Source: Pseudomonadota bacterium (GTDB taxonomy: Bacteria > Pseudomonadota > Gammaproteobacteria > Xanthomonadales > SZUA-38). From it: a stretch of DNA of 64,000 nucleotides. The translations under genes and the position numbers were made by a program. How positions within the stretch are numbered: the stretch's first letter is position 1; each line of letters starts with the position of its first letter. Under the pieces are notes generated by a model. It did no database searches and was not told where the DNA came from. It worked only from the letters and a program-made list of their open reading frames with translations. Positions 1-64,000 of this stretch are shown in pieces. The stretch covers positions 62,001 through 126,000 of the forward strand of contig JBCCCR010000006.1 of assembly GCA_039033415.1 (NCBI GenBank), written 5' to 3'.

Positions 1-980
1 TGCCCGGACCCCGTATCGCTGGCGTCGTCACTGGAGCCGCTCGGCGGGACCAGTTCGAGACGAGTTTGCGGGTCCGCAGCCGGCGCTGGGGTCGGGCTAA
101 CGTAGTCAGCGGTCGCCGCCGACTCAGACACGACCGGCGTGCTGCTGGAGACGTTCTGGCGGTAGCTTTCCCAGGCTTGGTTTTGGGTCCGTACGCTGGA
201 CAGCGCCTGGGCAACGCTTTGCGAGCTCAGATCGGCGGAATCCGGCATCCGCAGGATTGCGCCTTTTTTGAGCGCGTTGATATTGTCCTGATAGAAGGCA
301 TCCGGGTTTAGCCGGTACAGCGCCATCATCATCTGATTGATCGTAATGTCACCGGACGAGCGGTAGTCGCGAGCGATTTCCCACAGGGTGTCGCCCCCCT
401 CCACCTCGTAGGTACCGCCAGCCAAAGACCCCGCCCGGGAACCGGTGCTCGAGCTGCTGCTGGTCGACGGGGCGGGCCGCACGCGATCGGCGGTTGCCGG
501 CGCTGGTGCGTCCATGGCCGTCGGTCGAGGTGCCGTCTCGCGGGGCTGAGGCGCGGCGGAGCTGACCTCGGCAGCACCGGCCGAAACCGGCGGGTCCAGC
601 AGCACGACGTATTCGCGCAGCAACCGACCGTTCGGCCAGTTCACTTCGATCAAAAAGTCCACAAAAGGATCGGTCACCGGCTCGTCTGACGTCACGGCGA
701 TCACGTAGCGGCCTGCCGAGTCAGCCTGCACGGTGAAGGTCAGGTCGACCAGCAGCGCGGCCGCGTCGAGACCCACGCGTTCGAAATCTTCGGGCGCAGC
801 GAGGCTGACCTCGGTAGACTCGGGCTCGGTGACGTCGTCATAGAGGAGCGCAATCTCGGCCTCGAGCGGCTGATTGAGCTTGGAGCCGACCTGTATTTCG
901 CCCAGCCCCAGCGACCATGCTGCAAACGGCACCATCCCGACCGCCAGCACCGCCATCTTCCTGATTAGGCTGCTATTCAT
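1..980 (-). CDS. fimV: FimV/HubP-family polar protein, N-terminal part (runs off the left edge)
   Basis: FimV-type proteins are large inner-membrane, peptidoglycan-binding hub proteins that organise the cell pole, type IV pili and twitching. The first 326 codons are present; the C-terminal part, including any TPR motif, lies outside the window. Translated from the ATG at 980, the protein has a signal peptide ending near A-A-W-S, followed by the hallmark mature start L-G-L-G-E-I-Q-V-G-S with the N-Q-P-L-E-A-E-I motif. A domain of about 110 residues follows. After a Pro/Ser/Ala linker comes a LysM-like segment (Y-E-V-E-G-G-D-T-L-W-E-I-A, about residues 195-250) with a R-L-N-P-D-A-F motif. A G-rich stretch (GGGGG) lies 8 bases upstream of the ATG. 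It sits downstream of asd, the same order as in pseudomonads, but with a 94-bp AT-rich gap that could hold its own promoter. Confidence 0.9.
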   Translation of the reverse strand, partial: MNSSLIRKMAVLAVGMVPFAAWSLGLGEIQVGSKLNQPLEAEIALLYDDVTEPESTEVSLAAPEDFERVGLDAAALLVDLTFTVQADSAGRYVIAVTSDEPVTDPFVDFLIEVNWPNGRLLREYVVLLDPPVSAGAAEVSSAAPQPRETAPRPTAMDAPAPATADRVRPAPSTSSSSSTGSRAGSLAGGTYEVEGGDTLWEIARDYRSSGDITINQMMMALYRLNPDAFYQDNINALKKGAILRMPDSADLSSQSVAQALSSVRTQNQAWESYRQNVSSSTPVVSESAATADYVSPTPAPAADPQTRLELVPPSGSSDDASDTGSG

Positions 981-1074
981 TACCGCATCCCCCATACATC
1001 AAATTCAGCACTACTATTAATATGTTACGTAGCACTATTTAGATTAGACATGATAAGCCGGCCTCAACTATAGA

Positions 1075-2097
1075 TTATAAATGACTTTTTACCAATAGCT
1101 CCGCCAACTGGACGCTGTTCAGCGCCGCGCCTTTTCTCACGTTATCCGACACCACCCACAGATCGATTCCGTTCGGATGGGTGAGGTCCCGGCGAATCCT
1201 GCCGACAAACACCGGATCGGTGCCGTCCGCATGGGTTGCCGGCGTCGGATAACCTCCAGCCTCCCGACCGTCCATCAGGACCACGCCCGGCGCTTCCGCC
1301 AGCAGCCCGCGCACGGTATCCAGATCGATCGGTTCCCGGGTTTCCAGATGCACGGCTTCCGCGTGCCCATAAAATACCGGCACTCGAACCGCCGTCGGAT
1401 TCACGCCGATGTCCGGATCCTCCAGGATCTTGCGGGTCTCCCAAACAAGCTTCATCTCTTCGCGCGTGTAGCCGTTGTCCTGGAAGCTGTCGATGTGCGG
1501 CACAACGTTATAGGCGATCTGGTCGCCGAATTTCCGCGGCGTGACGGGTTCACCGGCCGCAAGCTGCGCCGCTTGTTCCCGGAGCTCATCGATACCCTGC
1601 TGACCCGCGCCCGAAACGCTCTGGTAGGTGGCGATGTTAATGCGCCTGATACCCGCCGCCCGTTGGATCGGGGCGAGCGCGACCATCAGCTGCATAGTGG
1701 AACAGTTCGGGTTCGCCACGATATTGCGCTGGCGATACCCGGCCAGGGCGTGCGGATTAACCTCGGCCACCACCAACGGCACGTCGTCGTGCAGGCGAAA
1801 CTCCGACGTGTTGTCCACCACCACGCAGCCGGCCTGCGCAGCCACCGGTGCGAAGCGAGCGGACACCGACCCACCGGCGGAAAACAGCGCCAGCTGAGTG
1901 GTGGAAAAATCGTAGTCTTCCAGCACCTGAACCGGTATCTCCTGACCCCGAAAACGGATGGTGGTGCCCGCGCTGCGGGCGCTGGCCAACGGCACGAGAC
2001 GGGTCAGGGGAAACTCGCGCTGCTCTAGGATCGCCGTCATGGCGCGGCCGACCGCGCCGGTGGCACCGGCAACCGCAACCGTCAGTTCATCGGTCAT
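1075..2097 (-). CDS. asd: aspartate-semialdehyde dehydrogenase
   Basis: Catalyses NADPH-dependent reduction of aspartyl phosphate to aspartate semialdehyde, the branch point to lysine/diaminopimelate, threonine and methionine. The 340-residue product has the NADP-binding G-A-T-G-A-V-G at residues 11-17, the catalytic cysteine in N-P-N-C-S (Cys132), and the substrate-binding R-V-P-V-F-Y-G-H segment near residue 240. The length is normal for the family. An upstream in-frame start would add 13 residues inside aroC. I chose the ATG at 2097 because AGGTG lies about 7 bases before it and it leaves an 11-bp overlap with the aroC stop, indicating translational coupling. It is the third gene of prmB-aroC-asd. 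Confidence 0.96.
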
Positions 2098-3193
2098 GAC
2101 CATCACCTGCGGGAATCGTAAAGGGAATCTCGACATCAGCGTTCTGCGCCCGGTGCCGCAGAAACTGATCGAGCAGCACCAGCAGCGTCATCGCCTCGAC
2201 AATCGGTGGTGCCCGCAGCCCCACACAAGGATCATGGCGACCTTTGGTCACAACCTCGACGGCTTCGCCGTGGCGATCGACCGTCGAGCCTGGCAGGCGC
2301 AGGCTGGAGGTGGGCTTAAACGCCACGCTGGCCGTGATCTCTTGCCCGGTGGAGATGCCTCCCAGGACGCCTCCGGCGTGATTGCTCAGAAAGCCCTCTG
2401 GCGTAATCTCGTCACGGTGCACACTGCCCGGCTGCTCTACGCAGGCAAAACCGGCTCCGATCTCCACGCCCTTGACCGCGTTGATACTCATGAGCGCAGC
2501 CGCGAGCTCGGCATCCAGCTTGCCGTAGACCGGTTCACCCCAGCCGGCGGGCACACCGCGCGCCACCACGTCGACTCGCGCACCGGCGGAGTCGCCGGAT
2601 TTCCGCAGCGCGTCCATATAGGCTTCGAGTGGCTGAACCCAGTCCGGATCGGGCGCGAAAAACGGGTTGTTTTCCACCTCAGACCAATCGACCGTGCTGG
2701 CTCGCTGTTCGCCGACCTGAACCACGCAGGCCTGCACCTCAATGCCGAAATGATGTGCCAGATATTTTCGCGCCACCGCACCGGCCGCCACGCGCATGGT
2801 TGTCTCCCGCGCGGACGACCGCCCACCGCCTCGATAGTCGCGGAAGCCGTACTTGGCGTCGTACGTGTAGTCAGCATGGCCAGGCCGATACTGATCTTTA
2901 ATGTTGGTGTAATCCTTAGATCGCGCATCTGTGTTTTCAATCAGCAGGGCGATAGGCGTGCCGGTGGTGACACCCTCGAAGACCCCCGACTGGATGGTGA
3001 CCGCATCCGCCTCCCGTCGCTGTGAGGTGTGTCGCGTTTTTCCCGTCGCCCGCCGCTGGAGATCGGGCACGATATCTTCGGCGCTCAGCGGCAGCCCCGG
3101 CGGGAAACCGTCAATCACGCAGCCAATGCCAGGGCCATGGCTTTCCCCAAACGTTGTAACCCGCAGCAAACGCCCGAAGCTGTTACTGGACAT
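2087..3193 (-). CDS. aroC: chorismate synthase
   Basis: Last step of the shikimate pathway: converts 5-enolpyruvylshikimate 3-phosphate to chorismate with reduced FMN. The 368-residue product begins with the conserved [16 protein letters not shown] block, has the [10 protein letters not shown] signature and ends with the [15 protein letters not shown] block, all diagnostic. A longer reading frame continues 28 codons upstream into prmB, but the family start is M-S-S-N-S-F-G at 3193. That ATG overlaps the prmB stop by 11 bases, the same overlap length as aroC-asd, so the three genes look translationally coupled. Confidence 0.97.
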
Positions 3194-4118
3194 CGCTGAG
3201 CTCCCGCCTCGCAAACGCGATGCGTTGGCGCCAGGCCACAAGCTCCTGGCGACTGGCCGTGAGGATGCCACTCCCACCGTGCTCGAAAGCCAGCCAGGTC
3301 AGGGGCAAATCTCCCAGGGCATCTTGGAGCGCGTCCGCGCTGTTTCCCGTTTCCAAAATCAGTTGTCCGTGTTCGGTCAGATAGTCGGGCGCATCGTGCA
3401 GAATCTGAAGCGGCAGGTCCAGCCCGGCGCTACCACAATGCAGGGCGATGCCCGGTTCGTGCGCGTACTCCGCCGGCAGCTCGTTGTACTCAGCCTGGGA
3501 GACATAAGGCGGATTGCTGATGATTAGCGCAAACTGGCCGACGACGGGTTCAAACAGATCTCCCTCGAGCAACTCGAGACGGTCGCCTACGCGGTGCAGC
3601 GCCACGTTGCGCCGGGCGACCGCCAGCGCGTCACCACTCAAATCGGTTGCTTTGACCTCGATGTGCGGAAAAGCCAAAGCAACGCCAATGCCGATGCAGC
3701 CCGATCCGGTGCAGAGATCGAGCACCCGGTCGCCTTCCGCCAGCGGCCACAACGAGAGACCTTCGCTGATGAGCTCCGCGATTGGCGACCTCGGAATCAG
3801 CACGTGAGGATCGACGTAAAAGCGATGGCCGGCAAACCAGGCAATCCCCGTCATGTAGGCGACCGGTACGCGGTCTTTGACCCGGCGCTCGAGCCAGCGT
3901 TGGACATCCAGGTATTCCTTGGGCGACACCCGCCGATCCGCGATCGGCGCCTGCAGCGGGTCCTCACCCAGCGCCGCCGCGGTCAACCAGCATGCGTCGT
4001 CCATGGCATTGTCGGTCCCATGACCAAAATAGACGCCGGCCTGATCCAGCGCCGCGGCGACCTCCGGGATCACCTCTCCGAGCAGTCGATGCGCGGCGTC
4101 GACGTCACCACCCACCAT
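3183..4118 (-). CDS. prmB: 50S ribosomal protein L3 glutamine N5-methyltransferase
   Basis: SAM-dependent methyltransferase modifying a glutamine of ribosomal protein L3. The 311-residue product has the SAM-binding motif D-L-C-T-G-S-G (134-140) and the N5-glutamine methyltransferase signature S-N-P-P-Y (201-205). The E-Y-A-H-E-P stretch after N-P-P-Y is typical of PrmB, and the prmB-aroC adjacency is widespread in gammaproteobacteria. This favours PrmB over the related release-factor methylase PrmC. The frame is open to 4406, but the ATG at 4118 is preceded by GAGGT at good spacing, and the extra 96 residues are not family sequence. First gene of the prmB-aroC-asd operon. Confidence 0.94.
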
Positions 4119-4194
4119 AGCGTTTACCTCATTTTCTTTACGCTGGCGCGACGCCAGCAGGCAATCGCCCAGTATAGGTTGTCGCAGACCCTCA

Positions 4195-4228
4195 TTGACA
4201 CTCTTAGGATCGTTCGCGGCGGTATAAT
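4195..4228 (+). promoter_or_regulatory. possible promoter for the sco gene
   Basis: A perfect TATAAT at 4223-4228 lies 27 bases before the sco ATG. A perfect TTGACA occurs at 4195-4200, but the spacer is 22 bases rather than 17, so the -35 assignment is doubtful. The region lies between the divergent prmB and sco starts. Confidence 0.35.
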
Positions 4229-4255
4229 GCGCCCGGACGAAATGACCAAATTCCG

Positions 4256-4930
4256 ATGAACCGAACAATACTGATAGTGGCCGCGATTGCCGCTGCGGCT
4301 GTGGGCGCCTTCGGCGGTATGAAGCTTGCCTCACGGGCCGCCGTCGAAAGCGAGGCCGCCCCGGCACTGAGCGAGGCGGCTGGCGTGCCTTCGCCAGCTG
4401 CTGCACCGACGCTCCGCGCCTTTAAGCGTTATCCCGAGCCCAGGGTGGTAGCGGACTTTGCGCTCTTCGATCAGCACGGAGAAGCCTTTGACCTCAGCCG
4501 CTGGCAGCAGCGATGGACGTTAGTATTTTTTGGGTTTACCCATTGTCCGGATATCTGTCCCTCGACCATGGCTCTGATGAGCAGCGTGCTCGACGGCGCT
4601 GACCTGGGGGATGCGTTGGGAGTGACGTTCGTTTCAGTGGATCCGGACCGTGATTCGGCCAGCCACCTGGCCGATTACGTGGGGTTTTTCGACCCGCGGT
4701 TCGACGCGGCCACCGGGCCGATGCCTCAGCTGGTTGCGTTGACGCATCAGCTGGGCGTCCTTTTTGATATTGAGCCGCACGAGCCCGACGCCACGTCATA
4801 CAACGTCGATCATAGCGCCAGCGTACTGCTGCTTAATCCGCAGGGCCGACTGGTCGGCCAGTTTCCCGCGCCGCAGCAGCTCGAGCTGCTGGTCAGTGAC
4901 CTGAAGCAGCTGGTCGGGTCCAACCCATGA
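4256..4930 (+). CDS. SCO1/SenC-family copper chaperone / thioredoxin-like protein
   Basis: Sco proteins bind copper in the periplasm and assist CuA-site assembly of cytochrome oxidase, or act as thiol-disulfide reductases. The 224-residue product has an N-terminal membrane anchor (about 4-22) and an Ala/Pro-rich linker. Its thioredoxin-like domain carries C-P-D-I-C at 97-101 and the distal copper-ligand histidine in V-D-H-S-A (His186). These are all three canonical ligands. No cytochrome oxidase or other copper gene is nearby; the gene runs into psd instead. A 28-codon reading frame overlaps its stop codon as ATGA. Confidence 0.92.
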   Translation: MNRTILIVAAIAAAAVGAFGGMKLASRAAVESEAAPALSEAAGVPSPAAAPTLRAFKRYPEPRVVADFALFDQHGEAFDLSRWQQRWTLVFFGFTHCPDICPSTMALMSSVLDGADLGDALGVTFVSVDPDRDSASHLADYVGFFDPRFDAATGPMPQLVALTHQLGVLFDIEPHEPDATSYNVDHSASVLLLNPQGRLVGQFPAPQQLELLVSDLKQLVGSNP

Positions 4931-5013
4931 GCACCTTCAGTCCAGCAGGCCGGCCTGTTGAGCAGGTGAACATCGACGATCCAAGCCAGGAGCTCGCTCA
5001 GTCATGGGGCTGA
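4927..5013 (+). CDS. possible 28-residue leader/coupling ORF between sco and psd
   Basis: An ATG at 4927 overlaps the sco stop as ATGA, and the frame ends at TGA 5011-5013, ten bases inside psd. The predicted peptide is hydrophilic with no recognisable motif. Its position would allow translational coupling of sco and psd, but the peptide may have no function of its own. This is inference from geometry only. Confidence 0.25.
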   Translation: MSTFSPAGRPVEQVNIDDPSQELAQSWG

Positions 5014-5885
5014 AGGCTCGACTGTTTGTGCTCCTGCAGTACGTCCTGCCTCAGCACGGACTGAGCTGGCTGGTAAACAAGGTCACGCGCATGACCTTCC
5101 CACCGCTGAAGAACATGCTGATACGTCTCGCCATCAAAGGCTTTGGTGTCGACATGAGTCAGGCAGCGGAGCCTGACCCGAAAAGCTACGCCAGCTTCAA
5201 CACCTTTTTCACCCGCCCGCTCAAAGATGGCGTCAGGCCGCTTGGCGACGATGACAGCCTGCTCTGCCCGGCTGACGGCGCCATCAGCCAGCTTGGCCCC
5301 ATCCGAGACGGCACGCTGCTGCAGGCCAAAGGCCACACGTTTACCGTCAGCGAGTTCATCACGCCGGCAGCCGGGGATGCCGCCGCTTTTGCTAACGGCA
5401 GTTTTCTTACCGTCTATCTATCACCCCGGGATTATCATCGCGTCCACATGCCCTGGACCGGAACGCTCAGCCGCAGCGTTTACGTGCCCGGCAAACTGTT
5501 CTCCGTATCGCCCACGACCACGGCCGCCATTCCACTCTTGTTCGCGCGCAACGAGCGACTGATCACCCGCTTCGAATGTGACTTCGGGCCAATGATTGTG
5601 GCACTGGTTGGTGCCGTTTGCGTATCGTCGATGAGCAACGTCTGGGAAGGGGTTGTGGCGCCGGGCCGGCGGCTGCGCCCGGCTGACCATCAGGGTCCGA
5701 TGCTTAAGGCCGGTGAGGAGATGGGCCGCTTCAACATGGGTTCAACGGTTATCGTGCTGCTGCCGCCTGACGCGGTGAGGTGGCGGACCGAGCTAGCCCC
5801 CGGCGCATCGGTGCAGATGGGACAGGCGCTCGCTGCTGCACGGCAGCTGACCCCCGAAGCAACTCCCCAGCAAACTCCCGGCTAA
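5004..5885 (+). CDS. psd: phosphatidylserine decarboxylase proenzyme
   Basis: Makes phosphatidylethanolamine by decarboxylating phosphatidylserine at the inner membrane, using a pyruvoyl cofactor formed by self-cleavage. The 293-residue length is typical of proteobacterial Psd. Visible motifs are the P-A-D-G catalytic aspartate segment (about 90-92), Y-H-R-V-H (about 144-148) and the self-cleavage site N-M-G-S-T, with cleavage expected between Gly246 and Ser247. Met replaces the more usual Leu before G-S-T. The GGAG upstream of the ATG at 5004 is about 12 bases away, a long spacing that may be compensated by read-in from the short upstream ORF. Confidence 0.96.
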   Translation: MGLKARLFVLLQYVLPQHGLSWLVNKVTRMTFPPLKNMLIRLAIKGFGVDMSQAAEPDPKSYASFNTFFTRPLKDGVRPLGDDDSLLCPADGAISQLGPIRDGTLLQAKGHTFTVSEFITPAAGDAAAFANGSFLTVYLSPRDYHRVHMPWTGTLSRSVYVPGKLFSVSPTTTAAIPLLFARNERLITRFECDFGPMIVALVGAVCVSSMSNVWEGVVAPGRRLRPADHQGPMLKAGEEMGRFNMGSTVIVLLPPDAVRWRTELAPGASVQMGQALAAARQLTPEATPQQTPG

Positions 5886-5957
5886 ACTCGGGGTCCAACG
5901 CAAAGTCGAACACAAGAAGCCGAGCATTCAGCTGAATACTCGAACCAGGAGTCCGTC

Positions 5958-6752
5958 ATGAAATATTTCAGGACAAACAATGCCGGGGCAGTGGCAAACT
6001 CCAGCCCATGGAGGGCCGGCGCCATACTGGCGGCCAGTTTGACGCTGGTGGCCGTCGTAGCGCCGGGTGTTTGGGCGCAATCTACCGGCGTCACCGGAGG
6101 GCCAGGGGGCGATGCCACCACGCCAACCCAGCCTCCGCCGTCAGCGGCGGCTGGGCAGACCCTGGCCGCCATGGCGGCCGGCGCGGACGCGATTGCCGTG
6201 GTCCGGGTCGCGCAGACCGAATACGCCCGAACGCGCGCTTTTCCCTCCAGCGGCTGGGCGCTGCTTGAGGTCCTCGTGCCTTACCGCGGCGTCGAGAAGG
6301 GGCAGCTCCTGGAGGTCACGGAACGCGGGCTGGGCGAACAGCGCTGCTACTACCCGGAGCTCGGGACGTGGCAGTTTGAGGGCGACCGCTTTTTTGTTTT
6401 TCTCAAGAAAGGAGAAGGTGACACCTGGCGCGGGCGAGCGCCCGCCTGCCGACTGCCCGTATTGGTCGACGACGCCAATCGGTTTTTACTTCGCTTTCCC
6501 GTTGAGGGGCTGAAGATTGATGAGGAAGGCGTGGTCGAAGAAGTTCAGTTCAACGACCCCGCCGCCCGGGTCGACGCCAGCGACTTTACCCGAGCGAAGA
6601 TCCGGGAACTGGAGGATTTTTATCTTGCCACGCGCGTGGTTTCTGACGATCCCCTGGCACCGCCGGACCTCGTCTATCAGTACACGCGCGGTATCACGCT
6701 CGCCAACGTACGGCGGCTGATGAATCGCGACGCAGAGGCGCCGGGCAAGTAG
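5958..6752 (+). CDS. secreted protein of unknown function
   Basis: I do not recognise a family. The 264-residue product has an extended signal peptide (hydrophobic core about 22-38, possible cleavage after V-W-A-Q), then a Gly/Thr/Pro-rich linker. A globular domain from about residue 65 begins A-D-A-I-A-V-V-R-V and continues into alternating hydrophobic and charged segments suggestive of beta structure. Two cysteines (in Q-R-C-Y-Y and P-A-C-R-L) could form a disulfide. A clear AGGAG lies 7 bases before the ATG. The gene is a single unit followed by a strong terminator. Confidence 0.75.
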   Translation: MKYFRTNNAGAVANSSPWRAGAILAASLTLVAVVAPGVWAQSTGVTGGPGGDATTPTQPPPSAAAGQTLAAMAAGADAIAVVRVAQTEYARTRAFPSSGWALLEVLVPYRGVEKGQLLEVTERGLGEQRCYYPELGTWQFEGDRFFVFLKKGEGDTWRGRAPACRLPVLVDDANRFLLRFPVEGLKIDEEGVVEEVQFNDPAARVDASDFTRAKIRELEDFYLATRVVSDDPLAPPDLVYQYTRGITLANVRRLMNRDAEAPGK

Positions 6753-6792
6753 CACTGCAACGCGTCCGCTGGCCGAGACGTACACCGACCAC

Positions 6793-6832
6793 AAAAAAAA
6801 GCCGGCAGCTTCATGAGCCGCCGGCTTTGCTT
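6793..6832. terminator. bidirectional intrinsic terminator
   Basis: The perfect arms GCCGGC at 6801-6806 and 6820-6825 form a stem with extra inner GC pairs. A run of eight A lies on the left and T-rich sequence (TTTGCTTT) on the right. It lies between the convergent genes ending at 6752 and 6894, so it can serve both strands. Confidence 0.8.
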
Positions 6833-6893
6833 TACCCAGGTTTTCGCTCGATCAGCCGCCGGTTAATGCGGCTGGCATACGGGCGGTCAAACC

Positions 6894-7613
6894 TTAACCG
6901 TCGAGGTCGATGGCGCTGCGTGAGCTTTCGCGCCGGCGCTCGTCTCTCTCGTCATATTTCTTCATGCAGCGCTTGGTCTGCTTGACCATCGCGCATTCAA
7001 GGTAGTCCGAGATCTCGATCAGCGAACCGCGGATTGCCTTACCGGCCGGCGTTTTGTTCTGGCTCGCGAGGTTGCCCCCAAAGCCACCGCGATAGGCACC
7101 CAGGCGCAGGCCACCGCCCTTGCTGCGGGCTTCAACGGTGCGCACGTATTCGATTTCGCCAGTCGTCGAGTTCACCACCCGGAGATCGACCGCGATGTAG
7201 GCTTCCGAGCTGTTGCCGCCCACCGAGATGCCGCGGAAGCTGATGCCGCCGCCCGTGTCTGCGGTGTTCTCTTCGTAAGCGGTGACAGTGCCCATCACCA
7301 GATACTCGGCGCCGATGAGCTTACCGATCTTGGCGCCCGTGCCGGCCGAGACCCGGCCAGAAGCACCCAGGTTCTGCTCCTCGATCGCAGACTGCAGCTT
7401 ATTGCGCTCGACCACGCTGAACGCTTTGGTTGCGACCAGCTCGTTGCTGAGCATGCCGGAAAGCTCCCAGCCAACGCCGCCTCGCCACCAGCCGGCGCCG
7501 CTTTCGTTTTTGAACTCGACAACACCCACCGTAATTTTGTCTTTAGCAGCCAGTGCGGTCGCCGGAACGCCGACCACAACAGCCGACAGCAGTAACATCA
7601 ACATCCGTTTCAT
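6894..7613 (-). CDS. CsgG/HfaB-family protein
   Basis: CsgG-family proteins form outer-membrane secretion pores (curli export) or related envelope assemblies. The 239-residue product has a signal peptide (cleavage near A-L-A-A). The CsgG-like core has V-G-V-V-E-F-K-N at the start of the mature domain, G-M-L-S-N-E-L and F-S-V-V-E-R-N-K-L. It continues with I-G-K-L-I-G-A-E-Y-L-V-M-G-T-V and a V-D-L-R-V-V-N-S-T-T-G-E-I strand. There is no lipobox cysteine at the expected position, unlike true CsgG. The C-terminal tail has two cysteines and is rich in Arg/Lys/Glu/Asp. No curli subunit genes are adjacent. A good GAGGA ribosome-binding site lies upstream. Confidence 0.85.
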   Translation of the reverse strand: MKRMLMLLLSAVVVGVPATALAAKDKITVGVVEFKNESGAGWWRGGVGWELSGMLSNELVATKAFSVVERNKLQSAIEEQNLGASGRVSAGTGAKIGKLIGAEYLVMGTVTAYEENTADTGGGISFRGISVGGNSSEAYIAVDLRVVNSTTGEIEYVRTVEARSKGGGLRLGAYRGGFGGNLASQNKTPAGKAIRGSLIEISDYLECAMVKQTKRCMKKYDERDERRRESSRSAIDLDG

Positions 7614-7891
7614 GATTTTTTCCTCTGGTTCCCAATTCAGGCGTTTGCGTCAAACAAACGTCTGCCCTGCCTCACTTTCTCACCCATTCCAGGGGCATCA
7701 CTCTCAGCGTTCCGCTTGCCGGTGGCTGACGCCTTCCGGGCTTCGCGAACACTCGCCGGCGATTTTGCTGCTGGAAACACCCGCGAGGTGCTCCAAACCG
7801 CTCTGCGCGCTATTCTAGCGCCGCCGCCAGGGCCCATCCAGTGCGAGACGTGAGCAACTGTTACGAGTGCTTGTAGGAGAATAACGACAAA

Positions 7892-8986
7892 ATGCTTGAA
7901 GACCTGAGGTCTGAACTCAACGATCTGGACCGCCAGCTGGTGGACCTCATCGCGCGGCGCCAGGAGGTTGTGCAGCGGATCGGCGCAACAAAACGCGACA
8001 CCGGCACCGCGACTCGCGACTACGGCCGGGAGAAGGTGGTTTTGGAGCTGGCCCGGAAAAACGCCGAGTTACAGGGCATTTCACCGAAGCTTGCCGAGAC
8101 GGTCATGACGATGCTGATCGAAGGCAGTCTGCAGGCGCAGGAAAAGGACCGGCTCGTCCACGCGTCAAGCGGCAGCAATCAGCGCGCCCTCGTTTTTGGC
8201 GGCTGCGGCAAGATGGGCGGTTGGTTCGCGGACTTCCTCGACTCCCAGTCTTTTGGCGTCGATATCGTTGATCCGTCGGACGTTAGGAGCCGCCATGCCC
8301 GGGTCGACCGCTGGCAGGACGTCGTCGATCAATACGACCTGCTCGTCGTAGCCGCTCCGATCAAGGTGAGCGCTGATCTGCTGCGCGAACTCCTGCCGCT
8401 AAAACCACGGGGCACCATCTTCGACCTCGCGTCGCTCAAAAGCCCGTTGCGCCAGCCGCTGCGAGCCCTGGCTGACGCCGGCTGTTCCGTGACGTCGGTC
8501 CACCCGATGTTCGGCCCCGATACGCATCTGCTGTCCGGTCGTCACATCATTTTTTGCGACGTGGGTGTCGCCAGCGCCACCGAACACGCCGTCAGCCTGT
8601 TTGCCAACACCATGGCGGAGAAGGTCGAGATGAGCCTCGAGGACCACGACCGTATGGTGGGTTACGTGCTGGGACTCTCTCACGCACTCAACATCGCGTT
8701 CTTTACGGCGCTGCGCGAGTCCGGTGAAGCCTCGAACGTCCTGGCAGACCTGTCGAGCACCACCTTTGATGCGCAGCTGGCGATCGCGCGCGCCGTCGCC
8801 GGAGAACATCCGCCGATGTACTTCGAGATCCAGCATCTCAACGACTACGGCCGAGCCCCCTTGAGTGCGCTCGCAGACGCATTGAGCCGAATTCGGGAGC
8901 TGGTCGAGCGCGGCGACGAGGCGGGGTTTGTACAGCTCATGGAAAAGGGTCACCAGTACCTGGTCAGCACCAGCAAAGAGCCGTAA
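7892..8986 (+). CDS. tyrA: bifunctional chorismate mutase / prephenate dehydrogenase (T-protein)
   Basis: Converts chorismate to prephenate and then to 4-hydroxyphenylpyruvate for tyrosine synthesis. The 364-residue protein has an AroQ-type chorismate mutase domain at residues 1-90 (L-R-S-E-L-N-D-L-D-R-Q-L-V-D-L-I). The prephenate dehydrogenase domain starts at the NAD-binding G-G-C-G-K-M-G (103-109) and contains the V-H-P-M-F-G-P-D signature. The architecture and spacing match the enteric T-protein. AGGAG is present but about 13 bases before the ATG. The gene stands alone; the 278 bp upstream show no clear operator or attenuator to me. Confidence 0.95.
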   Translation: MLEDLRSELNDLDRQLVDLIARRQEVVQRIGATKRDTGTATRDYGREKVVLELARKNAELQGISPKLAETVMTMLIEGSLQAQEKDRLVHASSGSNQRALVFGGCGKMGGWFADFLDSQSFGVDIVDPSDVRSRHARVDRWQDVVDQYDLLVVAAPIKVSADLLRELLPLKPRGTIFDLASLKSPLRQPLRALADAGCSVTSVHPMFGPDTHLLSGRHIIFCDVGVASATEHAVSLFANTMAEKVEMSLEDHDRMVGYVLGLSHALNIAFFTALRESGEASNVLADLSSTTFDAQLAIARAVAGEHPPMYFEIQHLNDYGRAPLSALADALSRIRELVERGDEAGFVQLMEKGHQYLVSTSKEP

Positions 8987-9130
8987 GGGGCCTGGTCAAT
9001 CTCGCCGATCCATCGCCATGCGCACCAGTCGCGCTGCCAACGATTCCCATAAGTAATTGATTTTACGAAACTTAGCCGCTGGCATGGGAGTTGCTTCATC
9101 ATCAGGTGAGATTGAGCAACAGGGTCAATA

Positions 9131-9337
9131 ATGTCGCAAGGATCTGCCGGTAACGTCATCGCCGCTCTGGCGAGCTTTTTTATCCCGGGGCTGGGACAGC
9201 TGCTGCAGGGGCGCCTGCTGGCGGCACTTATTCAGTTTGTCCTGGCCGCGGTGCTGTGGGTGATCTGGCTGGGCTGGATCGTTCACCTTTGGTCGATCAT
9301 CAGCGCCGCCGTCTGGGACCCGCCTCAGCGGCGTTAG
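9131..9337 (+). CDS. small membrane protein, conserved type
   Basis: This 68-residue protein has two hydrophobic segments (about 8-25 and 30-58). A central G-L-G-Q-L-L-Q-G-R motif joins them, and the segment G-W-I-V-H-L-W-S-I-I-S-A-A follows. The F-I-P-G-L-G-Q pattern recalls TM2-like and other small two-helix inner-membrane proteins, but I cannot name a function. AGGG about 8 bases before the ATG supports translation. Single gene between tyrA and the convergent M50 protease gene. Confidence 0.75.
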   Translation: MSQGSAGNVIAALASFFIPGLGQLLQGRLLAALIQFVLAAVLWVIWLGWIVHLWSIISAAVWDPPQRR

Positions 9338-9396
9338 CGGGCCAAGCAGGATAGATAGGTCACTTCGCCTGGCTCGTCAGCGAATCGTCAGTGCCC

Positions 9397-10053
9397 TTAG
9401 CCCGAGGGCAGCGGCACCACAATCAGCCAGGGCAGCACCTTATCCGCCAGCCCGAGAAGCCAGCTGAAAACCGGCACGCCAAAAATACTCAGGGCGATCA
9501 GTGCCAGGAATACCATCACGCCATACTGATTGTTGAACGCGCTGTAGCGTCGGCTAGCGCCGTTGGGCAGTGCCCACTCCATCACGTACCGACCGTCCAG
9601 CGGCCCCAGCGGAATCAAATTGAAGGCCATCAGCAAAATATTGATCTGTGCCAGCAGCACCAGCAGCGCACGCTGCGCAGGGCCGCTGAGTAGCTCGATC
9701 TGCTGGGTCGCGCCGAGCGCAAGCAGGTTGATCGACAGGAAAGCGAGCAGCAGATTCATGCCGGGCCCGGCCGCCGCCACGGCTGCGTGACCCCACGATT
9801 TTCTTAACCGGCGCGGATTGACCGGCACCGGCCGGGCATAGCCGAAGCCCACCATAACCACCATCAGCAGCCCGATGGGGTCGATGTGAGGAATCGGATT
9901 CAGGGTCAGCCGCCCCGCGAGGCGCGCCGTGTCGTCCCCCAGCAAATGGGCGGACCAGGCGTGGCCAAACTCATGCAGCGTCAGCGAGGCGATAATGGCG
10001 AACAACAGCAGCGCGAATAGCGAATACTGCCCTTGCGTCAGCAGCGTTAGCAT
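9397..10053 (-). CDS. M50-family (site-2-type) membrane zinc protease
   Basis: Intramembrane zinc metalloprotease of the compact bacterial M50 type. The 218-residue protein is mostly transmembrane. It has the zinc motif H-E-F-G-H (27-31) in the first helices and the third ligand aspartate in P-L-G-P-L-D-G (Asp153). The R-L-T-L-N-P-I-P-H-I-D-P-I-G segment is typical of the family. No PDZ domain is present, so this is not RseP. The substrate is unknown, and no sigma/anti-sigma pair is adjacent. Confidence 0.9.
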   Translation of the reverse strand: MLTLLTQGQYSLFALLLFAIIASLTLHEFGHAWSAHLLGDDTARLAGRLTLNPIPHIDPIGLLMVVMVGFGYARPVPVNPRRLRKSWGHAAVAAAGPGMNLLLAFLSINLLALGATQQIELLSGPAQRALLVLLAQINILLMAFNLIPLGPLDGRYVMEWALPNGASRRYSAFNNQYGVMVFLALIALSIFGVPVFSWLLGLADKVLPWLIVVPLPSG

Positions 10054-10134
10054 GCGGGAGACTCGATAACCGAAAGCCTAGAAGTGGGAGCCAGCGCAGC
10101 TAGGTTCAAGAGCCGCCGGCAAGTACCGCCGGGT

Positions 10135-10626
10135 TCACAAGCTTGGCACCGACAGCTCATCGCCCAGCGCAACGCTCCCACCCCGGAGTACCCTCGCACA
10201 AATTCCGCCGTGCCCGCGCATGGCGTTGTACCCACCCGGACCAAGCACCTGTTCCATGCGTGAACAAGGATGACAGAGATCGGTAAAAGCTAGCAGCGCT
10301 TCGCCAAGCTCAAACTCTTGTCCTTTCAGGGCCAGCAGATTCAGCCCGGAAACCACCACGTTGCGTCGTGTAATACCGGGCTCGAGTGGACCGGTGCCGA
10401 GAAAGCCGGCCACCGCGGCCAGGTGTTCGGCGCTGATCAGCGTCAGGTGGCGTTTTCCTGAGCGTCCCGCGTAGTGGTCACCCAGCAAGCCTCGTTCCGG
10501 GTCCAGCTCGATAACCTGACGGGCCTCAAGCGGCGCCTTCCGGGCCGAACGCACCCCCAGCCAAGTCACCTCACCGGCGCGCGCGTAGTGCTGGGTCAGC
10601 TCCTTGATCAACAGCGGCTCATTCAT
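10135..10626 (-). CDS. MOSC-domain protein
   Basis: MOSC domains occur in molybdenum-cofactor sulfurases and in enzymes using a persulfide on a conserved cysteine. The 163-residue single-domain protein has the expected E-R-G-L-L-G-D-H-Y segment and the conserved cysteine region D-L-C-H-P-C-S-R-M. It ends with G-G-I-C-A-R-V-L-R-G-G. The likely start is the ATG at 10626. A longer frame starts at 10644, inside the opposite gene. The start codon shares the palindrome CATG with the divergent hydrolase gene. Confidence 0.88.
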   Translation of the reverse strand: MNEPLLIKELTQHYARAGEVTWLGVRSARKAPLEARQVIELDPERGLLGDHYAGRSGKRHLTLISAEHLAAVAGFLGTGPLEPGITRRNVVVSGLNLLALKGQEFELGEALLAFTDLCHPCSRMEQVLGPGGYNAMRGHGGICARVLRGGSVALGDELSVPSL

Positions 10627-11662
10627 GGTCGACAGCAGTTCCAAAGCGGCGGGTCCTTCCTTATTCTATCGCCTGACCGCTAACGCCAACACGCTTTTGA
10701 AACTCCTGATCTGGACCACCATCTTCGCCGGCTTGTTGCTGCTGTCCGGCGCCGCATTCACCGCGGCTCGAACCAGCCGGGCTGAAGCCGCACATCCGCC
10801 GGTGGGCGCTTTCATGCAGCAGCCAGGGGTGCGGCTCCACTATCGCGTGACCGGTCCGGCCACGCCCGGGAAACCCGCGCTGTTTCTGCTTCATGGCGCC
10901 ACCACCAACCTCAACGACTTCTTCTCGCTCACCGATCGGCTGTCGGCGTCTCTGCAGGTAGTTGCGGTGGACCGACCGGGTGCCGGCTATTCGCACCAAA
11001 CCGGGACTCAATGGATGAACCCCGCGGCCCAAGCCCAGGCGATTTTGGCCCTGCAGCTAGAGCTGGGTATCCCACGCGCCGTCTGGGCCGGCCACTCACT
11101 GGCCGGCTCTGTGGTGATGGCCGGGCTGCTCGACGCGCCGGAGCAGGTGGTTGGCGGCGTCATGCTGGCCGGCGCCGCCTATCCTTGGGACGGCGGTGTG
11201 GATTGGATCAATCACGTGCCCGGCGTGCCGGTGTTAGGCCCGTTGGTCACACACAGCCTGATCGCCCCCGCCGGGTCGCTGCGCCTGGACAGCGGCATCA
11301 TCAACGGCTTTGCGCCAGATCCGGTGATCCCGTCTTATCGAGAGCGAAGCGGGATCGATCTCTATCTCAGGCCCGGGCACTTTGCCGCCACGGCCAGAGA
11401 CATCCGACAGCTCAGTGAATACCTCGTCGAACCGAGTCGGCGGTACGGCGAAATCACGCAGCCGGTACTCCTCGTGCATGGCGATGCCGACACCATCGTC
11501 CCGGCGTGGAATCACGCAGACCGGCTGGTGGAGGTGTTACCTGCCGTCACCTATCAGCGTCTGCCGGGCACCGGTCATCAGCCCCACCACGTGCATGCCG
11601 ATCGGGTCGCCGGCTGGATCGAAACATTTATCGACGAGCAGGCGTCAGGAGTCGTCCAGTAG
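10625..11662 (+). CDS. alpha/beta hydrolase, membrane-anchored
   Basis: The 345-residue protein has one N-terminal membrane segment (about 25-47), followed by an alpha/beta hydrolase fold. The oxyanion segment is L-L-H-G-A-T (88-93), the nucleophile elbow G-H-S-L-A-G gives Ser158, the acid is Asp289 in H-G-D-A-D, and His318 lies in G-T-G-H-Q. The triad is therefore complete. The substrate is unknown. The ATG at 10625 is one option; an upstream in-frame start at 10604 lies within the MOSC gene. The 3' end overlaps the convergent AbrB-like gene by 18 bp. Confidence 0.88.
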   Translation: MVDSSSKAAGPSLFYRLTANANTLLKLLIWTTIFAGLLLLSGAAFTAARTSRAEAAHPPVGAFMQQPGVRLHYRVTGPATPGKPALFLLHGATTNLNDFFSLTDRLSASLQVVAVDRPGAGYSHQTGTQWMNPAAQAQAILALQLELGIPRAVWAGHSLAGSVVMAGLLDAPEQVVGGVMLAGAAYPWDGGVDWINHVPGVPVLGPLVTHSLIAPAGSLRLDSGIINGFAPDPVIPSYRERSGIDLYLRPGHFAATARDIRQLSEYLVEPSRRYGEITQPVLLVHGDADTIVPAWNHADRLVEVLPAVTYQRLPGTGHQPHHVHADRVAGWIETFIDEQASGVVQ

Positions 11663-11860
11663 CTGGTGAGAGATATCGCGCCAGTCGGCGTAAGCATGCA
11701 CTTCCGGGCGGGTCAGGCGCAGCTGCTGCCCGTCATGCATCACTTCGACCTGCTGGCCGGGCTCTAGCTCGATATCTGCGACCATCGCCGCCGGTACCAC
11801 AATGGCGCCGTCAGCGTTGACCGTCAGCGTTTTTTCGACATAACCGTTAGCCGCGTTCAT
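11645..11860 (-). CDS. AbrB/MazE-type (SpoVT-AbrB) DNA-binding protein
   Basis: The 71-residue protein has the swapped-hairpin pattern K-T-L-T-V-N-A-D-G-A-I-V-V-P-A-A-M, then L-E-P-G-Q-Q-V-E-V-M and an acidic tail. Such domains are antitoxins or small transcription regulators. No toxin gene (MazF, VapC or Doc type) is adjacent on either side, so a toxin-antitoxin role is not supported here. The start at 11860 matches the domain; an in-frame extension to 11923 is Cys-rich and unlike the family. Confidence 0.7.
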   Translation of the reverse strand: MNAANGYVEKTLTVNADGAIVVPAAMVADIELEPGQQVEVMHDGQQLRLTRPEVHAYADWRDISHQLLDDS

Positions 11861-12031
11861 GGCTATCCATCCATTTGTTTGAGTGGGCAGGCCGCGCGAA
11901 CAGCAGCAGTTTGCCGGCTGCACGGCCAGTCTTCATGCTAGGGTGACGCACCGAACCGGCCATGTGCCAATGGTTTTGCACCACCGCACAACGCGTTGCC
12001 GAAATTGCGAAGATTTGTATGGCGAGGGCGC

Positions 12032-14077
12032 TCAGGACGCCAAGCGCGGCAGACTGACCTCAAAACGAGCCCCCGGACCAGCATTGACGACGTCGATGCT
12101 GCCGTTCATGGCCGTGACAATCTGCTGGACCAGCGAGAGGCCGATACCCGTGCCGATCGTGTCCCGTGTCAGCTCGCTTTCGGTACGGTAGAACAGGCGG
12201 AAGATCTTTCCGATCTGATCCGGGCTGATCCCGGGTCCGTAGTCGCGAACCCACAGCACCACGGCTGACGCTTCGTCCCGGGCGCCGATCTCGATCCGCT
12301 GCCGATCGCTGCCGCGGCTGAACTTCAGCGCGTTGTCGGTCAGGTTGATAAACAGCTGGAGCATGGCGTCCGCGTCCACCGCCAGCCTGCTCGATCCGGC
12401 GTTTCCCTCATCGATGACCAGCTCAAACCCCGCAGCGGTCACCTGTGAGGTAATCCTCGATCGAACCAGGTCCAGCAGCTCGCCCACGGTCAGCGGGGAG
12501 GCGTTGAACGTCGCCTCACCCCGGTCGAAGCGAGCCAGCTGGAGAACGTTGTCGATCAGCCGGGACAGGCGCTCGCTCTCGTCAAAAATATACTGGAAGT
12601 ACTGCGGCTGTTTTTCGGTGGGGGCCAGCCCGCTGGTCAGCATCTCGCCATACATGCGGATTGAGGTAAGCGGCGTCTTCAGCTCATGGCTGACCGCCGA
12701 GACGAAATCTCGTTGCTGCCGGGCGAGCTGCAGCTGGCCAAGGCCCAGCCGATAGAGCGCGAACGCGCCGCCGAGGAGCACAAGCGCCAGCGTCAGGCTG
12801 AGCCAGAGCAGCAGGCTTAGCCCTGCGCCGAGGGGCAGCTGCTCCGCGTAATAAACCAGCTCCAGATTGCTGAGCGGCGGCGTCAGTCTCGCCCGGTACA
12901 GGAGCTGCCCACCCGCCCCGCTGGCCAGGGTTTCGGCAGCAGGCCCATAGCCCGCTGCGGTGTTCGACGACCCGCCGAGGCTGCCGGGTTGCGCCGCCAG
13001 CTTCGCCGCTGAACCGACGACGTCCAGCACCGTTCCCCCGTAGGCGACCAGGACCTGAACGCCGTCCAACGCCGCGGCGTTGATGTCCTGGCGCAGCTCC
13101 GAAAGCAGCGCCTCCGCCTCGTAAAGCGCGCCCTGCACCGTTCGGCCTTCCGGTCGCCAGATGCTGCGAAACAGCGCGAAATGACCGCTGTCCAGCAGGC
13201 TGAATTGAAACGGCTCGGCGTCGACCTCAAAGGCGGTGATCGCTCGGAATTCCGGGTCACCAATTTCCTGCGGCGATTCTGCGGCGGCATCGGCCGGAAC
13301 CGCTGAGGTCACGACGATCGGGTCAAGCGCTCCATTCTCTGCGGCGTCCACCGCAGAGCTTTCTTTTTCGCGCCGACTGTTCGCCTGCTGGTCGAGCGAT
13401 TGGTCCAGCTTCAGGTCCTCAACCTGGCCATAATTCGCGCGCTTTCGAACGAGAGTTTGCTGCACGGCATCGTCGCTCAACCGATCAAACCGGCTGGTCG
13501 CAGGCTCGAGCTGAGCCGGTGCTCTATACGCACCCGGAACATCCGAAGTGACCGTAGGCTTCGCCTGCCGCTCAGCCGCAACCGCGCGAGGCGATTCTCG
13601 CGGCGACGGGTTCGGCGGACTGACACGTCCAGCGCTTGGTGCCAGCAGTTCGTTGTTCAGCAGGACGCGCTGGATGTCCTCCAGGCGATCTGCCGGACCG
13701 CTTTGCGGATTCGGGCGGCCACCGCCGGGAAACCGCAGCCGACCATCGGGGTCGACCTCAAACAGACCCATGAGGCCGCCGACGCGGCTCGAGCCGGCCG
13801 GGCTAACCAGCTCTTCAGCCAGGACGGCATTCGCGCCGAGCGCCGCTCGCTGCTGATTGGCGGTATCCATCGGTACCGTGACCTGGCGCAGCAAGCGTTC
13901 GACCAGCGCCTGGTCTATTCGCTCGGAAGCGCTCTGGGCATTAAGCCGGGCTGCAAAAAACGCCTGCCAGTGAAGCTGGGTATACGCATGCCGGATCAGC
14001 ACCGCCCCGGGCACCGCCAGCGCCAGCACAAAGCCAGCCAACAGCAACCTGAGGCGCCGGAGCTCAGTCATGGCCAT
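12032..14077 (-). CDS. sensor histidine kinase with a large periplasmic domain
   Basis: The 681-residue protein has TM1 at about 9-27, an extracytoplasmic region of nearly 390 residues and TM2 at about 418-443. HisKA follows with V-S-H-E-L-K-T-P (phospho-acceptor His about 464), and then an HATPase domain. Its N box is N-L-T-D-N-A-L-K, G1 is D-Y-G-P-G-I and G2 is G-T-G-I-G-L-S-L. The sensor region is unusual. Residues about 90-270 are low-complexity and rich in Pro/Ser/Arg/Gln/Ala, and a more ordered part precedes TM2. There is no HAMP domain that I can see. Its ATG overlaps the regulator stop by one base (TGATG), so the pair is co-transcribed with the regulator first. Confidence 0.93.
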   Translation of the reverse strand: MAMTELRRLRLLLAGFVLALAVPGAVLIRHAYTQLHWQAFFAARLNAQSASERIDQALVERLLRQVTVPMDTANQQRAALGANAVLAEELVSPAGSSRVGGLMGLFEVDPDGRLRFPGGGRPNPQSGPADRLEDIQRVLLNNELLAPSAGRVSPPNPSPRESPRAVAAERQAKPTVTSDVPGAYRAPAQLEPATSRFDRLSDDAVQQTLVRKRANYGQVEDLKLDQSLDQQANSRREKESSAVDAAENGALDPIVVTSAVPADAAAESPQEIGDPEFRAITAFEVDAEPFQFSLLDSGHFALFRSIWRPEGRTVQGALYEAEALLSELRQDINAAALDGVQVLVAYGGTVLDVVGSAAKLAAQPGSLGGSSNTAAGYGPAAETLASGAGGQLLYRARLTPPLSNLELVYYAEQLPLGAGLSLLLWLSLTLALVLLGGAFALYRLGLGQLQLARQQRDFVSAVSHELKTPLTSIRMYGEMLTSGLAPTEKQPQYFQYIFDESERLSRLIDNVLQLARFDRGEATFNASPLTVGELLDLVRSRITSQVTAAGFELVIDEGNAGSSRLAVDADAMLQLFINLTDNALKFSRGSDRQRIEIGARDEASAVVLWVRDYGPGISPDQIGKIFRLFYRTESELTRDTIGTGIGLSLVQQIVTAMNGSIDVVNAGPGARFEVSLPRLAS

Positions 14078-14790
14078 CAAGCGGTTGTCGCGGGGACTGC
14101 TTCCAGCCGATACCCCGCGCCCCGGACGGTCACCAGTCGCCGGGGCGCCGACGGATCCGCTTCGATTTTGCGGCGAATCTTTGCCACGTGGATATCCACC
14201 GTGCGAGTTTCGATCTGGAGATCGCGGGCATAACCCCAGACCCGATGCAGCAGCTCCTCGCGTGACACGGGGCGGCCGGCATGGATGGCCAGGTATTGCA
14301 GCACCTCCATCTCCCGGCGGGTGAACGCTACCGCCGTGCCGTCCACCTCACCCGCCAGGTTCAGCGGATCGATCCGGCAAGCTCCGACGAGTTCGATGAT
14401 CTGATCCGACACCGTGGGCGTCGATCGGCGCAGCACCGCCTGCACACGAAGCACCAGCTGGGTGACGGAAAACGGTTTGGCGATGTAGTCATCAGCACCG
14501 AGGCGAAGTCCGTTGATCACGTCTTCGTCCTGGGAACGCGCCGTCAGCATGATCAGCGGCTGGTCGGGCAAGCTGCGCCGAACCTTGTCGCAGATCGTGA
14601 AGCCATCAACCCCGGGCAGCATCACGTCCAGCAGCACCAGCGAATAACCGCCGCTCAACGCCGCCTCCAATCCGCTGTGGCCATCTGCGGCGGTGTCGAC
14701 CTCAAAGCCGTGGAAAACCAGCAGGTCCACCAACCCCTCGCGGATCGGTGCCTCGTCTTCAACCACCAGAATTTTGGCTTTTGCGGTCAC
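14077..14790 (-). CDS. OmpR/PhoB-family response regulator
   Basis: The 237-residue product has a receiver domain with the acidic pair E-D-E (11-13), phospho-acceptor Asp55 in L-L-D-V-M-L-P and Lys105 in Y-I-A-K-P-F. A winged-helix domain follows with R-E-M-E-V-L-Q-Y-L and R-T-V-D-I-H-V-A-K-I-R-R-K. It is the partner of the kinase gene that overlaps its stop codon. Its promoter faces the pspA-like operon across 139 bp containing tandem GGTAAAC sites, so it probably controls both itself and that operon. Confidence 0.95.
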   Translation of the reverse strand: MTAKAKILVVEDEAPIREGLVDLLVFHGFEVDTAADGHSGLEAALSGGYSLVLLDVMLPGVDGFTICDKVRRSLPDQPLIMLTARSQDEDVINGLRLGADDYIAKPFSVTQLVLRVQAVLRRSTPTVSDQIIELVGACRIDPLNLAGEVDGTAVAFTRREMEVLQYLAIHAGRPVSREELLHRVWGYARDLQIETRTVDIHVAKIRRKIEADPSAPRRLVTVRGAGYRLEAVPATTA

Positions 14791-14823
14791 GTTTGCATGG
14801 TAGCAGCGGCGGAAGCCAAGTTC

Positions 14824-14861
14824 GGTAAACAGTTGGTAAACAGCCGAGGGGAACGTTTACC
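14824..14861. promoter_or_regulatory. probable response-regulator operator (CpxR-like tandem boxes)
   Basis: GGTAAAC occurs at 14824-14830 and again at 14835-14841, an exact 11-bp period. An inverted copy, GTTTACC, is at 14855-14861. The direct pair reads GTAAA-N6-GTAAA, fitting the known CpxR consensus GTAAA-N(4-8)-GTAAA. OmpR-family regulators bind such head-to-tail 11-bp repeats. The site lies between the divergent response regulator and pspA-like genes. Binding by the adjacent regulator is inferred. Confidence 0.6.
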
Positions 14862-14929
14862 AAAGGCGGCCTATGGCCCGCCGCGGGCCGCCGCTAGCCT
14901 GACTAGCCAAGTCTTAACGGAGGGCCGTC

Positions 14930-15457
14930 ATGGCATTGCTGAATCGCATATCTCACCTGTTTACCGCGGACTTTCACGCGTTGCTGGACCGAATCGAGGA
15001 CCCGGAGTCTCTGCTGAAGCAGGCCATCCGAGACATGGAACAGAGCCTGGCCGAGCAGCAGCAACGGCTGCGGCGACGCGACGAGCAACGGCGATCGCAG
15101 GAACTTGAATCCGAACGTGTTCAAGCGCGGCTGGAAGACCTCAGTCAGCATATCGATCACGCGTTTACCGCTGGCGATGAAACGCTGGTCAGGCAGCTCG
15201 TTCGCCAGCGCTTGCTGTGCGAGCGGCAGCACGGCCTGCGGCGAGAGCAAGCGCAGCAAAGCGCCGACGCCGAAGTGCGCGAACGCGAGCAGCTCGCCGC
15301 AAACCGCGCAGCGCTCGACTCCCTGCGCCAAAAGCTGGCGGCATTTGAGTTAACGCAGGAACCGGCGTCCGGCCTGACGGGCGACGCCGACGCGATTACC
15401 GAACAGGAAGTGGACGCGGCTGTCCTGGCAGAGAAACAGCGTCGGAGGAAGTCGTGA
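14930..15457 (+). CDS. PspA/IM30-family membrane-stress protein
   Basis: PspA-type proteins are peripheral inner-membrane coiled-coil proteins that stabilise damaged membrane. The 175-residue product starts with the amphipathic segment M-A-L-L-N-R-I-S-H-L-F. The family pattern L-L-D-R-I-E-D-P-E-S-L-L-K-Q-A-I-R-D-M-E follows, and then long heptad-like helices rich in Gln/Arg/Glu to about residue 145. It is shorter than E. coli PspA (about 222). No PspF-type activator or sigma-54 site is present; the adjacent two-component system seems to replace it. GGAGGG lies upstream of the ATG, and the stop overlaps the next gene as GTGA. Confidence 0.88.
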   Translation: MALLNRISHLFTADFHALLDRIEDPESLLKQAIRDMEQSLAEQQQRLRRRDEQRRSQELESERVQARLEDLSQHIDHAFTAGDETLVRQLVRQRLLCERQHGLRREQAQQSADAEVREREQLAANRAALDSLRQKLAAFELTQEPASGLTGDADAITEQEVDAAVLAEKQRRRKS

Positions 15458-16014
15458 GCCGGCCAAGCGCGGGGCCGCTTCTGCTGCTGGCACTGACGCT
15501 CGCGGTTGCGAGCGGCGCAGCGCTGCTGCTGCTGCCGCTCATCGGTATCCACGCCTCCACGACCGCCATCACCATCACCGGGCTCGGCACTTACGTTCTG
15601 CTGCTGATCGCCGCATGCCGGCCCGCGGCAGGCACAATGACGGGCGGGCTTCTGACGCTGGTCTCGACGGCGCTTGCCCTCATTGCGTCCGGCACCGGTC
15701 CCGTCCCGCTCCTGGCGATGCTGGGCTGGACTTGGCTGGTCCGCTGCGCGCTGCTCCATCGATCGATCCTGGGCTGCGTGGCTGACGGTGCCCTGCTGGC
15801 GGTCGGCGTTGCGTCGGCGCTATGGGCCCTGGGCGCGGGCGCCGGCCTGGCACTTTCGCTCTGGTGTTTTTACCTGATTCAGGTGCTGCTGCCCTGGCTG
15901 CCGGGCCGTCACTCGGGTCGTCCTCGACCGCCGGACGGTGACGCGGCGTTCTTAGCTGCCCGACGACGCGCCGAAGCCGCTCTTCGCCGCCTCTATTCCC
16001 GCCCGATGACATGA
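15454..16014 (+). CDS. integral membrane protein of the pspA-like operon
   Basis: This 186-residue protein has about five hydrophobic helices between residues 8 and 150 and a basic Arg-rich cytoplasmic tail (R-R-R-A-E-A-A-L-R-R-L). I do not recognise a family. The GTG start overlaps the pspA-like stop (GTGA), and its own stop overlaps the next ATG (ATGA). It therefore belongs to a strictly coupled trio and may anchor the PspA-like or the VWA protein at the membrane. Confidence 0.85.
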   Translation: MSRPSAGPLLLLALTLAVASGAALLLLPLIGIHASTTAITITGLGTYVLLLIAACRPAAGTMTGGLLTLVSTALALIASGTGPVPLLAMLGWTWLVRCALLHRSILGCVADGALLAVGVASALWALGAGAGLALSLWCFYLIQVLLPWLPGRHSGRPRPPDGDAAFLAARRRAEAALRRLYSRPMT

Positions 16015-16679
16015 TCGGCTTTCGCGCGGTTTTGGGACTGCTGATCGTCACATTTTTGGGGCTTGTCGCCCTCACCCACCGGCCATCAGACGTCCGGGAG
16101 ACAGAACTGATCGAGGTGGTTGTGGTGCTGGATACCACCGCAAGCATGGCCCCTGCGCTGACGAGGCTTAAGCTCGCGGCACCCCGGTGGGCGACAGACC
16201 TCCGGAAGGCTTATCCCGACGCCCGGTTGCGGCTCGGGCTGGTGGCTTATCGTGACCGGGGGGACGCCTACCTCACGCGACGGTGCCCGCTGGGTTCACC
16301 CGAGCGCTTCCTGCGCTGTCTCCAGCAGCAGACGGCCGCCGGTGGCGGCGGGGGTGAGGAGGCTCTGCTGAAGGGTCTTGAGGCTGCGGCAGCGAGCGAC
16401 TGGAGCCGCCACGCGGACCGGCAGCTGTTGGTGCTCATTGGCGATGCGCCAGGGCATCGCGCCAGCGATCCGGCCATCGTTCAGCTGATCGACGCGGAAC
16501 AACGCAAGGGCAGGGCCTTCGACACGCTGCAGGTTGGTCGCAACCCGCGGACAGAAACGCAATGGCGTGAGATTGCCCGCCGGGGCGGTGGCGTCTATAA
16601 CGCCGCCGACACGGACGTGGACCCGCCACGTATGACGCTCAGCGGCCTTTGGGGAACACTCTCGACTCCGAGAAGCTAA
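16011..16679 (+). CDS. membrane-anchored von Willebrand factor A domain protein
   Basis: The 222-residue protein has one N-terminal membrane anchor (about 5-22). A VWA domain follows, starting E-V-V-V-V-L-D-T-T-A-S-M. The metal-ion-dependent adhesion site is D-T-T-A-S, a D-x-T-x-S variant of D-x-S-x-S. The L-G-L-V-A-Y-R-D-R-G-D segment supplies the later D, and L-V-L-I-G-D-A-P-G-H the third loop. The Gly-rich loop T-A-A-G-G-G-G-G-E-E-A-L is typical of stress-linked VWA proteins. It is the last gene of the coupled trio and probably has an extracytoplasmic domain. Confidence 0.88.
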   Translation: MIGFRAVLGLLIVTFLGLVALTHRPSDVRETELIEVVVVLDTTASMAPALTRLKLAAPRWATDLRKAYPDARLRLGLVAYRDRGDAYLTRRCPLGSPERFLRCLQQQTAAGGGGGEEALLKGLEAAAASDWSRHADRQLLVLIGDAPGHRASDPAIVQLIDAEQRKGRAFDTLQVGRNPRTETQWREIARRGGGVYNAADTDVDPPRMTLSGLWGTLSTPRS

Positions 16680-17117
16680 GCCTCTGTTTTTATTGCGGTT
16701 CGGCCTATGACACCTACGTGACGGTAAACAATTGTCACAAGATTGACACAATATCTGGGGGGTCCATCACGTTTTGCCGACGCCGTCGGGTTACTCTTGG
16801 CGGTGGAGGTGTGGTGCATGAGCATTACAGGATTTGGCGAAACTGACAGCGGCCAGAGGCCCTGTTACACTGCCGAACAGCATAATCACAAAGCGAATAC
16901 GGGAATTATTACTTCGGTATCGGCTATTTATCCCCATAAGCCGGTCGGCTGGACCCCAGCGGACGAATCCCCCGACGACAAAATTCGCGCCTACACACCT
17001 TCGACCCACCTGATCTCAGCTTCCCCGGTTTGCGTGCCGACGTTTAGCAACCAGGACCAGTTGGCCCGGAACTTGCTTGAGTTCAGACATTTCCACGTCA
17101 TGTCGAGAGTACCAGCT
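16680..17117. other. 438-bp stretch without a convincing gene
   Basis: A reading frame open from 16743 to 17360 crosses it, but the translated part before residue 126 has no domain-like composition and no ribosome-binding site. A TTGACA occurs at 16743-16748 without a matching -10. I see no RNA gene or repeat. Confidence 0.5.
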
Positions 17118-17360
17118 ATGAAAAGCGACCCACATCCCACAGACGGGTGCGATCTGGCAGGACAGGGAGGTAACAGCCTTCTGCTGACGGCTTTAGCCGT
17201 TGCGGTAGGCAGCGCAGCAGGATTGCTGCTGGTTCCCGTGTTCTTGGGAATCCTGATGCTGGCGGCCATTCCGCTGGCGGCATCCAGATTGACCCATTGG
17301 CTGTCAGGCGAGGTAACGTCTCCTCGCGCCGAAAAAACGCCTCTAACGCCAAAATTTTGA
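17118..17360 (+). CDS. possible small membrane protein (80 residues)
   Basis: From the ATG at 17118 the frame encodes a hydrophilic N-terminus, one or two joined hydrophobic helices (about 25-60: L-L-L-T-A-L-A-V-A-V-G-S-A-A-G-L-L-L-V-P) and a charged tail. Upstream GAGAG is a weak ribosome-binding site. A GC-rich hairpin lies 7 bases past the stop, consistent with a transcription-unit end. I cannot assign a family; it may not be a gene. Confidence 0.4.
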   Translation: MKSDPHPTDGCDLAGQGGNSLLLTALAVAVGSAAGLLLVPVFLGILMLAAIPLAASRLTHWLSGEVTSPRAEKTPLTPKF

Positions 17361-17366
17361 CGGATA

Positions 17367-17384
17367 GCCGGCCTCCGGGCCGGC
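17367..17384 (+). terminator. GC-rich hairpin after the small ORF, no U tract
   Basis: The 7-bp arms GCCGGCC (17367-17373) and GGCCGGC (17378-17384) flank a 4-base loop. No T run follows, so it may be a weak terminator or a processing structure. Confidence 0.35.
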
Positions 17385-17526
17385 GTCGCAACATTCTGGC
17401 GCCTGGCTTCACCTGCTGCTGCTGCACGCGCGGCAGCGCGCTGCTCTCCGACCACCGCGAGTAACACCTACTGTGCATACCTTCGGCTCGGTACAATACG
17501 ACTTTTCCGCTTGAGTCTTGCTTCCC

Positions 17527-18324
17527 ATGACCGAAACCGTTTCCGTCGACTTCGCTGACGGTATTGCCCACGTTCGTCTCAACCGACCCGAAAAACACAA
17601 TGCGCTCAATATGGCGCTGTTCCGCGATCTGGAGGAGACCCTGGGGACTCTGGCGCAGCAGCCTGGCCTGCGGGTGGTCGTCCTTTCTGGTGAAGGGCCG
17701 TCCTTCTGCGCCGGCATCGATCTCCACAGCCTGGCGGCCCAGCCGGACCAGCTGCAGGAGATGCACCGGCTGCTGAGCGACACGGACCCCCACGGCTCAA
17801 ACATCTATCAACGGGTTTGCATTGGCTGGCAGCGTCTACCGGTCCCGGTTATTGCCGCGATCACCGGCCACTGTTACGGCGGCGGCATGCAGATCGCGCT
17901 GGGCTGCGACGTCCGGATCGCCGCGCCGGAAGCCAAGTTTTCGATCATGGAAATTCGCTGGGGCATCATCCCGGACATGGGCGCCACCGTGACCACCCGG
18001 TCGCTGCTGCGCTATGACCAGCTGCTGGAGCTAACGCTGAGCGGTCGAGTGGTCGAGGCCCCCGAGGCCCTCACGCTGGGTTTGATCACCCGCACCGCAC
18101 CCGACGCCCTCAGTGCTGCGCAGGAGATGGCCAGCGCGATTGCGAACAAGTCACCCGACGCGGTCCGAGCCGCCAAGTCTTTGTTTCTAAGCACGCGCGA
18201 GCTGGGTGAGGTCGAAGCGCTAGCGCTGGAGGCCAAGGTCCAGACGGGGCTGATGGGCCAACCCAACCAGATGGAGGCCGTGATGGCAGGGATGGCCAAA
18301 CGCGAGCCCCGCTTCACCGACTGA
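17527..18324 (+). CDS. crotonase / enoyl-CoA hydratase-isomerase family protein
   Basis: The 265-residue protein begins with the family pattern D-G-I-A-H-V-R-L-N-R-P-E-K-H-N-A-L-N. The oxyanion-hole segments are F-C-A-G-I-D-L and G-H-C-Y-G-G-G-M-Q-I-A-L-G-C-D. An acidic residue in K-F-S-I-M-E-I-R-W-G-I-I-P-D-M-G lies where catalytic Asp/Glu residues sit in isomerases and hydratases. The exact substrate cannot be read from sequence. The ATG at 17527 is preferred over an upstream TTG. Confidence 0.92.
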   Translation: MTETVSVDFADGIAHVRLNRPEKHNALNMALFRDLEETLGTLAQQPGLRVVVLSGEGPSFCAGIDLHSLAAQPDQLQEMHRLLSDTDPHGSNIYQRVCIGWQRLPVPVIAAITGHCYGGGMQIALGCDVRIAAPEAKFSIMEIRWGIIPDMGATVTTRSLLRYDQLLELTLSGRVVEAPEALTLGLITRTAPDALSAAQEMASAIANKSPDAVRAAKSLFLSTRELGEVEALALEAKVQTGLMGQPNQMEAVMAGMAKREPRFTD

Positions 18325-18328
18325 CCCC

Positions 18329-19012
18329 ATGCACTTTCTCGTGATCGCCGCGCTGGTGCTGGGCCTGATCTACGGGCCCGGCCTCTGGGTTAAGCGGGTC
18401 ATGCAGCGCTACAGCCGCCCGGCCGACCGCTACCCGGGGACCGGGGCGGAGCTCGCCCGGCACCTGCTGGATGGCCTGCACATGAAAAACGTGACGGTAG
18501 AGAGAACCGAGGCGGGGGATCACTACGACCCCCAGGACAAGGCGGTGCGCCTGACCGAATCGGTCCACGACGGGCGCAGCCTGACCGCCATCACCGTGGC
18601 CGCCCATGAGGTTGGCCACGCGCTGCAGGACCGAGATCGCTACCCTGCTCTGCTTTGGAGAACCCGGCTGGTGAAGATGGCCATTCCGCTGCAGAAAGCG
18701 GGTGCCGCGATCCTGGTGGCCGCACCGTTTGTGACCCTGCTGACCAAGGCCCCCGGCACCGGGCTGCTGATGATTGCTGGCGGCCTGCTGAGCCTGACAA
18801 CCACCACCTTAATCCACCTGATCACGCTGCCGACCGAGCTCGACGCCAGCTTTCGGCGCGCCATGCCCCTGCTCGTCCACGGCGAGATCCTCAAGCCGGT
18901 GGATCGGCCCCATGCGCACCGGCTGTTGACCGCGGCCGCGTTGACCTACGTGTCCAGCTCACTGATCAGCCTGCTCAATATCGGCCGCTGGTGGGCGATC
19001 CTCCGACGTTAA
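18329..19012 (+). CDS. YugP-type membrane zinc metallopeptidase
   Basis: The 227-residue protein has an N-terminal membrane helix (3-20), the zinc motif H-E-V-G-H (93-97) and two further hydrophobic segments (about 117-135 and 145-165). The diagnostic L-P-T-E-L-D-A-S-F-R-R-A follows; its Glu/Asp is the probable third ligand. A last hydrophobic segment is near 205-220. This matches the Zn_peptidase_2 (YugP) family, though at 227 residues. It starts 4 bases after the crotonase stop and is probably co-transcribed with it. Confidence 0.9.
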   Translation: MHFLVIAALVLGLIYGPGLWVKRVMQRYSRPADRYPGTGAELARHLLDGLHMKNVTVERTEAGDHYDPQDKAVRLTESVHDGRSLTAITVAAHEVGHALQDRDRYPALLWRTRLVKMAIPLQKAGAAILVAAPFVTLLTKAPGTGLLMIAGGLLSLTTTTLIHLITLPTELDASFRRAMPLLVHGEILKPVDRPHAHRLLTAAALTYVSSSLISLLNIGRWWAILRR

Positions 19013-19062
19013 GAGTGACGCAGCACCCACGCGTGGACCGCGCGGGCGGCCGCCACAACCAC

Positions 19063-22000
19063 TCAGTTCTCGAACGAGTCGGCAAAAACCAGGTCGGTAT
19101 CTACGCCGCCCACCTCAACGGCACCCACGTCACAGTCCGGATCGTTGCGGGCAAAGGTCCGCTGGTCCATGCCGGGACAGCTCGTGTTGTCCGCGCCACC
19201 GATGGCGGGACTCCCGGCCAGCGGTAGGTGGGTGAGCGTTGGCCCACCGTTGTCGGCCAGCGGCCCTAGCAGCGGGTCGACGTCGAGGCTGGAGTTGGTG
19301 GTGGTGCCGGTGACTGTGGCGCCTGCGGTGTCGCTGATAATCAGAAAGTCGCCGCTGGTCAGGGCGCCCTGAAAATCGTTGCCGGCGGCACCGACGTTGC
19401 CGCCGATAATGGTGTTGTCGGCATTGACGCTGCCCGACCCGTCGCTGTTGACGCCACCGCCTGGCCCGCTGGCATTGTTGTTGGCCACGGTGACAAAAGA
19501 CAGGTTGACCGCCGCCGCATCGTTAAAAATGCCGCCCCCGTCACCGCCGGTGTTGCTCGAGACCGTGCTGTTCACCAGGGTCACGGTGCCCGCCTCCAGC
19601 GCCAGCCCGCCGCCGTTGGTGCTGCCGGTGTTGCCGGTGATCGCGCTCATGTCCACGGTGAGGCTGCCGCTGCCCGTAGACCCCGCGTCTACGAAAACGC
19701 CGCCGCCAAACGGGGCCTCGTTTCCATCGACGCCGGTGGTGGTGAGATTGAGGACCCCTCCGCCTGACAGCCACAGGCCGCCGCCTTCATTGGCGGCCGT
19801 GTTGCCACTGATGGTGCTCGAGCTGAAGGACGTGCTGCCGGGGCCCGTAATGTGCAGCATGCCCCCATTCACGCCGGCGCTGTTCTGGCTGGCGGTGACC
19901 TCGGTGAGGGACGCCACCCCTTCGTTTTCCACCGCACCACCAGCGCGAGCGGCGGAGTTGTCGGTGAACTGCACGTTGTTGACCTGCAGCGTGGCGCCGG
20001 CGGCATTTAGAATTCCGCCGCCGTTGCCGCTCCCCGAGTCCGCCGTATTGGCGCTGATGACGCTGTCGCGAATCGTCACGCTGCCGCCGGTGACGTTGGC
20101 GACGCCACCGCCGCCGTCGTCCGCCTCCGCGGGTCCTGCGGCGTCATTGCTGTCCAGCGTGACGTCGGTGAGCGTGACGGTGCCGCCGTTGTTGAACACA
20201 CCGCCACCGCCCTGGATGTCAGCCGCCGCGTTGGCGGCGTTGGCCACGTTGTCCGCAATTTGGGTGGCCTCGACGCTCAGGCTGCCACCCGCGTCGTTCC
20301 ACAGGCCACCCCCCTCCTGGTCAGCGGTGTTGTTGGTTACGGTGGAAGCGAGTATCGACAGCGTGCTGACGCTGCCGCCGACCGGGTCCGTCACGTGCAC
20401 TGCTCCCCCGTTCCCCGGGCTGGCGCCGGTCACGTTGGCATCGAAAATCACGCCGTCGACCAGCACGTCCGAATTGCGGGCGTTAGCTGTGGTGATTTCC
20501 AGGCCGCCGCCGGCACGCACGGCGCTGTTGCCGGAAACGCTGCCGTCAGCCAGCGACAGGCTGCCGCCGTCATTGAGAATGCCACCGCCGGAACCGGCGA
20601 CGCCGTCAGCGATATTGCTGTCGATCGTCGCGCTGGCGATCGTGACCTGTCCGCCATTGTTGAAGACGCCACCGCCACCCTGGTCCGGGCTGTCGCCGCC
20701 GGCCACATTGCCGGTGATGGTGCTGCCGCCGATGATCAGGGTACCCCCAACATCGTTCCAAACCCCGCCTCCTTCAGCAGCGGCGCTATTGTCGGTAAGT
20801 GCGCCGCCGACCAGGGTCAGGAGGCTGGCGGGCCCGCTCGCGATGTCCGTCACGTGAATCCCGCCGCCATTGCCGGGGCTGGCGCCGGTCGTGTTTTGAT
20901 CGAAGGTGGTGTTCGCGACGGTCACGGTGGAAGCGCGAGCGTTGGCCGTCGTGATTTCCAGTCCGCCGCCGGCCCGCATCGCCGTGTTGGTTGAGATCGT
21001 CAGGCCCGTCAGATTCAACGTGCCGCCGTCGTTCAGCAGCCCACCGCCGGAGCCGGCAGCGCCATCCGCGACGTTGCTGCTGACAACCACGCCGGTCAGC
21101 GTAGCGGTTCCGCCGTTGTTGAAGAATCCGCCACCGCCCTGATCCGCACCGTCACCGCTGGCGGTGTTGCCGCTGAGCGTACTGGCGCTGACATTCATCA
21201 CGCCGTTCGCGTCGTTCCATAGCGCGCCGCCTTCAGCAGCCGCCGTGTTGCTGGCGTAGGTTCCGCCGTCGACGGTCACCGTCGCCGCCATGCCCGTAAC
21301 CGGCGCCGTGACGTGAATGGCGCCGCCGTTCCCGGGGGCGCCGCCCGTGGCGTTGCCGCGAAAGTCCGTTTGATCGACCGCGAGGCTGGCCTCTGCCTCT
21401 ACGGCCCGAAGTTCGACACCACCACCGGCCCGCGCGGCACTGTTGCCGGAAATCCGGCCGCCCGTGATCTCAAATGAGCCGCCGACGCTCAAAACGCCAC
21501 CGCCGCTCCCCGAGCCGACGCTCGCCGTGTTGTCGGTGATAATCGTGCCTCGAAGCGTCACCGACCCCGGATTGCTGCGGGCGTCGTTCAGCACGCCGCC
21601 GCCGCCGTCATCAGCTCCCAGAACGCCGTTGACCTCGTTGCCGCTGATCGTCGCGTCCGTCACGCTGACCCGTCCGCCGTTGTTGAAAACACCGCCGCCG
21701 CCCTGCACGTCCCCGACCGCGTTGGCGGCCGTCGCACGGTTGAGCGACACGTTTGTACCGGTGATTTGAAGCGTGCCACCCGCGTCATTCCAGACGCCGC
21801 CGCCTTCTTCATTAGCGATATTTTCGGTAATTGAGCCTGCATTGATCGTGAACGTGCTTGCATTGTCTCCGATCGGGTCAGACACATGTACGCCGCCACC
21901 GTTGCCAGGCGAAATTCCTGTCGTGTTGAGCGAAACGGTCACGCCATCGAGCAAGATCACCGAATCACGCAGATTTCGCGTGTTCGCTTCGATTCCACCG

Positions 22001-24117
22001 CCGGCACGAACGGCCGAGTTGTCGGACACAGTTCCACCGGTAACGGTCAGTCGGCCCCCATCGTTCAGAATACCGCCGCCGGAGCCCGCGCTGCCGTCCG
22101 CCGCGTTGCCGTCGATCGTCGCCGCGCTGATCGTGACCACCCCACCGTCGTTAAACACGCCGCCGCCACCCTGGTCCGAGCTGCTGCCGCTGGCCGTATT
22201 GCCTGTGATAACCGTGCCGCTGAGGTCGAGCGTGCCGCCGACCGCGTTCCACAGGCCGCCGCCTTCAGCGGATGCCGTGTTGCCGGTAAAGGAGCCGTCC
22301 GTCACGATGACCGTCACCTCAAAGGTGTCGCCGGCCGGATCGGTCACGTGGAGGCCGCCACCATTTCCGGGCGAGCCGCCGGTAGCGTTGTTCGCCACCA
22401 CAACCCCGGCCAGGTTGGCACCCGCGTTGTCGATGGCCGCCGCTACCTCCAGGCCGCCGCCGGCTCTAACCGAGGTGTTTCCGGAGATCGAGCCCCCGGT
22501 CGCGCCAACGATCCCACCCACCGACAGGATCCCGCCGCCGGACCCTAAGGCGCCGTCAGCGATATTGGTGTCGATCGTGGCGGAGGTCAGTGTGACCGTG
22601 CCGCCGTTGTTGAAAATTCCGCCACCGCCCTGATCGGCACCCGCTCCGCTCGCGGTGTTGCCGGTGATGGCGCTGCCGTCGATGGTCAGCGTGCCGCCGG
22701 CGTCGTTCCACAGGCCCCCGCCCTCTTCGCTGGCGATGTTGCCGGAGAACGCACCGCCGGTGACGGTCATGTCGCTGGCGTTGGCGTCACCGGACGGATC
22801 AGTCACGTGTACCCCGCCGCCGTTGCCCGGTGCGGGTCCGGTTCGATTAGTGGAAAAAGTGACGTCCTGGAGCAGGGTGTCAGAATCGCGACCGTTGGTC
22901 GTGGTAGCCTCAAGGCCGCCGCCAGCCCGGCTGGCCGAGTTGCCGCTGATCGCGCCGCCGGCGACCATTAGCATCCCGCCGTCATTCAGGATGCCCCCAC
23001 CGGAGCCAGCCGCACCGTCAGCGGTGTTGCCATCTACCGTGGTGTTGACGACAGTCAGGTTGCCGCCGTTATTGAACAGCCCCCCGCCACCCTGGTCGGC
23101 TGCGGCGCCGCTGGCGGTATTGCCGGTGATCGTTGCCCCGGTCACGCTCATGACGCCTGTAGCGTCGTTCCAAAGCCCGCCACCCTCGGCGCCGGCGATG
23201 TTGCCGGTAAAGCTACCGCCGCTGACGTCGACACTCGCTATGGCACCGGAGCTCGGCGCGGTGACGTGAATCGCACCGCCGTTACCCGGCGACAAGCCCG
23301 CGTCATTTTCGTCAAAGCTGACGCCGTCGATTGTGACGGTCGCCTGGGCCGTCGCGGCGCTGACTTCCAGCGCCCCGCCTGCACGACTCGCAAGATTACG
23401 GGCAAAGTCGCCGCCGGTGACGTCAAGCGAACCGCCGCTCATGTGGATGGCACCGCCGCTGCCGGCAACCCCGCTCGCCTGGTTATCGCTGAAGCTGGCG
23501 CCGTCAGCGATCGTGATCGTGCCGCCCAGGCCATAGATGGCGCCTCCACCCTCAGCCGCGCTCAGGCCGCTGGCGACGTTGTTGCTGAACACGCCACCGG
23601 AGATCTCCAGCGTGGCGGAACCGACGTAGATACCGCCGCCGCTGGAGTCAGCAGTAGAGGCGTCGATCGAAACGTTGGTGAGCATCACCTGCTCGCTGTC
23701 TGCAAGAAAAATGGCGCCGCCGTTGACTCCGACGCTGCCGCCGGTGCCACCCGCAGCGAGCTGCAGGTCGTTGATCATCACAATCTCGTCAGCGGCGGTA
23801 TCGATATTGAAGATCCGAAACTGCCCGGCGCCGTTGATGGCAAGCCCCGGCACGTTAGATCCATCGATGATGACGTCGTCGCTGATCACCGGCAGCTCCG
23901 AGGCCAGCGTAATCACGCTGTTGGCCGGCAGATTGAAGACGATAATGTCGAGCGGATCGGCGCTGGCATTGGCCTGAGTGATCGCGGTCCGGAGGGTTGT
24001 GCTGACGCCAACCGGGTCGCCAGGGTCATCCACGGTAAAGGTTGCGGCGCCGGCAAGAGAAACGTAGCCGAAGGTGAGAAGGGGGAGGAGTGAAGCACGC
24101 AAGGCGGTCGCTTTCAT
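19063..24117 (-). CDS. giant secreted parallel beta-helix repeat protein with choice-of-anchor-type C-terminus
   Basis: The 1684-residue protein has a signal peptide ending near A-G-A-A and an N-terminal CSLREA-like segment (T-T-L-R-T-A-I-T-Q-A-N-A) without the cysteine. Seven tandem modules of about 150 residues follow, each containing P-G-N-G-G-x-[IV/LH]-H-V, E-G-G-G-L-W-N-D, D-Q-G-G-G-G-x-F-N-N-G-G, S-G-G-G-I-L-N-D-G-G and R-A-G-G-G-L-E. These Asn/Gly-rich repeats are typical of right-handed parallel beta-helices of surface adhesins. The C-terminal domain (L-A-D-N-G-G-P-T-L-T-H, G-S-P-A-I-G-G-A, C-D-V-G-A-V-E) resembles the choice-of-anchor Q domain. The end is V-F-A-D-S-F-E-N. There is no autotransporter barrel. 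GGGG lies about 6 bases before the ATG. Confidence 0.9.
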   Translation of the reverse strand: MKATALRASLLPLLTFGYVSLAGAATFTVDDPGDPVGVSTTLRTAITQANASADPLDIIVFNLPANSVITLASELPVISDDVIIDGSNVPGLAINGAGQFRIFNIDTAADEIVMINDLQLAAGGTGGSVGVNGGAIFLADSEQVMLTNVSIDASTADSSGGGIYVGSATLEISGGVFSNNVASGLSAAEGGGAIYGLGGTITIADGASFSDNQASGVAGSGGAIHMSGGSLDVTGGDFARNLASRAGGALEVSAATAQATVTIDGVSFDENDAGLSPGNGGAIHVTAPSSGAIASVDVSGGSFTGNIAGAEGGGLWNDATGVMSVTGATITGNTASGAAADQGGGGLFNNGGNLTVVNTTVDGNTADGAAGSGGGILNDGGMLMVAGGAISGNSASRAGGGLEATTTNGRDSDTLLQDVTFSTNRTGPAPGNGGGVHVTDPSGDANASDMTVTGGAFSGNIASEEGGGLWNDAGGTLTIDGSAITGNTASGAGADQGGGGIFNNGGTVTLTSATIDTNIADGALGSGGGILSVGGIVGATGGSISGNTSVRAGGGLEVAAAIDNAGANLAGVVVANNATGGSPGNGGGLHVTDPAGDTFEVTVIVTDGSFTGNTASAEGGGLWNAVGGTLDLSGTVITGNTASGSSSDQGGGGVFNDGGVVTISAATIDGNAADGSAGSGGGILNDGGRLTVTGGTVSDNSAVRAGGGIEANTRNLRDSVILLDGVTVSLNTTGISPGNGGGVHVSDPIGDNASTFTINAGSITENIANEEGGGVWNDAGGTLQITGTNVSLNRATAANAVGDVQGGGGVFNNGGRVSVTDATISGNEVNGVLGADDGGGGVLNDARSNPGSVTLRGTIITDNTASVGSGSGGGVLSVGGSFEITGGRISGNSAARAGGGVELRAVEAEASLAVDQTDFRGNATGGAPGNGGAIHVTAPVTGMAATVTVDGGTYASNTAAAEGGALWNDANGVMNVSASTLSGNTASGDGADQGGGGFFNNGGTATLTGVVVSSNVADGAAGSGGGLLNDGGTLNLTGLTISTNTAMRAGGGLEITTANARASTVTVANTTFDQNTTGASPGNGGGIHVTDIASGPASLLTLVGGALTDNSAAAEGGGVWNDVGGTLIIGGSTITGNVAGGDSPDQGGGGVFNNGGQVTIASATIDSNIADGVAGSGGGILNDGGSLSLADGSVSGNSAVRAGGGLEITTANARNSDVLVDGVIFDANVTGASPGNGGAVHVTDPVGGSVSTLSILASTVTNNTADQEGGGLWNDAGGSLSVEATQIADNVANAANAAADIQGGGGVFNNGGTVTLTDVTLDSNDAAGPAEADDGGGGVANVTGGSVTIRDSVISANTADSGSGNGGGILNAAGATLQVNNVQFTDNSAARAGGAVENEGVASLTEVTASQNSAGVNGGMLHITGPGSTSFSSSTISGNTAANEGGGLWLSGGGVLNLTTTGVDGNEAPFGGGVFVDAGSTGSGSLTVDMSAITGNTGSTNGGGLALEAGTVTLVNSTVSSNTGGDGGGIFNDAAAVNLSFVTVANNNASGPGGGVNSDGSGSVNADNTIIGGNVGAAGNDFQGALTSGDFLIISDTAGATVTGTTTNSSLDVDPLLGPLADNGGPTLTHLPLAGSPAIGGADNTSCPGMDQRTFARNDPDCDVGAVEVGGVDTDLVFADSFEN
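19900..23290 (-). repeat. tandem coding repeats of about 450-500 bp (seven copies)
   Basis: The P-G-N-G-G-x-x-H-V block recurs seven times inside the beta-helix gene, from about 23,290 down to 20,415, at an average spacing near 480 bp. A final, more divergent module runs to about 19,900. The copies are similar but not identical, with the strongest conservation in the Gly-rich turns. Boundaries are approximate. Confidence 0.75.
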
Positions 24118-24258
24118 AAAATACCCCGATGTTGAGTGGAATTATTACGTATAGCTTATTGGAGGTTAGCGGGTTGTTAAGAGAATTCCATCACTGTTCT
24201 CAGCGGCCAAAACCGTGCATTGTGGCAACCTGATCGTCCGACGGATGGATGTCTCTCG

Positions 24259-25296
24259 GTGAAACCCTTTTCCTGTGTATGCGGCAATCGGCTGCATTTC
24301 GAAAACACCCGGTGCCTGGCCTGCGGGCGTACGGTGGGCTACGACCCGGCCACGCGGGAGATGCGGCCGGCTGAGTCGCCCCTGCGCTATTGCAGCAACG
24401 GGCTGGAGCATGGCGTCTGTAACTGGCTGCTGCCCCAAGACTCCCCGAGCGATCGCTGCTGGGCGTGCAACCTCAACCAGGTCATTCCCAACCTCTCCGA
24501 CCCGGATAATCTCCGGCTTTGGGGTCGGCTGGAGGCGGCGAAGAAACGGCTGCTCTACACGCTTGAGCAGCTCGAGCTACCGCTCATCACGGACGCGTCA
24601 CAGCCCGGGGCGCTCGCCTTCCGTTTTATGGCGGACAGCCTCGACTATTCGGAGGGCGCGCTGGGCAGCCCTGTGTATACCGGCCATGATCGTGGCGTCA
24701 TCACCATCAATCTCAAGGAGGCTGATGCCGGCGCCCGGGAGACGATGCGCGAGGCGATGAACGAGCCCTACCGGACCCTCCTCGGGCATTTTCGGCACGA
24801 GATTGGCCACTATTTCTGGGATCAGCTGATTCGTACCAGCAGCTGGCTGAATGAGTTTCGAGCGCTGTTCGGCGACGAGACGCTCGACTATGAGGCCGCC
24901 CTGCGAGACCACTACAGCAACCTCAGCGACTCAAGCTGGCGACAGGAGTACGTCAGCGCCTACGCCAGCGCTCATCCCTGGGAAGACTGGGCGGAAACCT
25001 GGGCCCACTATCTACATATGTTCGATGGCCTGGAGACCGCCCACGCCATGGGTTTTGAGGTGGCGCACCGACCCGTCGGTTCGCCGCTGCCGCCGCAGGC
25101 TGAAGCCTTCAGCGTGCAGCCCTGGAGCCCTCACTATCCCAACTTTGGTCAGATGGTCGACGACTGGCAGCAGCTGACGCTGGCGCTCAACGCGATGAAC
25201 CGCAGCATGGGCCTTAGTGATACTTACCCCTTTACGCTCACCGAACCGGTGATCGAGAAACTCGATTTTGTGCACCGGGTGATCAACGACCTCTAG
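24259..25296 (+). CDS. zinc-ribbon putative zinc metallopeptidase of the Anbu cluster
   Basis: The 345-residue protein starts M-K-P-F-S-C-V-C-G-N-R-L-H-F-E-N-T. It carries two zinc-ribbon-like cysteine sets (Cys 6, 8, 19, 22 and Cys 45, 54, 67, 70). A metallopeptidase-like domain with H-E-I-G-H (180-184) follows, then a conserved W-E-D-W-A-E-T-W-A-H-Y segment that could give the third ligand. This matches the DUF2248/Peptidase_Mx type often linked to Anbu and ATP-grasp genes. I chose the GTG at 24259 because family members begin at this point; a TTG at 24220 is in frame. It is convergent with the Anbu gene. Confidence 0.88.
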   Translation: MKPFSCVCGNRLHFENTRCLACGRTVGYDPATREMRPAESPLRYCSNGLEHGVCNWLLPQDSPSDRCWACNLNQVIPNLSDPDNLRLWGRLEAAKKRLLYTLEQLELPLITDASQPGALAFRFMADSLDYSEGALGSPVYTGHDRGVITINLKEADAGARETMREAMNEPYRTLLGHFRHEIGHYFWDQLIRTSSWLNEFRALFGDETLDYEAALRDHYSNLSDSSWRQEYVSAYASAHPWEDWAETWAHYLHMFDGLETAHAMGFEVAHRPVGSPLPPQAEAFSVQPWSPHYPNFGQMVDDWQQLTLALNAMNRSMGLSDTYPFTLTEPVIEKLDFVHRVINDL

Positions 25297-25318
25297 CGGG
25301 GCACGGATCCTCCCGGGC

Positions 25319-26068
25319 TCATGCGTCCGGCGCTTTTCCGCTGTCCTCCCAGTCGAAAGCGGGCAGCACGGAGAAACTTTGCTCCAGCGCCTCACCCCAC
25401 TGATCGCAGAGCCGAACGAAGTGAGGGTCATCCCGGTCGAAGCTCAGCGTGCGGGTGAGCTGGAGGCGATCGCGTTCGTAATAGGCCACTTCGAACGGCG
25501 GGCCGACAGACACATTACTGCGCCGCGTCGAATCGATCGACACGAGCGCCAGGCGCGCCGCGTCATCCAGCGACAGGCCCTTGTGAACCAGGCGATCCAG
25601 GATCGGCTTGCCGTATTTGGTCTCTCCGATCTGCAGAAAGGGGGCGCTGCTCGAGGCCTGAATGTAGTTCCCTTCGGGGTAGATGAGATAGAGCCGCGGC
25701 GGCTGGCCCTGAATCTGCCCGCCAAGGATGAAGCTCGCCCGCGTGTTGACGCTGCTCTGATCGGGGCCGGTCAGACTCTGCGCCCGCCGGCTGATCTGGC
25801 CGATGTATTCCGCGGCGTCGAACATATAGTCGAGCTTGTGCAGATTCACTTTGGACCGGCTGTCCTCCAGGTCGCGCTGCAGCCGGTTGGAGACCGCCTG
25901 GGTGGTCGCCAGGTTGCCGGCGCTGAGCAGAACCAGGGTACGGTCCGGAGCATCGTCGAAAATCCGTAGCTTGCTGTAGGTATTGATATGGTCCACACCG
26001 GCATTGGTGCGAGAATCGGACGCGAGCAGAAGGCCCGAATCCACTTTCAGGGCAAGACAGTAGGTCAT
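25319..26068 (-). CDS. Anbu-type bacterial proteasome homologue (proteasome-type protease)
   Basis: The 249-residue protein begins M-T-Y-C-L-A-L-K, so removal of Met exposes a Thr1 nucleophile as in Anbu. Asp17 (A-S-D-S-R-T-N-A-G) and a lysine near residue 32-33 (Y-S-K-L) complete the Ntn-hydrolase catalytic set. The V-L-L-S-A-G-N-L-A-T-T segment and the length are typical of Anbu, longer than HslV (about 175). No unfoldase (HslU) is adjacent, as is usual for Anbu. It is divergent from the ATP-grasp gene across 68 bp, suggesting shared control. Confidence 0.93.
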   Translation of the reverse strand: MTYCLALKVDSGLLLASDSRTNAGVDHINTYSKLRIFDDAPDRTLVLLSAGNLATTQAVSNRLQRDLEDSRSKVNLHKLDYMFDAAEYIGQISRRAQSLTGPDQSSVNTRASFILGGQIQGQPPRLYLIYPEGNYIQASSSAPFLQIGETKYGKPILDRLVHKGLSLDDAARLALVSIDSTRRSNVSVGPPFEVAYYERDRLQLTRTLSFDRDDPHFVRLCDQWGEALEQSFSVLPAFDWEDSGKAPDA

Positions 26069-26136
26069 GGGGGTCAGCAGATGTTTGCTCGATAAATGCT
26101 GGCACGACGTTCACCGGTATGCAAGCATGCCCCGGT

Positions 26137-27597
26137 ATGGCCATTGACTGGAAAGACTACCAATCACCCGATTGCTTCGATGAATTGATCCTGCCGAGCG
26201 GGCGGGCCAGAGCGGGCGCGGGCACGCTGTGTCGAACCTTTGCCGGGATGAATGCACACGAGCTTAAGGAACGAAAAGCCGCCGCTGAGCTTGCGATCCG
26301 TACCATGGGCATTACCTTCACCGTCTACAACGACGTCGAAGGCTCAATCGACCGCGAATGGCCATTCGACATCATTCCCCGAATCATCCAGGCCGCTGAG
26401 TGGGACGAGATTGAGCGGGGACTCAAGCAGCGGGTCAAGGCGCTCAACCAGTTCATCGACGACGTATACCACGACCAGCAGATCATGAACGATGGCGTAG
26501 TCGATCCGGCAGTCATCGCCAACAGCAAAGACTATCGACCCGAGTGCCGAGGCATCTCGCCGCCCCACGGCATCTGGTCTCACGTGTGCGGTAGCGACCT
26601 GGTCCGGGACGAAAATGGCGACGTATATGTGCTCGAGGACAATCTCCGGGTCCCGTCGGGCGTTGCCTACATGCTGGAAAACCGGCAGGTGATGAAGCGG
26701 GTCCTGCCGGAGCTGTTTGCTGAATACCTGATCCGACCGGTGGATGATTATCCGACGCAGCTTTACGAGACACTCTGTTCCCTGACGCCCGAGGCACAGC
26801 CAAACATTGCCGTGCTAACGCCGGGAATCTACAACTCCGCCTACTTCGAGCATGCCTATCTTGCGCAGGAGATGGGCGCGCTGCTGGTCGAGGGCAGCGA
26901 TCTGACCGTAGGCCGCGATCGAAAGGTTTACGCACGCACCATCAGCGGACTGACTCGGATCCACGTCATCTACCGGCGGATTGACGATCTGTTTCTCGAC
27001 CCCAAGGTGTTTCGGGCCGACTCGATGCTGGGCGTTCCCGGACTGATGAGCGCCTGGCAGGCTGGCCACGTGGCGCTGGCTAACGCACCCGGCTGCGGCG
27101 TCGCTGATGACAAGCTCGTCTATACCTACGTACCGGACATGATCCGCTATTACCTGAACGAGGAACCCATCCTGGCCAACGTGCCGTCCTATCGCTGTAA
27201 CGTTAGAGACGAACGGGACTACGTGGTGAATAACCTGGACAAGCTCGTGGTCAAGCCCGTCAGCGAGTCCGGCGGCTACGGAATGCTCATTGGACCGAAA
27301 GCCAAGGTCAAGGAACGCCAGGAATTTGCCGACAAGATTCGGCGGAACCCGCGTAATTTTATCGCGCAACCCATGCTGTCGCTGTCCACCGCCCCGGCGG
27401 TAATCGGCGCCAAGGCTGAACCGAGGCATCTGGATCTGCGGCCGTTTATCCTCAGCGGCGCCGACACGGCGGTGACCGCCGGTGGCCTCACCCGCGTGGC
27501 CATGGTCAAAGGTTCCATCGTGGTCAACTCCTCGCAAGGCGGCGGGAGCAAAGACACCTGGATTGTCGGCGGAACGACCGAGGGAGACGAGGCGTGA
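26137..27597 (+). CDS. circularly permuted ATP-grasp protein
   Basis: Such enzymes are predicted to ligate an amine to a carboxylate, probably a peptide-tagging or capping reaction. The 486-residue protein has the family start D-W-K-D-Y-Q-S-P-D-C-F-D-E-L. It has the G-I-S-P-P-H-G-I-W-S-H-V-C-G-S-D-L-V-R segment and V-Y-V-L-E-D-N-L-R-V-P-S-G-V, with probable Mg/ATP ligands. Late V-V-K-P-V-S-E-S-G-G-Y-G-M is the ATP-binding lysine/Gly loop. The ATG at 26137 fits the family; an in-frame extension starts at 26119. Its stop overlaps the alpha-E gene start (GTGA). Confidence 0.92.
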   Translation: MAIDWKDYQSPDCFDELILPSGRARAGAGTLCRTFAGMNAHELKERKAAAELAIRTMGITFTVYNDVEGSIDREWPFDIIPRIIQAAEWDEIERGLKQRVKALNQFIDDVYHDQQIMNDGVVDPAVIANSKDYRPECRGISPPHGIWSHVCGSDLVRDENGDVYVLEDNLRVPSGVAYMLENRQVMKRVLPELFAEYLIRPVDDYPTQLYETLCSLTPEAQPNIAVLTPGIYNSAYFEHAYLAQEMGALLVEGSDLTVGRDRKVYARTISGLTRIHVIYRRIDDLFLDPKVFRADSMLGVPGLMSAWQAGHVALANAPGCGVADDKLVYTYVPDMIRYYLNEEPILANVPSYRCNVRDERDYVVNNLDKLVVKPVSESGGYGMLIGPKAKVKERQEFADKIRRNPRNFIAQPMLSLSTAPAVIGAKAEPRHLDLRPFILSGADTAVTAGGLTRVAMVKGSIVVNSSQGGGSKDTWIVGGTTEGDEA

Positions 27598-28556
27598 GCT
27601 TGTCCCCGATGCTGTCGCGCGTTGCCGATCGGGTCTACTGGCTCGCGCGCTACCTTGAGCGGGTGGAAAACACGGCGCGGCTGATCAACGTGACGACGGA
27701 CCTGATGCTCGACCTGCCCACAACGGGGCATGACGGCTGGTCGACGCTAATCGATATTACCGGCAGCAGCCCACACTTCGATCGCGCCGACGCATCCAAC
27801 CAGGAACAGGCGGTGTGTCGATTCCTGTTGAGCGAACGGGACAACCCGGGATCGCTCATCAGCTCGCTGGCCGGAGCTCGGGAAAACGCGCGGACAATCC
27901 GCGAGATTATGCCGACGGAGACCTGGGAGCTGATCAATGCCGCGCATCTTTACGCGCGGGACAATCTCACGGGCCAACTGTCGCGATCCGCGCGAGCCGC
28001 TCACCTTCGACGGTTAATCGGGTTGGGTCAGCAGCTCAGTGGGCTGCTGGAGAACAGTCTCAGTCGCGGTGATGCCTACGAGTTTCGTCGGCTGGGCAGC
28101 AACCTGGAGCGGGCCGACATGACCACTCGAATCATCGACGTTCGCGCCGCCAGCGAGGTACAGGCCGATTCGCCGGCATCGCGTCAGGGGTACTGGCGCG
28201 GCATCCTGCGCTCGCTGTCAGCCGACTCCGCCTATCGTCGACGGATGCAGGCCACCATCTCCCGGGATTCGGTACTCGACTTCCTGCTGCACGACGCCAG
28301 CTACCCTCGGTCGCTCGAATTCTGTGTCGCGCAGATGGGTCTCGCGCTGAAGCAGCTGCCCCGCAATCGGCGTGCGTTAGCTTACTGTCGAGAGCTCAGC
28401 AAACACTTCTCGCGCGACGTCGAGCGCCTCGCAAGAGACTCGGCGCTCAGCCAGTATCTGGACCGCTGTCAGGTTTACCTCGGTCAGCTGCATGAGCTGA
28501 TCGCTCTGACCTATTTCAGCCTCGACGGCCACCGGCGCAGCCGTCAGCAGCAGTAG
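27594..28556 (+). CDS. alpha-E domain protein
   Basis: An all-helical 320-residue protein beginning M-L-S-R-V-A-D-R-V-Y-W-L-A-R-Y-L-E-R-V-E-N-T-A-R, the signature of the alpha-E family. A second helical repeat is visible at F-R-R-L-G-S-N-L-E-R-A-D-M-T-T-R-I-I-D-V. Alpha-E proteins are almost always encoded next to circularly permuted ATP-grasp genes and are thought to act with them. The GTG start overlaps the ATP-grasp stop by 4 bases. No transglutaminase gene follows, although one often does in this cluster. Confidence 0.92.
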   Translation: MSLSPMLSRVADRVYWLARYLERVENTARLINVTTDLMLDLPTTGHDGWSTLIDITGSSPHFDRADASNQEQAVCRFLLSERDNPGSLISSLAGARENARTIREIMPTETWELINAAHLYARDNLTGQLSRSARAAHLRRLIGLGQQLSGLLENSLSRGDAYEFRRLGSNLERADMTTRIIDVRAASEVQADSPASRQGYWRGILRSLSADSAYRRRMQATISRDSVLDFLLHDASYPRSLEFCVAQMGLALKQLPRNRRALAYCRELSKHFSRDVERLARDSALSQYLDRCQVYLGQLHELIALTYFSLDGHRRSRQQQ

Positions 28557-28561
28557 GTTTA

Positions 28562-30316
28562 CTACCAGCCGCCGCCCCCACCGCCGCCGCCGCCGCCGCC
28601 GGAAAACCCGCCGCCGCCGGAGCCACCGCTAGAGCTCGATCCAGGCGGAACGGACGATGACGAGATGGCGCTGCCCAGCGCGCTGCCTAGCGAGTTGACG
28701 CTGCTCGTGATACCGCTTGACGACAGGTCACCCTGGCTGGAATACCAGCCCCGATGCTTGAGCTGACCGGCTTCCTGAAGCCGTGCCAGTTCACTTTCGA
28801 AGCGATCGACCCACGTACTGGCGCAGTCGAGCGCCACGGCATACGGCAGCTGCTTCTCAAACTCTTCGAAGGTGGGTAGCGGCTCCTTCTGCCGCTCGAG
28901 GTCGGGCCGTTCGGCCACGCCCAGATATAGCCGCAGGCCTTCGATATGGTCGAGGAGTTTGCGTCCATGCATGGTCGGTGCTTCCATCCAACGAAAAAAG
29001 AGCACGTTGGTGATCACCAGCATGGCGATGACAATTGCCATATAGGCACCGGCATAGCGACTGAAAACGAACATCAGCAGTGCCGCCAGAATCGATAGAA
29101 CCACGCCCCGCCCCAACACACTACCGTTCAGGCTGAAGTAGCGTTGGCCATAGTCGCTGACCAGCGAGCGTTTGTGGTTCTTCAGAGCGCTTCGGATCTT
29201 GCTATGGTTTTTGTTTTCGAACTTCAGGCGGGTCTTGCGGTGACCCAGCAGCCGGTCCAACAGCACCTGCTCTCCGGGCGCGAGCGGAAATTTCCCGCCC
29301 TGCTCCGGCGTTCGCTGGACGGAAAACATCCGATTGAGCCACCCGTCACTGCGGCGAATGTTGAGTTCGCCTTTAACCGCCAGATTGACCAGCGCGGCGC
29401 TGAAACAACCCGAATCATATTTTCGTCGCCAAATGTAGCGCAGCGCCGCCGGCGAATAGCCGTCCGGCGCCGTATACCGCGGAATAATGATGCCGGCCTT
29501 CGGATCTTTTCCCACCCGTTGCCAGGAGAAAAGATAGAACCCCAGCACCGCCAGCCAACCGCCGCCGCCAGCCAGCATGCCCGCGTTGTTTTCCAGCAGC
29601 CGGGCGGCTTTGGCCGCGCCGCTGGGCTCGATGAGGATCCCCTTGGGGAAACCGACACCGATGGTCAGGCCCTGCCGCGGACCCAGCTCGCGCGTGGTTT
29701 CAAACAACACTTCGCCGCTGGGCAATCGCTGAGCCGTTGCGTCACTGCGGGTGCTGCCGAATGGCCCGGTGTAGGCCGCCAGGCGCAAAGCTTCATCGGC
29801 TACCGACGCCGGGAGTCGGACCCGGGCGCTCGCAGCGGCAATTGAGAAGTCCCAGCCATTGCCGGTAACGTTCCAATACAGTTCATCAAAGTCTTCATAG
29901 AACCCCGCCTGGTGGTTGGTCCGATAGCGGATCTCATAGCTGTAGACGCCCGGCTCAAGCCACACGTCCTCACGGCCCAGGTACACGCGCACGCCGTTGC
30001 TGAGATTTTCGGTTCGGAAATTCTCGGCCTGACCGTCACGGCGGGCAGACAGCACATCGAAGTCGACGATCACCTCATTGCCCCAGCGATCCCGATAGCG
30101 CGTGGGAAAGTCGCGGAAGATGCCGCGGCGTATCGCATTCCCCTGAGCCCGCACGCGGATTGTCTCCGTGACCTCCATTGACCCGTCAGCGGCGAGCGCA
30201 ATCACCGAGTCAAAGCGGAGAATCTTTTCCTGTGCCAGCGCGACATGAGTGGTCAGCAGCAGGCCCAGCATCAGCATCGATCCAGCAAGGGCCCGAAGGA
30301 ACCCGCGGTGGCTCAT
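28562..30316 (-). CDS. DUF2207-family membrane protein with poly-glycine tail
   Basis: The 584-residue protein has a signal peptide (cleavage near A-L-A-Q). An extracytoplasmic beta domain (about 30-230) follows, starting with I-L-R-F-D-S-V-I-A-L-A-A-D-G-S-M-E-V-T-E. Transmembrane segments lie at about 245-262 and as a pair at about 405-445. The cytoplasmic part contains E-G-L-R-L-Y-L and A-V-A-L-D-C-A-S-T-W. The C-terminus is a Ser/Gly region ending in eleven Gly and Trp, a tail common in this family. It is coupled to lemA by an ATGA overlap; the two families often occur together. Function unknown, probably envelope-related. Confidence 0.92.
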   Translation of the reverse strand: MSHRGFLRALAGSMLMLGLLLTTHVALAQEKILRFDSVIALAADGSMEVTETIRVRAQGNAIRRGIFRDFPTRYRDRWGNEVIVDFDVLSARRDGQAENFRTENLSNGVRVYLGREDVWLEPGVYSYEIRYRTNHQAGFYEDFDELYWNVTGNGWDFSIAAASARVRLPASVADEALRLAAYTGPFGSTRSDATAQRLPSGEVLFETTRELGPRQGLTIGVGFPKGILIEPSGAAKAARLLENNAGMLAGGGGWLAVLGFYLFSWQRVGKDPKAGIIIPRYTAPDGYSPAALRYIWRRKYDSGCFSAALVNLAVKGELNIRRSDGWLNRMFSVQRTPEQGGKFPLAPGEQVLLDRLLGHRKTRLKFENKNHSKIRSALKNHKRSLVSDYGQRYFSLNGSVLGRGVVLSILAALLMFVFSRYAGAYMAIVIAMLVITNVLFFRWMEAPTMHGRKLLDHIEGLRLYLGVAERPDLERQKEPLPTFEEFEKQLPYAVALDCASTWVDRFESELARLQEAGQLKHRGWYSSQGDLSSSGITSSVNSLGSALGSAISSSSVPPGSSSSGGSGGGGFSGGGGGGGGGGGW

Positions 30317-30861
30317 GACAGACCCACCGTTGCAGCGGTTCTCGCATCAGCGTCAGCCTGGAAGTAGTCGGCCAGCTTGAAGCCGAACGACCCGGCGACC
30401 AGCTGATCCGGAAAGCGCTGCACCCGGTTGTTATATTCCCGGGTGGCGCCGTTATAGAAGCGCCTCGCGTATTGAAGCTTGTCTTCGATGTCGACGAGAT
30501 CTTCGTTCAGCTCGAGGAAGCTGTCACCGGCCTTCAGGTCAGGGTAATCCTCAACCAGGAGCACCAGCCGCGAGATGGCGTCACCGAGCGCCTCCTCGCG
30601 CTCTCCCTTGTCGGCCACCTCCCCGGCACGCACCGCCAGGTCGCGGCTTTCCACCACCGCCTCCAGCGTCTCACGCTCGTGGCTTGCGGCGGCCTTGACC
30701 ACCTTGACCAGCCGCGGAACCAGGTCGTGACGCCGCTGCAGCTGCACGTCGATATCCGCCCAGGCTGAAGCACACAGGTTGCGCGCATGCACCAGACCAT
30801 TGAACAGCCACACGCTGGCGGCCAGGGCCAGCAGCAGCAGCGCCGCGAATAGCCAGCTCAA
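30313..30861 (-). CDS. lemA: LemA-family protein
   Basis: The 182-residue protein has an N-terminal membrane helix (3-20), followed by the characteristic four-helix LemA domain. This begins N-L-C-A-S-A-W-A-D-I-D-V-Q-L-Q-R-R-H-D-L-V-P-R-L, and includes Y-P-D-L-K-A and R-R-F-Y-N-G-A-T-R-E-Y-N-N. The length is typical (about 185-200). Its stop overlaps the DUF2207 start as ATGA, so both are translated from one message. The exact role is unknown for the family. Confidence 0.94.
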   Translation of the reverse strand: MSWLFAALLLLALAASVWLFNGLVHARNLCASAWADIDVQLQRRHDLVPRLVKVVKAAASHERETLEAVVESRDLAVRAGEVADKGEREEALGDAISRLVLLVEDYPDLKAGDSFLELNEDLVDIEDKLQYARRFYNGATREYNNRVQRFPDQLVAGSFGFKLADYFQADADARTAATVGLS

Positions 30862-30867
30862 CGCCGG

Positions 30868-33800
30868 TTACCGCGCACCGCCGGAAAACAGACCCAGCGG
30901 CGTCTGGCCCGCGGTGCTGGCAAATGGCTCGAGCGTCTCGCGCACAAACTCAGCGTAGTCGGCTTCCGCGGCACCAACGGCCGTCGCCGCCCGCTCCATA
31001 TGGATCCGAGCCGTCGATGAGGGCTCACCGAGCGTCGAGCCAACATAAAACTGCGCGATACCCAGGACGCTGGTCAGCTTATCGTCGTCGAAGACAATGC
31101 CGCGGGTTTTTGCCGGCACCCGGACGCGCTTTTCCCAATCGTTCAGGGCTTCGAGCACCGAGTCTGCGGTCTCGAGCAGCGACTCATGCACATCCTCTTC
31201 TGCCCGTTGCGCGCGCTTGATTCGCGCCTGAATGACTTTGACATCATCGCGGGCGTGGACCACCTTCTCGGTCAACGTCACCAGCCGCTCTCTTAGCTCC
31301 TGAAGGCTGAGCTGCGCGGCGTAGTTGGCCTCGCGGCCGGCCAAGGAATAGTCGGCATGCGCGTCCGCCAGCACTTCGACGCTCGCGCGCTGCTCGATAC
31401 CGTCGAAGGTCAGCACCACATCGTAGGTACCCGGCGGCACCTGCGGGCCGCGCGGCAAGCCGTCCTCCAGCTTGGCCGGCTCCGGGCCGGGCAGCGGACG
31501 GACCCCGTCAGCCCGCAGATCCCAGGTGATGCGGTTGATACCCTGGTGGACCTTAAAGCGACGGGTTCGCAGCAGTTTGCCGTCATCAGCGAAGACCCTT
31601 AGCTCCACCTTGGTTGGCTTGTCATCACCTTCTCCGGTGTCCGAATCACCCTCCTCGTCACCCGACGCTTCCGCCTTCGCCCGGCTCTCGGCATTGAGGC
31701 GCTCGCGCTCGGCATCCTGGTCCGGATGCGGCAGGTCGTCGCCAGCAACGACAAACGTCAGCAGAGCACCATAGGGCTCGTTGGGTGCTCGAAACTCCCC
31801 TGACCCGGTGAAACGACCGCCAGGCGTCTGGGCCCGCACGTACTGCTGGCCTGGGCCCGCGCTGAGCAGCGCAAAGCGTTGTGCCATCGTTCCATCGTCA
31901 AGCCCACGCAGCGCGCTATAGTCATCGATCACATAAACGCTGCGTCCGTGGGTACCCAGCACGAGGTCGTTTTCCCGGGCCTGGATGGCCATGTCCATCA
32001 CTGAAACCGTGGGCACCCCCGCGCTGAAGCGATGCCAGTTTGCGCCGCCGGTGCTGCTGAAGTAGAGCCCAAACTCGGTGCCGAGAAACAGCAGCTCCGG
32101 GTCTATCGGATCCTGCTTGATCGACAGCGCGTAGCCTTCCAGGTTGTCGTCGCGGCTCAGCAGCCGCCAGCGAGCGCCATAGTTTTCGGCGCGGGCCACA
32201 TAGGTTTTCATATCGGACCGGCGATGGTCGTCAAAAACCACAAAAGCCACCGCGGCATCATGCGGACTCGGTTCGATCATCGGCACCCAGGCCCCGGCCG
32301 GTACGCCGCGGACGTTGGTATCCACCCGGGTCCAGCTGGCCCCACCGTCGCGGGTCACGTGCACCCGTCCGTCGTCCGTGCCGACCCAGAGCACGCCCTC
32401 GGTCACGGGGCTCGGGGCAATGGCCACTATCGTGGTGAAGTTTTCCGCCGCGGTGACGTCGGGCGTCAGACCGCCGGACTCGCGATACGTCTGAAACGCC
32501 GGATTGTTGGTGGTCAGGTCCGGGCTGATCACCTCCCAGCTCGCGCCAAAGTCGACGCTTTTGTGCACAAACTGACTGCCGTAGTAGACGACGTCCGGAT
32601 TGAACGGATCAATCGCGAGGGCCGCGTTCCAGTTGAAGCGGAGTTCGGTATCCGGCGTCGGTGGAGCGGGACGGATTAGCTGCTGCTCGCCGGAATCCAG
32701 ACTCCAGCGATAGAGGGTACCGCCCTGAGACATGGAAAAGCCTCGCCGCGAATTGCGCGGGTCCGGCTGGGTGTCGAAGCCGTCACCGAAGCCGACCTCC
32801 TGCCAATGGAGATTGCGGATGCCCGCGTTTTCGCGGACCTCGGCCGGTCCCCGCCACGACCCGTTGTCCTGCAGCCCGCCGTAGACGTTGTACGGATCGT
32901 CGTTGTCCACCGCGATGTGATAGAACTGAGCCAGCGCCAGGTTTTCGACAAATCGCCAGGTTTCTCCCCGATCGCGGGTGACCGCGATACCTCCGTCATT
33001 GCCGAGGAGAATGTTCTCGGGGTTCGACGGATTGATCCAGAACGCGTGGTTGTCGATATGGACAAAGTTGCCCGGGCGACAGCAGTCCACCGCCTCGTTG
33101 TAGGTGAAACTTTTGCCGCCATCGACCGACACCCGTAGCCGGCTCTCAACGTTGTAAACCCGGTCCGGGTTCTGCGGGTCGGCGAACAGCTCGGTGTAGT
33201 AGAACGGCCGGATGGCCACGTTGTAATCGTCATTAACGGTTTTAAAAGTTCGTCCACCGTCGTCCGATCGCATCAACGCACTCTTCTTTGCTTCGACCAA
33301 CACGTAGACGCGGCTGCTGTCCGCCGGCGATGGCGCTACCACCATCCTTCCCAGCTCACCTTTCGGCAGCCCATCCGCCGCGGTGCGCTGCTGCCAGCTG
33401 TCGCCACCATCGTGCGAAACATAGAGGCCGGAGCCCGGCCCGCCGGACTTAAACTGATAAGGCCAGCGTCGAAATTCCCACATCGCCGCGTAGAGTTTGT
33501 GTGGATTGGCCGGATCGAGCTTGACGTCGGTGGCACCGGTGCGCTCGTCGACGTAAAGGATCTTGTCCCAGGTTTTGCCCCCATCGATGGTGCGATAGAC
33601 CCCGCGCGACTCGTTGGGGCCCCAGAGCGTTCCGAGGGCGGCGACGTAGGCCACATCAGGATTATCCGGATGCAGCGCGATACGGTCGATGCGCTCGGAG
33701 TCCTCAAGACCCATCTGTACCCAGGTCTCACCGCCGTCGACCGATTTGAAAATCCCGGCGCCGATCGAGGTTGAATTCCGAACGTTGCTCTCGCCGGTGC

Positions 33801-34167
33801 CCACCCAGATGATGTTCGGATTTTTTTGGTTAATCGCCAGCGCGCCGATCGACGTCACGGGCTGGTCGTCGAAAACCGGACGCCAGTTCAGGCCGCCATT
33901 TTCGGAGATCCACACTCCGCCGGTTCCCGCTCCGGCGACAATAAAGTTCGGATCGCTTGCCAGCGCATCGAGTGCCGAAATCCTGCCGGACATCGCAGCC
34001 GGACCGATGTTGCGCGCTTCCAGACCCGCCAGCAGCCGCGTGTCGAGCGCCAGCGTAGGCGCGCTGGCGAGCACCGCCGTTGCCAGCAGCCATAAGCGGG
34101 CCCCACGACCCTGACACACACGCAGAACTGCGCCGCAAACCGTCGCATTGAGGAAGGCTAGGACCAT
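30868..34167 (-). CDS. large BNR/Asp-box beta-propeller protein (sortilin/VPS10-like), secreted
   Basis: The 1099-residue protein has an N-terminal leader with a hydrophobic core (about 24-38, cleavage near T-L-A). Many Asp-box repeats follow, of the S-x-D-G-G-x-T-W type (for example S-V-D-G-G-E-T-W, T-I-D-G-G-K-T-W, S-H-D-G-G-D-S-W, R-D-G-G-A-S-W), filling about residues 60-790. These fold as beta-propellers. A beta-sandwich-like part and a helical C-terminus follow. An acidic linker near residue 860 (E-G-D-S-D-T-G-E-G-D-D) separates them. The family is called WD40/YVTN/BNR-like; the ligand is unknown. The ATG at 34167 has AAAGG upstream; the TTG at 34233 is less likely. It ends 6 bp before the lemA start. 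Confidence 0.9.
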   Translation of the reverse strand: MVLAFLNATVCGAVLRVCQGRGARLWLLATAVLASAPTLALDTRLLAGLEARNIGPAAMSGRISALDALASDPNFIVAGAGTGGVWISENGGLNWRPVFDDQPVTSIGALAINQKNPNIIWVGTGESNVRNSTSIGAGIFKSVDGGETWVQMGLEDSERIDRIALHPDNPDVAYVAALGTLWGPNESRGVYRTIDGGKTWDKILYVDERTGATDVKLDPANPHKLYAAMWEFRRWPYQFKSGGPGSGLYVSHDGGDSWQQRTAADGLPKGELGRMVVAPSPADSSRVYVLVEAKKSALMRSDDGGRTFKTVNDDYNVAIRPFYYTELFADPQNPDRVYNVESRLRVSVDGGKSFTYNEAVDCCRPGNFVHIDNHAFWINPSNPENILLGNDGGIAVTRDRGETWRFVENLALAQFYHIAVDNDDPYNVYGGLQDNGSWRGPAEVRENAGIRNLHWQEVGFGDGFDTQPDPRNSRRGFSMSQGGTLYRWSLDSGEQQLIRPAPPTPDTELRFNWNAALAIDPFNPDVVYYGSQFVHKSVDFGASWEVISPDLTTNNPAFQTYRESGGLTPDVTAAENFTTIVAIAPSPVTEGVLWVGTDDGRVHVTRDGGASWTRVDTNVRGVPAGAWVPMIEPSPHDAAVAFVVFDDHRRSDMKTYVARAENYGARWRLLSRDDNLEGYALSIKQDPIDPELLFLGTEFGLYFSSTGGANWHRFSAGVPTVSVMDMAIQARENDLVLGTHGRSVYVIDDYSALRGLDDGTMAQRFALLSAGPGQQYVRAQTPGGRFTGSGEFRAPNEPYGALLTFVVAGDDLPHPDQDAERERLNAESRAKAEASGDEEGDSDTGEGDDKPTKVELRVFADDGKLLRTRRFKVHQGINRITWDLRADGVRPLPGPEPAKLEDGLPRGPQVPPGTYDVVLTFDGIEQRASVEVLADAHADYSLAGREANYAAQLSLQELRERLVTLTEKVVHARDDVKVIQARIKRAQRAEEDVHESLLETADSVLEALNDWEKRVRVPAKTRGIVFDDDKLTSVLGIAQFYVGSTLGEPSSTARIHMERAATAVGAAEADYAEFVRETLEPFASTAGQTPLGLFSGGAR

Positions 34168-34363
34168 GGAAAAGACCTTTCGCGAAATGGAAAAAAGGTT
34201 GGGCAGCGTCCGGGGTTTTCCCGCGGATGTCAATCGCCACTCCCCGCTAAAACGGGGCGATACGGGCGATAGTCACCATTGCAAACGATGTTAAAACAAA
34301 GCCAATTAGCCGGCGCAGTCACAATATCGGGTGGCGTCGCCCATAAAATGACGCCCCATTGGG

Positions 34364-35323
34364 ATGGAGGAGATGGGTTTGAACCAACCCCGAATTGACA
34401 GCGCGGTTGTCATGACTTGCGTCGTGGTGGTTGGCCTCGGCGTCTGGGGTCGCTTCTCGGCGTCCGCGGGTCAGCCTGTGACGAGCGTCGACTGGCCCGA
34501 CGTGGTTGGCGGCGGCTTCCTGCTGGCGCTCGCAGCCTGTTCCCTGATCGCCCTGCTTCGATTGCGCGCCAGTCAGACGACCTACTGGCTGATCTTCAGC
34601 GGCGTGACGCTGCTGTGCGCAGGATTGCTGGAGGACGTGCTCGACGAGTTTCGCGATGGCGCCATGGTCTTGGGATCATGGCCGGAGAACGTTGCGCTTA
34701 TGATCGGCGCGGTGCTCACCGGCCTTGGGCTACTCCGCTGGAGCCGGCAGGCCCGCGCGAACAGCAGCGAATATCAGGAGCAGGCCCTCACCGACCCGCT
34801 CACCGGGCTGGGCAACCGACGCAGCATGGAGCAGGCCTTGGGTAACGCGCTGTCGATGTCGCTGGCCTCCAATTCGGCGCTATCGCTGCTGACCCTCGAC
34901 CTTGACCACTTCAAGAAGGTCAACGACATCCACGGGCACGACTGCGGCGACGCAGTGCTGAAGACCTTTGCCGGCGTCATGCGGCAGGCGTGTCGTTCCT
35001 CCGATCTGATCTTCCGCTCGGGCGGAGAAGAGTTTTTGATTGTGCTGCTGGGCGCTGACCTGAATCATGCGCGCGAGCGAGGTGAGAACATCCGCCGACG
35101 CCTGTCGGATCTCTACTTTTCCGGTGCGGGCGATCAGAAGTTTTCCGTCACGACCAGTATCGGTCTCACGTGGCTCGGAGCGCTGGACGACGTCGCCAGC
35201 CTTCGGCGCCGCGCTGATCAGGCGCTTTATCTCGCCAAGCGCAGCGGGCGAGACCGGATCGAGTTGATAGGTCCCGACGAGGCCCACCGGCTCCCTATGG
35301 CCACCGCCAGCAGCGTGAGCTAA
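34364..35323 (+). CDS. membrane-bound diguanylate cyclase (GGDEF)
   Basis: Makes cyclic di-GMP. The 319-residue protein has four membrane helices (about 15-30, 48-66, 72-90 and 108-125), followed by a GGDEF domain starting D-P-L-T-G-L-G-N-R-R. The active-site motif is G-G-E-E-F (220-224). The inhibitory site R-S-S-D (211-214) lies exactly five residues before it, so product inhibition is likely. The sensor part matches no named input domain that I recognise. The start is ambiguous: ATG at 34364 or 34373, or TTG at 34379 with GGAGGAG at good spacing. Confidence 0.93.
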   Translation: MEEMGLNQPRIDSAVVMTCVVVVGLGVWGRFSASAGQPVTSVDWPDVVGGGFLLALAACSLIALLRLRASQTTYWLIFSGVTLLCAGLLEDVLDEFRDGAMVLGSWPENVALMIGAVLTGLGLLRWSRQARANSSEYQEQALTDPLTGLGNRRSMEQALGNALSMSLASNSALSLLTLDLDHFKKVNDIHGHDCGDAVLKTFAGVMRQACRSSDLIFRSGGEEFLIVLLGADLNHARERGENIRRRLSDLYFSGAGDQKFSVTTSIGLTWLGALDDVASLRRRADQALYLAKRSGRDRIELIGPDEAHRLPMATASSVS

Positions 35324-35381
35324 CGTATCCTTTCAATCGTTTTGCCCGCCTCGGGCAGGCTACGGAGAAGGAAACGCCGCC

Positions 35382-37736
35382 ATCAAGCAATCCCATACCC
35401 TGCCTTTCTGGCTTCTTTTGATTGTTGCCGTCTTTGCCGTCTGGGACGCCAGGCGCGGCGCTGATCCGCTCGACCTTGACCTCAAGACGCTGCAGGCCGA
35501 CGTGGCGTCGATCGCCGCTGAACCTCACCCGCTTGGCTCCGAGCCCGCCCGTCGGGTTCGTTCACTGCTTGAGCAGCAGCTCAGAGACCTGGGCTTTGAG
35601 GTTTCCGTGCAGCGGACGCGAGTCGACTACCTGCACCCCAGCCGCACCTCCGCCAGTCCGCGAGTGGCGTGGGTAGAAAACGTGGTGGCCGAACTTCCCA
35701 GCACCACCCCCGACGAGGAGTCCGGCACCTTTCTGCTGATGAGTCACTACGATTCGGTCTGGCAGGGCCCCGGCGCGGGTGACGCGGCATCCGGCGTGGC
35801 CGCCCAGCTGGCCGGCGCCCGCGAGGCGGCGTCACAGCCCAATCGGCGAAATCGCTTACTGGTAGTCATCACCGACGGCGAGGAGATGGGTCTGTTCGGC
35901 GCCCAGGGTTTTTTCCGCCAGCACCCGCTCGCTGCGGAAGTCGACCTCGTTGTCAACTTCGAGGCGCGCGGCAACGCCGGGCCGCCGCAGATGTTTCAGA
36001 CCAGTAGCGGGAACAGCGGCCTGATCGAGATGCTGGGCGACGTGCTGGGATCCCCGCTGGCTAACTCCATCAGCTTTGAGGTCTACAAGCGGATGCCCAA
36101 CGATACGGATATGACGATCTCCCTCGGTGAGGGGATTCCGGGCATCAACTTCGCCTTTATCGACGGTTATCCCAATTACCACGCGGCCACAGACAACTCC
36201 ACCAATCTCTCTCCTCGTTCGCTGGCCCAGCAGGCCGGCAACGCAGTGGCGTTGACCCGCCACTTGATCAACGCCGATCTCGCGCTGGCGCGCACCGACA
36301 ACGACAAAACCTACTTTAATTTGTCCAGCTGGGTGTTCGTCCAATACTCACTGCTCACGGTTTGGCTGCTGGCGGGCCTGGCGACGGCAGCGGTACTCGT
36401 CGGCCTGAGGCTGGTCCTGGCTCGCCGCCTGCTCAGCGGCCGGTCGCTAGCGGTAGCGCTGGCGGCGCTGCTGGCCGTGCTCATGAATGTCAGCAATCTG
36501 TTCGAGAGCCTCAGCGATCTGTGGTTCGCCGGCGGCTGGCGCGATGCCGACTTCTGGCGCAATTTTCACCTCTACGAGCTGAATTTTCTGGGCGCCGCCC
36601 TGCTCACCATCGGCGGCACGCTGTGGCTGGGGCGCCGACTTAGCTATTCGGTCCCCTGGGTTTGGGTTGGAGCGTTTCTGGCCGTCCAGCTTGGCATCGG
36701 GTTCTTCGCGGACCGGTTGGTGCCGGTGGCGATCACCGTGCTGGCGACGCTGGCGCTGCTCTACCCGGCCCGTCGAGGCTTACCCACGCTTGCCTGGCTG
36801 GCACTGTCCGCAATGCTGTGGACCGTGCTGGGCATCGTTGCGCTCCTGACCTTGCCCCATGCGAGCTATCCGGCTGCCCTGCTCGCTCTGCCCGGCGGAC
36901 TGCTGCTGATGTCGGCACGATCCGCGGAGGGCGGTGACCGGCTCAACGCCTGGCTGGCATTGGCGTGGATTCCGGCGCTGCTGCTGATGCCCGCCATGGT
37001 CCACGCGGTGTACCTTGGCCTCGGCATCTTTTTGCCGCAGCTGCCGCTGGCCCTCCTGGTGCTGCTGCTGGCCGCCACCCTCCTGCCTATCGCGCCCGCC
37101 CGAAGCCCGCTGTCCAGCGCGCTGCTTGCCGCTGGTGTGGCCGTTCTGGTCACCGCACAATTTCAGTTCCGCTTTTCCGCCACGCAGCCACGGCCAAGCG
37201 AGCTGTTTGCGCTCACCGACGTGGCTACCGGGACGAGCTGGTGGGGCAGCCGGGATCCCGATCCGCCCGACTTCGTCGGCGCGCCGATGGCCAAGGCGGA
37301 GCAGCTGCCCCTGGCTGAACTGGTGCCCAACAGCCGCGGGAGCTGGTGGCGAGGGGCGGAGATCAGCGGCATCGATGCGTTCGGTCCGGCGTTCACCCAA
37401 ACGACAGAAGCTGGCGCTGGAGCTGCGCTAACGCTGACGGCGAGCGAGACCGCGGCGCGAGCCGCCCTCTACTTCGATCCACCGGAGGCGCTGGCAGTAC
37501 TGCATGTTGATGGGCGCGCGGTGAGCGGCACCAAGCCAACCAACCTGAGGCTCTACGGCGTACCTGCCGGCGCCACCATCGACATCGAGCGACAACCTGG
37601 GAGTGAACTCACCGTACACTGGCAGATGGCCAAGCCCGGCCTGCCTAACGTGGCTCCTCCCCGACCAAGCGACAACATGCCGACCCCAGGAACCTGGTCC
37701 GACACGCGAATATGGTCGGGTAAAGCGACGTTTTAG
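35382..37736 (+). CDS. membrane-bound M28-family aminopeptidase
   Basis: The catalytic domain comes first (about residues 50-310). Its zinc ligands are in M-S-H-Y-D, G-A-G-D-A-A-S-G, T-D-G-E-E-M-G, N-F-E-A-R-G and Y-H-A-A-T-D-N, so the set is complete. About eight membrane helices follow, then a C-terminal soluble domain with a beta-rich appearance, an architecture like the ER peptidase Fxna/ERMP1. There is no ATG, GTG or TTG between the upstream stop and 35418. The TTG at 35418 falls inside the N-terminal membrane helix. A strong GGAGAAGGA at 35364-35372 points instead to ATC at 35382 (I-K-Q-S-H-T-L-P-F-W). I list that start; 35418 is the conventional alternative. Confidence 0.85.
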   Translation: MKQSHTLPFWLLLIVAVFAVWDARRGADPLDLDLKTLQADVASIAAEPHPLGSEPARRVRSLLEQQLRDLGFEVSVQRTRVDYLHPSRTSASPRVAWVENVVAELPSTTPDEESGTFLLMSHYDSVWQGPGAGDAASGVAAQLAGAREAASQPNRRNRLLVVITDGEEMGLFGAQGFFRQHPLAAEVDLVVNFEARGNAGPPQMFQTSSGNSGLIEMLGDVLGSPLANSISFEVYKRMPNDTDMTISLGEGIPGINFAFIDGYPNYHAATDNSTNLSPRSLAQQAGNAVALTRHLINADLALARTDNDKTYFNLSSWVFVQYSLLTVWLLAGLATAAVLVGLRLVLARRLLSGRSLAVALAALLAVLMNVSNLFESLSDLWFAGGWRDADFWRNFHLYELNFLGAALLTIGGTLWLGRRLSYSVPWVWVGAFLAVQLGIGFFADRLVPVAITVLATLALLYPARRGLPTLAWLALSAMLWTVLGIVALLTLPHASYPAALLALPGGLLLMSARSAEGGDRLNAWLALAWIPALLLMPAMVHAVYLGLGIFLPQLPLALLVLLLAATLLPIAPARSPLSSALLAAGVAVLVTAQFQFRFSATQPRPSELFALTDVATGTSWWGSRDPDPPDFVGAPMAKAEQLPLAELVPNSRGSWWRGAEISGIDAFGPAFTQTTEAGAGAALTLTASETAARAALYFDPPEALAVLHVDGRAVSGTKPTNLRLYGVPAGATIDIERQPGSELTVHWQMAKPGLPNVAPPRPSDNMPTPGTWSDTRIWSGKATF

Positions 37737-37774
37737 CGCTTGAAAACCTCGACAGCTGCGGGAAAAATAGCCCG

Positions 37775-38311
37775 ATGCATATAATCATTGGTTTGCTCGG
37801 GAGTCTGGTCACGCTCGCCTGGTTGCTTTACCGGCTCGCCGATATGGGTGTTGATCTTGGGGGACTGAACCCCTGGCTCTGGCGTCGACGGCGCGATTGG
37901 AAAAAGCGCTATGAAGCCAACCCCATCTACGCCGTCGAGAAGCCGATGGACGCCACGGCGCTGGTCATGGCGGCCGTTGCGAAAGCTGACGGGGAGATCA
38001 GCGCTGAGGAGAAGCAAAAGCTGCTGGATCTCTTCCAGACAGACTTCCATTTGGCGCCGAAAGACGCCGCTGCGCTGCTGCGATCGAGCACTTTTCTGCT
38101 GGGCAGCGGCGAGGAGGTCATCGCCAACCTCCAGCAGGTGCTGGAGCCGAGCCTGCCCGCCTTTTCCCCCGAACAGGCGGGCTCAGCCTTCGAGATGATT
38201 AACGAAATCTACGAGCTCGCACCGGCTCCGGGCAGCGATCGCGAGGCGCTTCGCGATCAGGCCAGATCCATCCTGCTGCCGCCCCCGACGGACAGCGGAA
38301 CCTGGGGTTAG
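37775..38311 (+). CDS. TerB-like domain protein
   Basis: The 178-residue protein has an N-terminal membrane helix (2-20) and a basic segment. A helical domain resembling TerB follows: A-L-V-M-A-A-V-A-K-A-D-G-E-I-S-A-E-E-K-Q-K-L. This A-D-G-x-[IL] acidic motif is the family hallmark. TerB-like domains bind metal ions and are membrane-associated. The ATG at 37775 has GGGAAAA upstream. Single gene, with no tellurite-resistance cluster nearby. Confidence 0.8.
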   Translation: MHIIIGLLGSLVTLAWLLYRLADMGVDLGGLNPWLWRRRRDWKKRYEANPIYAVEKPMDATALVMAAVAKADGEISAEEKQKLLDLFQTDFHLAPKDAAALLRSSTFLLGSGEEVIANLQQVLEPSLPAFSPEQAGSAFEMINEIYELAPAPGSDREALRDQARSILLPPPTDSGTWG

Positions 38312-38334
38312 CGGTGGTTTAGGCGGGGCGGACA

Positions 38335-39447
38335 CTAACCCGCTCCCATCACCTCAAGCAGCGCGTCCACCAGATAGTCCGCGCGTTCAGGCGTGGCGTT
38401 TTCCCCCATCAGGCCAATCCGCCAGGCTTTGCCGGCAAACTTGCCGAGGCCGCCGCCCAGCTCGATGTTGCGCTTGCTGAGCAGCGTGCCGCGAACGCCG
38501 GCATCGTCGGCGTCCGACGGAATTTTCACCAGCGTCAGCGGCGGCAGGCGGTGCTCTGCGGCCACGAGCGGCTCCAGGCCGGCAGCCTCCAGCCGCTCGT
38601 ACAGATGAACGGCCGCGCTGAGGTGCCGCGCCCACCGCTTCTCCAGCGTCTCTGCTTCGACCAAACGCAGCGCCTCTGCGATGGCAAACAGGGAGTTGAC
38701 CGGCGCCGTGTGGTGATAGGCCCGGGTTTTTTCGCCGGTCTCGTAGTAGCTCATGAGCAGGCTAATATCGCAGAACCAGCTTTGCACCGGGTGGGTGCGG
38801 CGACGGATTCGCTCGACCGCGGCGGCGCTGAAGGTGATGGGTGAGAGGCCGGGCACGCACGATAGACACTTCTGGCTGCCGGAGTAGGCGACGTCGATGC
38901 CCCAGCCGTCGACCCTTAGCTCGACGCCCGACAGCGAGGTGACACAATCCGCCACCGTCAGGCAGCCATGCTGGCGGGCAAGCGCAGCGATGGTGCGCGC
39001 GTCGGAGCGAACCCCGGTGCTGGTTTCGGCATGCACAAACGCCACCACCCCCGCTTCGGGGTGGTTTTTGAGCGCCTGCTCGAGCTGGTCCGGATCAACC
39101 GGCGTTCCCCATTCGTTTTCCACCGTGACCACGGTTGCACCGGCCCGGGTGGCAATCTCTTTCATCCGTCCGCCGAACACACCGTTGATGCAGATGATGA
39201 TCGTGTCTCCGGGCTCAAGCAGGTTCACCAGGCTGGTTTCCATGCCGATAGAACCCGGCGCAGACAGAACAAACGTCAGAGGATTGTCGGTCTGGTAGGC
39301 ATGGCGCAGCCGCTGACTAACCCGATCCATCAGCTCGAGAAACTCAGGATCCAGATGCCCGATGGTCGGGGCTGAGAGCGCGCTGAGGATGCTCGCGGGG
39401 ACGTTGGTGGGACCGGGGCCAAATAGTTCGCGACGGGTGGCACTCAT
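38335..39447 (-). CDS. PLP-dependent class V aminotransferase (alanine/serine-glyoxylate type)
   Basis: The 370-residue protein has the family start L-F-G-P-G-P-T-N-V-P. The S-A-P-G-S-I-G-M-E loop binds phosphate, V-A-D-C-V-T-S-L-S-G contains the PLP-ring aspartate, and Lys193 in S-G-S-Q-K-C-L forms the Schiff base. This pattern fits alanine-glyoxylate or serine-glyoxylate aminotransferases; the amino donor cannot be assigned from sequence. Single gene. Confidence 0.92.
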   Translation of the reverse strand: MSATRRELFGPGPTNVPASILSALSAPTIGHLDPEFLELMDRVSQRLRHAYQTDNPLTFVLSAPGSIGMETSLVNLLEPGDTIIICINGVFGGRMKEIATRAGATVVTVENEWGTPVDPDQLEQALKNHPEAGVVAFVHAETSTGVRSDARTIAALARQHGCLTVADCVTSLSGVELRVDGWGIDVAYSGSQKCLSCVPGLSPITFSAAAVERIRRRTHPVQSWFCDISLLMSYYETGEKTRAYHHTAPVNSLFAIAEALRLVEAETLEKRWARHLSAAVHLYERLEAAGLEPLVAAEHRLPPLTLVKIPSDADDAGVRGTLLSKRNIELGGGLGKFAGKAWRIGLMGENATPERADYLVDALLEVMGAG

Positions 39448-39530
39448 AATGATTCCTGCAGACTCCTTGTTTACGCCAGCGCCGCACTGTAGCCCAGCGC
39501 TACCCGCTCCGCTAGAGCCGCGCGGACGGG

Positions 39531-40316
39531 TCAGCCTGCGGCCAGGAGCTGGAGACCGCCGTCATAAAGGAGTCGCACTCCGACCAGCACCAGCAACCCG
39601 TAGCAGATGTGATAGAACCAGCGTTCCGACAGCAGCCGCTGAAGCCTGATGCCCAGCCAGAGGCCAAGCAGGCCGGCCGGCACCAGCGCCCCGGCGGCAG
39701 CGACGTTGCCCGGCGCCAGCTGGCCCAGCAAACCGTACGGGATCAGCTTGGTGGCGTTGATCAACGCAAACAAAATCACCGTGGTCGCGACAAACTGCTG
39801 TCGAGGCAGCCCCTTGGGCAGCAGGTACATGGTGACAGGCGGCGAGCCGGCGTGGGCCAGCGTGCTGGTATACCCACTCGCAAGGCCCGCAGCGACGCCC
39901 ACCACCGAGCCCCCGCTGCGCCCGGCTAGATCCAGCGGTCGCCATTGGCGGTAGTAATGATAAGCCGAGAAGGCCAGCGCAACGGCACCGACAAGCAGGC
40001 GAATCGCGTCCGCGCTAACCAGCCCGAAGGTTAAGCCGCCGGCAGCGATGCCCAGCACGGCGCCGCCGCCGAGCAGCCGGAAGCTCGGCCAGTCCCAATG
40101 TCCCCAGAAGGCGCGGATGCCTGCCGCGTCCAGCACCAACAGCATGGGCAGCAGAATGCCGGCCGCCTGCACCGGGGACATCACGAGCGACATCAGCGGG
40201 ACCGCAACGATGCCGAGCCCACCGCCAAAGCCGCCTTTGGAGATACCAAAGAGCAGCGCCGCGGGAATGCTCACCACCCAGAAAGCGGGATCGTTCAGTG
40301 TGATTGGATTTGTCAT
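39531..40316 (-). CDS. TauE/SafE-family sulfite/anion exporter
   Basis: The 261-residue protein has about eight membrane helices. It carries the family's paired glycine-rich motifs: G-I-S-K-G-G-F-G-G-G in the first helix, and G-L-A-S-G-Y-T-S-T-L-A-H-A-G-S-P-P-V in the second half. Substrates in the family include sulfite, sulfoacetate and other organic anions. The ATG at 40316 fits the family N-terminus; the upstream extension to 40520 is not membrane-like. Divergent from the DUF998 gene. Confidence 0.9.
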   Translation of the reverse strand: MTNPITLNDPAFWVVSIPAALLFGISKGGFGGGLGIVAVPLMSLVMSPVQAAGILLPMLLVLDAAGIRAFWGHWDWPSFRLLGGGAVLGIAAGGLTFGLVSADAIRLLVGAVALAFSAYHYYRQWRPLDLAGRSGGSVVGVAAGLASGYTSTLAHAGSPPVTMYLLPKGLPRQQFVATTVILFALINATKLIPYGLLGQLAPGNVAAAGALVPAGLLGLWLGIRLQRLLSERWFYHICYGLLVLVGVRLLYDGGLQLLAAG

Positions 40317-40469
40317 AGCGGGCAGCGGTGCGACCATAGCACGGCCCAGGCGCCCTTGGCGGTGCTGCCTCAGCAGCCCGTCGACAAGCGACGGCTGGCT
40401 TAAGAACACTTTGCGCTGTCGCCCCACCGGAGTACGATTCACCTTTCTCACCGGAAAGCCTCGATCCCT

Positions 40470-41054
40470 ATGTGGCTGCGATTGGCTCTGGTCGCCACCC
40501 TGGCGACACCCGTACTGCATACCGTGGTGCTGCTCAATAGCCGCCTCGACGCGGTTCGTGATCCAATCAGCGCACTGAGCTCACAGCCCTGGGGCACGCT
40601 GCACACGCTTGGGCTGCTGCTGTTTGGCCTGGCCCATCTGGCGCTTACGCTGGCGCTGGGCGGGCAGGACCGCGGCCGCCTTTGGCCATACGGGCGGGCC
40701 TTGCTGGCGATCAGTGGCGTAGCGCTTTTTGCGGTTGCCTATTACTTCGCCAGCGCCACGGCGGACGTACTCGCAGGGCCGGACGCCAACGATCCTTTGT
40801 GGATCGTCGCGAGCCTGATTGGCCTCGCTATGGGTGCACTCCAGCCGGGTCTTGCCCGCCGGTCCAGGGAACTTGGCCTGTTCACGGTCGCGTGCCTTGG
40901 CATCTGGCTCTGGCTGGTACTGCTCGCCTACTTTGTGACGCCCGGATGGCTCGGACTGTATGAGCGAATGGTTGGCGCGGTCTATGTCGCCTGGATCGCA
41001 GGGGTCGCCGCTGGACTCATAATACTCAGGCGCAGCGAAGCGCAGCAGGCCTGA
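40470..41054 (+). CDS. DUF998-family membrane protein
   Basis: The 194-residue protein has about six hydrophobic helices. The conserved D-P-I-S-A-L-S segment lies after the first, and N-D-P-L-W-I-V-A-S-L lies mid-way. This pattern fits DUF998; no reaction is known. The ATG at 40470 has GGAAAG about 10 bases upstream. The next gene starts 13 bp after its stop, so the two are likely one transcript. Confidence 0.8.
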   Translation: MWLRLALVATLATPVLHTVVLLNSRLDAVRDPISALSSQPWGTLHTLGLLLFGLAHLALTLALGGQDRGRLWPYGRALLAISGVALFAVAYYFASATADVLAGPDANDPLWIVASLIGLAMGALQPGLARRSRELGLFTVACLGIWLWLVLLAYFVTPGWLGLYERMVGAVYVAWIAGVAAGLIILRRSEAQQA

Positions 41055-41067
41055 TCAGGCAGTAAAG

Positions 41068-41595
41068 ATGATGCGCGCCGAAAGCTCCGTTGCCACCGCG
41101 CCGTGCCCCTGGTGTGGCGCCCAGGTGCCCGATATCGAAGGACCGATCCACCGCTATATGATCTCGTCCCCCGGCTGCTGGGCCACCTTTGGCACGGTGC
41201 TGGAACGTGAGTACGCCAACCCAACCTACGCGAGGCTGCATCGGCTGACCGTCGACGCCTACGCCGTCCAGCATCCCGGCGAGAGCGCCACCGAACCTTT
41301 GCCGGCGGCGATTCGATCCGTGTGCCTCCACCTGATCAGCCTGCATGCGGTCCTGGAACGGCGCGTGGAACCCGCTGTCGCTACCGCGCTGCTGTCCAAA
41401 GCCAGCCAGCACCGCGACTGGTTTCACTGGCTTGAACCGCCGGCTTCGGTCGGCGAGGTGACGGTCGCTGACGTGGCGCTGGCATCCTCCGCTGAGGCGC
41501 ACGAGGAAGCGGTTACCCGCTGGGCCGGGTCAGCCTGGACCGCCTGGCAAAATCACCACGCCACCGTTGCAACCTGGGTCAGCAAACTGCTTTAG
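41068..41595 (+). CDS. DUF5946-like protein
   Basis: The 175-residue soluble protein has an N-terminal C-P-W-C-G zinc-binding knuckle, followed by G-P-I-H-R-Y-M-I-S-S-P-G-C-W-A. The rest is helical, with histidines in C-L-H-L-I-S-L-H-A. The C-P-x-C-G...H-R-Y-M pattern resembles the DUF5946 family of unknown function. Two ATG codons in tandem begin the gene (41068, 41071). Its end overlaps the convergent membrane-protein gene by 4 bp. Confidence 0.75.
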   Translation: MMRAESSVATAPCPWCGAQVPDIEGPIHRYMISSPGCWATFGTVLEREYANPTYARLHRLTVDAYAVQHPGESATEPLPAAIRSVCLHLISLHAVLERRVEPAVATALLSKASQHRDWFHWLEPPASVGEVTVADVALASSAEAHEEAVTRWAGSAWTAWQNHHATVATWVSKLL

Positions 41596-43202
41596 GTGCG
41601 AAATTTCTGCTCCAGCCAGAGCAAGCCAGCGCTAAGAACGAACGTCAACCACAACACTCCGAGCGGTATCCAGGGCGCTCGGCCGGCGCCCGGATTCCCA
41701 GCTGCGCCCCGCAGCGCCACGGCCAGTTTGGTTTGTTCCTGCAGCAGCTGGGCTCGATACGCCGACCAGTTGTCATCCGAGAAAGCAAACTGGCGAAGCC
41801 CGTCGAGATCGTTCCAACCGGCGTTCTGTAGCGCTCCAGCCCGACAGCGGCTGGCGTCACAGCGAGCCACTCGCTCCCCGACACGCATCACGGGCAGCGG
41901 CGACGTTATCCACTCCTCGGCCGGCAGCGGCCGAGCGGCCGTGGACACCACCTCTCGCCAGAGCGACGCGTAGGCCGTTTCCTGACCTCGCGTGTTCAGC
42001 GAGTAGCTGTTTCGCAAAAGGGATACCACCACCGAGCCCGCGCCGAGTGATCGCGACAGCACCAGGGGCGATGCGTCGGTCGCGGAAACGATCGCCCGCC
42101 CACCAGCTCCGGTGACCGCCACCCGCTCCAGCTCTGCCGCGCCCCCCTCGAACGACAGGCGCGTTGCACCGCCGTCGGCAGCCTCGAGGGCAAACGTATC
42201 CAGCAGCGGACTGGTAGCTAGGCTCAGCAGCCGATCGTCACCCAGCACCAGCAGACCCATGCCGCCGACCACCGCTCGCGCCAGCCGGGCGCCCTCGACG
42301 GCCCCGAGCCCCGCAAGCCAGGCACTGTCAACCACCATCAGATCCAGCGCGTCGGGTTCGCGCTGCCAGGCGTCGAGCGCCGGCGATTCCCCGCTGGTTA
42401 GCGTTCTGCGGACGCGCGCGCCAACCTGGGCCTCGAGCCTCAGACCCGGCGTCGAGCGCGCCAGCCATCGCTGCAAATCTCGCGCCTCGAAGCTCAGATT
42501 CTCCAGCGCCAGCAGCACCCGAGGACCGGCGGGCTCTTCGATCAGCACCGGCAGAGGTTCACGCAGCACCGTGCCCCCGGTGCTGTCGCGAAGCGCCAGG
42601 TGCAGCACCATCGACCCGCTTGTCGGCGGCAACATCGACAGGCTGAAGCGCCCGTCTCTACCGATGGACGTCCGCTGGATCTCAACGTCTCCGGGCGCCA
42701 GCAGCACCGCTTCCCTCGCTTGCAGGAGCCGGTGCGCGCGGGCGGAGACCGTCAGCGGCTGACCGAGGATCAGACGCTGCGGCCAGTCGACATCCAGCAG
42801 ACCTGCCGGCAGCGTCGCCGGGTTGAAAGACAGGCTGGCGTCGGTTCCGCGCCACTGTTCCAGCGGCAGCCCGTGGCCTCGCACCTCGATAAGGTCCGCC
42901 CGGGGCACTTCCTTCAGCAGCGGATAAAGGTCGAGGCCGGAGAGCCTGACCACCCCGGTACCCTCAACCGCTGAACTTCCGGGCGTCAGAAGCACGACCG
43001 GCCGCGCGACGTTGTCGACGCGCTGGGGCTGGACCAGCAGGAGCCAAAGGCTTACTGCACCAAGCCACTGGACAACCAATACCAGCCAACGTCGAGCGCT
43101 ATTGAGGGGCTGCCGGATAAGCTGCCAGCTGAGCGCCGCCGCAGGCACCGCCAGCAGCAGCGCGCTGATAGTGGCCCAGGCCGGCGCCACCAGCAGACTC
43201 AT
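41592..43202 (-). CDS. Bat/GATase-like membrane protein, last gene of the TldD-MoxR operon
   Basis: The 536-residue protein has two N-terminal membrane helices (about 8-27 and 40-58) and one C-terminal helix (about 510-528). The large region between is extracytoplasmic and contains beta-sandwich-like sequence and a fold resembling a class I amidotransferase or VWA (L-D-L-M-V-V-D-S-A-W, G-G-M-G-L-L-V-L-G-D-D). No catalytic cysteine is visible there, so a binding role is more likely. The ATG at 43202 overlaps the DUF4175 stop as ATGA. The layout matches membrane proteins that accompany MoxR and BatA. Confidence 0.8.
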   Translation of the reverse strand: MSLLVAPAWATISALLLAVPAAALSWQLIRQPLNSARRWLVLVVQWLGAVSLWLLLVQPQRVDNVARPVVLLTPGSSAVEGTGVVRLSGLDLYPLLKEVPRADLIEVRGHGLPLEQWRGTDASLSFNPATLPAGLLDVDWPQRLILGQPLTVSARAHRLLQAREAVLLAPGDVEIQRTSIGRDGRFSLSMLPPTSGSMVLHLALRDSTGGTVLREPLPVLIEEPAGPRVLLALENLSFEARDLQRWLARSTPGLRLEAQVGARVRRTLTSGESPALDAWQREPDALDLMVVDSAWLAGLGAVEGARLARAVVGGMGLLVLGDDRLLSLATSPLLDTFALEAADGGATRLSFEGGAAELERVAVTGAGGRAIVSATDASPLVLSRSLGAGSVVVSLLRNSYSLNTRGQETAYASLWREVVSTAARPLPAEEWITSPLPVMRVGERVARCDASRCRAGALQNAGWNDLDGLRQFAFSDDNWSAYRAQLLQEQTKLAVALRGAAGNPGAGRAPWIPLGVLWLTFVLSAGLLWLEQKFRT

Positions 43203-45406
43203 CGGGTGTCGGAGCCGGCCGCCGCAGCGGCGTCTGGCTCGACGGCGAGCGGCGCAAAATACGACTCGGCGAAACGACCCTGCGGACCACTGCGGCGCAC
43301 ATTGGCCGGGGGATCTACCGAGCCGAGGGTCCGCCAAACGACAGCCTGGAGCTGTCGAAGACAGTCGGCACAAGGCCCAACCCCAAGCGTTGCTGCCGCG
43401 AGTCGCACCGTAGTTCGATCCGCGTCGTCGATCGCCTGCGTTTGCAGCCAGGCCAACTCATCCGGTGAGGGCTGGGCCGCGGCCAGAGCCGTGAGCAGCT
43501 CACTGAGGCGTAGCCGACTACGAGTCAACTTGTCATCCTCGCGCCATGCCGAGCGTGAATCGGCGCTTTCGTCCGGATCGCCGGTCAGTCGTTTACCCTC
43601 GTCCAGCGCTGGCGGTTCAAAGCCGGCGCGCCGCACGTAGATTCGGTTGGCCTGCTGGACCTGCTTCAGCAGCGTCAGCGCCTGGTACTGGTAGGGCAAT
43701 GCCTGAACCGGGCGTGACAAGTGGAGATTTAGCTCCGACTGCCACATCTCCGCCAGCGCCGCTTTGAGCGTTTCGCGCGTCTTTTCGTCGAACAGCGTGG
43801 CCTGCTCAGCTGAATCATGGGCGTGCACAAAATCCGCCATGAAGCCCGGCAGCCCGCCGATGGTTGTGCCCCCGTCGGCGGCACCTGTTGCCGTCGGATC
43901 ACCGCCATGATTGTGACCTGGTCCACCATGCGGGCCCTGGGCATGCGCCAGATGCTCAGCAAAACTCTCGCCGGCGTGGCTGTCATCGAGCTCGAGGTCA
44001 GCTGCTGACGGCAGGCCGATCTCGCTCTCGTACTCTTCGCCGAGATACTGTCCGTAGCGGATGCGCAGCGTTTTCTGATCGCGCGCCAGCGAGCGCGAGC
44101 GACCGATTCCCTCACCGACGCTGATCCGGCTGCGGTCGGCCACGAGCTTCTCGGTGTCGATGATGATCTGACGCTGGCTACGGAAATACTCGGGCAAGAT
44201 ATCAACCGCCAGCCCCTGGAGCGCCAGGGTGCGACGACCGCGTTGTGCCAGCCATCGCAGCATCAGCACGGGCGTCTGCGCCGAATTGGCTTCGGGTTCG
44301 CGGTTATCGGTGACCCGCGCGCGGAAGTAGAGCTCATCACCGGGTTCCATGCCCAGCGCCTCCAGGTCCCAGGCGCGCTGGAAGCGGACCGCCGCGCGCA
44401 TGCCCGTCGGGACCGGCACGGCCGCTTCGTCGTCAAAAGCGAGCTCAATATCGCGAAACTTCACGCCCTCCCCGTCACCCTTGGCGACCGTCGCCAGGAT
44501 CACCACGTCACCCAGGCCAAAGTCGTCACTGACTTCGACGACAAAAGTGGGTTGGTCGCCGACCGGATCGCGAACCTCTTGCGGGCTGAACTCCGGGATC
44601 TGGACACTAACGGAGGGCGGCTGATCCCGCTGAACCTGGATGAGTGCCGGCTCCGTGCTGAACTCCTGGCCGGCGGCTTGCCAGCTAACGGTATAGACGC
44701 GAGTGCTGCTGATCCGCTGGTCCACCGCAAAGCGACCGGGACCAAGGGCGGTGGCCCGGACGTCCGGCGCGTCGTCAAACGACAGCCAAGCCAGATCGAC
44801 AACGCCTGCAAACGCCAGCTCCCACCGTAGGCGCGAGCCCTCAACCACCGTCGCTGCCGCAGTGGACAGCCGTTGTGCTTCCTGTCCGGTATAGGCCGGC
44901 GGGCTGACCTCAAGTGCCAAACCTGTGAGGTGTGCACCGCCGAGTCCATCCCGCGGCGTGCTCAGCATGCCGAGCTTTGGCGCCAGCAGGACGGCCAGGG
45001 CCAGCGCCAGCAGCTTCAGCAGGCTGCGGCGCGCGCCTCGCGGCAGCTGGCCAGGAATCTGCTGCCGCTCCAGCGCCAGGACAACACGCCTGGCCTGCCG
45101 TGCCGCTAGCGGATTTGCCGTCGCCTGGTCTCCGACGAGCAGCTGCGCGCTGTCTTCCAGCACGGGCCAGCGGCGGTTGAGGTGGCGGGCCAGGGTCTTC
45201 CCCTGCAGCCGGTGCCACCAGTGCTCGGTCCAGGCCGCCAGGGATGCACCCAGCAACAGCAGGACGCTAAGTCGAGCCCAGCCAGGCCAGGCGCTGCTGA
45301 CGGCGGCCCCCGCCGCCAGCATGACCGCACCGCTCCCGAAAGCGATCAGCAGCAAGCGGCGCTGCATACGCTGCTGGAGTTTGAGAAGGGCCGGATCGAG
45401 CTTCAC
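43199..45406 (-). CDS. DUF4175-family membrane protein
   Basis: The 735-residue protein has two N-terminal membrane helices (about 17-55), a third near 130-148, then a long extracytoplasmic region. This holds a beta domain (P-P-A-Y-T-G-Q-E, V-S-D-D-F-G-L-G-D-V, R-V-T-D-N-R-E-P) and a helical part. A His/Gly-rich insert (43896-43987; nine His in about 30 residues) could bind metal. Two cysteines (C-A-D-C) lie near the end. The GTG at 45406 overlaps the BatA stop as GTGA. DUF4175 proteins often occur with MoxR, DUF58 and BatA. Confidence 0.85.
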   Translation of the reverse strand: MKLDPALLKLQQRMQRRLLLIAFGSGAVMLAAGAAVSSAWPGWARLSVLLLLGASLAAWTEHWWHRLQGKTLARHLNRRWPVLEDSAQLLVGDQATANPLAARQARRVVLALERQQIPGQLPRGARRSLLKLLALALAVLLAPKLGMLSTPRDGLGGAHLTGLALEVSPPAYTGQEAQRLSTAAATVVEGSRLRWELAFAGVVDLAWLSFDDAPDVRATALGPGRFAVDQRISSTRVYTVSWQAAGQEFSTEPALIQVQRDQPPSVSVQIPEFSPQEVRDPVGDQPTFVVEVSDDFGLGDVVILATVAKGDGEGVKFRDIELAFDDEAAVPVPTGMRAAVRFQRAWDLEALGMEPGDELYFRARVTDNREPEANSAQTPVLMLRWLAQRGRRTLALQGLAVDILPEYFRSQRQIIIDTEKLVADRSRISVGEGIGRSRSLARDQKTLRIRYGQYLGEEYESEIGLPSAADLELDDSHAGESFAEHLAHAQGPHGGPGHNHGGDPTATGAADGGTTIGGLPGFMADFVHAHDSAEQATLFDEKTRETLKAALAEMWQSELNLHLSRPVQALPYQYQALTLLKQVQQANRIYVRRAGFEPPALDEGKRLTGDPDESADSRSAWREDDKLTRSRLRLSELLTALAAAQPSPDELAWLQTQAIDDADRTTVRLAAATLGVGPCADCLRQLQAVVWRTLGSVDPPANVRRSGPQGRFAESYFAPLAVEPDAAAAAGSDTR

Positions 45407-46620
45407 GTCACCGCAGCCGGGGTGTTCTGAGTCGTCGCTTCGCCGCCGCCCTTCGGCGTCGCGCTGATCGATGTCGGTGAGGCCCGCAGCGCCAGCGCGC
45501 GTTCTAGCAGCCAGCTCACCAGCACCAACGCTGCCAGCCAAGAGCTGGGTGCGGGATTCTCAGCCAGCTCAAGCGGCTGCGGGAGCTGGCGCGCGAGGAC
45601 CAGCCACTCGTTGAGCAGATCGACAAAAGCCGCGCTGCTGACCAGGGCGTTGGTGTCGGGATGGAACCGGCCGGCAAAGGTGAGCCCCGGCACCTGACCC
45701 GCGTTGCTGAGCACCAGCAGCGGCTCGCCGCCATCATCGCGCAGCACCGGCTCACCCGCCGGGAGGTTAGCGGCGCGCTGCACCGTAAAACGCTGCTCAC
45801 CCACCGTCAGCTCCGACCGGTCGCCAGTGTCACCGGCGTCAGTCAGAAAGAAGCGATGCGCCACGTCCACCTCGCTCGGGTCAACGCCGAGCAACACCAG
45901 CGCGTCTACCACCACCGAGTCAGGTCCGCTGTCAGCGGCGTTCGTCAGCTCCCGCCAGCGAACCAGGTCAGCGCTCGCCAGCGCGGTGAGCGCAGCGCGG
46001 ACGTAACGGGCATCTTCCGAACGTTCGGAGCCCACCAGCAGCCCCACCTCAAGCGGCGGGAGTGCGCCGTCAGCGACGGTGTGCAGCGTGACGCCGGGCG
46101 GCAACGGCTCAGCAAGCCAGCTGCGATCCAGAGAATCGGCCACCGTCACAACCTGGGTTCGCTCAGGCCAGGTGTCCGCCAGCGAACGGAGCATCTGATC
46201 GACCGGGCCTTCGTAGACCGCGGGCTGGTCAAGGTCGGGGAAGCCCGTCGCGAGCTGGCGCGGCGCCTCGGCGCCGGCGGCCGCCAGCTCACGGGCTTTG
46301 GCGCGGGCGGCTTCCGGATATCGCTGGAGAGCCAGCGGCGAGACCAACACCGGACCCGCGGTGGCGGCCGGCACCGCCGGGCGCCAGCTGGGGCCCGCCA
46401 GCCATAGGACCAGCAGCGTGAGCAGCAGCCAGCGCAGCGCTAGCAGCCAGGGTTGCCTGAGCGAGATGCTCCGCACCCGTCGGGCTCGGCTGGGTGCCGT
46501 GAAACGCAGCGCCGGAAAGGTCATCGGCTGGCCGCTCGACGCATTGAGCAGGTGAATCACCAGCGGCACCACCAGGGCCGTCAGCCCCCAAAGCCAGCCA
46601 GGGTTTTGCCAGCTGATCAT
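45403..46620 (-). CDS. BatA-like membrane protein
   Basis: The 405-residue protein begins with the BatA signature M-I-S-W-Q-N-P-G-W-L-W-G-L. Two N-terminal helices follow (about 8-26 and 58-78), separated by the conserved basic loop F-P-A-L-R-F. A C-terminal helix is at about 365-383. Between them is a long soluble region without a recognisable VWA metal site. The start overlaps the DUF58 stop as ATGA, and its own stop overlaps DUF4175. It probably takes part in a membrane complex driven by the MoxR ATPase. Confidence 0.88.
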   Translation of the reverse strand: MISWQNPGWLWGLTALVVPLVIHLLNASSGQPMTFPALRFTAPSRARRVRSISLRQPWLLALRWLLLTLLVLWLAGPSWRPAVPAATAGPVLVSPLALQRYPEAARAKARELAAAGAEAPRQLATGFPDLDQPAVYEGPVDQMLRSLADTWPERTQVVTVADSLDRSWLAEPLPPGVTLHTVADGALPPLEVGLLVGSERSEDARYVRAALTALASADLVRWRELTNAADSGPDSVVVDALVLLGVDPSEVDVAHRFFLTDAGDTGDRSELTVGEQRFTVQRAANLPAGEPVLRDDGGEPLLVLSNAGQVPGLTFAGRFHPDTNALVSSAAFVDLLNEWLVLARQLPQPLELAENPAPSSWLAALVLVSWLLERALALRASPTSISATPKGGGEATTQNTPAAVT

Positions 46621-47546
46621 GGCTGATCCGTCAGGTAACGCCGGAGTCGACCGTCCAGCGGTTCATCGACGTTGAATCGCTCAAAGTTGACGCCCCGACC
46701 CAGCAGCGTGCGCCGCAGCTCGTCGAAATAAGACTGCCGCGACGCTCGATACGCCGCGCGTGTTTGCGCTGGATCGGTGAATCGCTCAACGCCGGACTCC
46801 GGATCTCGCAGGCGGACAACCCCCCGGTAGGGAAGCGTCCGCTCCGCCTCGGTCTCCAGGCACACCGCCCGCACGTCGCGCCCGCCGTTCGCCAGCCGGC
46901 CGAGCAGGTCGCTGAGCTCGCCGTGATGCTGGTAAAAATCGGACAGCACAATTATCAGCGCACCTTCCGAGGCGTCGCTGAAGCCCTGCGGCAGCCGGAG
47001 CTCAGTGGGGTTACCGTCGATCGACGACACGTCGCCCAAGCTCCCAGCGCAGCGTAGATCGCGCATCGCGCCCAGCACCCGATACCACTGCAGTCGACCA
47101 GCGCTGGCCGGCACGCGAAGACGACAGTCGGACGCCAGCGTGATCAGGCCAAGCTCGTCCCCCTGCTGCTGAGCGAGGTAGCCCAGTGCGGCGGCCAGTC
47201 GACAGGCGTAAGCAAACTTATTCAGGGCGCCGCCAGGTGAAGCAAAGTCCATGCTGGCGGAGGTGTCCAGCAGGAGCCAGAGACGCTGGTCGGTCTCCAG
47301 CTCCGACTCGCGTACGCTCAAACGTTCGGATCGGGCATACAGCCGCCAGTCAACGCTCCGGCTGGAGTCGCCCGGCTGCCAGGCGCGGTATTGGGCAAAC
47401 TCAAAGCCCGGTCCGTGACGCTGCCCCAGGTGACGGCCGAACAGATAGCCGGTTGCCAGCATACGCCCCGCCAGCTCCAGGTCGTCGATGGCCGCGAGCG
47501 TGGCGGGATTGATGACCTCCTCACGACGGGCGGCTGCGCTGCTCAT
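46617..47546 (-). CDS. DUF58-family protein (MoxR partner)
   Basis: The 309-residue protein has the DUF58 core: F-A-Q-Y-R-A-W-Q-P-G-D-S-S-R-S-V-D-W-R-L-Y-A-R. A VWA-like segment with L-L-L-D-T-S-A-S-M-D-F (a D-x-S-x-S site) and I-I-V-L-S-D-F follows. DUF58 proteins are standard partners of MoxR ATPases. The ATG at 47546 lies 19 bp after the MoxR stop; the longer frame to 47723 lies in moxR. It overlaps the BatA start by 4 bases. Confidence 0.92.
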   Translation of the reverse strand: MSSAAARREEVINPATLAAIDDLELAGRMLATGYLFGRHLGQRHGPGFEFAQYRAWQPGDSSRSVDWRLYARSERLSVRESELETDQRLWLLLDTSASMDFASPGGALNKFAYACRLAAALGYLAQQQGDELGLITLASDCRLRVPASAGRLQWYRVLGAMRDLRCAGSLGDVSSIDGNPTELRLPQGFSDASEGALIIVLSDFYQHHGELSDLLGRLANGGRDVRAVCLETEAERTLPYRGVVRLRDPESGVERFTDPAQTRAAYRASRQSYFDELRRTLLGRGVNFERFNVDEPLDGRLRRYLTDQP

Positions 47547-47565
47547 GGGAAGAGCCGGGGCGGCT

Positions 47566-48576
47566 TCAGTCCAGCGGGCTGGCCGGCCGGGGCTCACCTC
47601 GAACCACGGCGTCAACCAGATCGTCGGCAGTAACGCCATCAGCCTGCGCATGGAAGTTCGGCAGCAGCCGGTGGCGTAGTACCGGGCCCGCGTTGGCCCG
47701 CAGATCCGCTTCGGTGACCGCAAAGCGACCGTCCAGGAGCGCGGTGGCTTTGGCCGTCAGCACCAGCGCCTGCCCCGCCCGCGGGCCAGCGCCCCAGCGT
47801 AGATACTGATCCACCTCGGCGATCTTGCTCTGGCCAGGGCGCGTCGCGCGCACCAGCCTGGCTGCATAGTCGACCAGCGTCTCGCTGATCACCACGTCGC
47901 GGGCCAGCGACTGTAGTGTCAGGACCTGCTCGGCATTGAGCAGCGCCTGAGGTTTGCCTTCCCGATTGCCGGTGGTGGCATTGAGAATGGCCAGCTCTTC
48001 TTCGTGGCTCGGATAGGCCACGTTCAGCAGGAGCAGGAACCGGTCCAGCTGCGCCTCCGGTAGCGGGTAGGTCCCGGCCTGCTCCAGCGGGTTTTGGGTT
48101 GCCAATACAAAAAACGGTGCGGGCAGCAGGCGGGTTTCTCCAGCGTAGCTCACGGAACGCTCGGACATCGCCTCGAGCAATGCCGCCTGCGTCTTGGGGG
48201 GCGTACGGTTGATTTCGTCCGCCAGCAACACCTGGGTGAAAACCGGTCCTGGCTGGTACTCAAAGCTCGCGCTGCCGTCCTCGCCGCGGCGCAAAATCTC
48301 CGTGCCGATGAGGTCGGCTGGCATCAGATCGGGCGTAAACTGAATCCGGGTAAAGCTCAGATCCAGACAGCGCGCCAGCGTCTGAACCATCAGCGTCTTG
48401 GCGAGTCCAGGAACCCCTTCCAGCAGGCAGTGGCCACCTGCCAGGAGCGCAACCTGCAGCTGCCGAACCACCTCCTGCTGACCCACGATAACTTTCGCCA
48501 TCTCGTGGCCGACACCGGCCAGCGAATTAAGCAGGTCATCAACCTGATCGTGTTGGGGGCTGTGGGTCGTTTTCAT
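47566..48576 (-). CDS. MoxR-family AAA+ ATPase
   Basis: The 336-residue protein has Walker [11 protein letters not shown], Walker B L-L-A-D-E-I-N-R, sensor 1 A-T-Q-N-P-L-E and the lid R-W-G-A-G-P-R-A. MoxR ATPases act as chaperones in the maturation of protein complexes, usually with VWA partners. The start at 48576 overlaps the DUF4159 stop as ATGA. The DUF58 gene follows, giving the classical MoxR-DUF58-BatA order. Confidence 0.95.
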
Positions 48577-49268
48577 GAGGAAATGGCGTAGACGACGATG
48601 TTGACCCCGAAGCGGGTATTGTCGCGGGCCATAAAGCGCTTGTTGCGCAAATCGTAGTCCCACTCACAACCGTAATCCTTGTTGCTGTAAAGCACGCCAA
48701 CGCGGCCGTCGATGATGATGGCCTTGAGGTAGTCGTGCACCAGGTCATCACCCCAGCCGTTTAGCTCGAGCGAGGTCGTCGGCGGTCCGTCGAACTGAAA
48801 AAAGCAGGTGTAGATATCGTGGTCGTTGGGGATCTTGACGAGCGCATCGTCACCAAAAATGTCCGCCATCTGACGCTCGAAGCTGACGGCAAACAGGCCG
48901 TCGATATCGTGGTTACAGTCGTCGGCAAAAACAAAGCCGCCGCCGCGAACGTAGGTTTCAAAGTTTCGCTTTTCTTCGGGCGTAAACTGCACGAGTCGGT
49001 GGCCGGCCATGTAGCAGAACGGCGCGCTGAGCATCGACGGGTCGGCCAGCGGAATCACATACTCGTTGGGGTCAACGCGAAGGTTCGTGTACTCGATCAG
49101 GCTATTCAGAAGGTTTGACGGCATCCGCTCGTCCACATCCCAATTGCCCGATTCGTACATCAGCCGGGTGAATCGAAAGTCGTAGGCTCGCTCAGCGAGA
49201 GCGGGAACGGCGGTTGCTGCCGCCATTCCCGATAGCACCTGACAAAACTGCCGGCGCCTAGTATCCAC
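48573..49268 (-). CDS. DUF4159-family protein with Tat-like leader
   Basis: The 231-residue protein starts [14 protein letters not shown], a twin-arginine-like motif followed by a hydrophobic segment and A-L-A. The rest is a DUF4159 domain ([31 protein letters not shown]). DUF4159 is often found with MoxR/BatA genes; its fold resembles class I amidotransferases. The GTG start at 49268 is the second codon position after the MITE end. The MITE terminus supplies AGGA about 6 bases upstream, perhaps acting as the ribosome-binding site. Confidence 0.85.
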
Positions 49269-49271
49269 TTA

Positions 49272-49535
49272 GTGTCCTGTCCCGCTAAGTTGTTGCATTT
49301 CAGAGCCCCCTTGGGGCCAAGAACAAGGCGCATCGCGCCGCCAATGGCCGTAGCCCTTGGCAAGCGATGCAACGCGGTTATTGGCGCCAAGGGGGCTCCC
49401 TTTGGGCGCGCACCACAAGGCCTGGGGCGGCGTTGCGAACCTTGGCCAGGGAACCACCCTGGCCGGCGGCTCACGCCTTGCCCCAGGGCCTTGTGGACAC
49501 GCGCTGAAACGCAACGAATTAGCGGGACAGGACAC
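49272..49535. mobile_element. 264-bp MITE-like element between tldE and the DUF4159 gene
   Basis: The ends are inverted repeats: 49272-49305 and 49502-49535 pair over about 34 bp with a few mismatches (GTGTCCTGTCCCGCTAA perfect at both ends). A TA duplication (49270-49271 and 49536-49537) flanks the element, as for Tc1/mariner/IS630-type insertions. It has no transposase gene. The inside holds two strong stem-loops: 49303-49320 with 49381-49398 (17 of 18 match) and 49413-49428 with 49480-49496. I cannot name the family. It contains no coding sequence that I accept. Confidence 0.85.
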
Positions 49536-50851
49536 TAAACGGCGTCAGACAACGAGGTGAACGTGAAGTCGCGCACCACCATCGGCGGCACCATGTTGCC
49601 GTTGATCCGTACCGGCTTGCCGAGCTTCTCGATGTTGTTGAGCATGATCACCGGGCTTTCGTTGAAGCGCAGGTTTTTGACCGGATACTGGATTTCGCCG
49701 TTTTCGACAAAAAAAGTTCCGTCGCGGGTCAGGCCCGTGTAGAGCTGCGTTTGTGGATCCACCGAGCGAATGTACCAGGTCCGCGTAACCAAAATTCCGC
49801 GGCGCACGCCCTTGATCAGATCAGCCGTGCTCTCGCTGCCGCCGACCATAATCCAACCGTTGGGATTGGCGATCGCCTCGTATTCCTTTTGCTCAGCCCA
49901 GTAGCGCGAGCACGGCAGCTGCTGCACCACCCCATCTTTGATCCAGGTGCGTTTGGTATGCGCCTGACCGTCACCCGACCAGGGTGAATACGGGTTGTCG
50001 GCGTTTTGCGGATCTGAGTAAACCGTCACACGCTCATCGAATAGCTTCTCGCCGATTTTGGTTTCTCCCCCTTCCTTGGACAGGAAACTGCGGCCTTCGT
50101 CAGCGAGGCGGCGGCTCATGGAGCCCGCCATGTTGTTGATCAGCCTGACGCTGGCGGCGGGCTCGAGGATCACGGTGTACTTGCCGGGCTCGATCGCCTT
50201 GGCTTCGCGGGAGCGCACGGCCTTATCCATCGCCACCTTGGACGCGTCAGCCGTGTTCAGCAGGCGTACGTCGTTGAAGTCACGGGACGCCCAGCCTGAG
50301 CCGGTACCGTCAGCGGTACGGATGGTGGTGGAGAAATCGATACCGGTCGACGGATAAAAGGCAAACAGCCCTTTGCTGTTAGCCATCGCCGAAAAGCTGG
50401 CGTAGTCGTTGATGAAACCGGCCGCGGTCAGCTCGGCTTTGCGGCTCGGGATGATCGAGTCCGCGGCGGCCTGCGCGCGATATTCCGCCGTGATCTTGGC
50501 CGTTGCGTCGACAAAGCCATTGCCTTCGAGGTAGTCCTGCTGGCCGAGCCGCGGCATGTACTCCTCGCTCTCCGGGGACAAACGCGCTAGTTCCTCGGAG
50601 GTCCGCACGGCCCGCTCGAGCGACTTGTCGTCAAACTGGTTGATGGTGGCGACCCCCGATTTCTTGCCGAACGCCGACTGCACCACCATCGTCACGTCTT
50701 CAGTGACGCCCGAGGTGGTGACCGTGTTGAGGGCGTAGCGCACGTTGCCCGTGACGGCCCCCGAGAGATTCACTTCGCACTCCTCAGCCTTAGAGAAGCC
50801 CAGAACCTTGTCCATCAGGCCTTTGGCCTGCTTGCTGTCCATAATGGTCAT
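49535..50851 (-). CDS. TldE/PmbA-family protein
   Basis: The 438-residue protein lacks the H-E-x-x-x-H metal motif, as TldE proteins do (E-P-A-A-S-V-R-L-I-N-N-M-A-G in its place). It keeps the family V-R-R-G-I-L-V-T-R-T-W-Y-I-R and G-E-I-Q-Y-P-V-K-N-L-R-F-N-E-S segments. TldE forms a heterodimer with TldD, whose metalloprotease activity acts on peptides such as microcins. No signal peptide is visible, unlike its TldD neighbours. It begins 15 bp after the second TldD gene. The stop TAG is created partly by the TA of the MITE insertion; without the MITE it would be TAA. Confidence 0.9.
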   Translation of the reverse strand: MTIMDSKQAKGLMDKVLGFSKAEECEVNLSGAVTGNVRYALNTVTTSGVTEDVTMVVQSAFGKKSGVATINQFDDKSLERAVRTSEELARLSPESEEYMPRLGQQDYLEGNGFVDATAKITAEYRAQAAADSIIPSRKAELTAAGFINDYASFSAMANSKGLFAFYPSTGIDFSTTIRTADGTGSGWASRDFNDVRLLNTADASKVAMDKAVRSREAKAIEPGKYTVILEPAASVRLINNMAGSMSRRLADEGRSFLSKEGGETKIGEKLFDERVTVYSDPQNADNPYSPWSGDGQAHTKRTWIKDGVVQQLPCSRYWAEQKEYEAIANPNGWIMVGGSESTADLIKGVRRGILVTRTWYIRSVDPQTQLYTGLTRDGTFFVENGEIQYPVKNLRFNESPVIMLNNIEKLGKPVRINGNMVPPMVVRDFTFTSLSDAV

Positions 50852-50866
50852 GATGCGTCTCCCGAT

Positions 50867-52492
50867 TTAGATCTTGCGCGATGAGTTGATGACGTTGATG
50901 TCGTTAAAGCGGGTGGTGGCACTGCCGTGCGACACCGCGCTCACCTGGCTGGGTTCCCCTTTGCCGTCGAAGAACGAACCGCCAAGCCGGTAGTCGCGTT
51001 CATCGCAGATCGCCACGCACGAGTTCCAGAACTCGTTGGTCGTGGACTGGTAGGTCACATCTTCGAGCATGCCCGCAATTTCACCGTCTTTGATTTCGTA
51101 GAACAGCTGACCGCCGAACTGAAAGTTGTAGCGCTGCTGGTCGATTGAGAACGACCCCGAGCCGACAATATAAATGCCTTTTTCGACGTCTTTGATCATC
51201 TCTTCGGGCGTCAACGGCTCTTTGCCCGGCTCCAGCGACACGTTGGGCATGCGCTGGAACTGCACCGTTGACCAGTTATCCGCATAGCAGCAGCCGTGCG
51301 ACTGATTCTGGTCGATCATGTGCACCTGATCGCGGATCGCCTGGTAGTTGACCAGCGTACCGTCTCGCACCAGGTCCCATTCGCCGGTCGGCACGCCTTC
51401 GTCGTCGTAGGCGACGTGGCCGAGCGACCCCACCTGGGTCTTGTCTGCGACCAGATTCACGACTTCAGAGCCATACTTGAAGTCGCCGGCACGCCACTTG
51501 TCGATGGTGGCAAAGCTGGTGCCAGCGTAGTTGGCCTCGTAGCCGAGCACGCGGTCGAGCTCCAGCGGATGGCCCACCGATTCATGAATGGTGAGCCACA
51601 TGTGGCTGGGTTCCAGCACGAGATCGTACTTGCCGGGTTCAACCGACTTGGCCTTGTGCTTCTCACGCGCCTGCTCGGCAGCGAGCCGCGCGTCTTCGAC
51701 CATGTCGTAGGACTTGTCGTACAGAGTGGTCACGCTCTTGATCTTGTCTTCCTCGCGGCCTTCGAGGTATTCCCAGCCGCGTCCTACCGGGGAGCTCAGC
51801 CCCTGCCGGGACTTGAACTTCCCGGTGGACTTATCGATCGCGGTAGCAAAGAAGGGCGCCCAAAGCCGATGAACGTCCTGGTCGATGTAAGACCCGTCGG
51901 TCGAGGCGAAGTACTTTTGCTCGTTGACCAGAAAAAGAATCGAGTTGATGAAATCGGCGCCCGCGCCCAAAGCCGCGGCGTTCACGGACAGCAGCATGTC
52001 CACCTTTTCGGCAATCGGCACTTCCATGGCGTTCTTTTTGATCGGCGTTTTCCAGCTCACCTCGCCGACACCCTTGACCGGCGCCAGCACCACCGGCTTG
52101 TCCTGAAATTTCGAGTTGGCCTTGGCCGTTGCCACCGCCTTGGCGGCCGCCCGGTTGACGCTATCGGGGTCTAGCCCGGACGTGGCGGCGAAGCCCCAGG
52201 TGCCGTTGCTGATCACCCGAACGCCGACGCCCAGCGACTCGGTGTTGACGATGTTCTGGACCTTGTTTTCACGGGTCACAACAAACTGGTTGAGGTATCG
52301 ACCGACGCGCACGTCAGCGTAGCTCGCTCCCGCGGTCGTCGCCGTGTTGAGCGCCGCCTCCGCGAGCGATTTTTTCACCTCGAGTTCCAGCGGCAGCACC
52401 AGCTGTTCCGCCGCAATCACGTTGCCGGTGATCGGCAGCGCCAGGGTGCCCATACCGACACCGGTGACCTTCAAAAAATCTCGTCTTTCCAT
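50867..52492 (-). CDS. TldD-family metalloprotease, Tat-exported (second paralogue)
   Basis: The 541-residue protein starts M-E-R-R-D-F-L-K-V, a textbook Tat motif, followed by a short hydrophobic stretch and A-A-E. The catalytic H-E-S-V-G-H-P-L-E-L-D-R motif (H-E-x-x-x-H) lies near residue 315. The C-terminal part (G-I-Y-I-V-G-S-G-S-F-S-I-D-Q-Q-R-Y) is strongly similar to its upstream paralogue, so the two look like a tandem duplication. The gap to the upstream paralogue is 137 bp and the gap to TldE is 15 bp. The predicted location is the periplasm. Confidence 0.93.
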   Translation of the reverse strand: MERRDFLKVTGVGMGTLALPITGNVIAAEQLVLPLELEVKKSLAEAALNTATTAGASYADVRVGRYLNQFVVTRENKVQNIVNTESLGVGVRVISNGTWGFAATSGLDPDSVNRAAAKAVATAKANSKFQDKPVVLAPVKGVGEVSWKTPIKKNAMEVPIAEKVDMLLSVNAAALGAGADFINSILFLVNEQKYFASTDGSYIDQDVHRLWAPFFATAIDKSTGKFKSRQGLSSPVGRGWEYLEGREEDKIKSVTTLYDKSYDMVEDARLAAEQAREKHKAKSVEPGKYDLVLEPSHMWLTIHESVGHPLELDRVLGYEANYAGTSFATIDKWRAGDFKYGSEVVNLVADKTQVGSLGHVAYDDEGVPTGEWDLVRDGTLVNYQAIRDQVHMIDQNQSHGCCYADNWSTVQFQRMPNVSLEPGKEPLTPEEMIKDVEKGIYIVGSGSFSIDQQRYNFQFGGQLFYEIKDGEIAGMLEDVTYQSTTNEFWNSCVAICDERDYRLGGSFFDGKGEPSQVSAVSHGSATTRFNDINVINSSRKI

Positions 52493-52629
52493 TGGGAATG
52501 CCCCTCAAATCTGTTTGTGCGGCCCGCTAGTGTGGTGCGGAACGCCTATGGATCGGGATATTGCCGGTCGCGTCCGGCGGCGGTCAGTGTCGAAAGTCCC
52601 GACACCGAGTGCCGGGCCCACCCGTATCG

Positions 52630-54249
52630 TTATATTTTTCGGGCGGAATTAATCACCTTGATATCGTTAAAGCGGGTGGTTGAGCAGCCGTGGGAAACCG
52701 CGCTCACCTGGCTTGGCTCCCCCTTTCCGTCAAAGAACGTACCGCCGAGGCGGTAGTCGCTAGCGTCGCAGCTCGCGACACAAGCATTCCAAAACTCAGT
52801 GCTCGTTGACTGATAGGTAACATCTTCCAGCATGCCCGTGATTTTCCCGTCAACAATCTCGTAAAAGAGCTGGCCGCCAAACTGCATGTTATAGCGCTGC
52901 TGATCGATCGAGTACGAACCGCGACCGACAATATAGATGCCTTTCTCGACCTCTTTGATCATGTCGTCCGGCGTCAACGGCGCTTTGCCCGGTTCCAGTG
53001 ACACGTTGGGCATCCGTTGAAACTGCACGCTCGACCAGCTGTCCGCGTAGCTACAGCCGTGCGACTGGTCCTGATCGAGCATGTGAACCTGATCCCGGGT
53101 CGCCTGATAGTTCACCAGAATGCCGTCCCGGACCAGATCCCACTCGCGAGCTGCGACACCCTCATCATCAAACGCAACCCGACCCAGCGAATTCACCTGC
53201 TGCTTGTCGGCGACGAGATTGACCTGGTCCGAGCCATAGCGAAAATCACCCTGGCGCCATTTGTCGAGGGTGGCAAAGCTGGTGCCCGCGTAGTTGGCTT
53301 CGTAGCCAAGCACCCGGTCGAGCTCCAGCGGATGTCCCACCGACTCGTGAATGGTCAGCATCAGGTGCGTGGGATCGAGTACCAGGTCATAGCTACCCGG
53401 CTCCACGGACTTGGCCGTGAGCTTCTCCTTGGCCTGCCGGCCCGCCTGCCGGGCATCCTCGATCAGGTCGTAGGCACAGCGGTACCGTGGCGTGACGCCG
53501 TCGATGCGCTCGGCCGGATCGGGCTCCAGGTACTCAAAGCCCATGCCCATCGGAACGCCGATGGCCTGGCGCGATCGAAAGCGGCCGGTGCTCTTTTCCA
53601 CCGCCGTGGCCGTAAACGGCGCCCAGATGCGATGGATGTCCTGGTCAGCATAGGTGCCGTCAGTAGACGCAAAATACTTCTGCTCGTTCACCTGGAACAG
53701 GCTGGAGCTGATGAAGCTGGCGCCGGCACCCAGCGCCGCCGCGTTGGCCTCCAGCAGGAGTTCCGCCTTGTCTTTGATGGGAATCTCAAAGGCGTTCCGC
53801 TTGATCGGTGTCCCCCAGGTCACCTCGCCCGCCCCCTTGACCGGCGCTAGCTGCACCGGCCGCGACTGTACCTTCGAGTTCGCCACCGCCAGCGCTACCG
53901 CCTGACGGGCAGCAGCAGCCACCGAGTCGGCGTCCAGCTTGGAGGTTGCCGCAAAACCCCAGGTGCCTTTGGCGATGACCCGGACGCCGATACCGCTCGA
54001 CTCAGTGTTGACGATGTTTTGAATCCGCGACTCGCGGGTAAAAAGGTACTGGTTCAGGTATCGGCCGATTCGCGCATCTGCGTAGCTGGCCCCAGCGGCC
54101 TTGGCCGACTCCAGCGCCACGTCGGCCAGCGTTCGCTTGGTCTCAAGGGCCAGCGGCAGGCTGGCCGCTTCCTCCGCCGTGGTGCTCAAGGGCACGCTCA
54201 TGCTGGTTAGACCCAGGCCGGTGACTTTCAGGAAAGATCTTCGTTGCAT
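52630..54249 (-). CDS. TldD-family metalloprotease, Tat-exported (first paralogue)
   Basis: The 539-residue protein starts M-Q-R-R-S-F-L-K-V, a perfect Tat motif, with a hydrophobic region up to about residue 25. The metal site H-E-S-V-G-H-P-L-E-L-D-R is intact. Nearly every block is shared with the downstream paralogue, including the final S-R/A-R-K-I ending. I chose the ATG at 54249 because it places the Tat motif at the N-terminus; an in-frame extension runs to 54279. It is the first gene of the operon, and the 129 bp to the divergent nhaA start should hold both promoters. Confidence 0.92.
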   Translation of the reverse strand: MQRRSFLKVTGLGLTSMSVPLSTTAEEAASLPLALETKRTLADVALESAKAAGASYADARIGRYLNQYLFTRESRIQNIVNTESSGIGVRVIAKGTWGFAATSKLDADSVAAAARQAVALAVANSKVQSRPVQLAPVKGAGEVTWGTPIKRNAFEIPIKDKAELLLEANAAALGAGASFISSSLFQVNEQKYFASTDGTYADQDIHRIWAPFTATAVEKSTGRFRSRQAIGVPMGMGFEYLEPDPAERIDGVTPRYRCAYDLIEDARQAGRQAKEKLTAKSVEPGSYDLVLDPTHLMLTIHESVGHPLELDRVLGYEANYAGTSFATLDKWRQGDFRYGSDQVNLVADKQQVNSLGRVAFDDEGVAAREWDLVRDGILVNYQATRDQVHMLDQDQSHGCSYADSWSSVQFQRMPNVSLEPGKAPLTPDDMIKEVEKGIYIVGRGSYSIDQQRYNMQFGGQLFYEIVDGKITGMLEDVTYQSTSTEFWNACVASCDASDYRLGGTFFDGKGEPSQVSAVSHGCSTTRFNDIKVINSARKI

Positions 54250-54378
54250 CGGCGGGCTCCAGCGTGACAGGCCGCGCATGCTAGCAAATTTCCTGGCAAG
54301 TCGTTCCAGGGGCTAACAAATCGGGACAATTTTTTGGACAATACGCGCCTTAACTCACGCCTATCGAGCACAAGCCCC

Positions 54379-55560
54379 ATGCCGTTAAACCTGATGCGCG
54401 AATTCATCAAGCTGGAATCGGCCAGCGGGATCATCCTGATCGGTTCAGCCCTCGCCGCGCTAGTGGTGGCAAACAGCCCACTGTCGAGCACCTATGACCT
54501 GCTGCTCAGCACCAAACTGGCGATCAGCATCGGCACCTTTGCCATCGACAAACCGCTGCTACTGTGGGTCAACGACGGCCTGATGGCCATGTTCTTTCTG
54601 CTTGTCGGCCTGGAGGTCAAGCGCGAAATCCTCGTGGGACAGCTTTCCAGTCCGGCGCAGGTGGCGCTGCCGCTGGCGGGCGCTGTCGGGGGGCTGGCGG
54701 TGCCAGCAGGGATCTACGCCTGGATCAACTGGGACAATGCTGACGCACTGGCCGGCTGGGCTATCCCAGCGGCAACCGACATCGCTTTTGCCCTGGGGAT
54801 TCTCGCGCTGCTAGGCAATCGGGTGCCCAACGCCCTCAAGCTGATGCTGCTCGCGATCGCCATCTTTGACGATCTCGGAGCCATCATCATCATCGCGATG
54901 TTCTACTCCAACAACATCTCGGTTATGGCACTCGGGCTGGCGGCGATCGGACTGGTCATCCTCGCCGTAATGAACTTCCGCAACGTCTCCGGCATCACTT
55001 CTTACCTGTTCGTCGGGCTGCTGGTCTGGGTCTGCGTCCTCAAATCGGGCGTCCACGCCACGTTGGCCGGCGTCGCGGTGGCAATGTTTATTCCCATGAA
55101 GCTCCCGGATACCGACCATTCACCGCTCGAGACGCTGGAGCACGACCTGCACCCGCTGATCGCCTACGCCGTGGTGCCCATCTTCGCGTTTTTTAATGCG
55201 GGGGTGTCACTGGGCGGCCTTTCGCTGGATGCCCTCGGGCACCCCATCACGCTGGGCATTATGCTCGGCCTGATTATCGGCAAACAGCTTGGCGTGATGT
55301 CGCTGATCGGTCTCCTGGTCGCCACCGGGATCGCCAAGCTCCCCGAAGGACTGCGGTGGCCGCAGATCTACGGCATGTCGATTCTGTGCGGCGTCGGCTT
55401 TACCATGAGCCTGTTTATTGCCTCGCTGGCGTTTCAGGAAACCGGTGCCGAAAACTTTGTCTATGACCGGCTGGGGATCCTGATGGGATCCGGCCTGGCC
55501 GCGGTCCTTGGCTATGTCGTGCTGCGCATCGTCAGCAAGCCCGGTAGCGAACCGGGTTGA
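54379..55560 (+). CDS. nhaA: Na+/H+ antiporter NhaA
   Basis: Sodium-proton antiporter of the inner membrane. The 393-residue protein has the family start (R-E-F-I-K-L-E-S-A-S-G-I-I-L-I) and about twelve helices. The transport residues lie in P-A-A-T-D-I-A-F-A-L-G and I-F-D-D-L-G-A-I-I-I-I-A, corresponding to E. coli Asp133, Asp163 and Asp164. The ATG at 54379 matches NhaA; the frame is open from a TTG at 54334. The next gene starts within its stop (TTGA). Confidence 0.96.
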   Translation: MPLNLMREFIKLESASGIILIGSALAALVVANSPLSSTYDLLLSTKLAISIGTFAIDKPLLLWVNDGLMAMFFLLVGLEVKREILVGQLSSPAQVALPLAGAVGGLAVPAGIYAWINWDNADALAGWAIPAATDIAFALGILALLGNRVPNALKLMLLAIAIFDDLGAIIIIAMFYSNNISVMALGLAAIGLVILAVMNFRNVSGITSYLFVGLLVWVCVLKSGVHATLAGVAVAMFIPMKLPDTDHSPLETLEHDLHPLIAYAVVPIFAFFNAGVSLGGLSLDALGHPITLGIMLGLIIGKQLGVMSLIGLLVATGIAKLPEGLRWPQIYGMSILCGVGFTMSLFIASLAFQETGAENFVYDRLGILMGSGLAAVLGYVVLRIVSKPGSEPG

Positions 55561-55925
55561 TCCGGGCCTACTACCTGCTGACGCCCTTGTTCATGCTGCT
55601 GGACTGGGTACTGGACCTGAATCTCCGCGTCGCTGGCCTGGCCGACCCAGGCCATCGGATTCTGTATTACTGTTTTCTCGTGGGCTGCACCGTGCTGCTG
55701 TGGAAGGTGCCTCAAACCAGCCAGCTGGTGGCGCTGGCCGAGTCCAGCGTCAATTTTTTTCTCTTGATCGCGGGCGTGATGCTGCCGATTCTGGGTCACG
55801 CCTACTTGCTGGACGACCCCAGCTACGGGTTTTCCGGCTGGCCTCAGCTGATCAATTTCCTTGTGACCGGCACTATTTTGACCCTCGTGATCCGCCAAAC
55901 GGCGCGGAAGGCGCCGGATCGCTAA
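55557..55925 (+). CDS. small membrane protein coupled to nhaA
   Basis: This 122-residue protein has about four hydrophobic helices (5-20, 38-50, 62-82 and 98-112). I see no motif I can name. The start is a TTG overlapping the nhaA stop (TTGA), which implies translation by coupling. It probably works with or near NhaA, but this is inference from position. Confidence 0.7.
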   Translation: MIRAYYLLTPLFMLLDWVLDLNLRVAGLADPGHRILYYCFLVGCTVLLWKVPQTSQLVALAESSVNFFLLIAGVMLPILGHAYLLDDPSYGFSGWPQLINFLVTGTILTLVIRQTARKAPDR

Positions 55926-55997
55926 GCCTCGCCCCTGAAACCAATCGCTGCTTCGAGTGGTCTATCATGAGTAGACATCGGAACTTGAGGCATCGCC

Positions 55998-57443
55998 GTG
56001 GCAAAAACCTTCGCTAGATTCATCCCCCTGCTGCTCCTGGGCCTGGTGGCCAACGGGCCGGTTCAGGCGCTGATGAGCATCGAAGAAGAGGCCGAGCTAG
56101 GCGCGGAGCTGCACCTGCGGATGATGGCTCAGGTCACCACCTACCCCGACCCTCAGCTCCAGGAATATGTGGACGAGATCGGGCAGGAAATTGCCCGAAA
56201 CAGCGACATGCCGGACATCCAGTACACCTTTACGGTGCTGGACGACGAGCTGGTGAATGCGTTTGCGCTGCCGGGAGGCTACATCTACATCACCCGCGGC
56301 ATGCTGGCCCACCTCAACAGTGAAGCAGAACTCGCGGCAGTACTGGGCCATGAAATCGGCCACGTTACTGCGCGCCACAGTCTGAAGCGGCAAAGCAAAC
56401 AGAAAATGTGGGGGGCGCTGGCGGCGCTGTCCGCAATTGCCACACGCAGCAACATCGGCGGCGAGGCCGCCAATATTGTCGGCGACGTCATGGTGACCGG
56501 CTACGGCCGTGACCAGGAGCTGGAGGCCGATGCGCTCGGCGCCAAGTTTATGGCCAAAACGGGCTACTCAACCGAGGCGATCAGCGACACCGTGGCGCTC
56601 CTGAAAACACGGGAACAGTTTGAATTCGAGCGCGCGCGGATCGAAAAGCGTGATCCTCGAGTCCCTCACGGCACCAACCGAACCCACCCGGACAACGACG
56701 AGCGGTTTCGCGAAGCGCTGATTGCCGCGCAGAAGTTTCGGCCGGCAGAGATCCGGGCGGACGAGCAGCAGCGTTTTCTGGACATGATCGACGGCATGGC
56801 GTTTGGCCCTAGCAGGACGCCAGGGACGGTTCGCCGCAACTACTTCTACAACGGCAAGTACGCGATCAAGATGAAGTTTCCCGAGGATTGGCGCGTCGGC
56901 GGTAAGTCTTCCCAGATCCAGGCCCTGTCGGAGACCAACGACGCCGCGCTGCAGGTTGACGTGGTCGTGCCGGGTCGCAAGATGACCGCGTCTGACGTGA
57001 TCAAAAAGAAGTATCGCGTCGAGAAGCTCGTCGACGGCAAAGACATCACGATCGCGGGCATGCGGGCCCATATCGCAACCATTTCCCGGTATTCCGGTGG
57101 GCCGTTCGGCAACCGGCCAGCTCGGGTTGCGGCGATCCTGGACAACCGCTTCCGGCGCGCCTACGTGTTTATCGGGACCGGCAAGCGAGACCTCAGCCGT
57201 ATCGCCTCCGACGCTGAGTTCATTTCGACCATTTTCAGCTTCGATCGAATGGATCCAACCGACATCTCGCTGGCGGAAGCACCGAAGCTGAAAATTGTGC
57301 GCGTCGAGCAGGGAACCACCTACAACCTACTTGCTCGTGAATCGGCAATTTCCACCTATCCCGAGCAGAATTTACGCCTGATCAACGGCGCCTATCCGCG
57401 CGGCGAACCGCAGCCCGGCGAGCTGATCAAAACCGTCGACTGA
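55998..57443 (+). CDS. M48-family periplasmic metalloprotease (BepA-like)
   Basis: The 481-residue protein has a signal peptide (cleavage near V-Q-A). An M48 domain follows with zinc motif H-E-I-G-H near residue 117 and the third-ligand helix D-Q-E-L-E-A-D-A. The N-A-F-A-L-P-G-G-Y-I-Y-I-T-R-G segment is typical of BepA/LoiP proteases that cleave misfolded outer-membrane proteins. The C-terminal half (about 270-481) is not the TPR domain of E. coli BepA. It is another domain ending in a LysM-like stretch (Y-N-L-L-A-R-E-S-A-I-S-T-Y). The start is GTG at 55998. Confidence 0.92.
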   Translation: MAKTFARFIPLLLLGLVANGPVQALMSIEEEAELGAELHLRMMAQVTTYPDPQLQEYVDEIGQEIARNSDMPDIQYTFTVLDDELVNAFALPGGYIYITRGMLAHLNSEAELAAVLGHEIGHVTARHSLKRQSKQKMWGALAALSAIATRSNIGGEAANIVGDVMVTGYGRDQELEADALGAKFMAKTGYSTEAISDTVALLKTREQFEFERARIEKRDPRVPHGTNRTHPDNDERFREALIAAQKFRPAEIRADEQQRFLDMIDGMAFGPSRTPGTVRRNYFYNGKYAIKMKFPEDWRVGGKSSQIQALSETNDAALQVDVVVPGRKMTASDVIKKKYRVEKLVDGKDITIAGMRAHIATISRYSGGPFGNRPARVAAILDNRFRRAYVFIGTGKRDLSRIASDAEFISTIFSFDRMDPTDISLAEAPKLKIVRVEQGTTYNLLARESAISTYPEQNLRLINGAYPRGEPQPGELIKTVD

Positions 57444-57461
57444 TTTCAGCCAGCTTTCGGG

Positions 57462-58979
57462 CTAGGCGGCCCGACCGGGGAAGGTCACCCTTGGCGGCAC
57501 GTCCGGATGCAGCTCGTTGAGCGGGATCGAGAGGCCGTTGTCGCTCACCACCCGAGCATGTTTACGGGCCAGGCGACGCGGCTCGCTGACGCCGCAGCTG
57601 TGCGCGATGATCGTCACTTCCTTGACCATGTTTTTGGCATAGTTCGCCACGCGCCGAGATTTTTCTTTCGGCACCAGACCCCGCTGCAGCGTCTTGTCGT
57701 GGGTTGTTATTCCGGTCGGACAGGTGTTTTTGTTGCACTGCAGCGCCTGGATACAGCCGAGCGCAAACATGAAGCCCCGCGCGCTGGTCACCACGTCAGC
57801 GCCCGCGCACAGTGCCCAGGCCACCTCCGCTGGCGTCACCCGTTTGCCGGAGGCAATCACCCGGACCCGCCGGGTCAGGCTGTACTCGTTGAGCTTGTCA
57901 ACGAGCATCGGCAGCGCCTCGCGCAGCGGCAGCCCCATTTCATCCATCAGCGGCTGTGGCGCGGCACCGGTGCCGCCGTCGCCGCTGTCCACGGTAATAA
58001 AATCGGGCGCGGCCTCGATGCCGCGCGAGTGGATTTCTTGCGCGAGCTCGTCCAGCCAGCTGGCGCTCGACAGCACCACCTTGATCCCCACCGGTTTCCC
58101 GGTCACTCGCCGGATCCGGTTCAGCACGTCGAGCAGTTGCTCGCAGCTGCTGATGTCGCGATGCCGATTGGGGCTGACCGAGGCCTCGCCTTCCGGAATG
58201 CCGCGGATCTTGGCAATTTCCGGCGTGACCTTGGCCGCTGGCAGGATGCCTCCCTTACCGGGCTTGGCGCCCTGCGCAAGCTTGAGCTCAAACATCTTGA
58301 CCCGCTCGTGGGCCGCGACCTCAGCCAGGCGCTCATCGCACAGCTCGCCGTCCTCGTTCCGCACGCCGTATTTGGCGGTGCCGATCTGATAGATGATGTC
58401 GCAACCACCCTGGAGGTGGGCCGGCGCCAGCCCCCCTTCCCCGGTGTTGAGCCAGATTCCCGCTTTGGCGGCGCCAAAGGACAGGGCCTGGACCGCCGGC
58501 TTTGAGAGCGCCCCATAGCTCATGCCGGAGATATTAAAAAACGCCGTCGTGCGAAAGCTGTGCTGACAATCCGGCCCAAACAGGATTGGGGTTGCCTCAG
58601 GCTTTTCGCTTTCCAGCGGCGGGAACGGGCAGTTGGCGAAGATCACCGTGCCCTCCGGCCGCAGGTCTTTGGTTGAACCGAAGGCGGCGGTGTTGTTCAC
58701 GTCCTTGGCGGCGCGGTAAGCCCAGGAACGCTGAGCCCGGTTAAAGGGCATCTCCTCGCGATCCATGGCGAAAAAGTATTGCCGAAAGAACTCCCCGAGG
58801 TGCTCAAACAGGAACCGAAACCGCCCGATCACCGGGTAGTTCCGCTTCACGGTGCTTTCCGTCTGGAACTTGTCGATGAAAAACAGCGCAACCAGCACCA
58901 GGAAACCCACCCCCAGCACGAGGATAAACAGGCCGGTCAGGATCTCCAGGGTGGTCAGCACCCAGCCGGGAATATTCAT
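57462..58979 (-). CDS. FMN-binding glutamate synthase-family protein, membrane-anchored
   Basis: The 505-residue protein has an N-terminal membrane helix (about 8-36), then a glutamate synthase central/FMN domain. This contains G-M-S-Y-G-A-L-S-K-P-A, G-E-G-G-L-A-P-A-H, K-P-G-K-G-G-I-L-P and D-G-G-T-G-A-A-P. The iron-sulfur cluster motif is C-x5-C-x4-C (C-I-Q-A-L-Q-C-N-K-N-T-C-P-T-G). It lacks the amidotransferase domain, so it is not a complete GOGAT; the physiological reaction is uncertain. It lies downstream of the aldehyde dehydrogenase gene on the same strand, 43 bp away. Confidence 0.92.
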   Translation of the reverse strand: MNIPGWVLTTLEILTGLFILVLGVGFLVLVALFFIDKFQTESTVKRNYPVIGRFRFLFEHLGEFFRQYFFAMDREEMPFNRAQRSWAYRAAKDVNNTAAFGSTKDLRPEGTVIFANCPFPPLESEKPEATPILFGPDCQHSFRTTAFFNISGMSYGALSKPAVQALSFGAAKAGIWLNTGEGGLAPAHLQGGCDIIYQIGTAKYGVRNEDGELCDERLAEVAAHERVKMFELKLAQGAKPGKGGILPAAKVTPEIAKIRGIPEGEASVSPNRHRDISSCEQLLDVLNRIRRVTGKPVGIKVVLSSASWLDELAQEIHSRGIEAAPDFITVDSGDGGTGAAPQPLMDEMGLPLREALPMLVDKLNEYSLTRRVRVIASGKRVTPAEVAWALCAGADVVTSARGFMFALGCIQALQCNKNTCPTGITTHDKTLQRGLVPKEKSRRVANYAKNMVKEVTIIAHSCGVSEPRRLARKHARVVSDNGLSIPLNELHPDVPPRVTFPGRAA

Positions 58980-59022
58980 CGCTTGCCTCCAGCGTACCGC
59001 ACGTCAACCCCCCTCATCACCG

Positions 59023-60462
59023 CTACAGTTCGAGCGAACGAAGCACGGCCATCTTCGAGACCTGCATCTCTTCAAAGGTGAACTCAATACCGCCCACCCC
59101 GTGGCCTGAGGTACGCAGGCCGGCAAACGGCATCCAGTCCACCCGGAAGGCCGTATGGTCGTTGATCATGACCGCGCTGGCGTCGATGCCGCGGTAGACC
59201 TTCATCGCGGTATCGATACTGCGGGTAAAGACGGCTGATTGAAAAGACACGTCGAGGGAGTTCGCCCGCTGGAGCGCCTCGTCCTCATCAGCCACCGAGT
59301 AAACGCAAACCACCGGACCAAAGACTTCGTTGCCGCTGATGGTGGCGCCGTCGGGCGGGTCCAGCAGCACGGTCGGCTGGTAGCAGTTGCCGTCGATCCG
59401 GCCGCCGCCGGTTACCAGGGTGGCTCCGCCCTCAACAGCTTCCTTGACCCAGCCGTCGATACGGTCGACCTCACCCGGATCGATGAGCGGTCCAACCTCG
59501 GTGTCCGCGCTCCGCGGATCACCCACCGTCATCTGATCGGCTGCCGCCGCAAGCCGGGTCGCCAGGTCCTTCGCCACGCTCTCGTGGGCGTAGACCCGCT
59601 GTACGGAGACGCAGACCTGACCGGCGTGATAGAAGCCGCCTTTGGCCAGCAGCGGCACTGCCGCGTCGAGGTCAGCGTCCGCGGCGAAGATCACCGGCGC
59701 CACGCCGCCATGCTCCAGGGCACAGCGCGCGCCAGGCGCGAGCTTCGAGCGGAGCATCCAGCCGACGGCCGAGCTCCCGATGAAGCTGAAGAACCCGGTC
59801 CGTGGGTCGCTGACAAGTTTGGTGGCCAGGGAGTTGCTTTCGGTCATGGCAATCTGGCACCACTCGTCCGGCAGGCCGGCCTCGCGAAGCATATGCACAA
59901 AGCGAAAGCACGAAATTGGCGTCGCCTTGGCGGGCTTGACCAGCACCGGGCAGCCGGCGGCCACCGCGGGTCCCACCTGATGCACGATGAGGTTCAGCGG
60001 GTGATTGAACGCGCTGACGGCCACCACCACGCCGATCGGTTCATGGATCGAAAAGGACAGGCGGTTGGCTGAGGCGGCCGACACGCCCATCGGGTACTGT
60101 CGACCCGCCTGGTTTTTCAGCCCGTCCACGCAGAGGTGAACGCCTTCGATCGCGCGATTCACCTCGACAATCGAGTCGGGCAGTGGCTTACCGCCCTCGG
60201 AGGCCGCGGTGAGCGCCAGCTCGTCCGCCCTCGCGCGCATCAGTTCGGCGACCTTTTCGAGGATCTCGATCCGGCGAGTTACCGGGAGCCATTGCGATCG
60301 GTCCCGGTACAGCTCGTGGGCTGTGGCCATTGCCTTTTCAGCCAATTCCTCGCCAATGGTCTCCACCGTGGCCAGCAGTTCGTCATCAAAGGGGCAGCGG
60401 ACCTCGATCTGGCCAGCGGGCTCCCCGCCGCCGGCAACGGTGTGCGCGAGATGTTCGGTCAT
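59023..60462 (-). CDS. NAD(P)-dependent aldehyde dehydrogenase family protein
   Basis: The 479-residue protein has the conserved N-H-P segment (Asn153), K-P-A (176-178), the general base Glu250 in L-E-H-G-G (His replaces the usual Leu), and nucleophile Cys284 in G-Q-V-C-V-S. Late motifs E-V-F-G-P-V and F-G-L are recognisable (E-V-F-G-P-V-V, and F-A-G-L-R-T-S-G). The substrate is not clear; closest in style are glyceraldehyde-3-phosphate or succinate-semialdehyde dehydrogenase types. Probably co-transcribed with the FMN protein gene. Confidence 0.92.
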   Translation of the reverse strand: MTEHLAHTVAGGGEPAGQIEVRCPFDDELLATVETIGEELAEKAMATAHELYRDRSQWLPVTRRIEILEKVAELMRARADELALTAASEGGKPLPDSIVEVNRAIEGVHLCVDGLKNQAGRQYPMGVSAASANRLSFSIHEPIGVVVAVSAFNHPLNLIVHQVGPAVAAGCPVLVKPAKATPISCFRFVHMLREAGLPDEWCQIAMTESNSLATKLVSDPRTGFFSFIGSSAVGWMLRSKLAPGARCALEHGGVAPVIFAADADLDAAVPLLAKGGFYHAGQVCVSVQRVYAHESVAKDLATRLAAAADQMTVGDPRSADTEVGPLIDPGEVDRIDGWVKEAVEGGATLVTGGGRIDGNCYQPTVLLDPPDGATISGNEVFGPVVCVYSVADEDEALQRANSLDVSFQSAVFTRSIDTAMKVYRGIDASAVMINDHTAFRVDWMPFAGLRTSGHGVGGIEFTFEEMQVSKMAVLRSLEL

Positions 60463-60533
60463 GGAAAAGGCCTCATTCTTGTTTGAGGCCCTAGTCTACT
60501 GCAGGACGCTGACCCGGTCCCAGTGAGCGCTGG

Positions 60534-62504
60534 TCAGCGCGTTTCGAAACCGTCGCCGAAAATACGCTCCACCGGCGCGGCAGCCCTCAGTGTGGTGGTG
60601 CCAGGCACCGAGCCGAGATCGATGCTCAAACGGACCGGCTGTTCGGTGGGGGGTGACGCCGCGTCGAAGCCGAAGCTGACGAGGCCACCCCAGGATAGGT
60701 TCCCGCTGGCTGGCGCCAGGAAGTCAACCGAGTTGCTGTCGATAGTCAGCTGCCAGTCGTTGCCGGGATCCGGGTCACCGTCGGTGAAGTACGCGGCGTC
60801 GATGTCTGCCCCCGCGCTTAAGGGTATGGAGGCGCCCAGAAAGCCTCGGTTGTAGTCAAAGCTCATGAGCGTGTAGCGATAGCGGAAACGCCCGCCCGGC
60901 AGCGGCGTCACTTCGCTGGCGAGACGGTAATGCCCTTCGGGTCCCGCCGCTTCGTCCGACGTCTGGTCTGCGGTCGGTGCACCGTGATCGACAAACCGGT
61001 TGAGGACCGGGCCGCCGACAAACGTCTGACTGCAGTTGCCGTTGGTGCAGGGGAAACGCCAGATCCCGTTGGCGCCCAGCCCGGGCACAAACTCGGGACT
61101 GATCTCCTGAAAGCCCATCGAATCAAATACGTCGGCGTCATCTCGCACCAGGTACCAGGCCTCCAGGAAGTAGCGGGCCGCCGGGTCCTGAAGATCAGCC
61201 TCCTGTACGACCAAGCGCCGATCGAACTCGTCGGTGGGCGTATTGCGGCACCAGGAAGCGTCGTGCGGGAAACCGCCGGGGTTCAGCGTATCGCACCGAC
61301 CGTCGCCGTCGCCGTCCCAGATCGAATCGACGCTCTCCCACAGGGCCTGCGCGGGCACCACCTCGCTCCGCGGACCCAGGACGTCCCGGTCCGAGTTGTT
61401 GCCGACCCCGTAGAGGTCCGTGCAGCCAGCGCCAACGATCCTGCCACCGGAACAGCTGCAGCTCCCGTTGATCGAGTTCCAGGCGTGTTTCACCGCCGAC
61501 CGACCGAGCTGCTCCAGCACGCCGTCTGTTAGCCGGTAGACGTTCCAGACCAGCAAACCACCCTGATCTACGCCGTAGGGCTGGCAATGGCCGCTGCCGT
61601 TATCCAGGCAGTCGGGATCGTCGTTCTGATCCGGCCCCTCATTACCGATCACGCTGTCGGAGCTCGGCACGGTGAACATGGAGTACCAGGGGATGTCGGC
61701 ATTGCCGATATTGCGGAAGAAAGCGGACGGCGTGATGGCGACCCGGCCGCCGGCTCGGCTCGTCGCCGTCTCCACAATTTGGTCGATCGCCTGCATTTCG
61801 AGGTTTGCTGCAAAGCCGGGAAGCGTTGGCCAGTTGGGGCTAGCGCCGCAGGCCGTCTGCTTGGCTGCCGCCGCCCGCTGCGGCGCGATGACCTCCAGCG
61901 ACAGGCTCACCTGCCCGACATACTGACCCTCCGCCTCGGCGCCGCCGATGGCAACCGCCAGCGCGGGGCCGGCAAATGCGTCCATGATGTGGGCATTGAG
62001 GCGCGACGCGGTCGGCAGATATTCGAAGTGTCCATAGCGGAGCGTCAGCGCTACCTGGCCGCCCGGCAGCCGCGCCGCGAGGGCCGTGTCCCGGGTACCG
62101 GCAAGCGGTGTGAGCCGGAGGTTACGCAGGTCGACTCGCCCCCCGGGACCCGCAAGCACCGATCCTCCGTCGAGCAGCAGCGAGCCGCCGCGGAGCCGGT
62201 TAAAGCGACCGAGCGTCCCGTCAAACTCCAGCGTGCCGGTCCGGCTGATTGGCACATCGAGCTTCAGCCTGCCGCGGCCATCAGCCTGCGGTTCGTCTGC
62301 TCCCTCCGTTTTGAGACCGAGGTTTTGCAGTGCTTTGGCGTCGAACCACCAGCTCGCCTTACCGCCGACGGCAGACCACAGTGCCTCCTCCGCCGGTGCT
62401 GGCCAAGGCAGCGCCAGCAGAGCCGTGAGGGCCACGCCGGCCAACAGAGTGCGCGTAAGCTTGGCCGGTCGGGCTTTCCATTGGATGTACGGTGAGTGGT
62501 TCAT
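60534..62504 (-). CDS. secreted protein of unknown function with F-G-D-G-F-E C-terminal tail
   Basis: The 656-residue protein has a signal peptide (hydrophobic core about 20-38, cleavage near A-P-A). A beta-rich region (about 40-210) follows, with D-G-G-S-V-L-A-G-P-G and R-Y-G-H-F-E-Y. A cysteine-rich middle region (C-L-D-N-G-S-G-H-C, S-C-S-C-S-G-G, C-R-N-T) comes next, then a beta domain. It ends R-I-F-G-D-G-F-E-T-R. I do not recognise the overall family. The short tail matches the F-x-D-x-F-E end of the large beta-helix protein in this window. A long frame begins at TTG 62516; the ATG at 62504 is used. Confidence 0.8.
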   Translation of the reverse strand: MNHSPYIQWKARPAKLTRTLLAGVALTALLALPWPAPAEEALWSAVGGKASWWFDAKALQNLGLKTEGADEPQADGRGRLKLDVPISRTGTLEFDGTLGRFNRLRGGSLLLDGGSVLAGPGGRVDLRNLRLTPLAGTRDTALAARLPGGQVALTLRYGHFEYLPTASRLNAHIMDAFAGPALAVAIGGAEAEGQYVGQVSLSLEVIAPQRAAAAKQTACGASPNWPTLPGFAANLEMQAIDQIVETATSRAGGRVAITPSAFFRNIGNADIPWYSMFTVPSSDSVIGNEGPDQNDDPDCLDNGSGHCQPYGVDQGGLLVWNVYRLTDGVLEQLGRSAVKHAWNSINGSCSCSGGRIVGAGCTDLYGVGNNSDRDVLGPRSEVVPAQALWESVDSIWDGDGDGRCDTLNPGGFPHDASWCRNTPTDEFDRRLVVQEADLQDPAARYFLEAWYLVRDDADVFDSMGFQEISPEFVPGLGANGIWRFPCTNGNCSQTFVGGPVLNRFVDHGAPTADQTSDEAAGPEGHYRLASEVTPLPGGRFRYRYTLMSFDYNRGFLGASIPLSAGADIDAAYFTDGDPDPGNDWQLTIDSNSVDFLAPASGNLSWGGLVSFGFDAASPPTEQPVRLSIDLGSVPGTTTLRAAAPVERIFGDGFETR

Positions 62505-62659
62505 CGACAACGACAACTCAATCGGAGAATTCAGTGAGTAGTTTAGCCCGCCGCCGCCGGCGTGCCGTTAAGGCAGGTTACTTTCGTCGGCCGCCTGCTG
62601 CCCTTGGTCAGAGTCTGGCTCAGAGTCCGGTTCAGTATCCGTACCGGAACCCGATTGCT

Positions 62660-63211
62660 TCAAAGGTCAGCACCCGCGTCGACCAGCCCGCGGTAGATCA
62701 GCTCGGCTGCGGCCTGGGCGCTGTAGCGATCCGTGTCGACGGTCAGCAGCGGTTCGGGCAACGCGGGAAAATCGAAGCCACCGGCGCGCTCAATCTCCGC
62801 GTACAGCTTCGGGTCCGTCAACTTGCCAAACTCGTGCCGGCTGGCGTTGTCCAGGCGCCCTAGGAGCGAATCACGACTGACCGTCAGCGCCACAAAATGC
62901 ACGTGGCCTGCGGGACCGTGCGGATCGGTGACCGCCGCAGTCAGCTGATCGATGAGCGCCGGGTCGACGCTGGCCTCTGGATGGAAGGTAAAGATGAATG
63001 ATCGGCGGTGCCGGGCGGCTGCCTCAAAACAGCTTCGCCACAGCGCCGCCCGCAGCTCCTGAAATCCCGGCGTACCGAATTCGAATAACGTGCTGGCCGC
63101 ATCGACGGCAAGATGGTTGTGCAGCAGCGGCAGACCGGTGAGTTCACTCAGCGCCCGACCGATGGTGTATTTGCCGGCCGCCGCCGGGCCGTGGATGAAT
63201 ACCAGATCCAT
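62660..63211 (-). CDS. P-loop (AAA/shikimate-kinase-like) nucleotide-binding protein
   Basis: The 183-residue protein starts M-D-L-V-F-I-H-G-P-A-A-A-G-K-Y-T, a Walker A motif, followed by a small kinase-like core (L-L-H-N-H-L-A-V-D). A later R-L-D-N-A-S-R-H-E-F segment may form a lid. The family resembles small kinases and chloramphenicol-phosphotransferase-like P-loop proteins; the substrate is unknown. The ATG at 63211 is used; a GTG at 63220 overlaps the upstream epimerase stop (GTGA) and is an alternative. Confidence 0.82.
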   Translation of the reverse strand: MDLVFIHGPAAAGKYTIGRALSELTGLPLLHNHLAVDAASTLFEFGTPGFQELRAALWRSCFEAAARHRRSFIFTFHPEASVDPALIDQLTAAVTDPHGPAGHVHFVALTVSRDSLLGRLDNASRHEFGKLTDPKLYAEIERAGGFDFPALPEPLLTVDTDRYSAQAAAELIYRGLVDAGADL

Positions 63212-63216
63212 TGAAC

Positions 63217-64000
63217 TCACTCAGTCTCTACCGGGTAAGGACCCTCATCGAACGACTGGTCGTGATAGCCCTTACTGCCCACAGTCCGCGCCAGCTCGCT
63301 CCGAGGATCGCGCCCTTCGGCCAGCGCCTTGAGCACCGTTTCAAAACTGTATTTGGGTCGCCAGCCCAGGATCGAGCGAGCCCGCTCGTTGACGTAAACC
63401 CGATCGAGCGTCGGAAACATCTTCCAACCCAGCTCCTGATAAATCGCCTCAAACGCAGGAATCCGCCGCTTCAGAACCGCCGGCGCGTCCCGGCGCAGCA
63501 GTTCCAGGTCTTCCTTGAGGAACGGCGTGGTTGCGCTGATGATCAGACGCTCGAAGTCCAGCTCAGGCGCCTTCTCCGCCGCGAGCAGGTGAGCGTCAAC
63601 GATATCCGCGATATCGACTCGGCGGTGCAGGTACTCATTCGCCTTGGCGTTGGCGTCCTCATAGGATTCCCGGATTTCCCGGCTGTCGTCTTCCTCGGGG
63701 AAAAACCGCGAGGTGCGCAGCGCCAGACACGGCAAGCCGAAGCGACGCTGGAATAGATGGCAGAGGTCCTCCGCAGCGGTTTTGGTGGCGCCATAGATAT
63801 TTTTGGGCACCGAGGGCATCTGCTCGGTGATCCAGGCCGCAGGCTCGCCGGCCGGAGGCTTCAGATTGCCCCCAAACGCGCTGGTGGTGCTGGTAAAAAT
63901 GAAGGCATTGACGCCAGCACGCAGGGCCGCCTCCAGCAGCGTCAGCGTGCCGGAGATATTGGTATCTACAAACTGCTGGCGGCTGTGGGTGGCCACATGC
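63217..64000 (-). CDS. NAD-dependent epimerase/dehydratase-family protein (N-terminus beyond the right edge)
   Basis: The visible 260 residues belong to an extended short-chain dehydrogenase. They include V-D-T-N-I-S-G-T-L-T-L-L-E-A-A, then T-S-T-T-S-A-F-G and the catalytic Y-G-A-T-K (Y-x-x-x-K). A C-terminal substrate-binding region follows, containing R-S-I-L-G-W-R-P-K-Y. The N-terminal Rossmann glycine motif is outside the window. The product is probably a nucleotide-sugar epimerase or reductase; exact identity is not determinable. It precedes the P-loop gene, with overlapping stop and start. Confidence 0.9.
   Translation of the reverse strand, partial: HVATHSRQQFVDTNISGTLTLLEAALRAGVNAFIFTSTTSAFGGNLKPPAGEPAAWITEQMPSVPKNIYGATKTAAEDLCHLFQRRFGLPCLALRTSRFFPEEDDSREIRESYEDANAKANEYLHRRVDIADIVDAHLLAAEKAPELDFERLIISATTPFLKEDLELLRRDAPAVLKRRIPAFEAIYQELGWKMFPTLDRVYVNERARSILGWRPKYSFETVLKALAEGRDPRSELARTVGSKGYHDQSFDEGPYPVETE

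Follow-up and report, generated by a model that had tools for sequence, protein, structure and literature searches.

Conserved gene block joining TldE and Tat-type TldD proteins to a MoxR membrane operon suggests an uncharacterised system that may trim or clear cell-envelope proteins

Nine open reading frames, every one on the minus strand, occupy positions 41592-54249 of the window (the whole 64,000-nucleotide stretch of DNA analysed here): TldD, TldD, TldE, DUF4159, MoxR, DUF58, a BatA-type gene and two further genes, gene 8 and gene 9. The three TldD/PmbA proteins, DUF4159, MoxR (AAA_3), DUF58 and BatA score above the Pfam gathering cut-offs. The genes for the two TldD paralogues, TldD1 (52630..54249) and TldD2 (50867..52492), are separated by 137 bp, and those for TldD2 and TldE (49535..50851) by 15 bp. 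A gap of 266 bp precedes the gene for the DUF4159 protein (48573..49268), which is followed by those for a MoxR-type AAA+ ATPase (47566..48576), a DUF58 protein (46617..47546), a BatA-type two-anchor membrane protein (45403..46620), a divergent DUF4175-like membrane protein (gene 8, 43199..45406), and a membrane-anchored protein with a GATase1-like domain at about residues 226-428 (gene 9, 41592..43202). Four-base overlaps are found at the DUF4159/MoxR, DUF58/BatA, BatA/gene 8, and gene 8/gene 9 junctions, and 19 bp separate MoxR from DUF58; the nine minus-strand genes and the coupling of the six MoxR-side genes described in the initial annotation are thus borne out. A promoter and terminator scan at the operon gave results no better than shuffles. 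Between TldE and DUF4159 sits a 266-bp repeat with inverted ends (49271..49536, no strand assigned), which has many copies elsewhere in the same genome and is missing in the sister species, where an empty site is present (locus L123). The repeat does not belong to the system and interrupts the window's copy of the operon.

Both TldD proteins match the PmbA_TldD families of Pfam (first, second, and third domains in TldD1), TldD2 resembles E. coli TldD (5nj5), and both begin with an R-R-x-F leader, MQRRSFLK in TldD1 and MERRDFLK in TldD2. Among the fetched loci, RRxF[LIVMF] lies near the N-terminus in 59/59 Tat-type TldD copies; these are the 61 TldD rows less two from leaderless loci, and the counts do not include two incomplete TldD matches that G193 has on further contigs. 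A very loose AxA-like pattern for a signal peptidase site fits 59 of the 61 rows, and the genome encodes TatC (E 2e-67). Judging from these leaders, TldD would be exported by the Tat pathway. The DUF4159 protein (Pfam PF13709, E 5.5e-51), which is related to the solved structure 4i66 (E 1.4e-11), has the leader MDTRRRQF from a GTG start, so that all three R-R-x-F leaders previously claimed for this locus are present. Its RRRQF-C sequence fails the strict twin-arginine pattern, which is seen in the DUF4159 leaders of 13 of 35 loci; many have a single Arg, one lacks an evident leader, and one is truncated.

The HExxxH motif is present in all 56 TldD rows of the motif alignment and, in its extended form HExxxHxxExD, in 61/61 TldD copies. 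In E. coli TldD the third zinc ligand is Cys454, and Asp has been named as a possible substitute, for example in Gemmatimonas (PMC5810440). In TldD1 and TldD2, as in each of the other Tat-type copies (59/59), Asp occupies this position, whereas Cys is kept in all 22 leaderless relatives examined. These include L027, one of 21 leaderless frames, in which RRRFA occurs upstream of the apparent start and the Cys is nonetheless kept. Since the Asp-type TldD clade forms one lineage, the 59 Asp residues may reflect a single event. The presence of Tat leaders in every one of these copies together with the Cys454-to-Asp swap goes beyond the initial annotation. NCBIfam equivalog models score the window proteins far below their cut-offs (109-116 bits against 635 for TldD; 52 against 438 for TldE with PmbA), and by this sequence measure they are a distant subfamily rather than the equivalogs. 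The same genome also keeps a canonical TldD/PmbA pair and, on contig C38, carries a second TldD pair with Sec-like leaders (judged by eye) and Cys at the aligned place. As this pair is exported-looking and retains Cys, export does not require Asp.

TldE, which matches the TldD/PmbA families of Pfam, carries HExxxH in none of 40 sequences and a twin-arginine leader in none of 46; the 46 rows include two from leaderless loci, and the TldE of G233 consists of two fragments with its N-terminus cut by a contig end. Its gene adjoins TldD wherever no contig end intervenes, and a related-locus search with TldE as the query returned two loci. Being leaderless, TldE is therefore either co-exported or left behind. 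The E. coli proteins form a heterodimer in which both subunits are required and which can be entered by unfolded peptides only (PMC5810440), and co-export of TldE with TldD is presumably the case here. The proposal that the protease half is periplasmic is supported for TldD by its leaders and a TatC in the genome, and depends for TldE on such co-export.

The predicted membrane character of the MoxR/Bat half is supported by hydropathy, which assigns membrane segments to BatA, gene 8, and gene 9. The ATPase matches AAA_3 and AAA_lid_2 and has the Walker A motif GVPGLAKT; the DUF58 protein (Pfam DUF58, E 2.1e-36) has zero transmembrane segments by hydropathy. The window's BatA has three TM-like segments and no VWA match; across the alignment the Pfam BatA anchor is found in 16/16 rows and VWA in none, among the families listed. 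The DUF4175 label given earlier to gene 8 is weakly supported: two of the 16 alignment rows match PF13779, at best with E 2.3e-9, and the window member has no Pfam match. One weak TPR match was seen among the 16 rows. Gene 8 is beta-rich in its middle part and carries a His/Asp-rich loop, the loop region holding 5-11 His in all 16 rows. Hydropathy gives it two membrane segments versus three long N-terminal helices in the model (pTM 0.45), and the side on which its large part lies is unsure. A sequence search for solved relatives of gene 8 found none, and Foldseek with the same model returned mostly generic immunoglobulin-fold matches. Gene 9, left unnamed by the initial annotation, can now be described as a membrane-anchored protein with a GATase1-like fold in its AlphaFold2 model (pTM 0.60; VIA-align Z 15.3 to the GATase1-like structure 3rht). 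By profile it matches the GATase1_like/VWA protein encoded in the C28 operon; a sequence search for its solved relatives gave chance-level matches.

Conserved co-occurrence of the gene set, proposed earlier as a check, was observed. DUF4159, MoxR, and DUF58 are present in all 41 genomes found with a Tat-type TldD, and all eight families in 38 of them, 37 on one contig stretch and one (G273) spread across two contigs whose ends interrupt it. Among the three incomplete genomes, G219 and G226 stop at contig edges and G611 has no detected BatA. Such recurrence of one gene set in 41 genomes puts the arrangement far beyond what chance would produce. In a sample of 151 genomes of the order, the 31 TldD carriers all fall within the 33 DUF4159 carriers, so that DUF4159 occurs in 31/31 TldD carriers versus 2/120 others (Fisher p 3e-30, a value that ignores kinship). 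Another class has the operon as well: in one of its orders it is carried by 7 of 147 genomes, a count that includes the centre genome. The TldDs of these genomes branch within gammaproteobacterial groups at two or more points, which fits transfer of the operon as one unit. Two relatives, G508 and G846, have a leaderless TldD with Cys, and the other six families are unmatched within their 20-kb stretches. L104 is laid out differently, with DUF4159 at the end of a 909-aa frame. A fused BatA-DUF4159 protein was considered for this locus and dropped, as the frame has the Pfam DUF4159 match but none to BatA; a stop also lies within the DUF58 stretch of this locus.

Compared with E. coli TldD/TldE (PmbA), the window shares HExxxHxxExD, an adjoining TldE without HExxxH, and the same three Pfam domains; it differs in the Tat leader, Asp for Cys454, sub-equivalog scores, and linkage to MoxR, often with two TldD copies. 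With the Bat operon (Bacteroides aerotolerance) it shares MoxR, DUF58, and the N-terminal anchor of BatA (PMC11834572), whereas its BatA and gene 8 have no Pfam VWA or TPR match and it has TldD/E, DUF4159, and a GATase-like protein in addition. The RL3499-RL3502 operon of Rhizobium leguminosarum (Vanderlinde 2011) is MoxR-led like that of the window, which encodes MoxR, DUF58, and a GATase1-like membrane protein; RL3499 has been assigned to the MRP subfamily (PMC3893208). BatA and DUF4159 are separate genes in the window. The Rhizobium operon reportedly also contains DUF58, a joined BatA-DUF4159 protein, and a GATase, and no TldD/TldE. MoxR-DUF58-BatA operons occur widely, and few of their clients are known; the attachment of a defined enzyme of known mechanism to such an operon offers a concrete candidate for a client or partner.

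Starting from the conserved unit, its leaders, the changed metal site, the TldE partner, and the membrane segments, all read from sequence, we tentatively favour, with less than even confidence, a two-part envelope proteolysis system in which exported TldD/E is served by a MoxR-driven membrane machine. TldD would be folded and metal-loaded in the cytoplasm and then exported by Tat, the leaderless TldE probably being carried along as part of a folded heterodimer. In the periplasm, TldD/E would be a closed-chamber metallopeptidase that cleaves unfolded chains and whose metal is bound by a thermolysin-like His-His-Asp site. BatA, gene 8, and gene 9 would form an assembly in the inner membrane, powered from the cytosol by the MoxR-DUF58 ATPase pair, and this assembly, together with periplasmic DUF4159, may pull out, unfold, or present envelope proteins or peptides to TldD/E. 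The gene block thereby suggests an uncharacterised system trimming or clearing cell-envelope proteins. A second DUF4159-MoxR-DUF58 operon in the same genome lacks TldD, and TldD/TldE pairs are also found without MoxR; because each half occurs without the other, that the MoxR half acts on TldD/E, its physical coupling to the peptidase half, and the direction of this action are matters that we infer. TldD/E, described so far as cytoplasmic, would be placed in the envelope with a signature of Tat leader and Cys-to-Asp change, and would be the only TldD/E known to work in the periplasm. As the periplasm lacks ATP, an ATP-coupled periplasmic peptidase system would, if true, be of general interest. 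The boldest form, an ATP-powered membrane-spanning machine feeding an exported "pencil-sharpener" peptidase, with TldE hitchhiking on the Tat leader of TldD and the Cys-to-Asp change suiting an oxidising compartment, we consider unlikely.

Possible, if somewhat unlikely, is that the MoxR half serves as a maturation factor of TldD/E and DUF4159 through metal loading or exchange or complex assembly, in the way that MoxR-VWA pairs serve other metalloenzymes, with TldD/E as the client and substrates not delivered by MoxR. MoxR proteins are described as chaperone-like for dedicated complexes such as NO reductase and CO dehydrogenase (PMC3893208). The altered metal site of every Tat-type TldD and the invariably present His/Asp-rich loop of gene 8 would suit this role, although His-rich loops are of low complexity and may not bind metal, and the membrane side of this loop is unsettled. 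Moreover, leaderless relatives of the same subfamily manage without MoxR neighbours, and Tat substrates are usually metal-loaded before export.

The separate existence of each half would also agree with one regulon of two machines, that is, envelope-stress genes co-expressed without mutual action, and in Rhizobium the MoxR protein RL3499 plays an important part in membrane integrity and cell morphology (PMC3893208). We regard this explanation as quite unlikely, since co-occurrence in 41/41 genomes and the apparent block transfer exceed what is usual for simple co-regulation.

Maturation of a secreted modified peptide or cofactor, the known role of E. coli TldD/E being that for microcin B17 (PMC5810440), appears improbable. 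The nearby conserved small peptide gene that the initial annotation proposed to look for was not found. Outside the operon genes, 3598 ORFs from 39 loci (39 genomes) were compared, a comparison that misses ORFs below 22 aa and very divergent or distant ones; the remaining 7 of 46 loci were the near-duplicate of the sister species (L123), two leaderless loci, and four contig fragments. The largest flanking families reach at most 9/39 genomes, all of one genus. Inside the operon, 258 ORFs have 22 aa or more, and no family to which any of them belongs occurs there in more than two genomes; the three families with an inner member reach five genomes (one inner), three genomes (one inner), and, as an antisense pair, two genomes of one genus. 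Furthermore, there is no modification enzyme among the Pfam matches of the nine genes. With no small peptide gene conserved nearby, the peptide-maturation idea is weakened, and a precursor encoded at the locus is unsupported.

The lack of a twin-arginine motif in TldE and a review title naming TldD/TldE N-deacetylases could point to a TldD that is not exported, to periplasmic TldD alone with TldE in the cytoplasm, or to a small-molecule deacylase instead of a peptidase, but the invariant RRxF[LIVMF] leaders, the need for both subunits in E. coli, and the adjoining position of TldE make this very improbable.

Judged by product names, the S. maltophilia operon NIPOLPBK_01784-01792 is probably the operon of the window: its nine locus tags are given with eight products, namely two TldD, one putative protease, a MoxR-like ATPase, a membrane protein, and three hypothetical proteins (PMC7688217). 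The portion of that report dealing with the operon contains no Tat or metal-site analysis. Its RNA-seq data, which give no hint of the substrate, have some of these genes, called not yet characterised, at lower expression in biofilm in all isolates (PMC7688217).

The nine genes at 41592-54249 all lie on the minus strand and encode two TldD paralogues (TldD1, 52630-54249; TldD2, 50867-52492), TldE (49535-50851), a DUF4159 protein (48573-49268), MoxR (47566-48576), a DUF58 protein (46617-47546), BatA (45403-46620) and the products of genes 8 (43199-45406) and 9 (41592-43202). Pfam backs the identity of seven of the nine, and the junctions described in the initial annotation, with a 4-base overlap at four and a 19-bp gap at one, were confirmed. 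A divergent Na+/H+ antiporter gene (Pfam Na_H_antiport_1; 54334-55560) is located immediately upstream of TldD1.

Gene 8 is predicted from sequence to encode a divergent DUF4175-like membrane protein: DUF4175 was matched by 2 of 16 alignment rows, and the Pfam search gave no DUF4175 match for the protein from the window. The modelled structure starts with helices, continues with a beta-rich middle and ends in a helical part, and all 16 rows share a His/Asp-rich region with 5-11 His. Hydropathy indicates two transmembrane segments, whereas the model has three long N-terminal helices, so this region may lie on either side of the membrane. In the gene 9 protein, two transmembrane-like segments lie at the N-terminus and one at the C-terminus, and its model contains a GATase1-like domain at residues 226-428 that resembles 2gk3 (VIA-align Z 16.6) and 3rht (Z 15.3, rmsd 3.1, 183 residues aligned). 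The gene 9 profile also matches (probability 95) a pair alignment of a 747-aa protein from a second MoxR operon of the same genome, which itself matches Pfam GATase1_like (E 1.6e-6).

The co-occurrence of this gene set in other genomes, proposed as a check in the initial annotation, was borne out. Among 151 genomes of the order sample, DUF4159 was present in 33 and the TldD type of the window (E up to 1e-60) in 31, all of them among the 33; genomes G187 and G201 have DUF4159 without TldD. In the class sample, 19 of 185 genomes matched TldD at E up to 1e-20, with identity above 60% only in the own genome and G165. In the phylum sample, 10 of 299 matched at E up to 1e-70, nine with both leader and operon and one (G508) with neither. 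Matches were also found in 7 of 147 genomes from an order of another class, in 1 of 100 from the order of G611 (G611 itself), and in 2 of 121 from the order of G508, both leaderless. Stretches around the matches were fetched for every genome found at these cut-offs, yielding 41 genomes with leader-type TldD; two partial TldD matches on other contigs of G193 lie outside these stretches. All eight gene families were found in 38 of the 41, in the one-strand order TldD/TldE - DUF4159 - MoxR - DUF58 - BatA - DUF4175-like - GATase-like, the operon being broken over two contigs in one of them (G273). The stretches from G219 and G226 stop at contig edges, and BatA was undetected in G611. The TldD/TldE copies vary in order (D-D-E, D-E, D-E-D, D-E-D-E, D-E-E), and G233 has an additional TldD on another contig. 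According to the tree, TldD was duplicated separately in several lineages, and the genomes from the other class nest within gammaproteobacterial groups at more than one point, a pattern consistent with the block having been transferred horizontally. In some loci, 0.6-2.3 kb of extra sequence lies between operon genes (L098, 5181-7512; L106, 9115-10117 and 12299-15164); ORFs from it were part of the ORF comparison described below.

The predicted Tat-type leaders of TldD, as initially annotated, recur throughout the fetched loci: the motif RRxF[LIVMF] is found near the N-terminus in 59 of 59 Tat-type copies, and TatC is encoded in the 6.4-Mb genome containing the window. None of 46 TldE sequences has a twin-arginine motif (the G233 TldE N-terminus is cut). 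The similar leader claimed for DUF4159, a protein with a solved relative (4i66), proved less uniform, the strict twin-arginine pattern being present in 13 of 35 loci (one of the 35 is cut off). The DUF4159 protein of the window, with RRRQF followed by Cys, fails this pattern; many others have a single Arg and a hydrophobic stretch, and no obvious leader was seen in G611.

According to published work on E. coli, the TldD metal ligands are His262, His267 and Cys454, TldD/E is a heterodimer that admits unfolded chains only, and Asp is mentioned at the Cys position in Gemmatimonas (PMC5810440). In the loci studied here, Asp (in the motif DGK[GA]xP) replaces this Cys in 59 of 59 Tat-type copies, and all 61 TldD rows, among them the two leaderless ones, retain HExxxHxxExD. 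Cys is kept in 22 of 22 leaderless relatives, namely 17 class-sample matches, G508, G846, an M. ulcerans plasmid, a Nonomuraea record and the canonical TldD of the own genome; among the 17, L027 carries RRRFA ahead of the apparent start. The replacement fits relocation to an oxidising compartment, in which a free Cys that binds metal is disadvantageous. Two points call for caution: the Asp clade is monophyletic, so the ligand change may be a single event, and a TldD pair on contig C38 of the own genome, with Sec-like leaders by eye, retains Cys. This exported-looking TldD/PmbA pair (L128, 8639-12183) has Pfam PmbA_TldD_3rd in both members and HExxxH with the usual Cys in one; its neighbours resemble ABC-transporter genes by eye.

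The TldD/TldE and MoxR-side halves also occur apart. A second operon on contig C28 of the own genome (L126, 1722-9891) encodes DUF4159, the 747-aa GATase1-like/VWA protein, MoxR and DUF58, with TldD absent among the frames listed. Leaderless, Cys-type TldD/TldE pairs of the same subfamily are present in G508, G846 and the plasmid record, and no MoxR neighbours were found in the stretches fetched around them. Most simply, a MoxR-DUF4159 operon would have taken in a cytosolic TldD/TldE pair, which acquired a Tat leader, the metal ligand changing on that same branch. A G201 locus (L104, 4498-11111) contains MoxR, DUF58 fragments with a stop inside the DUF58 stretch, DUF4159 ending a 909-aa frame, and a protein that is weakly GATase1-like; by eye its surroundings look alphaproteobacterial, though G201 is filed in the order of the window.

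Between TldE and DUF4159 lies a 266-bp repeat with inverted ends (TGTCCTGTCCCGCTAA; 49271-49536), which has 57 matches in the genome, partial and self included, several at contig ends. The TldE stop codon takes its final two bases from this insert, and DUF4159 now begins with GTG. In the closest relative found, G208, assigned to the same genus (locus L123), the repeat is absent and the DUF4159 ATG directly follows the TldE stop; thus, either the operon was split between its halves after divergence from this sister species, or a clean loss of the insert occurred in the sister.

A conserved operon encoding a TldD of Tat type with a changed metal site is well supported, and is common to the two leading explanations of its function. 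We tentatively prefer a periplasmic TldD/E peptidase that would be served by a MoxR-driven inner-membrane assembly, inferring a coupling of TldD/E to the MoxR half. The main alternative, in which the MoxR half would mature the exported TldD/E or load it with metal, appears somewhat less likely. A linked modified-peptide precursor is disfavoured, since the conserved small peptide gene suggested initially did not emerge when 3598 ORFs of 22 aa or more, all lying outside the operon genes, were compared at 39 loci from 39 genomes with flanks of a few kilobases: the broadest families reach 9 genomes, all of genus g3, and among 258 ORFs inside the operon no family is located there in more than two genomes.

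In the parts of the literature on TldD/TldE, PmbA and DUF4159 covered here, no description of an exported TldD linked to MoxR was found. Published work describes MoxR proteins as chaperone-like assembly factors and assigns the Rhizobium MoxR protein RL3499 an important role in membrane integrity and morphology (PMC3893208). The operon is very probably the same, judged by product descriptions, as NIPOLPBK_01784-01792 of S. maltophilia, which an RNA-seq study describes as not yet characterised, naming eight products for nine tags (two TldD, three hypothetical proteins, a protease, a MoxR-like ATPase and a membrane protein); across all isolates, some of these genes had lower levels in biofilm (PMC7688217).
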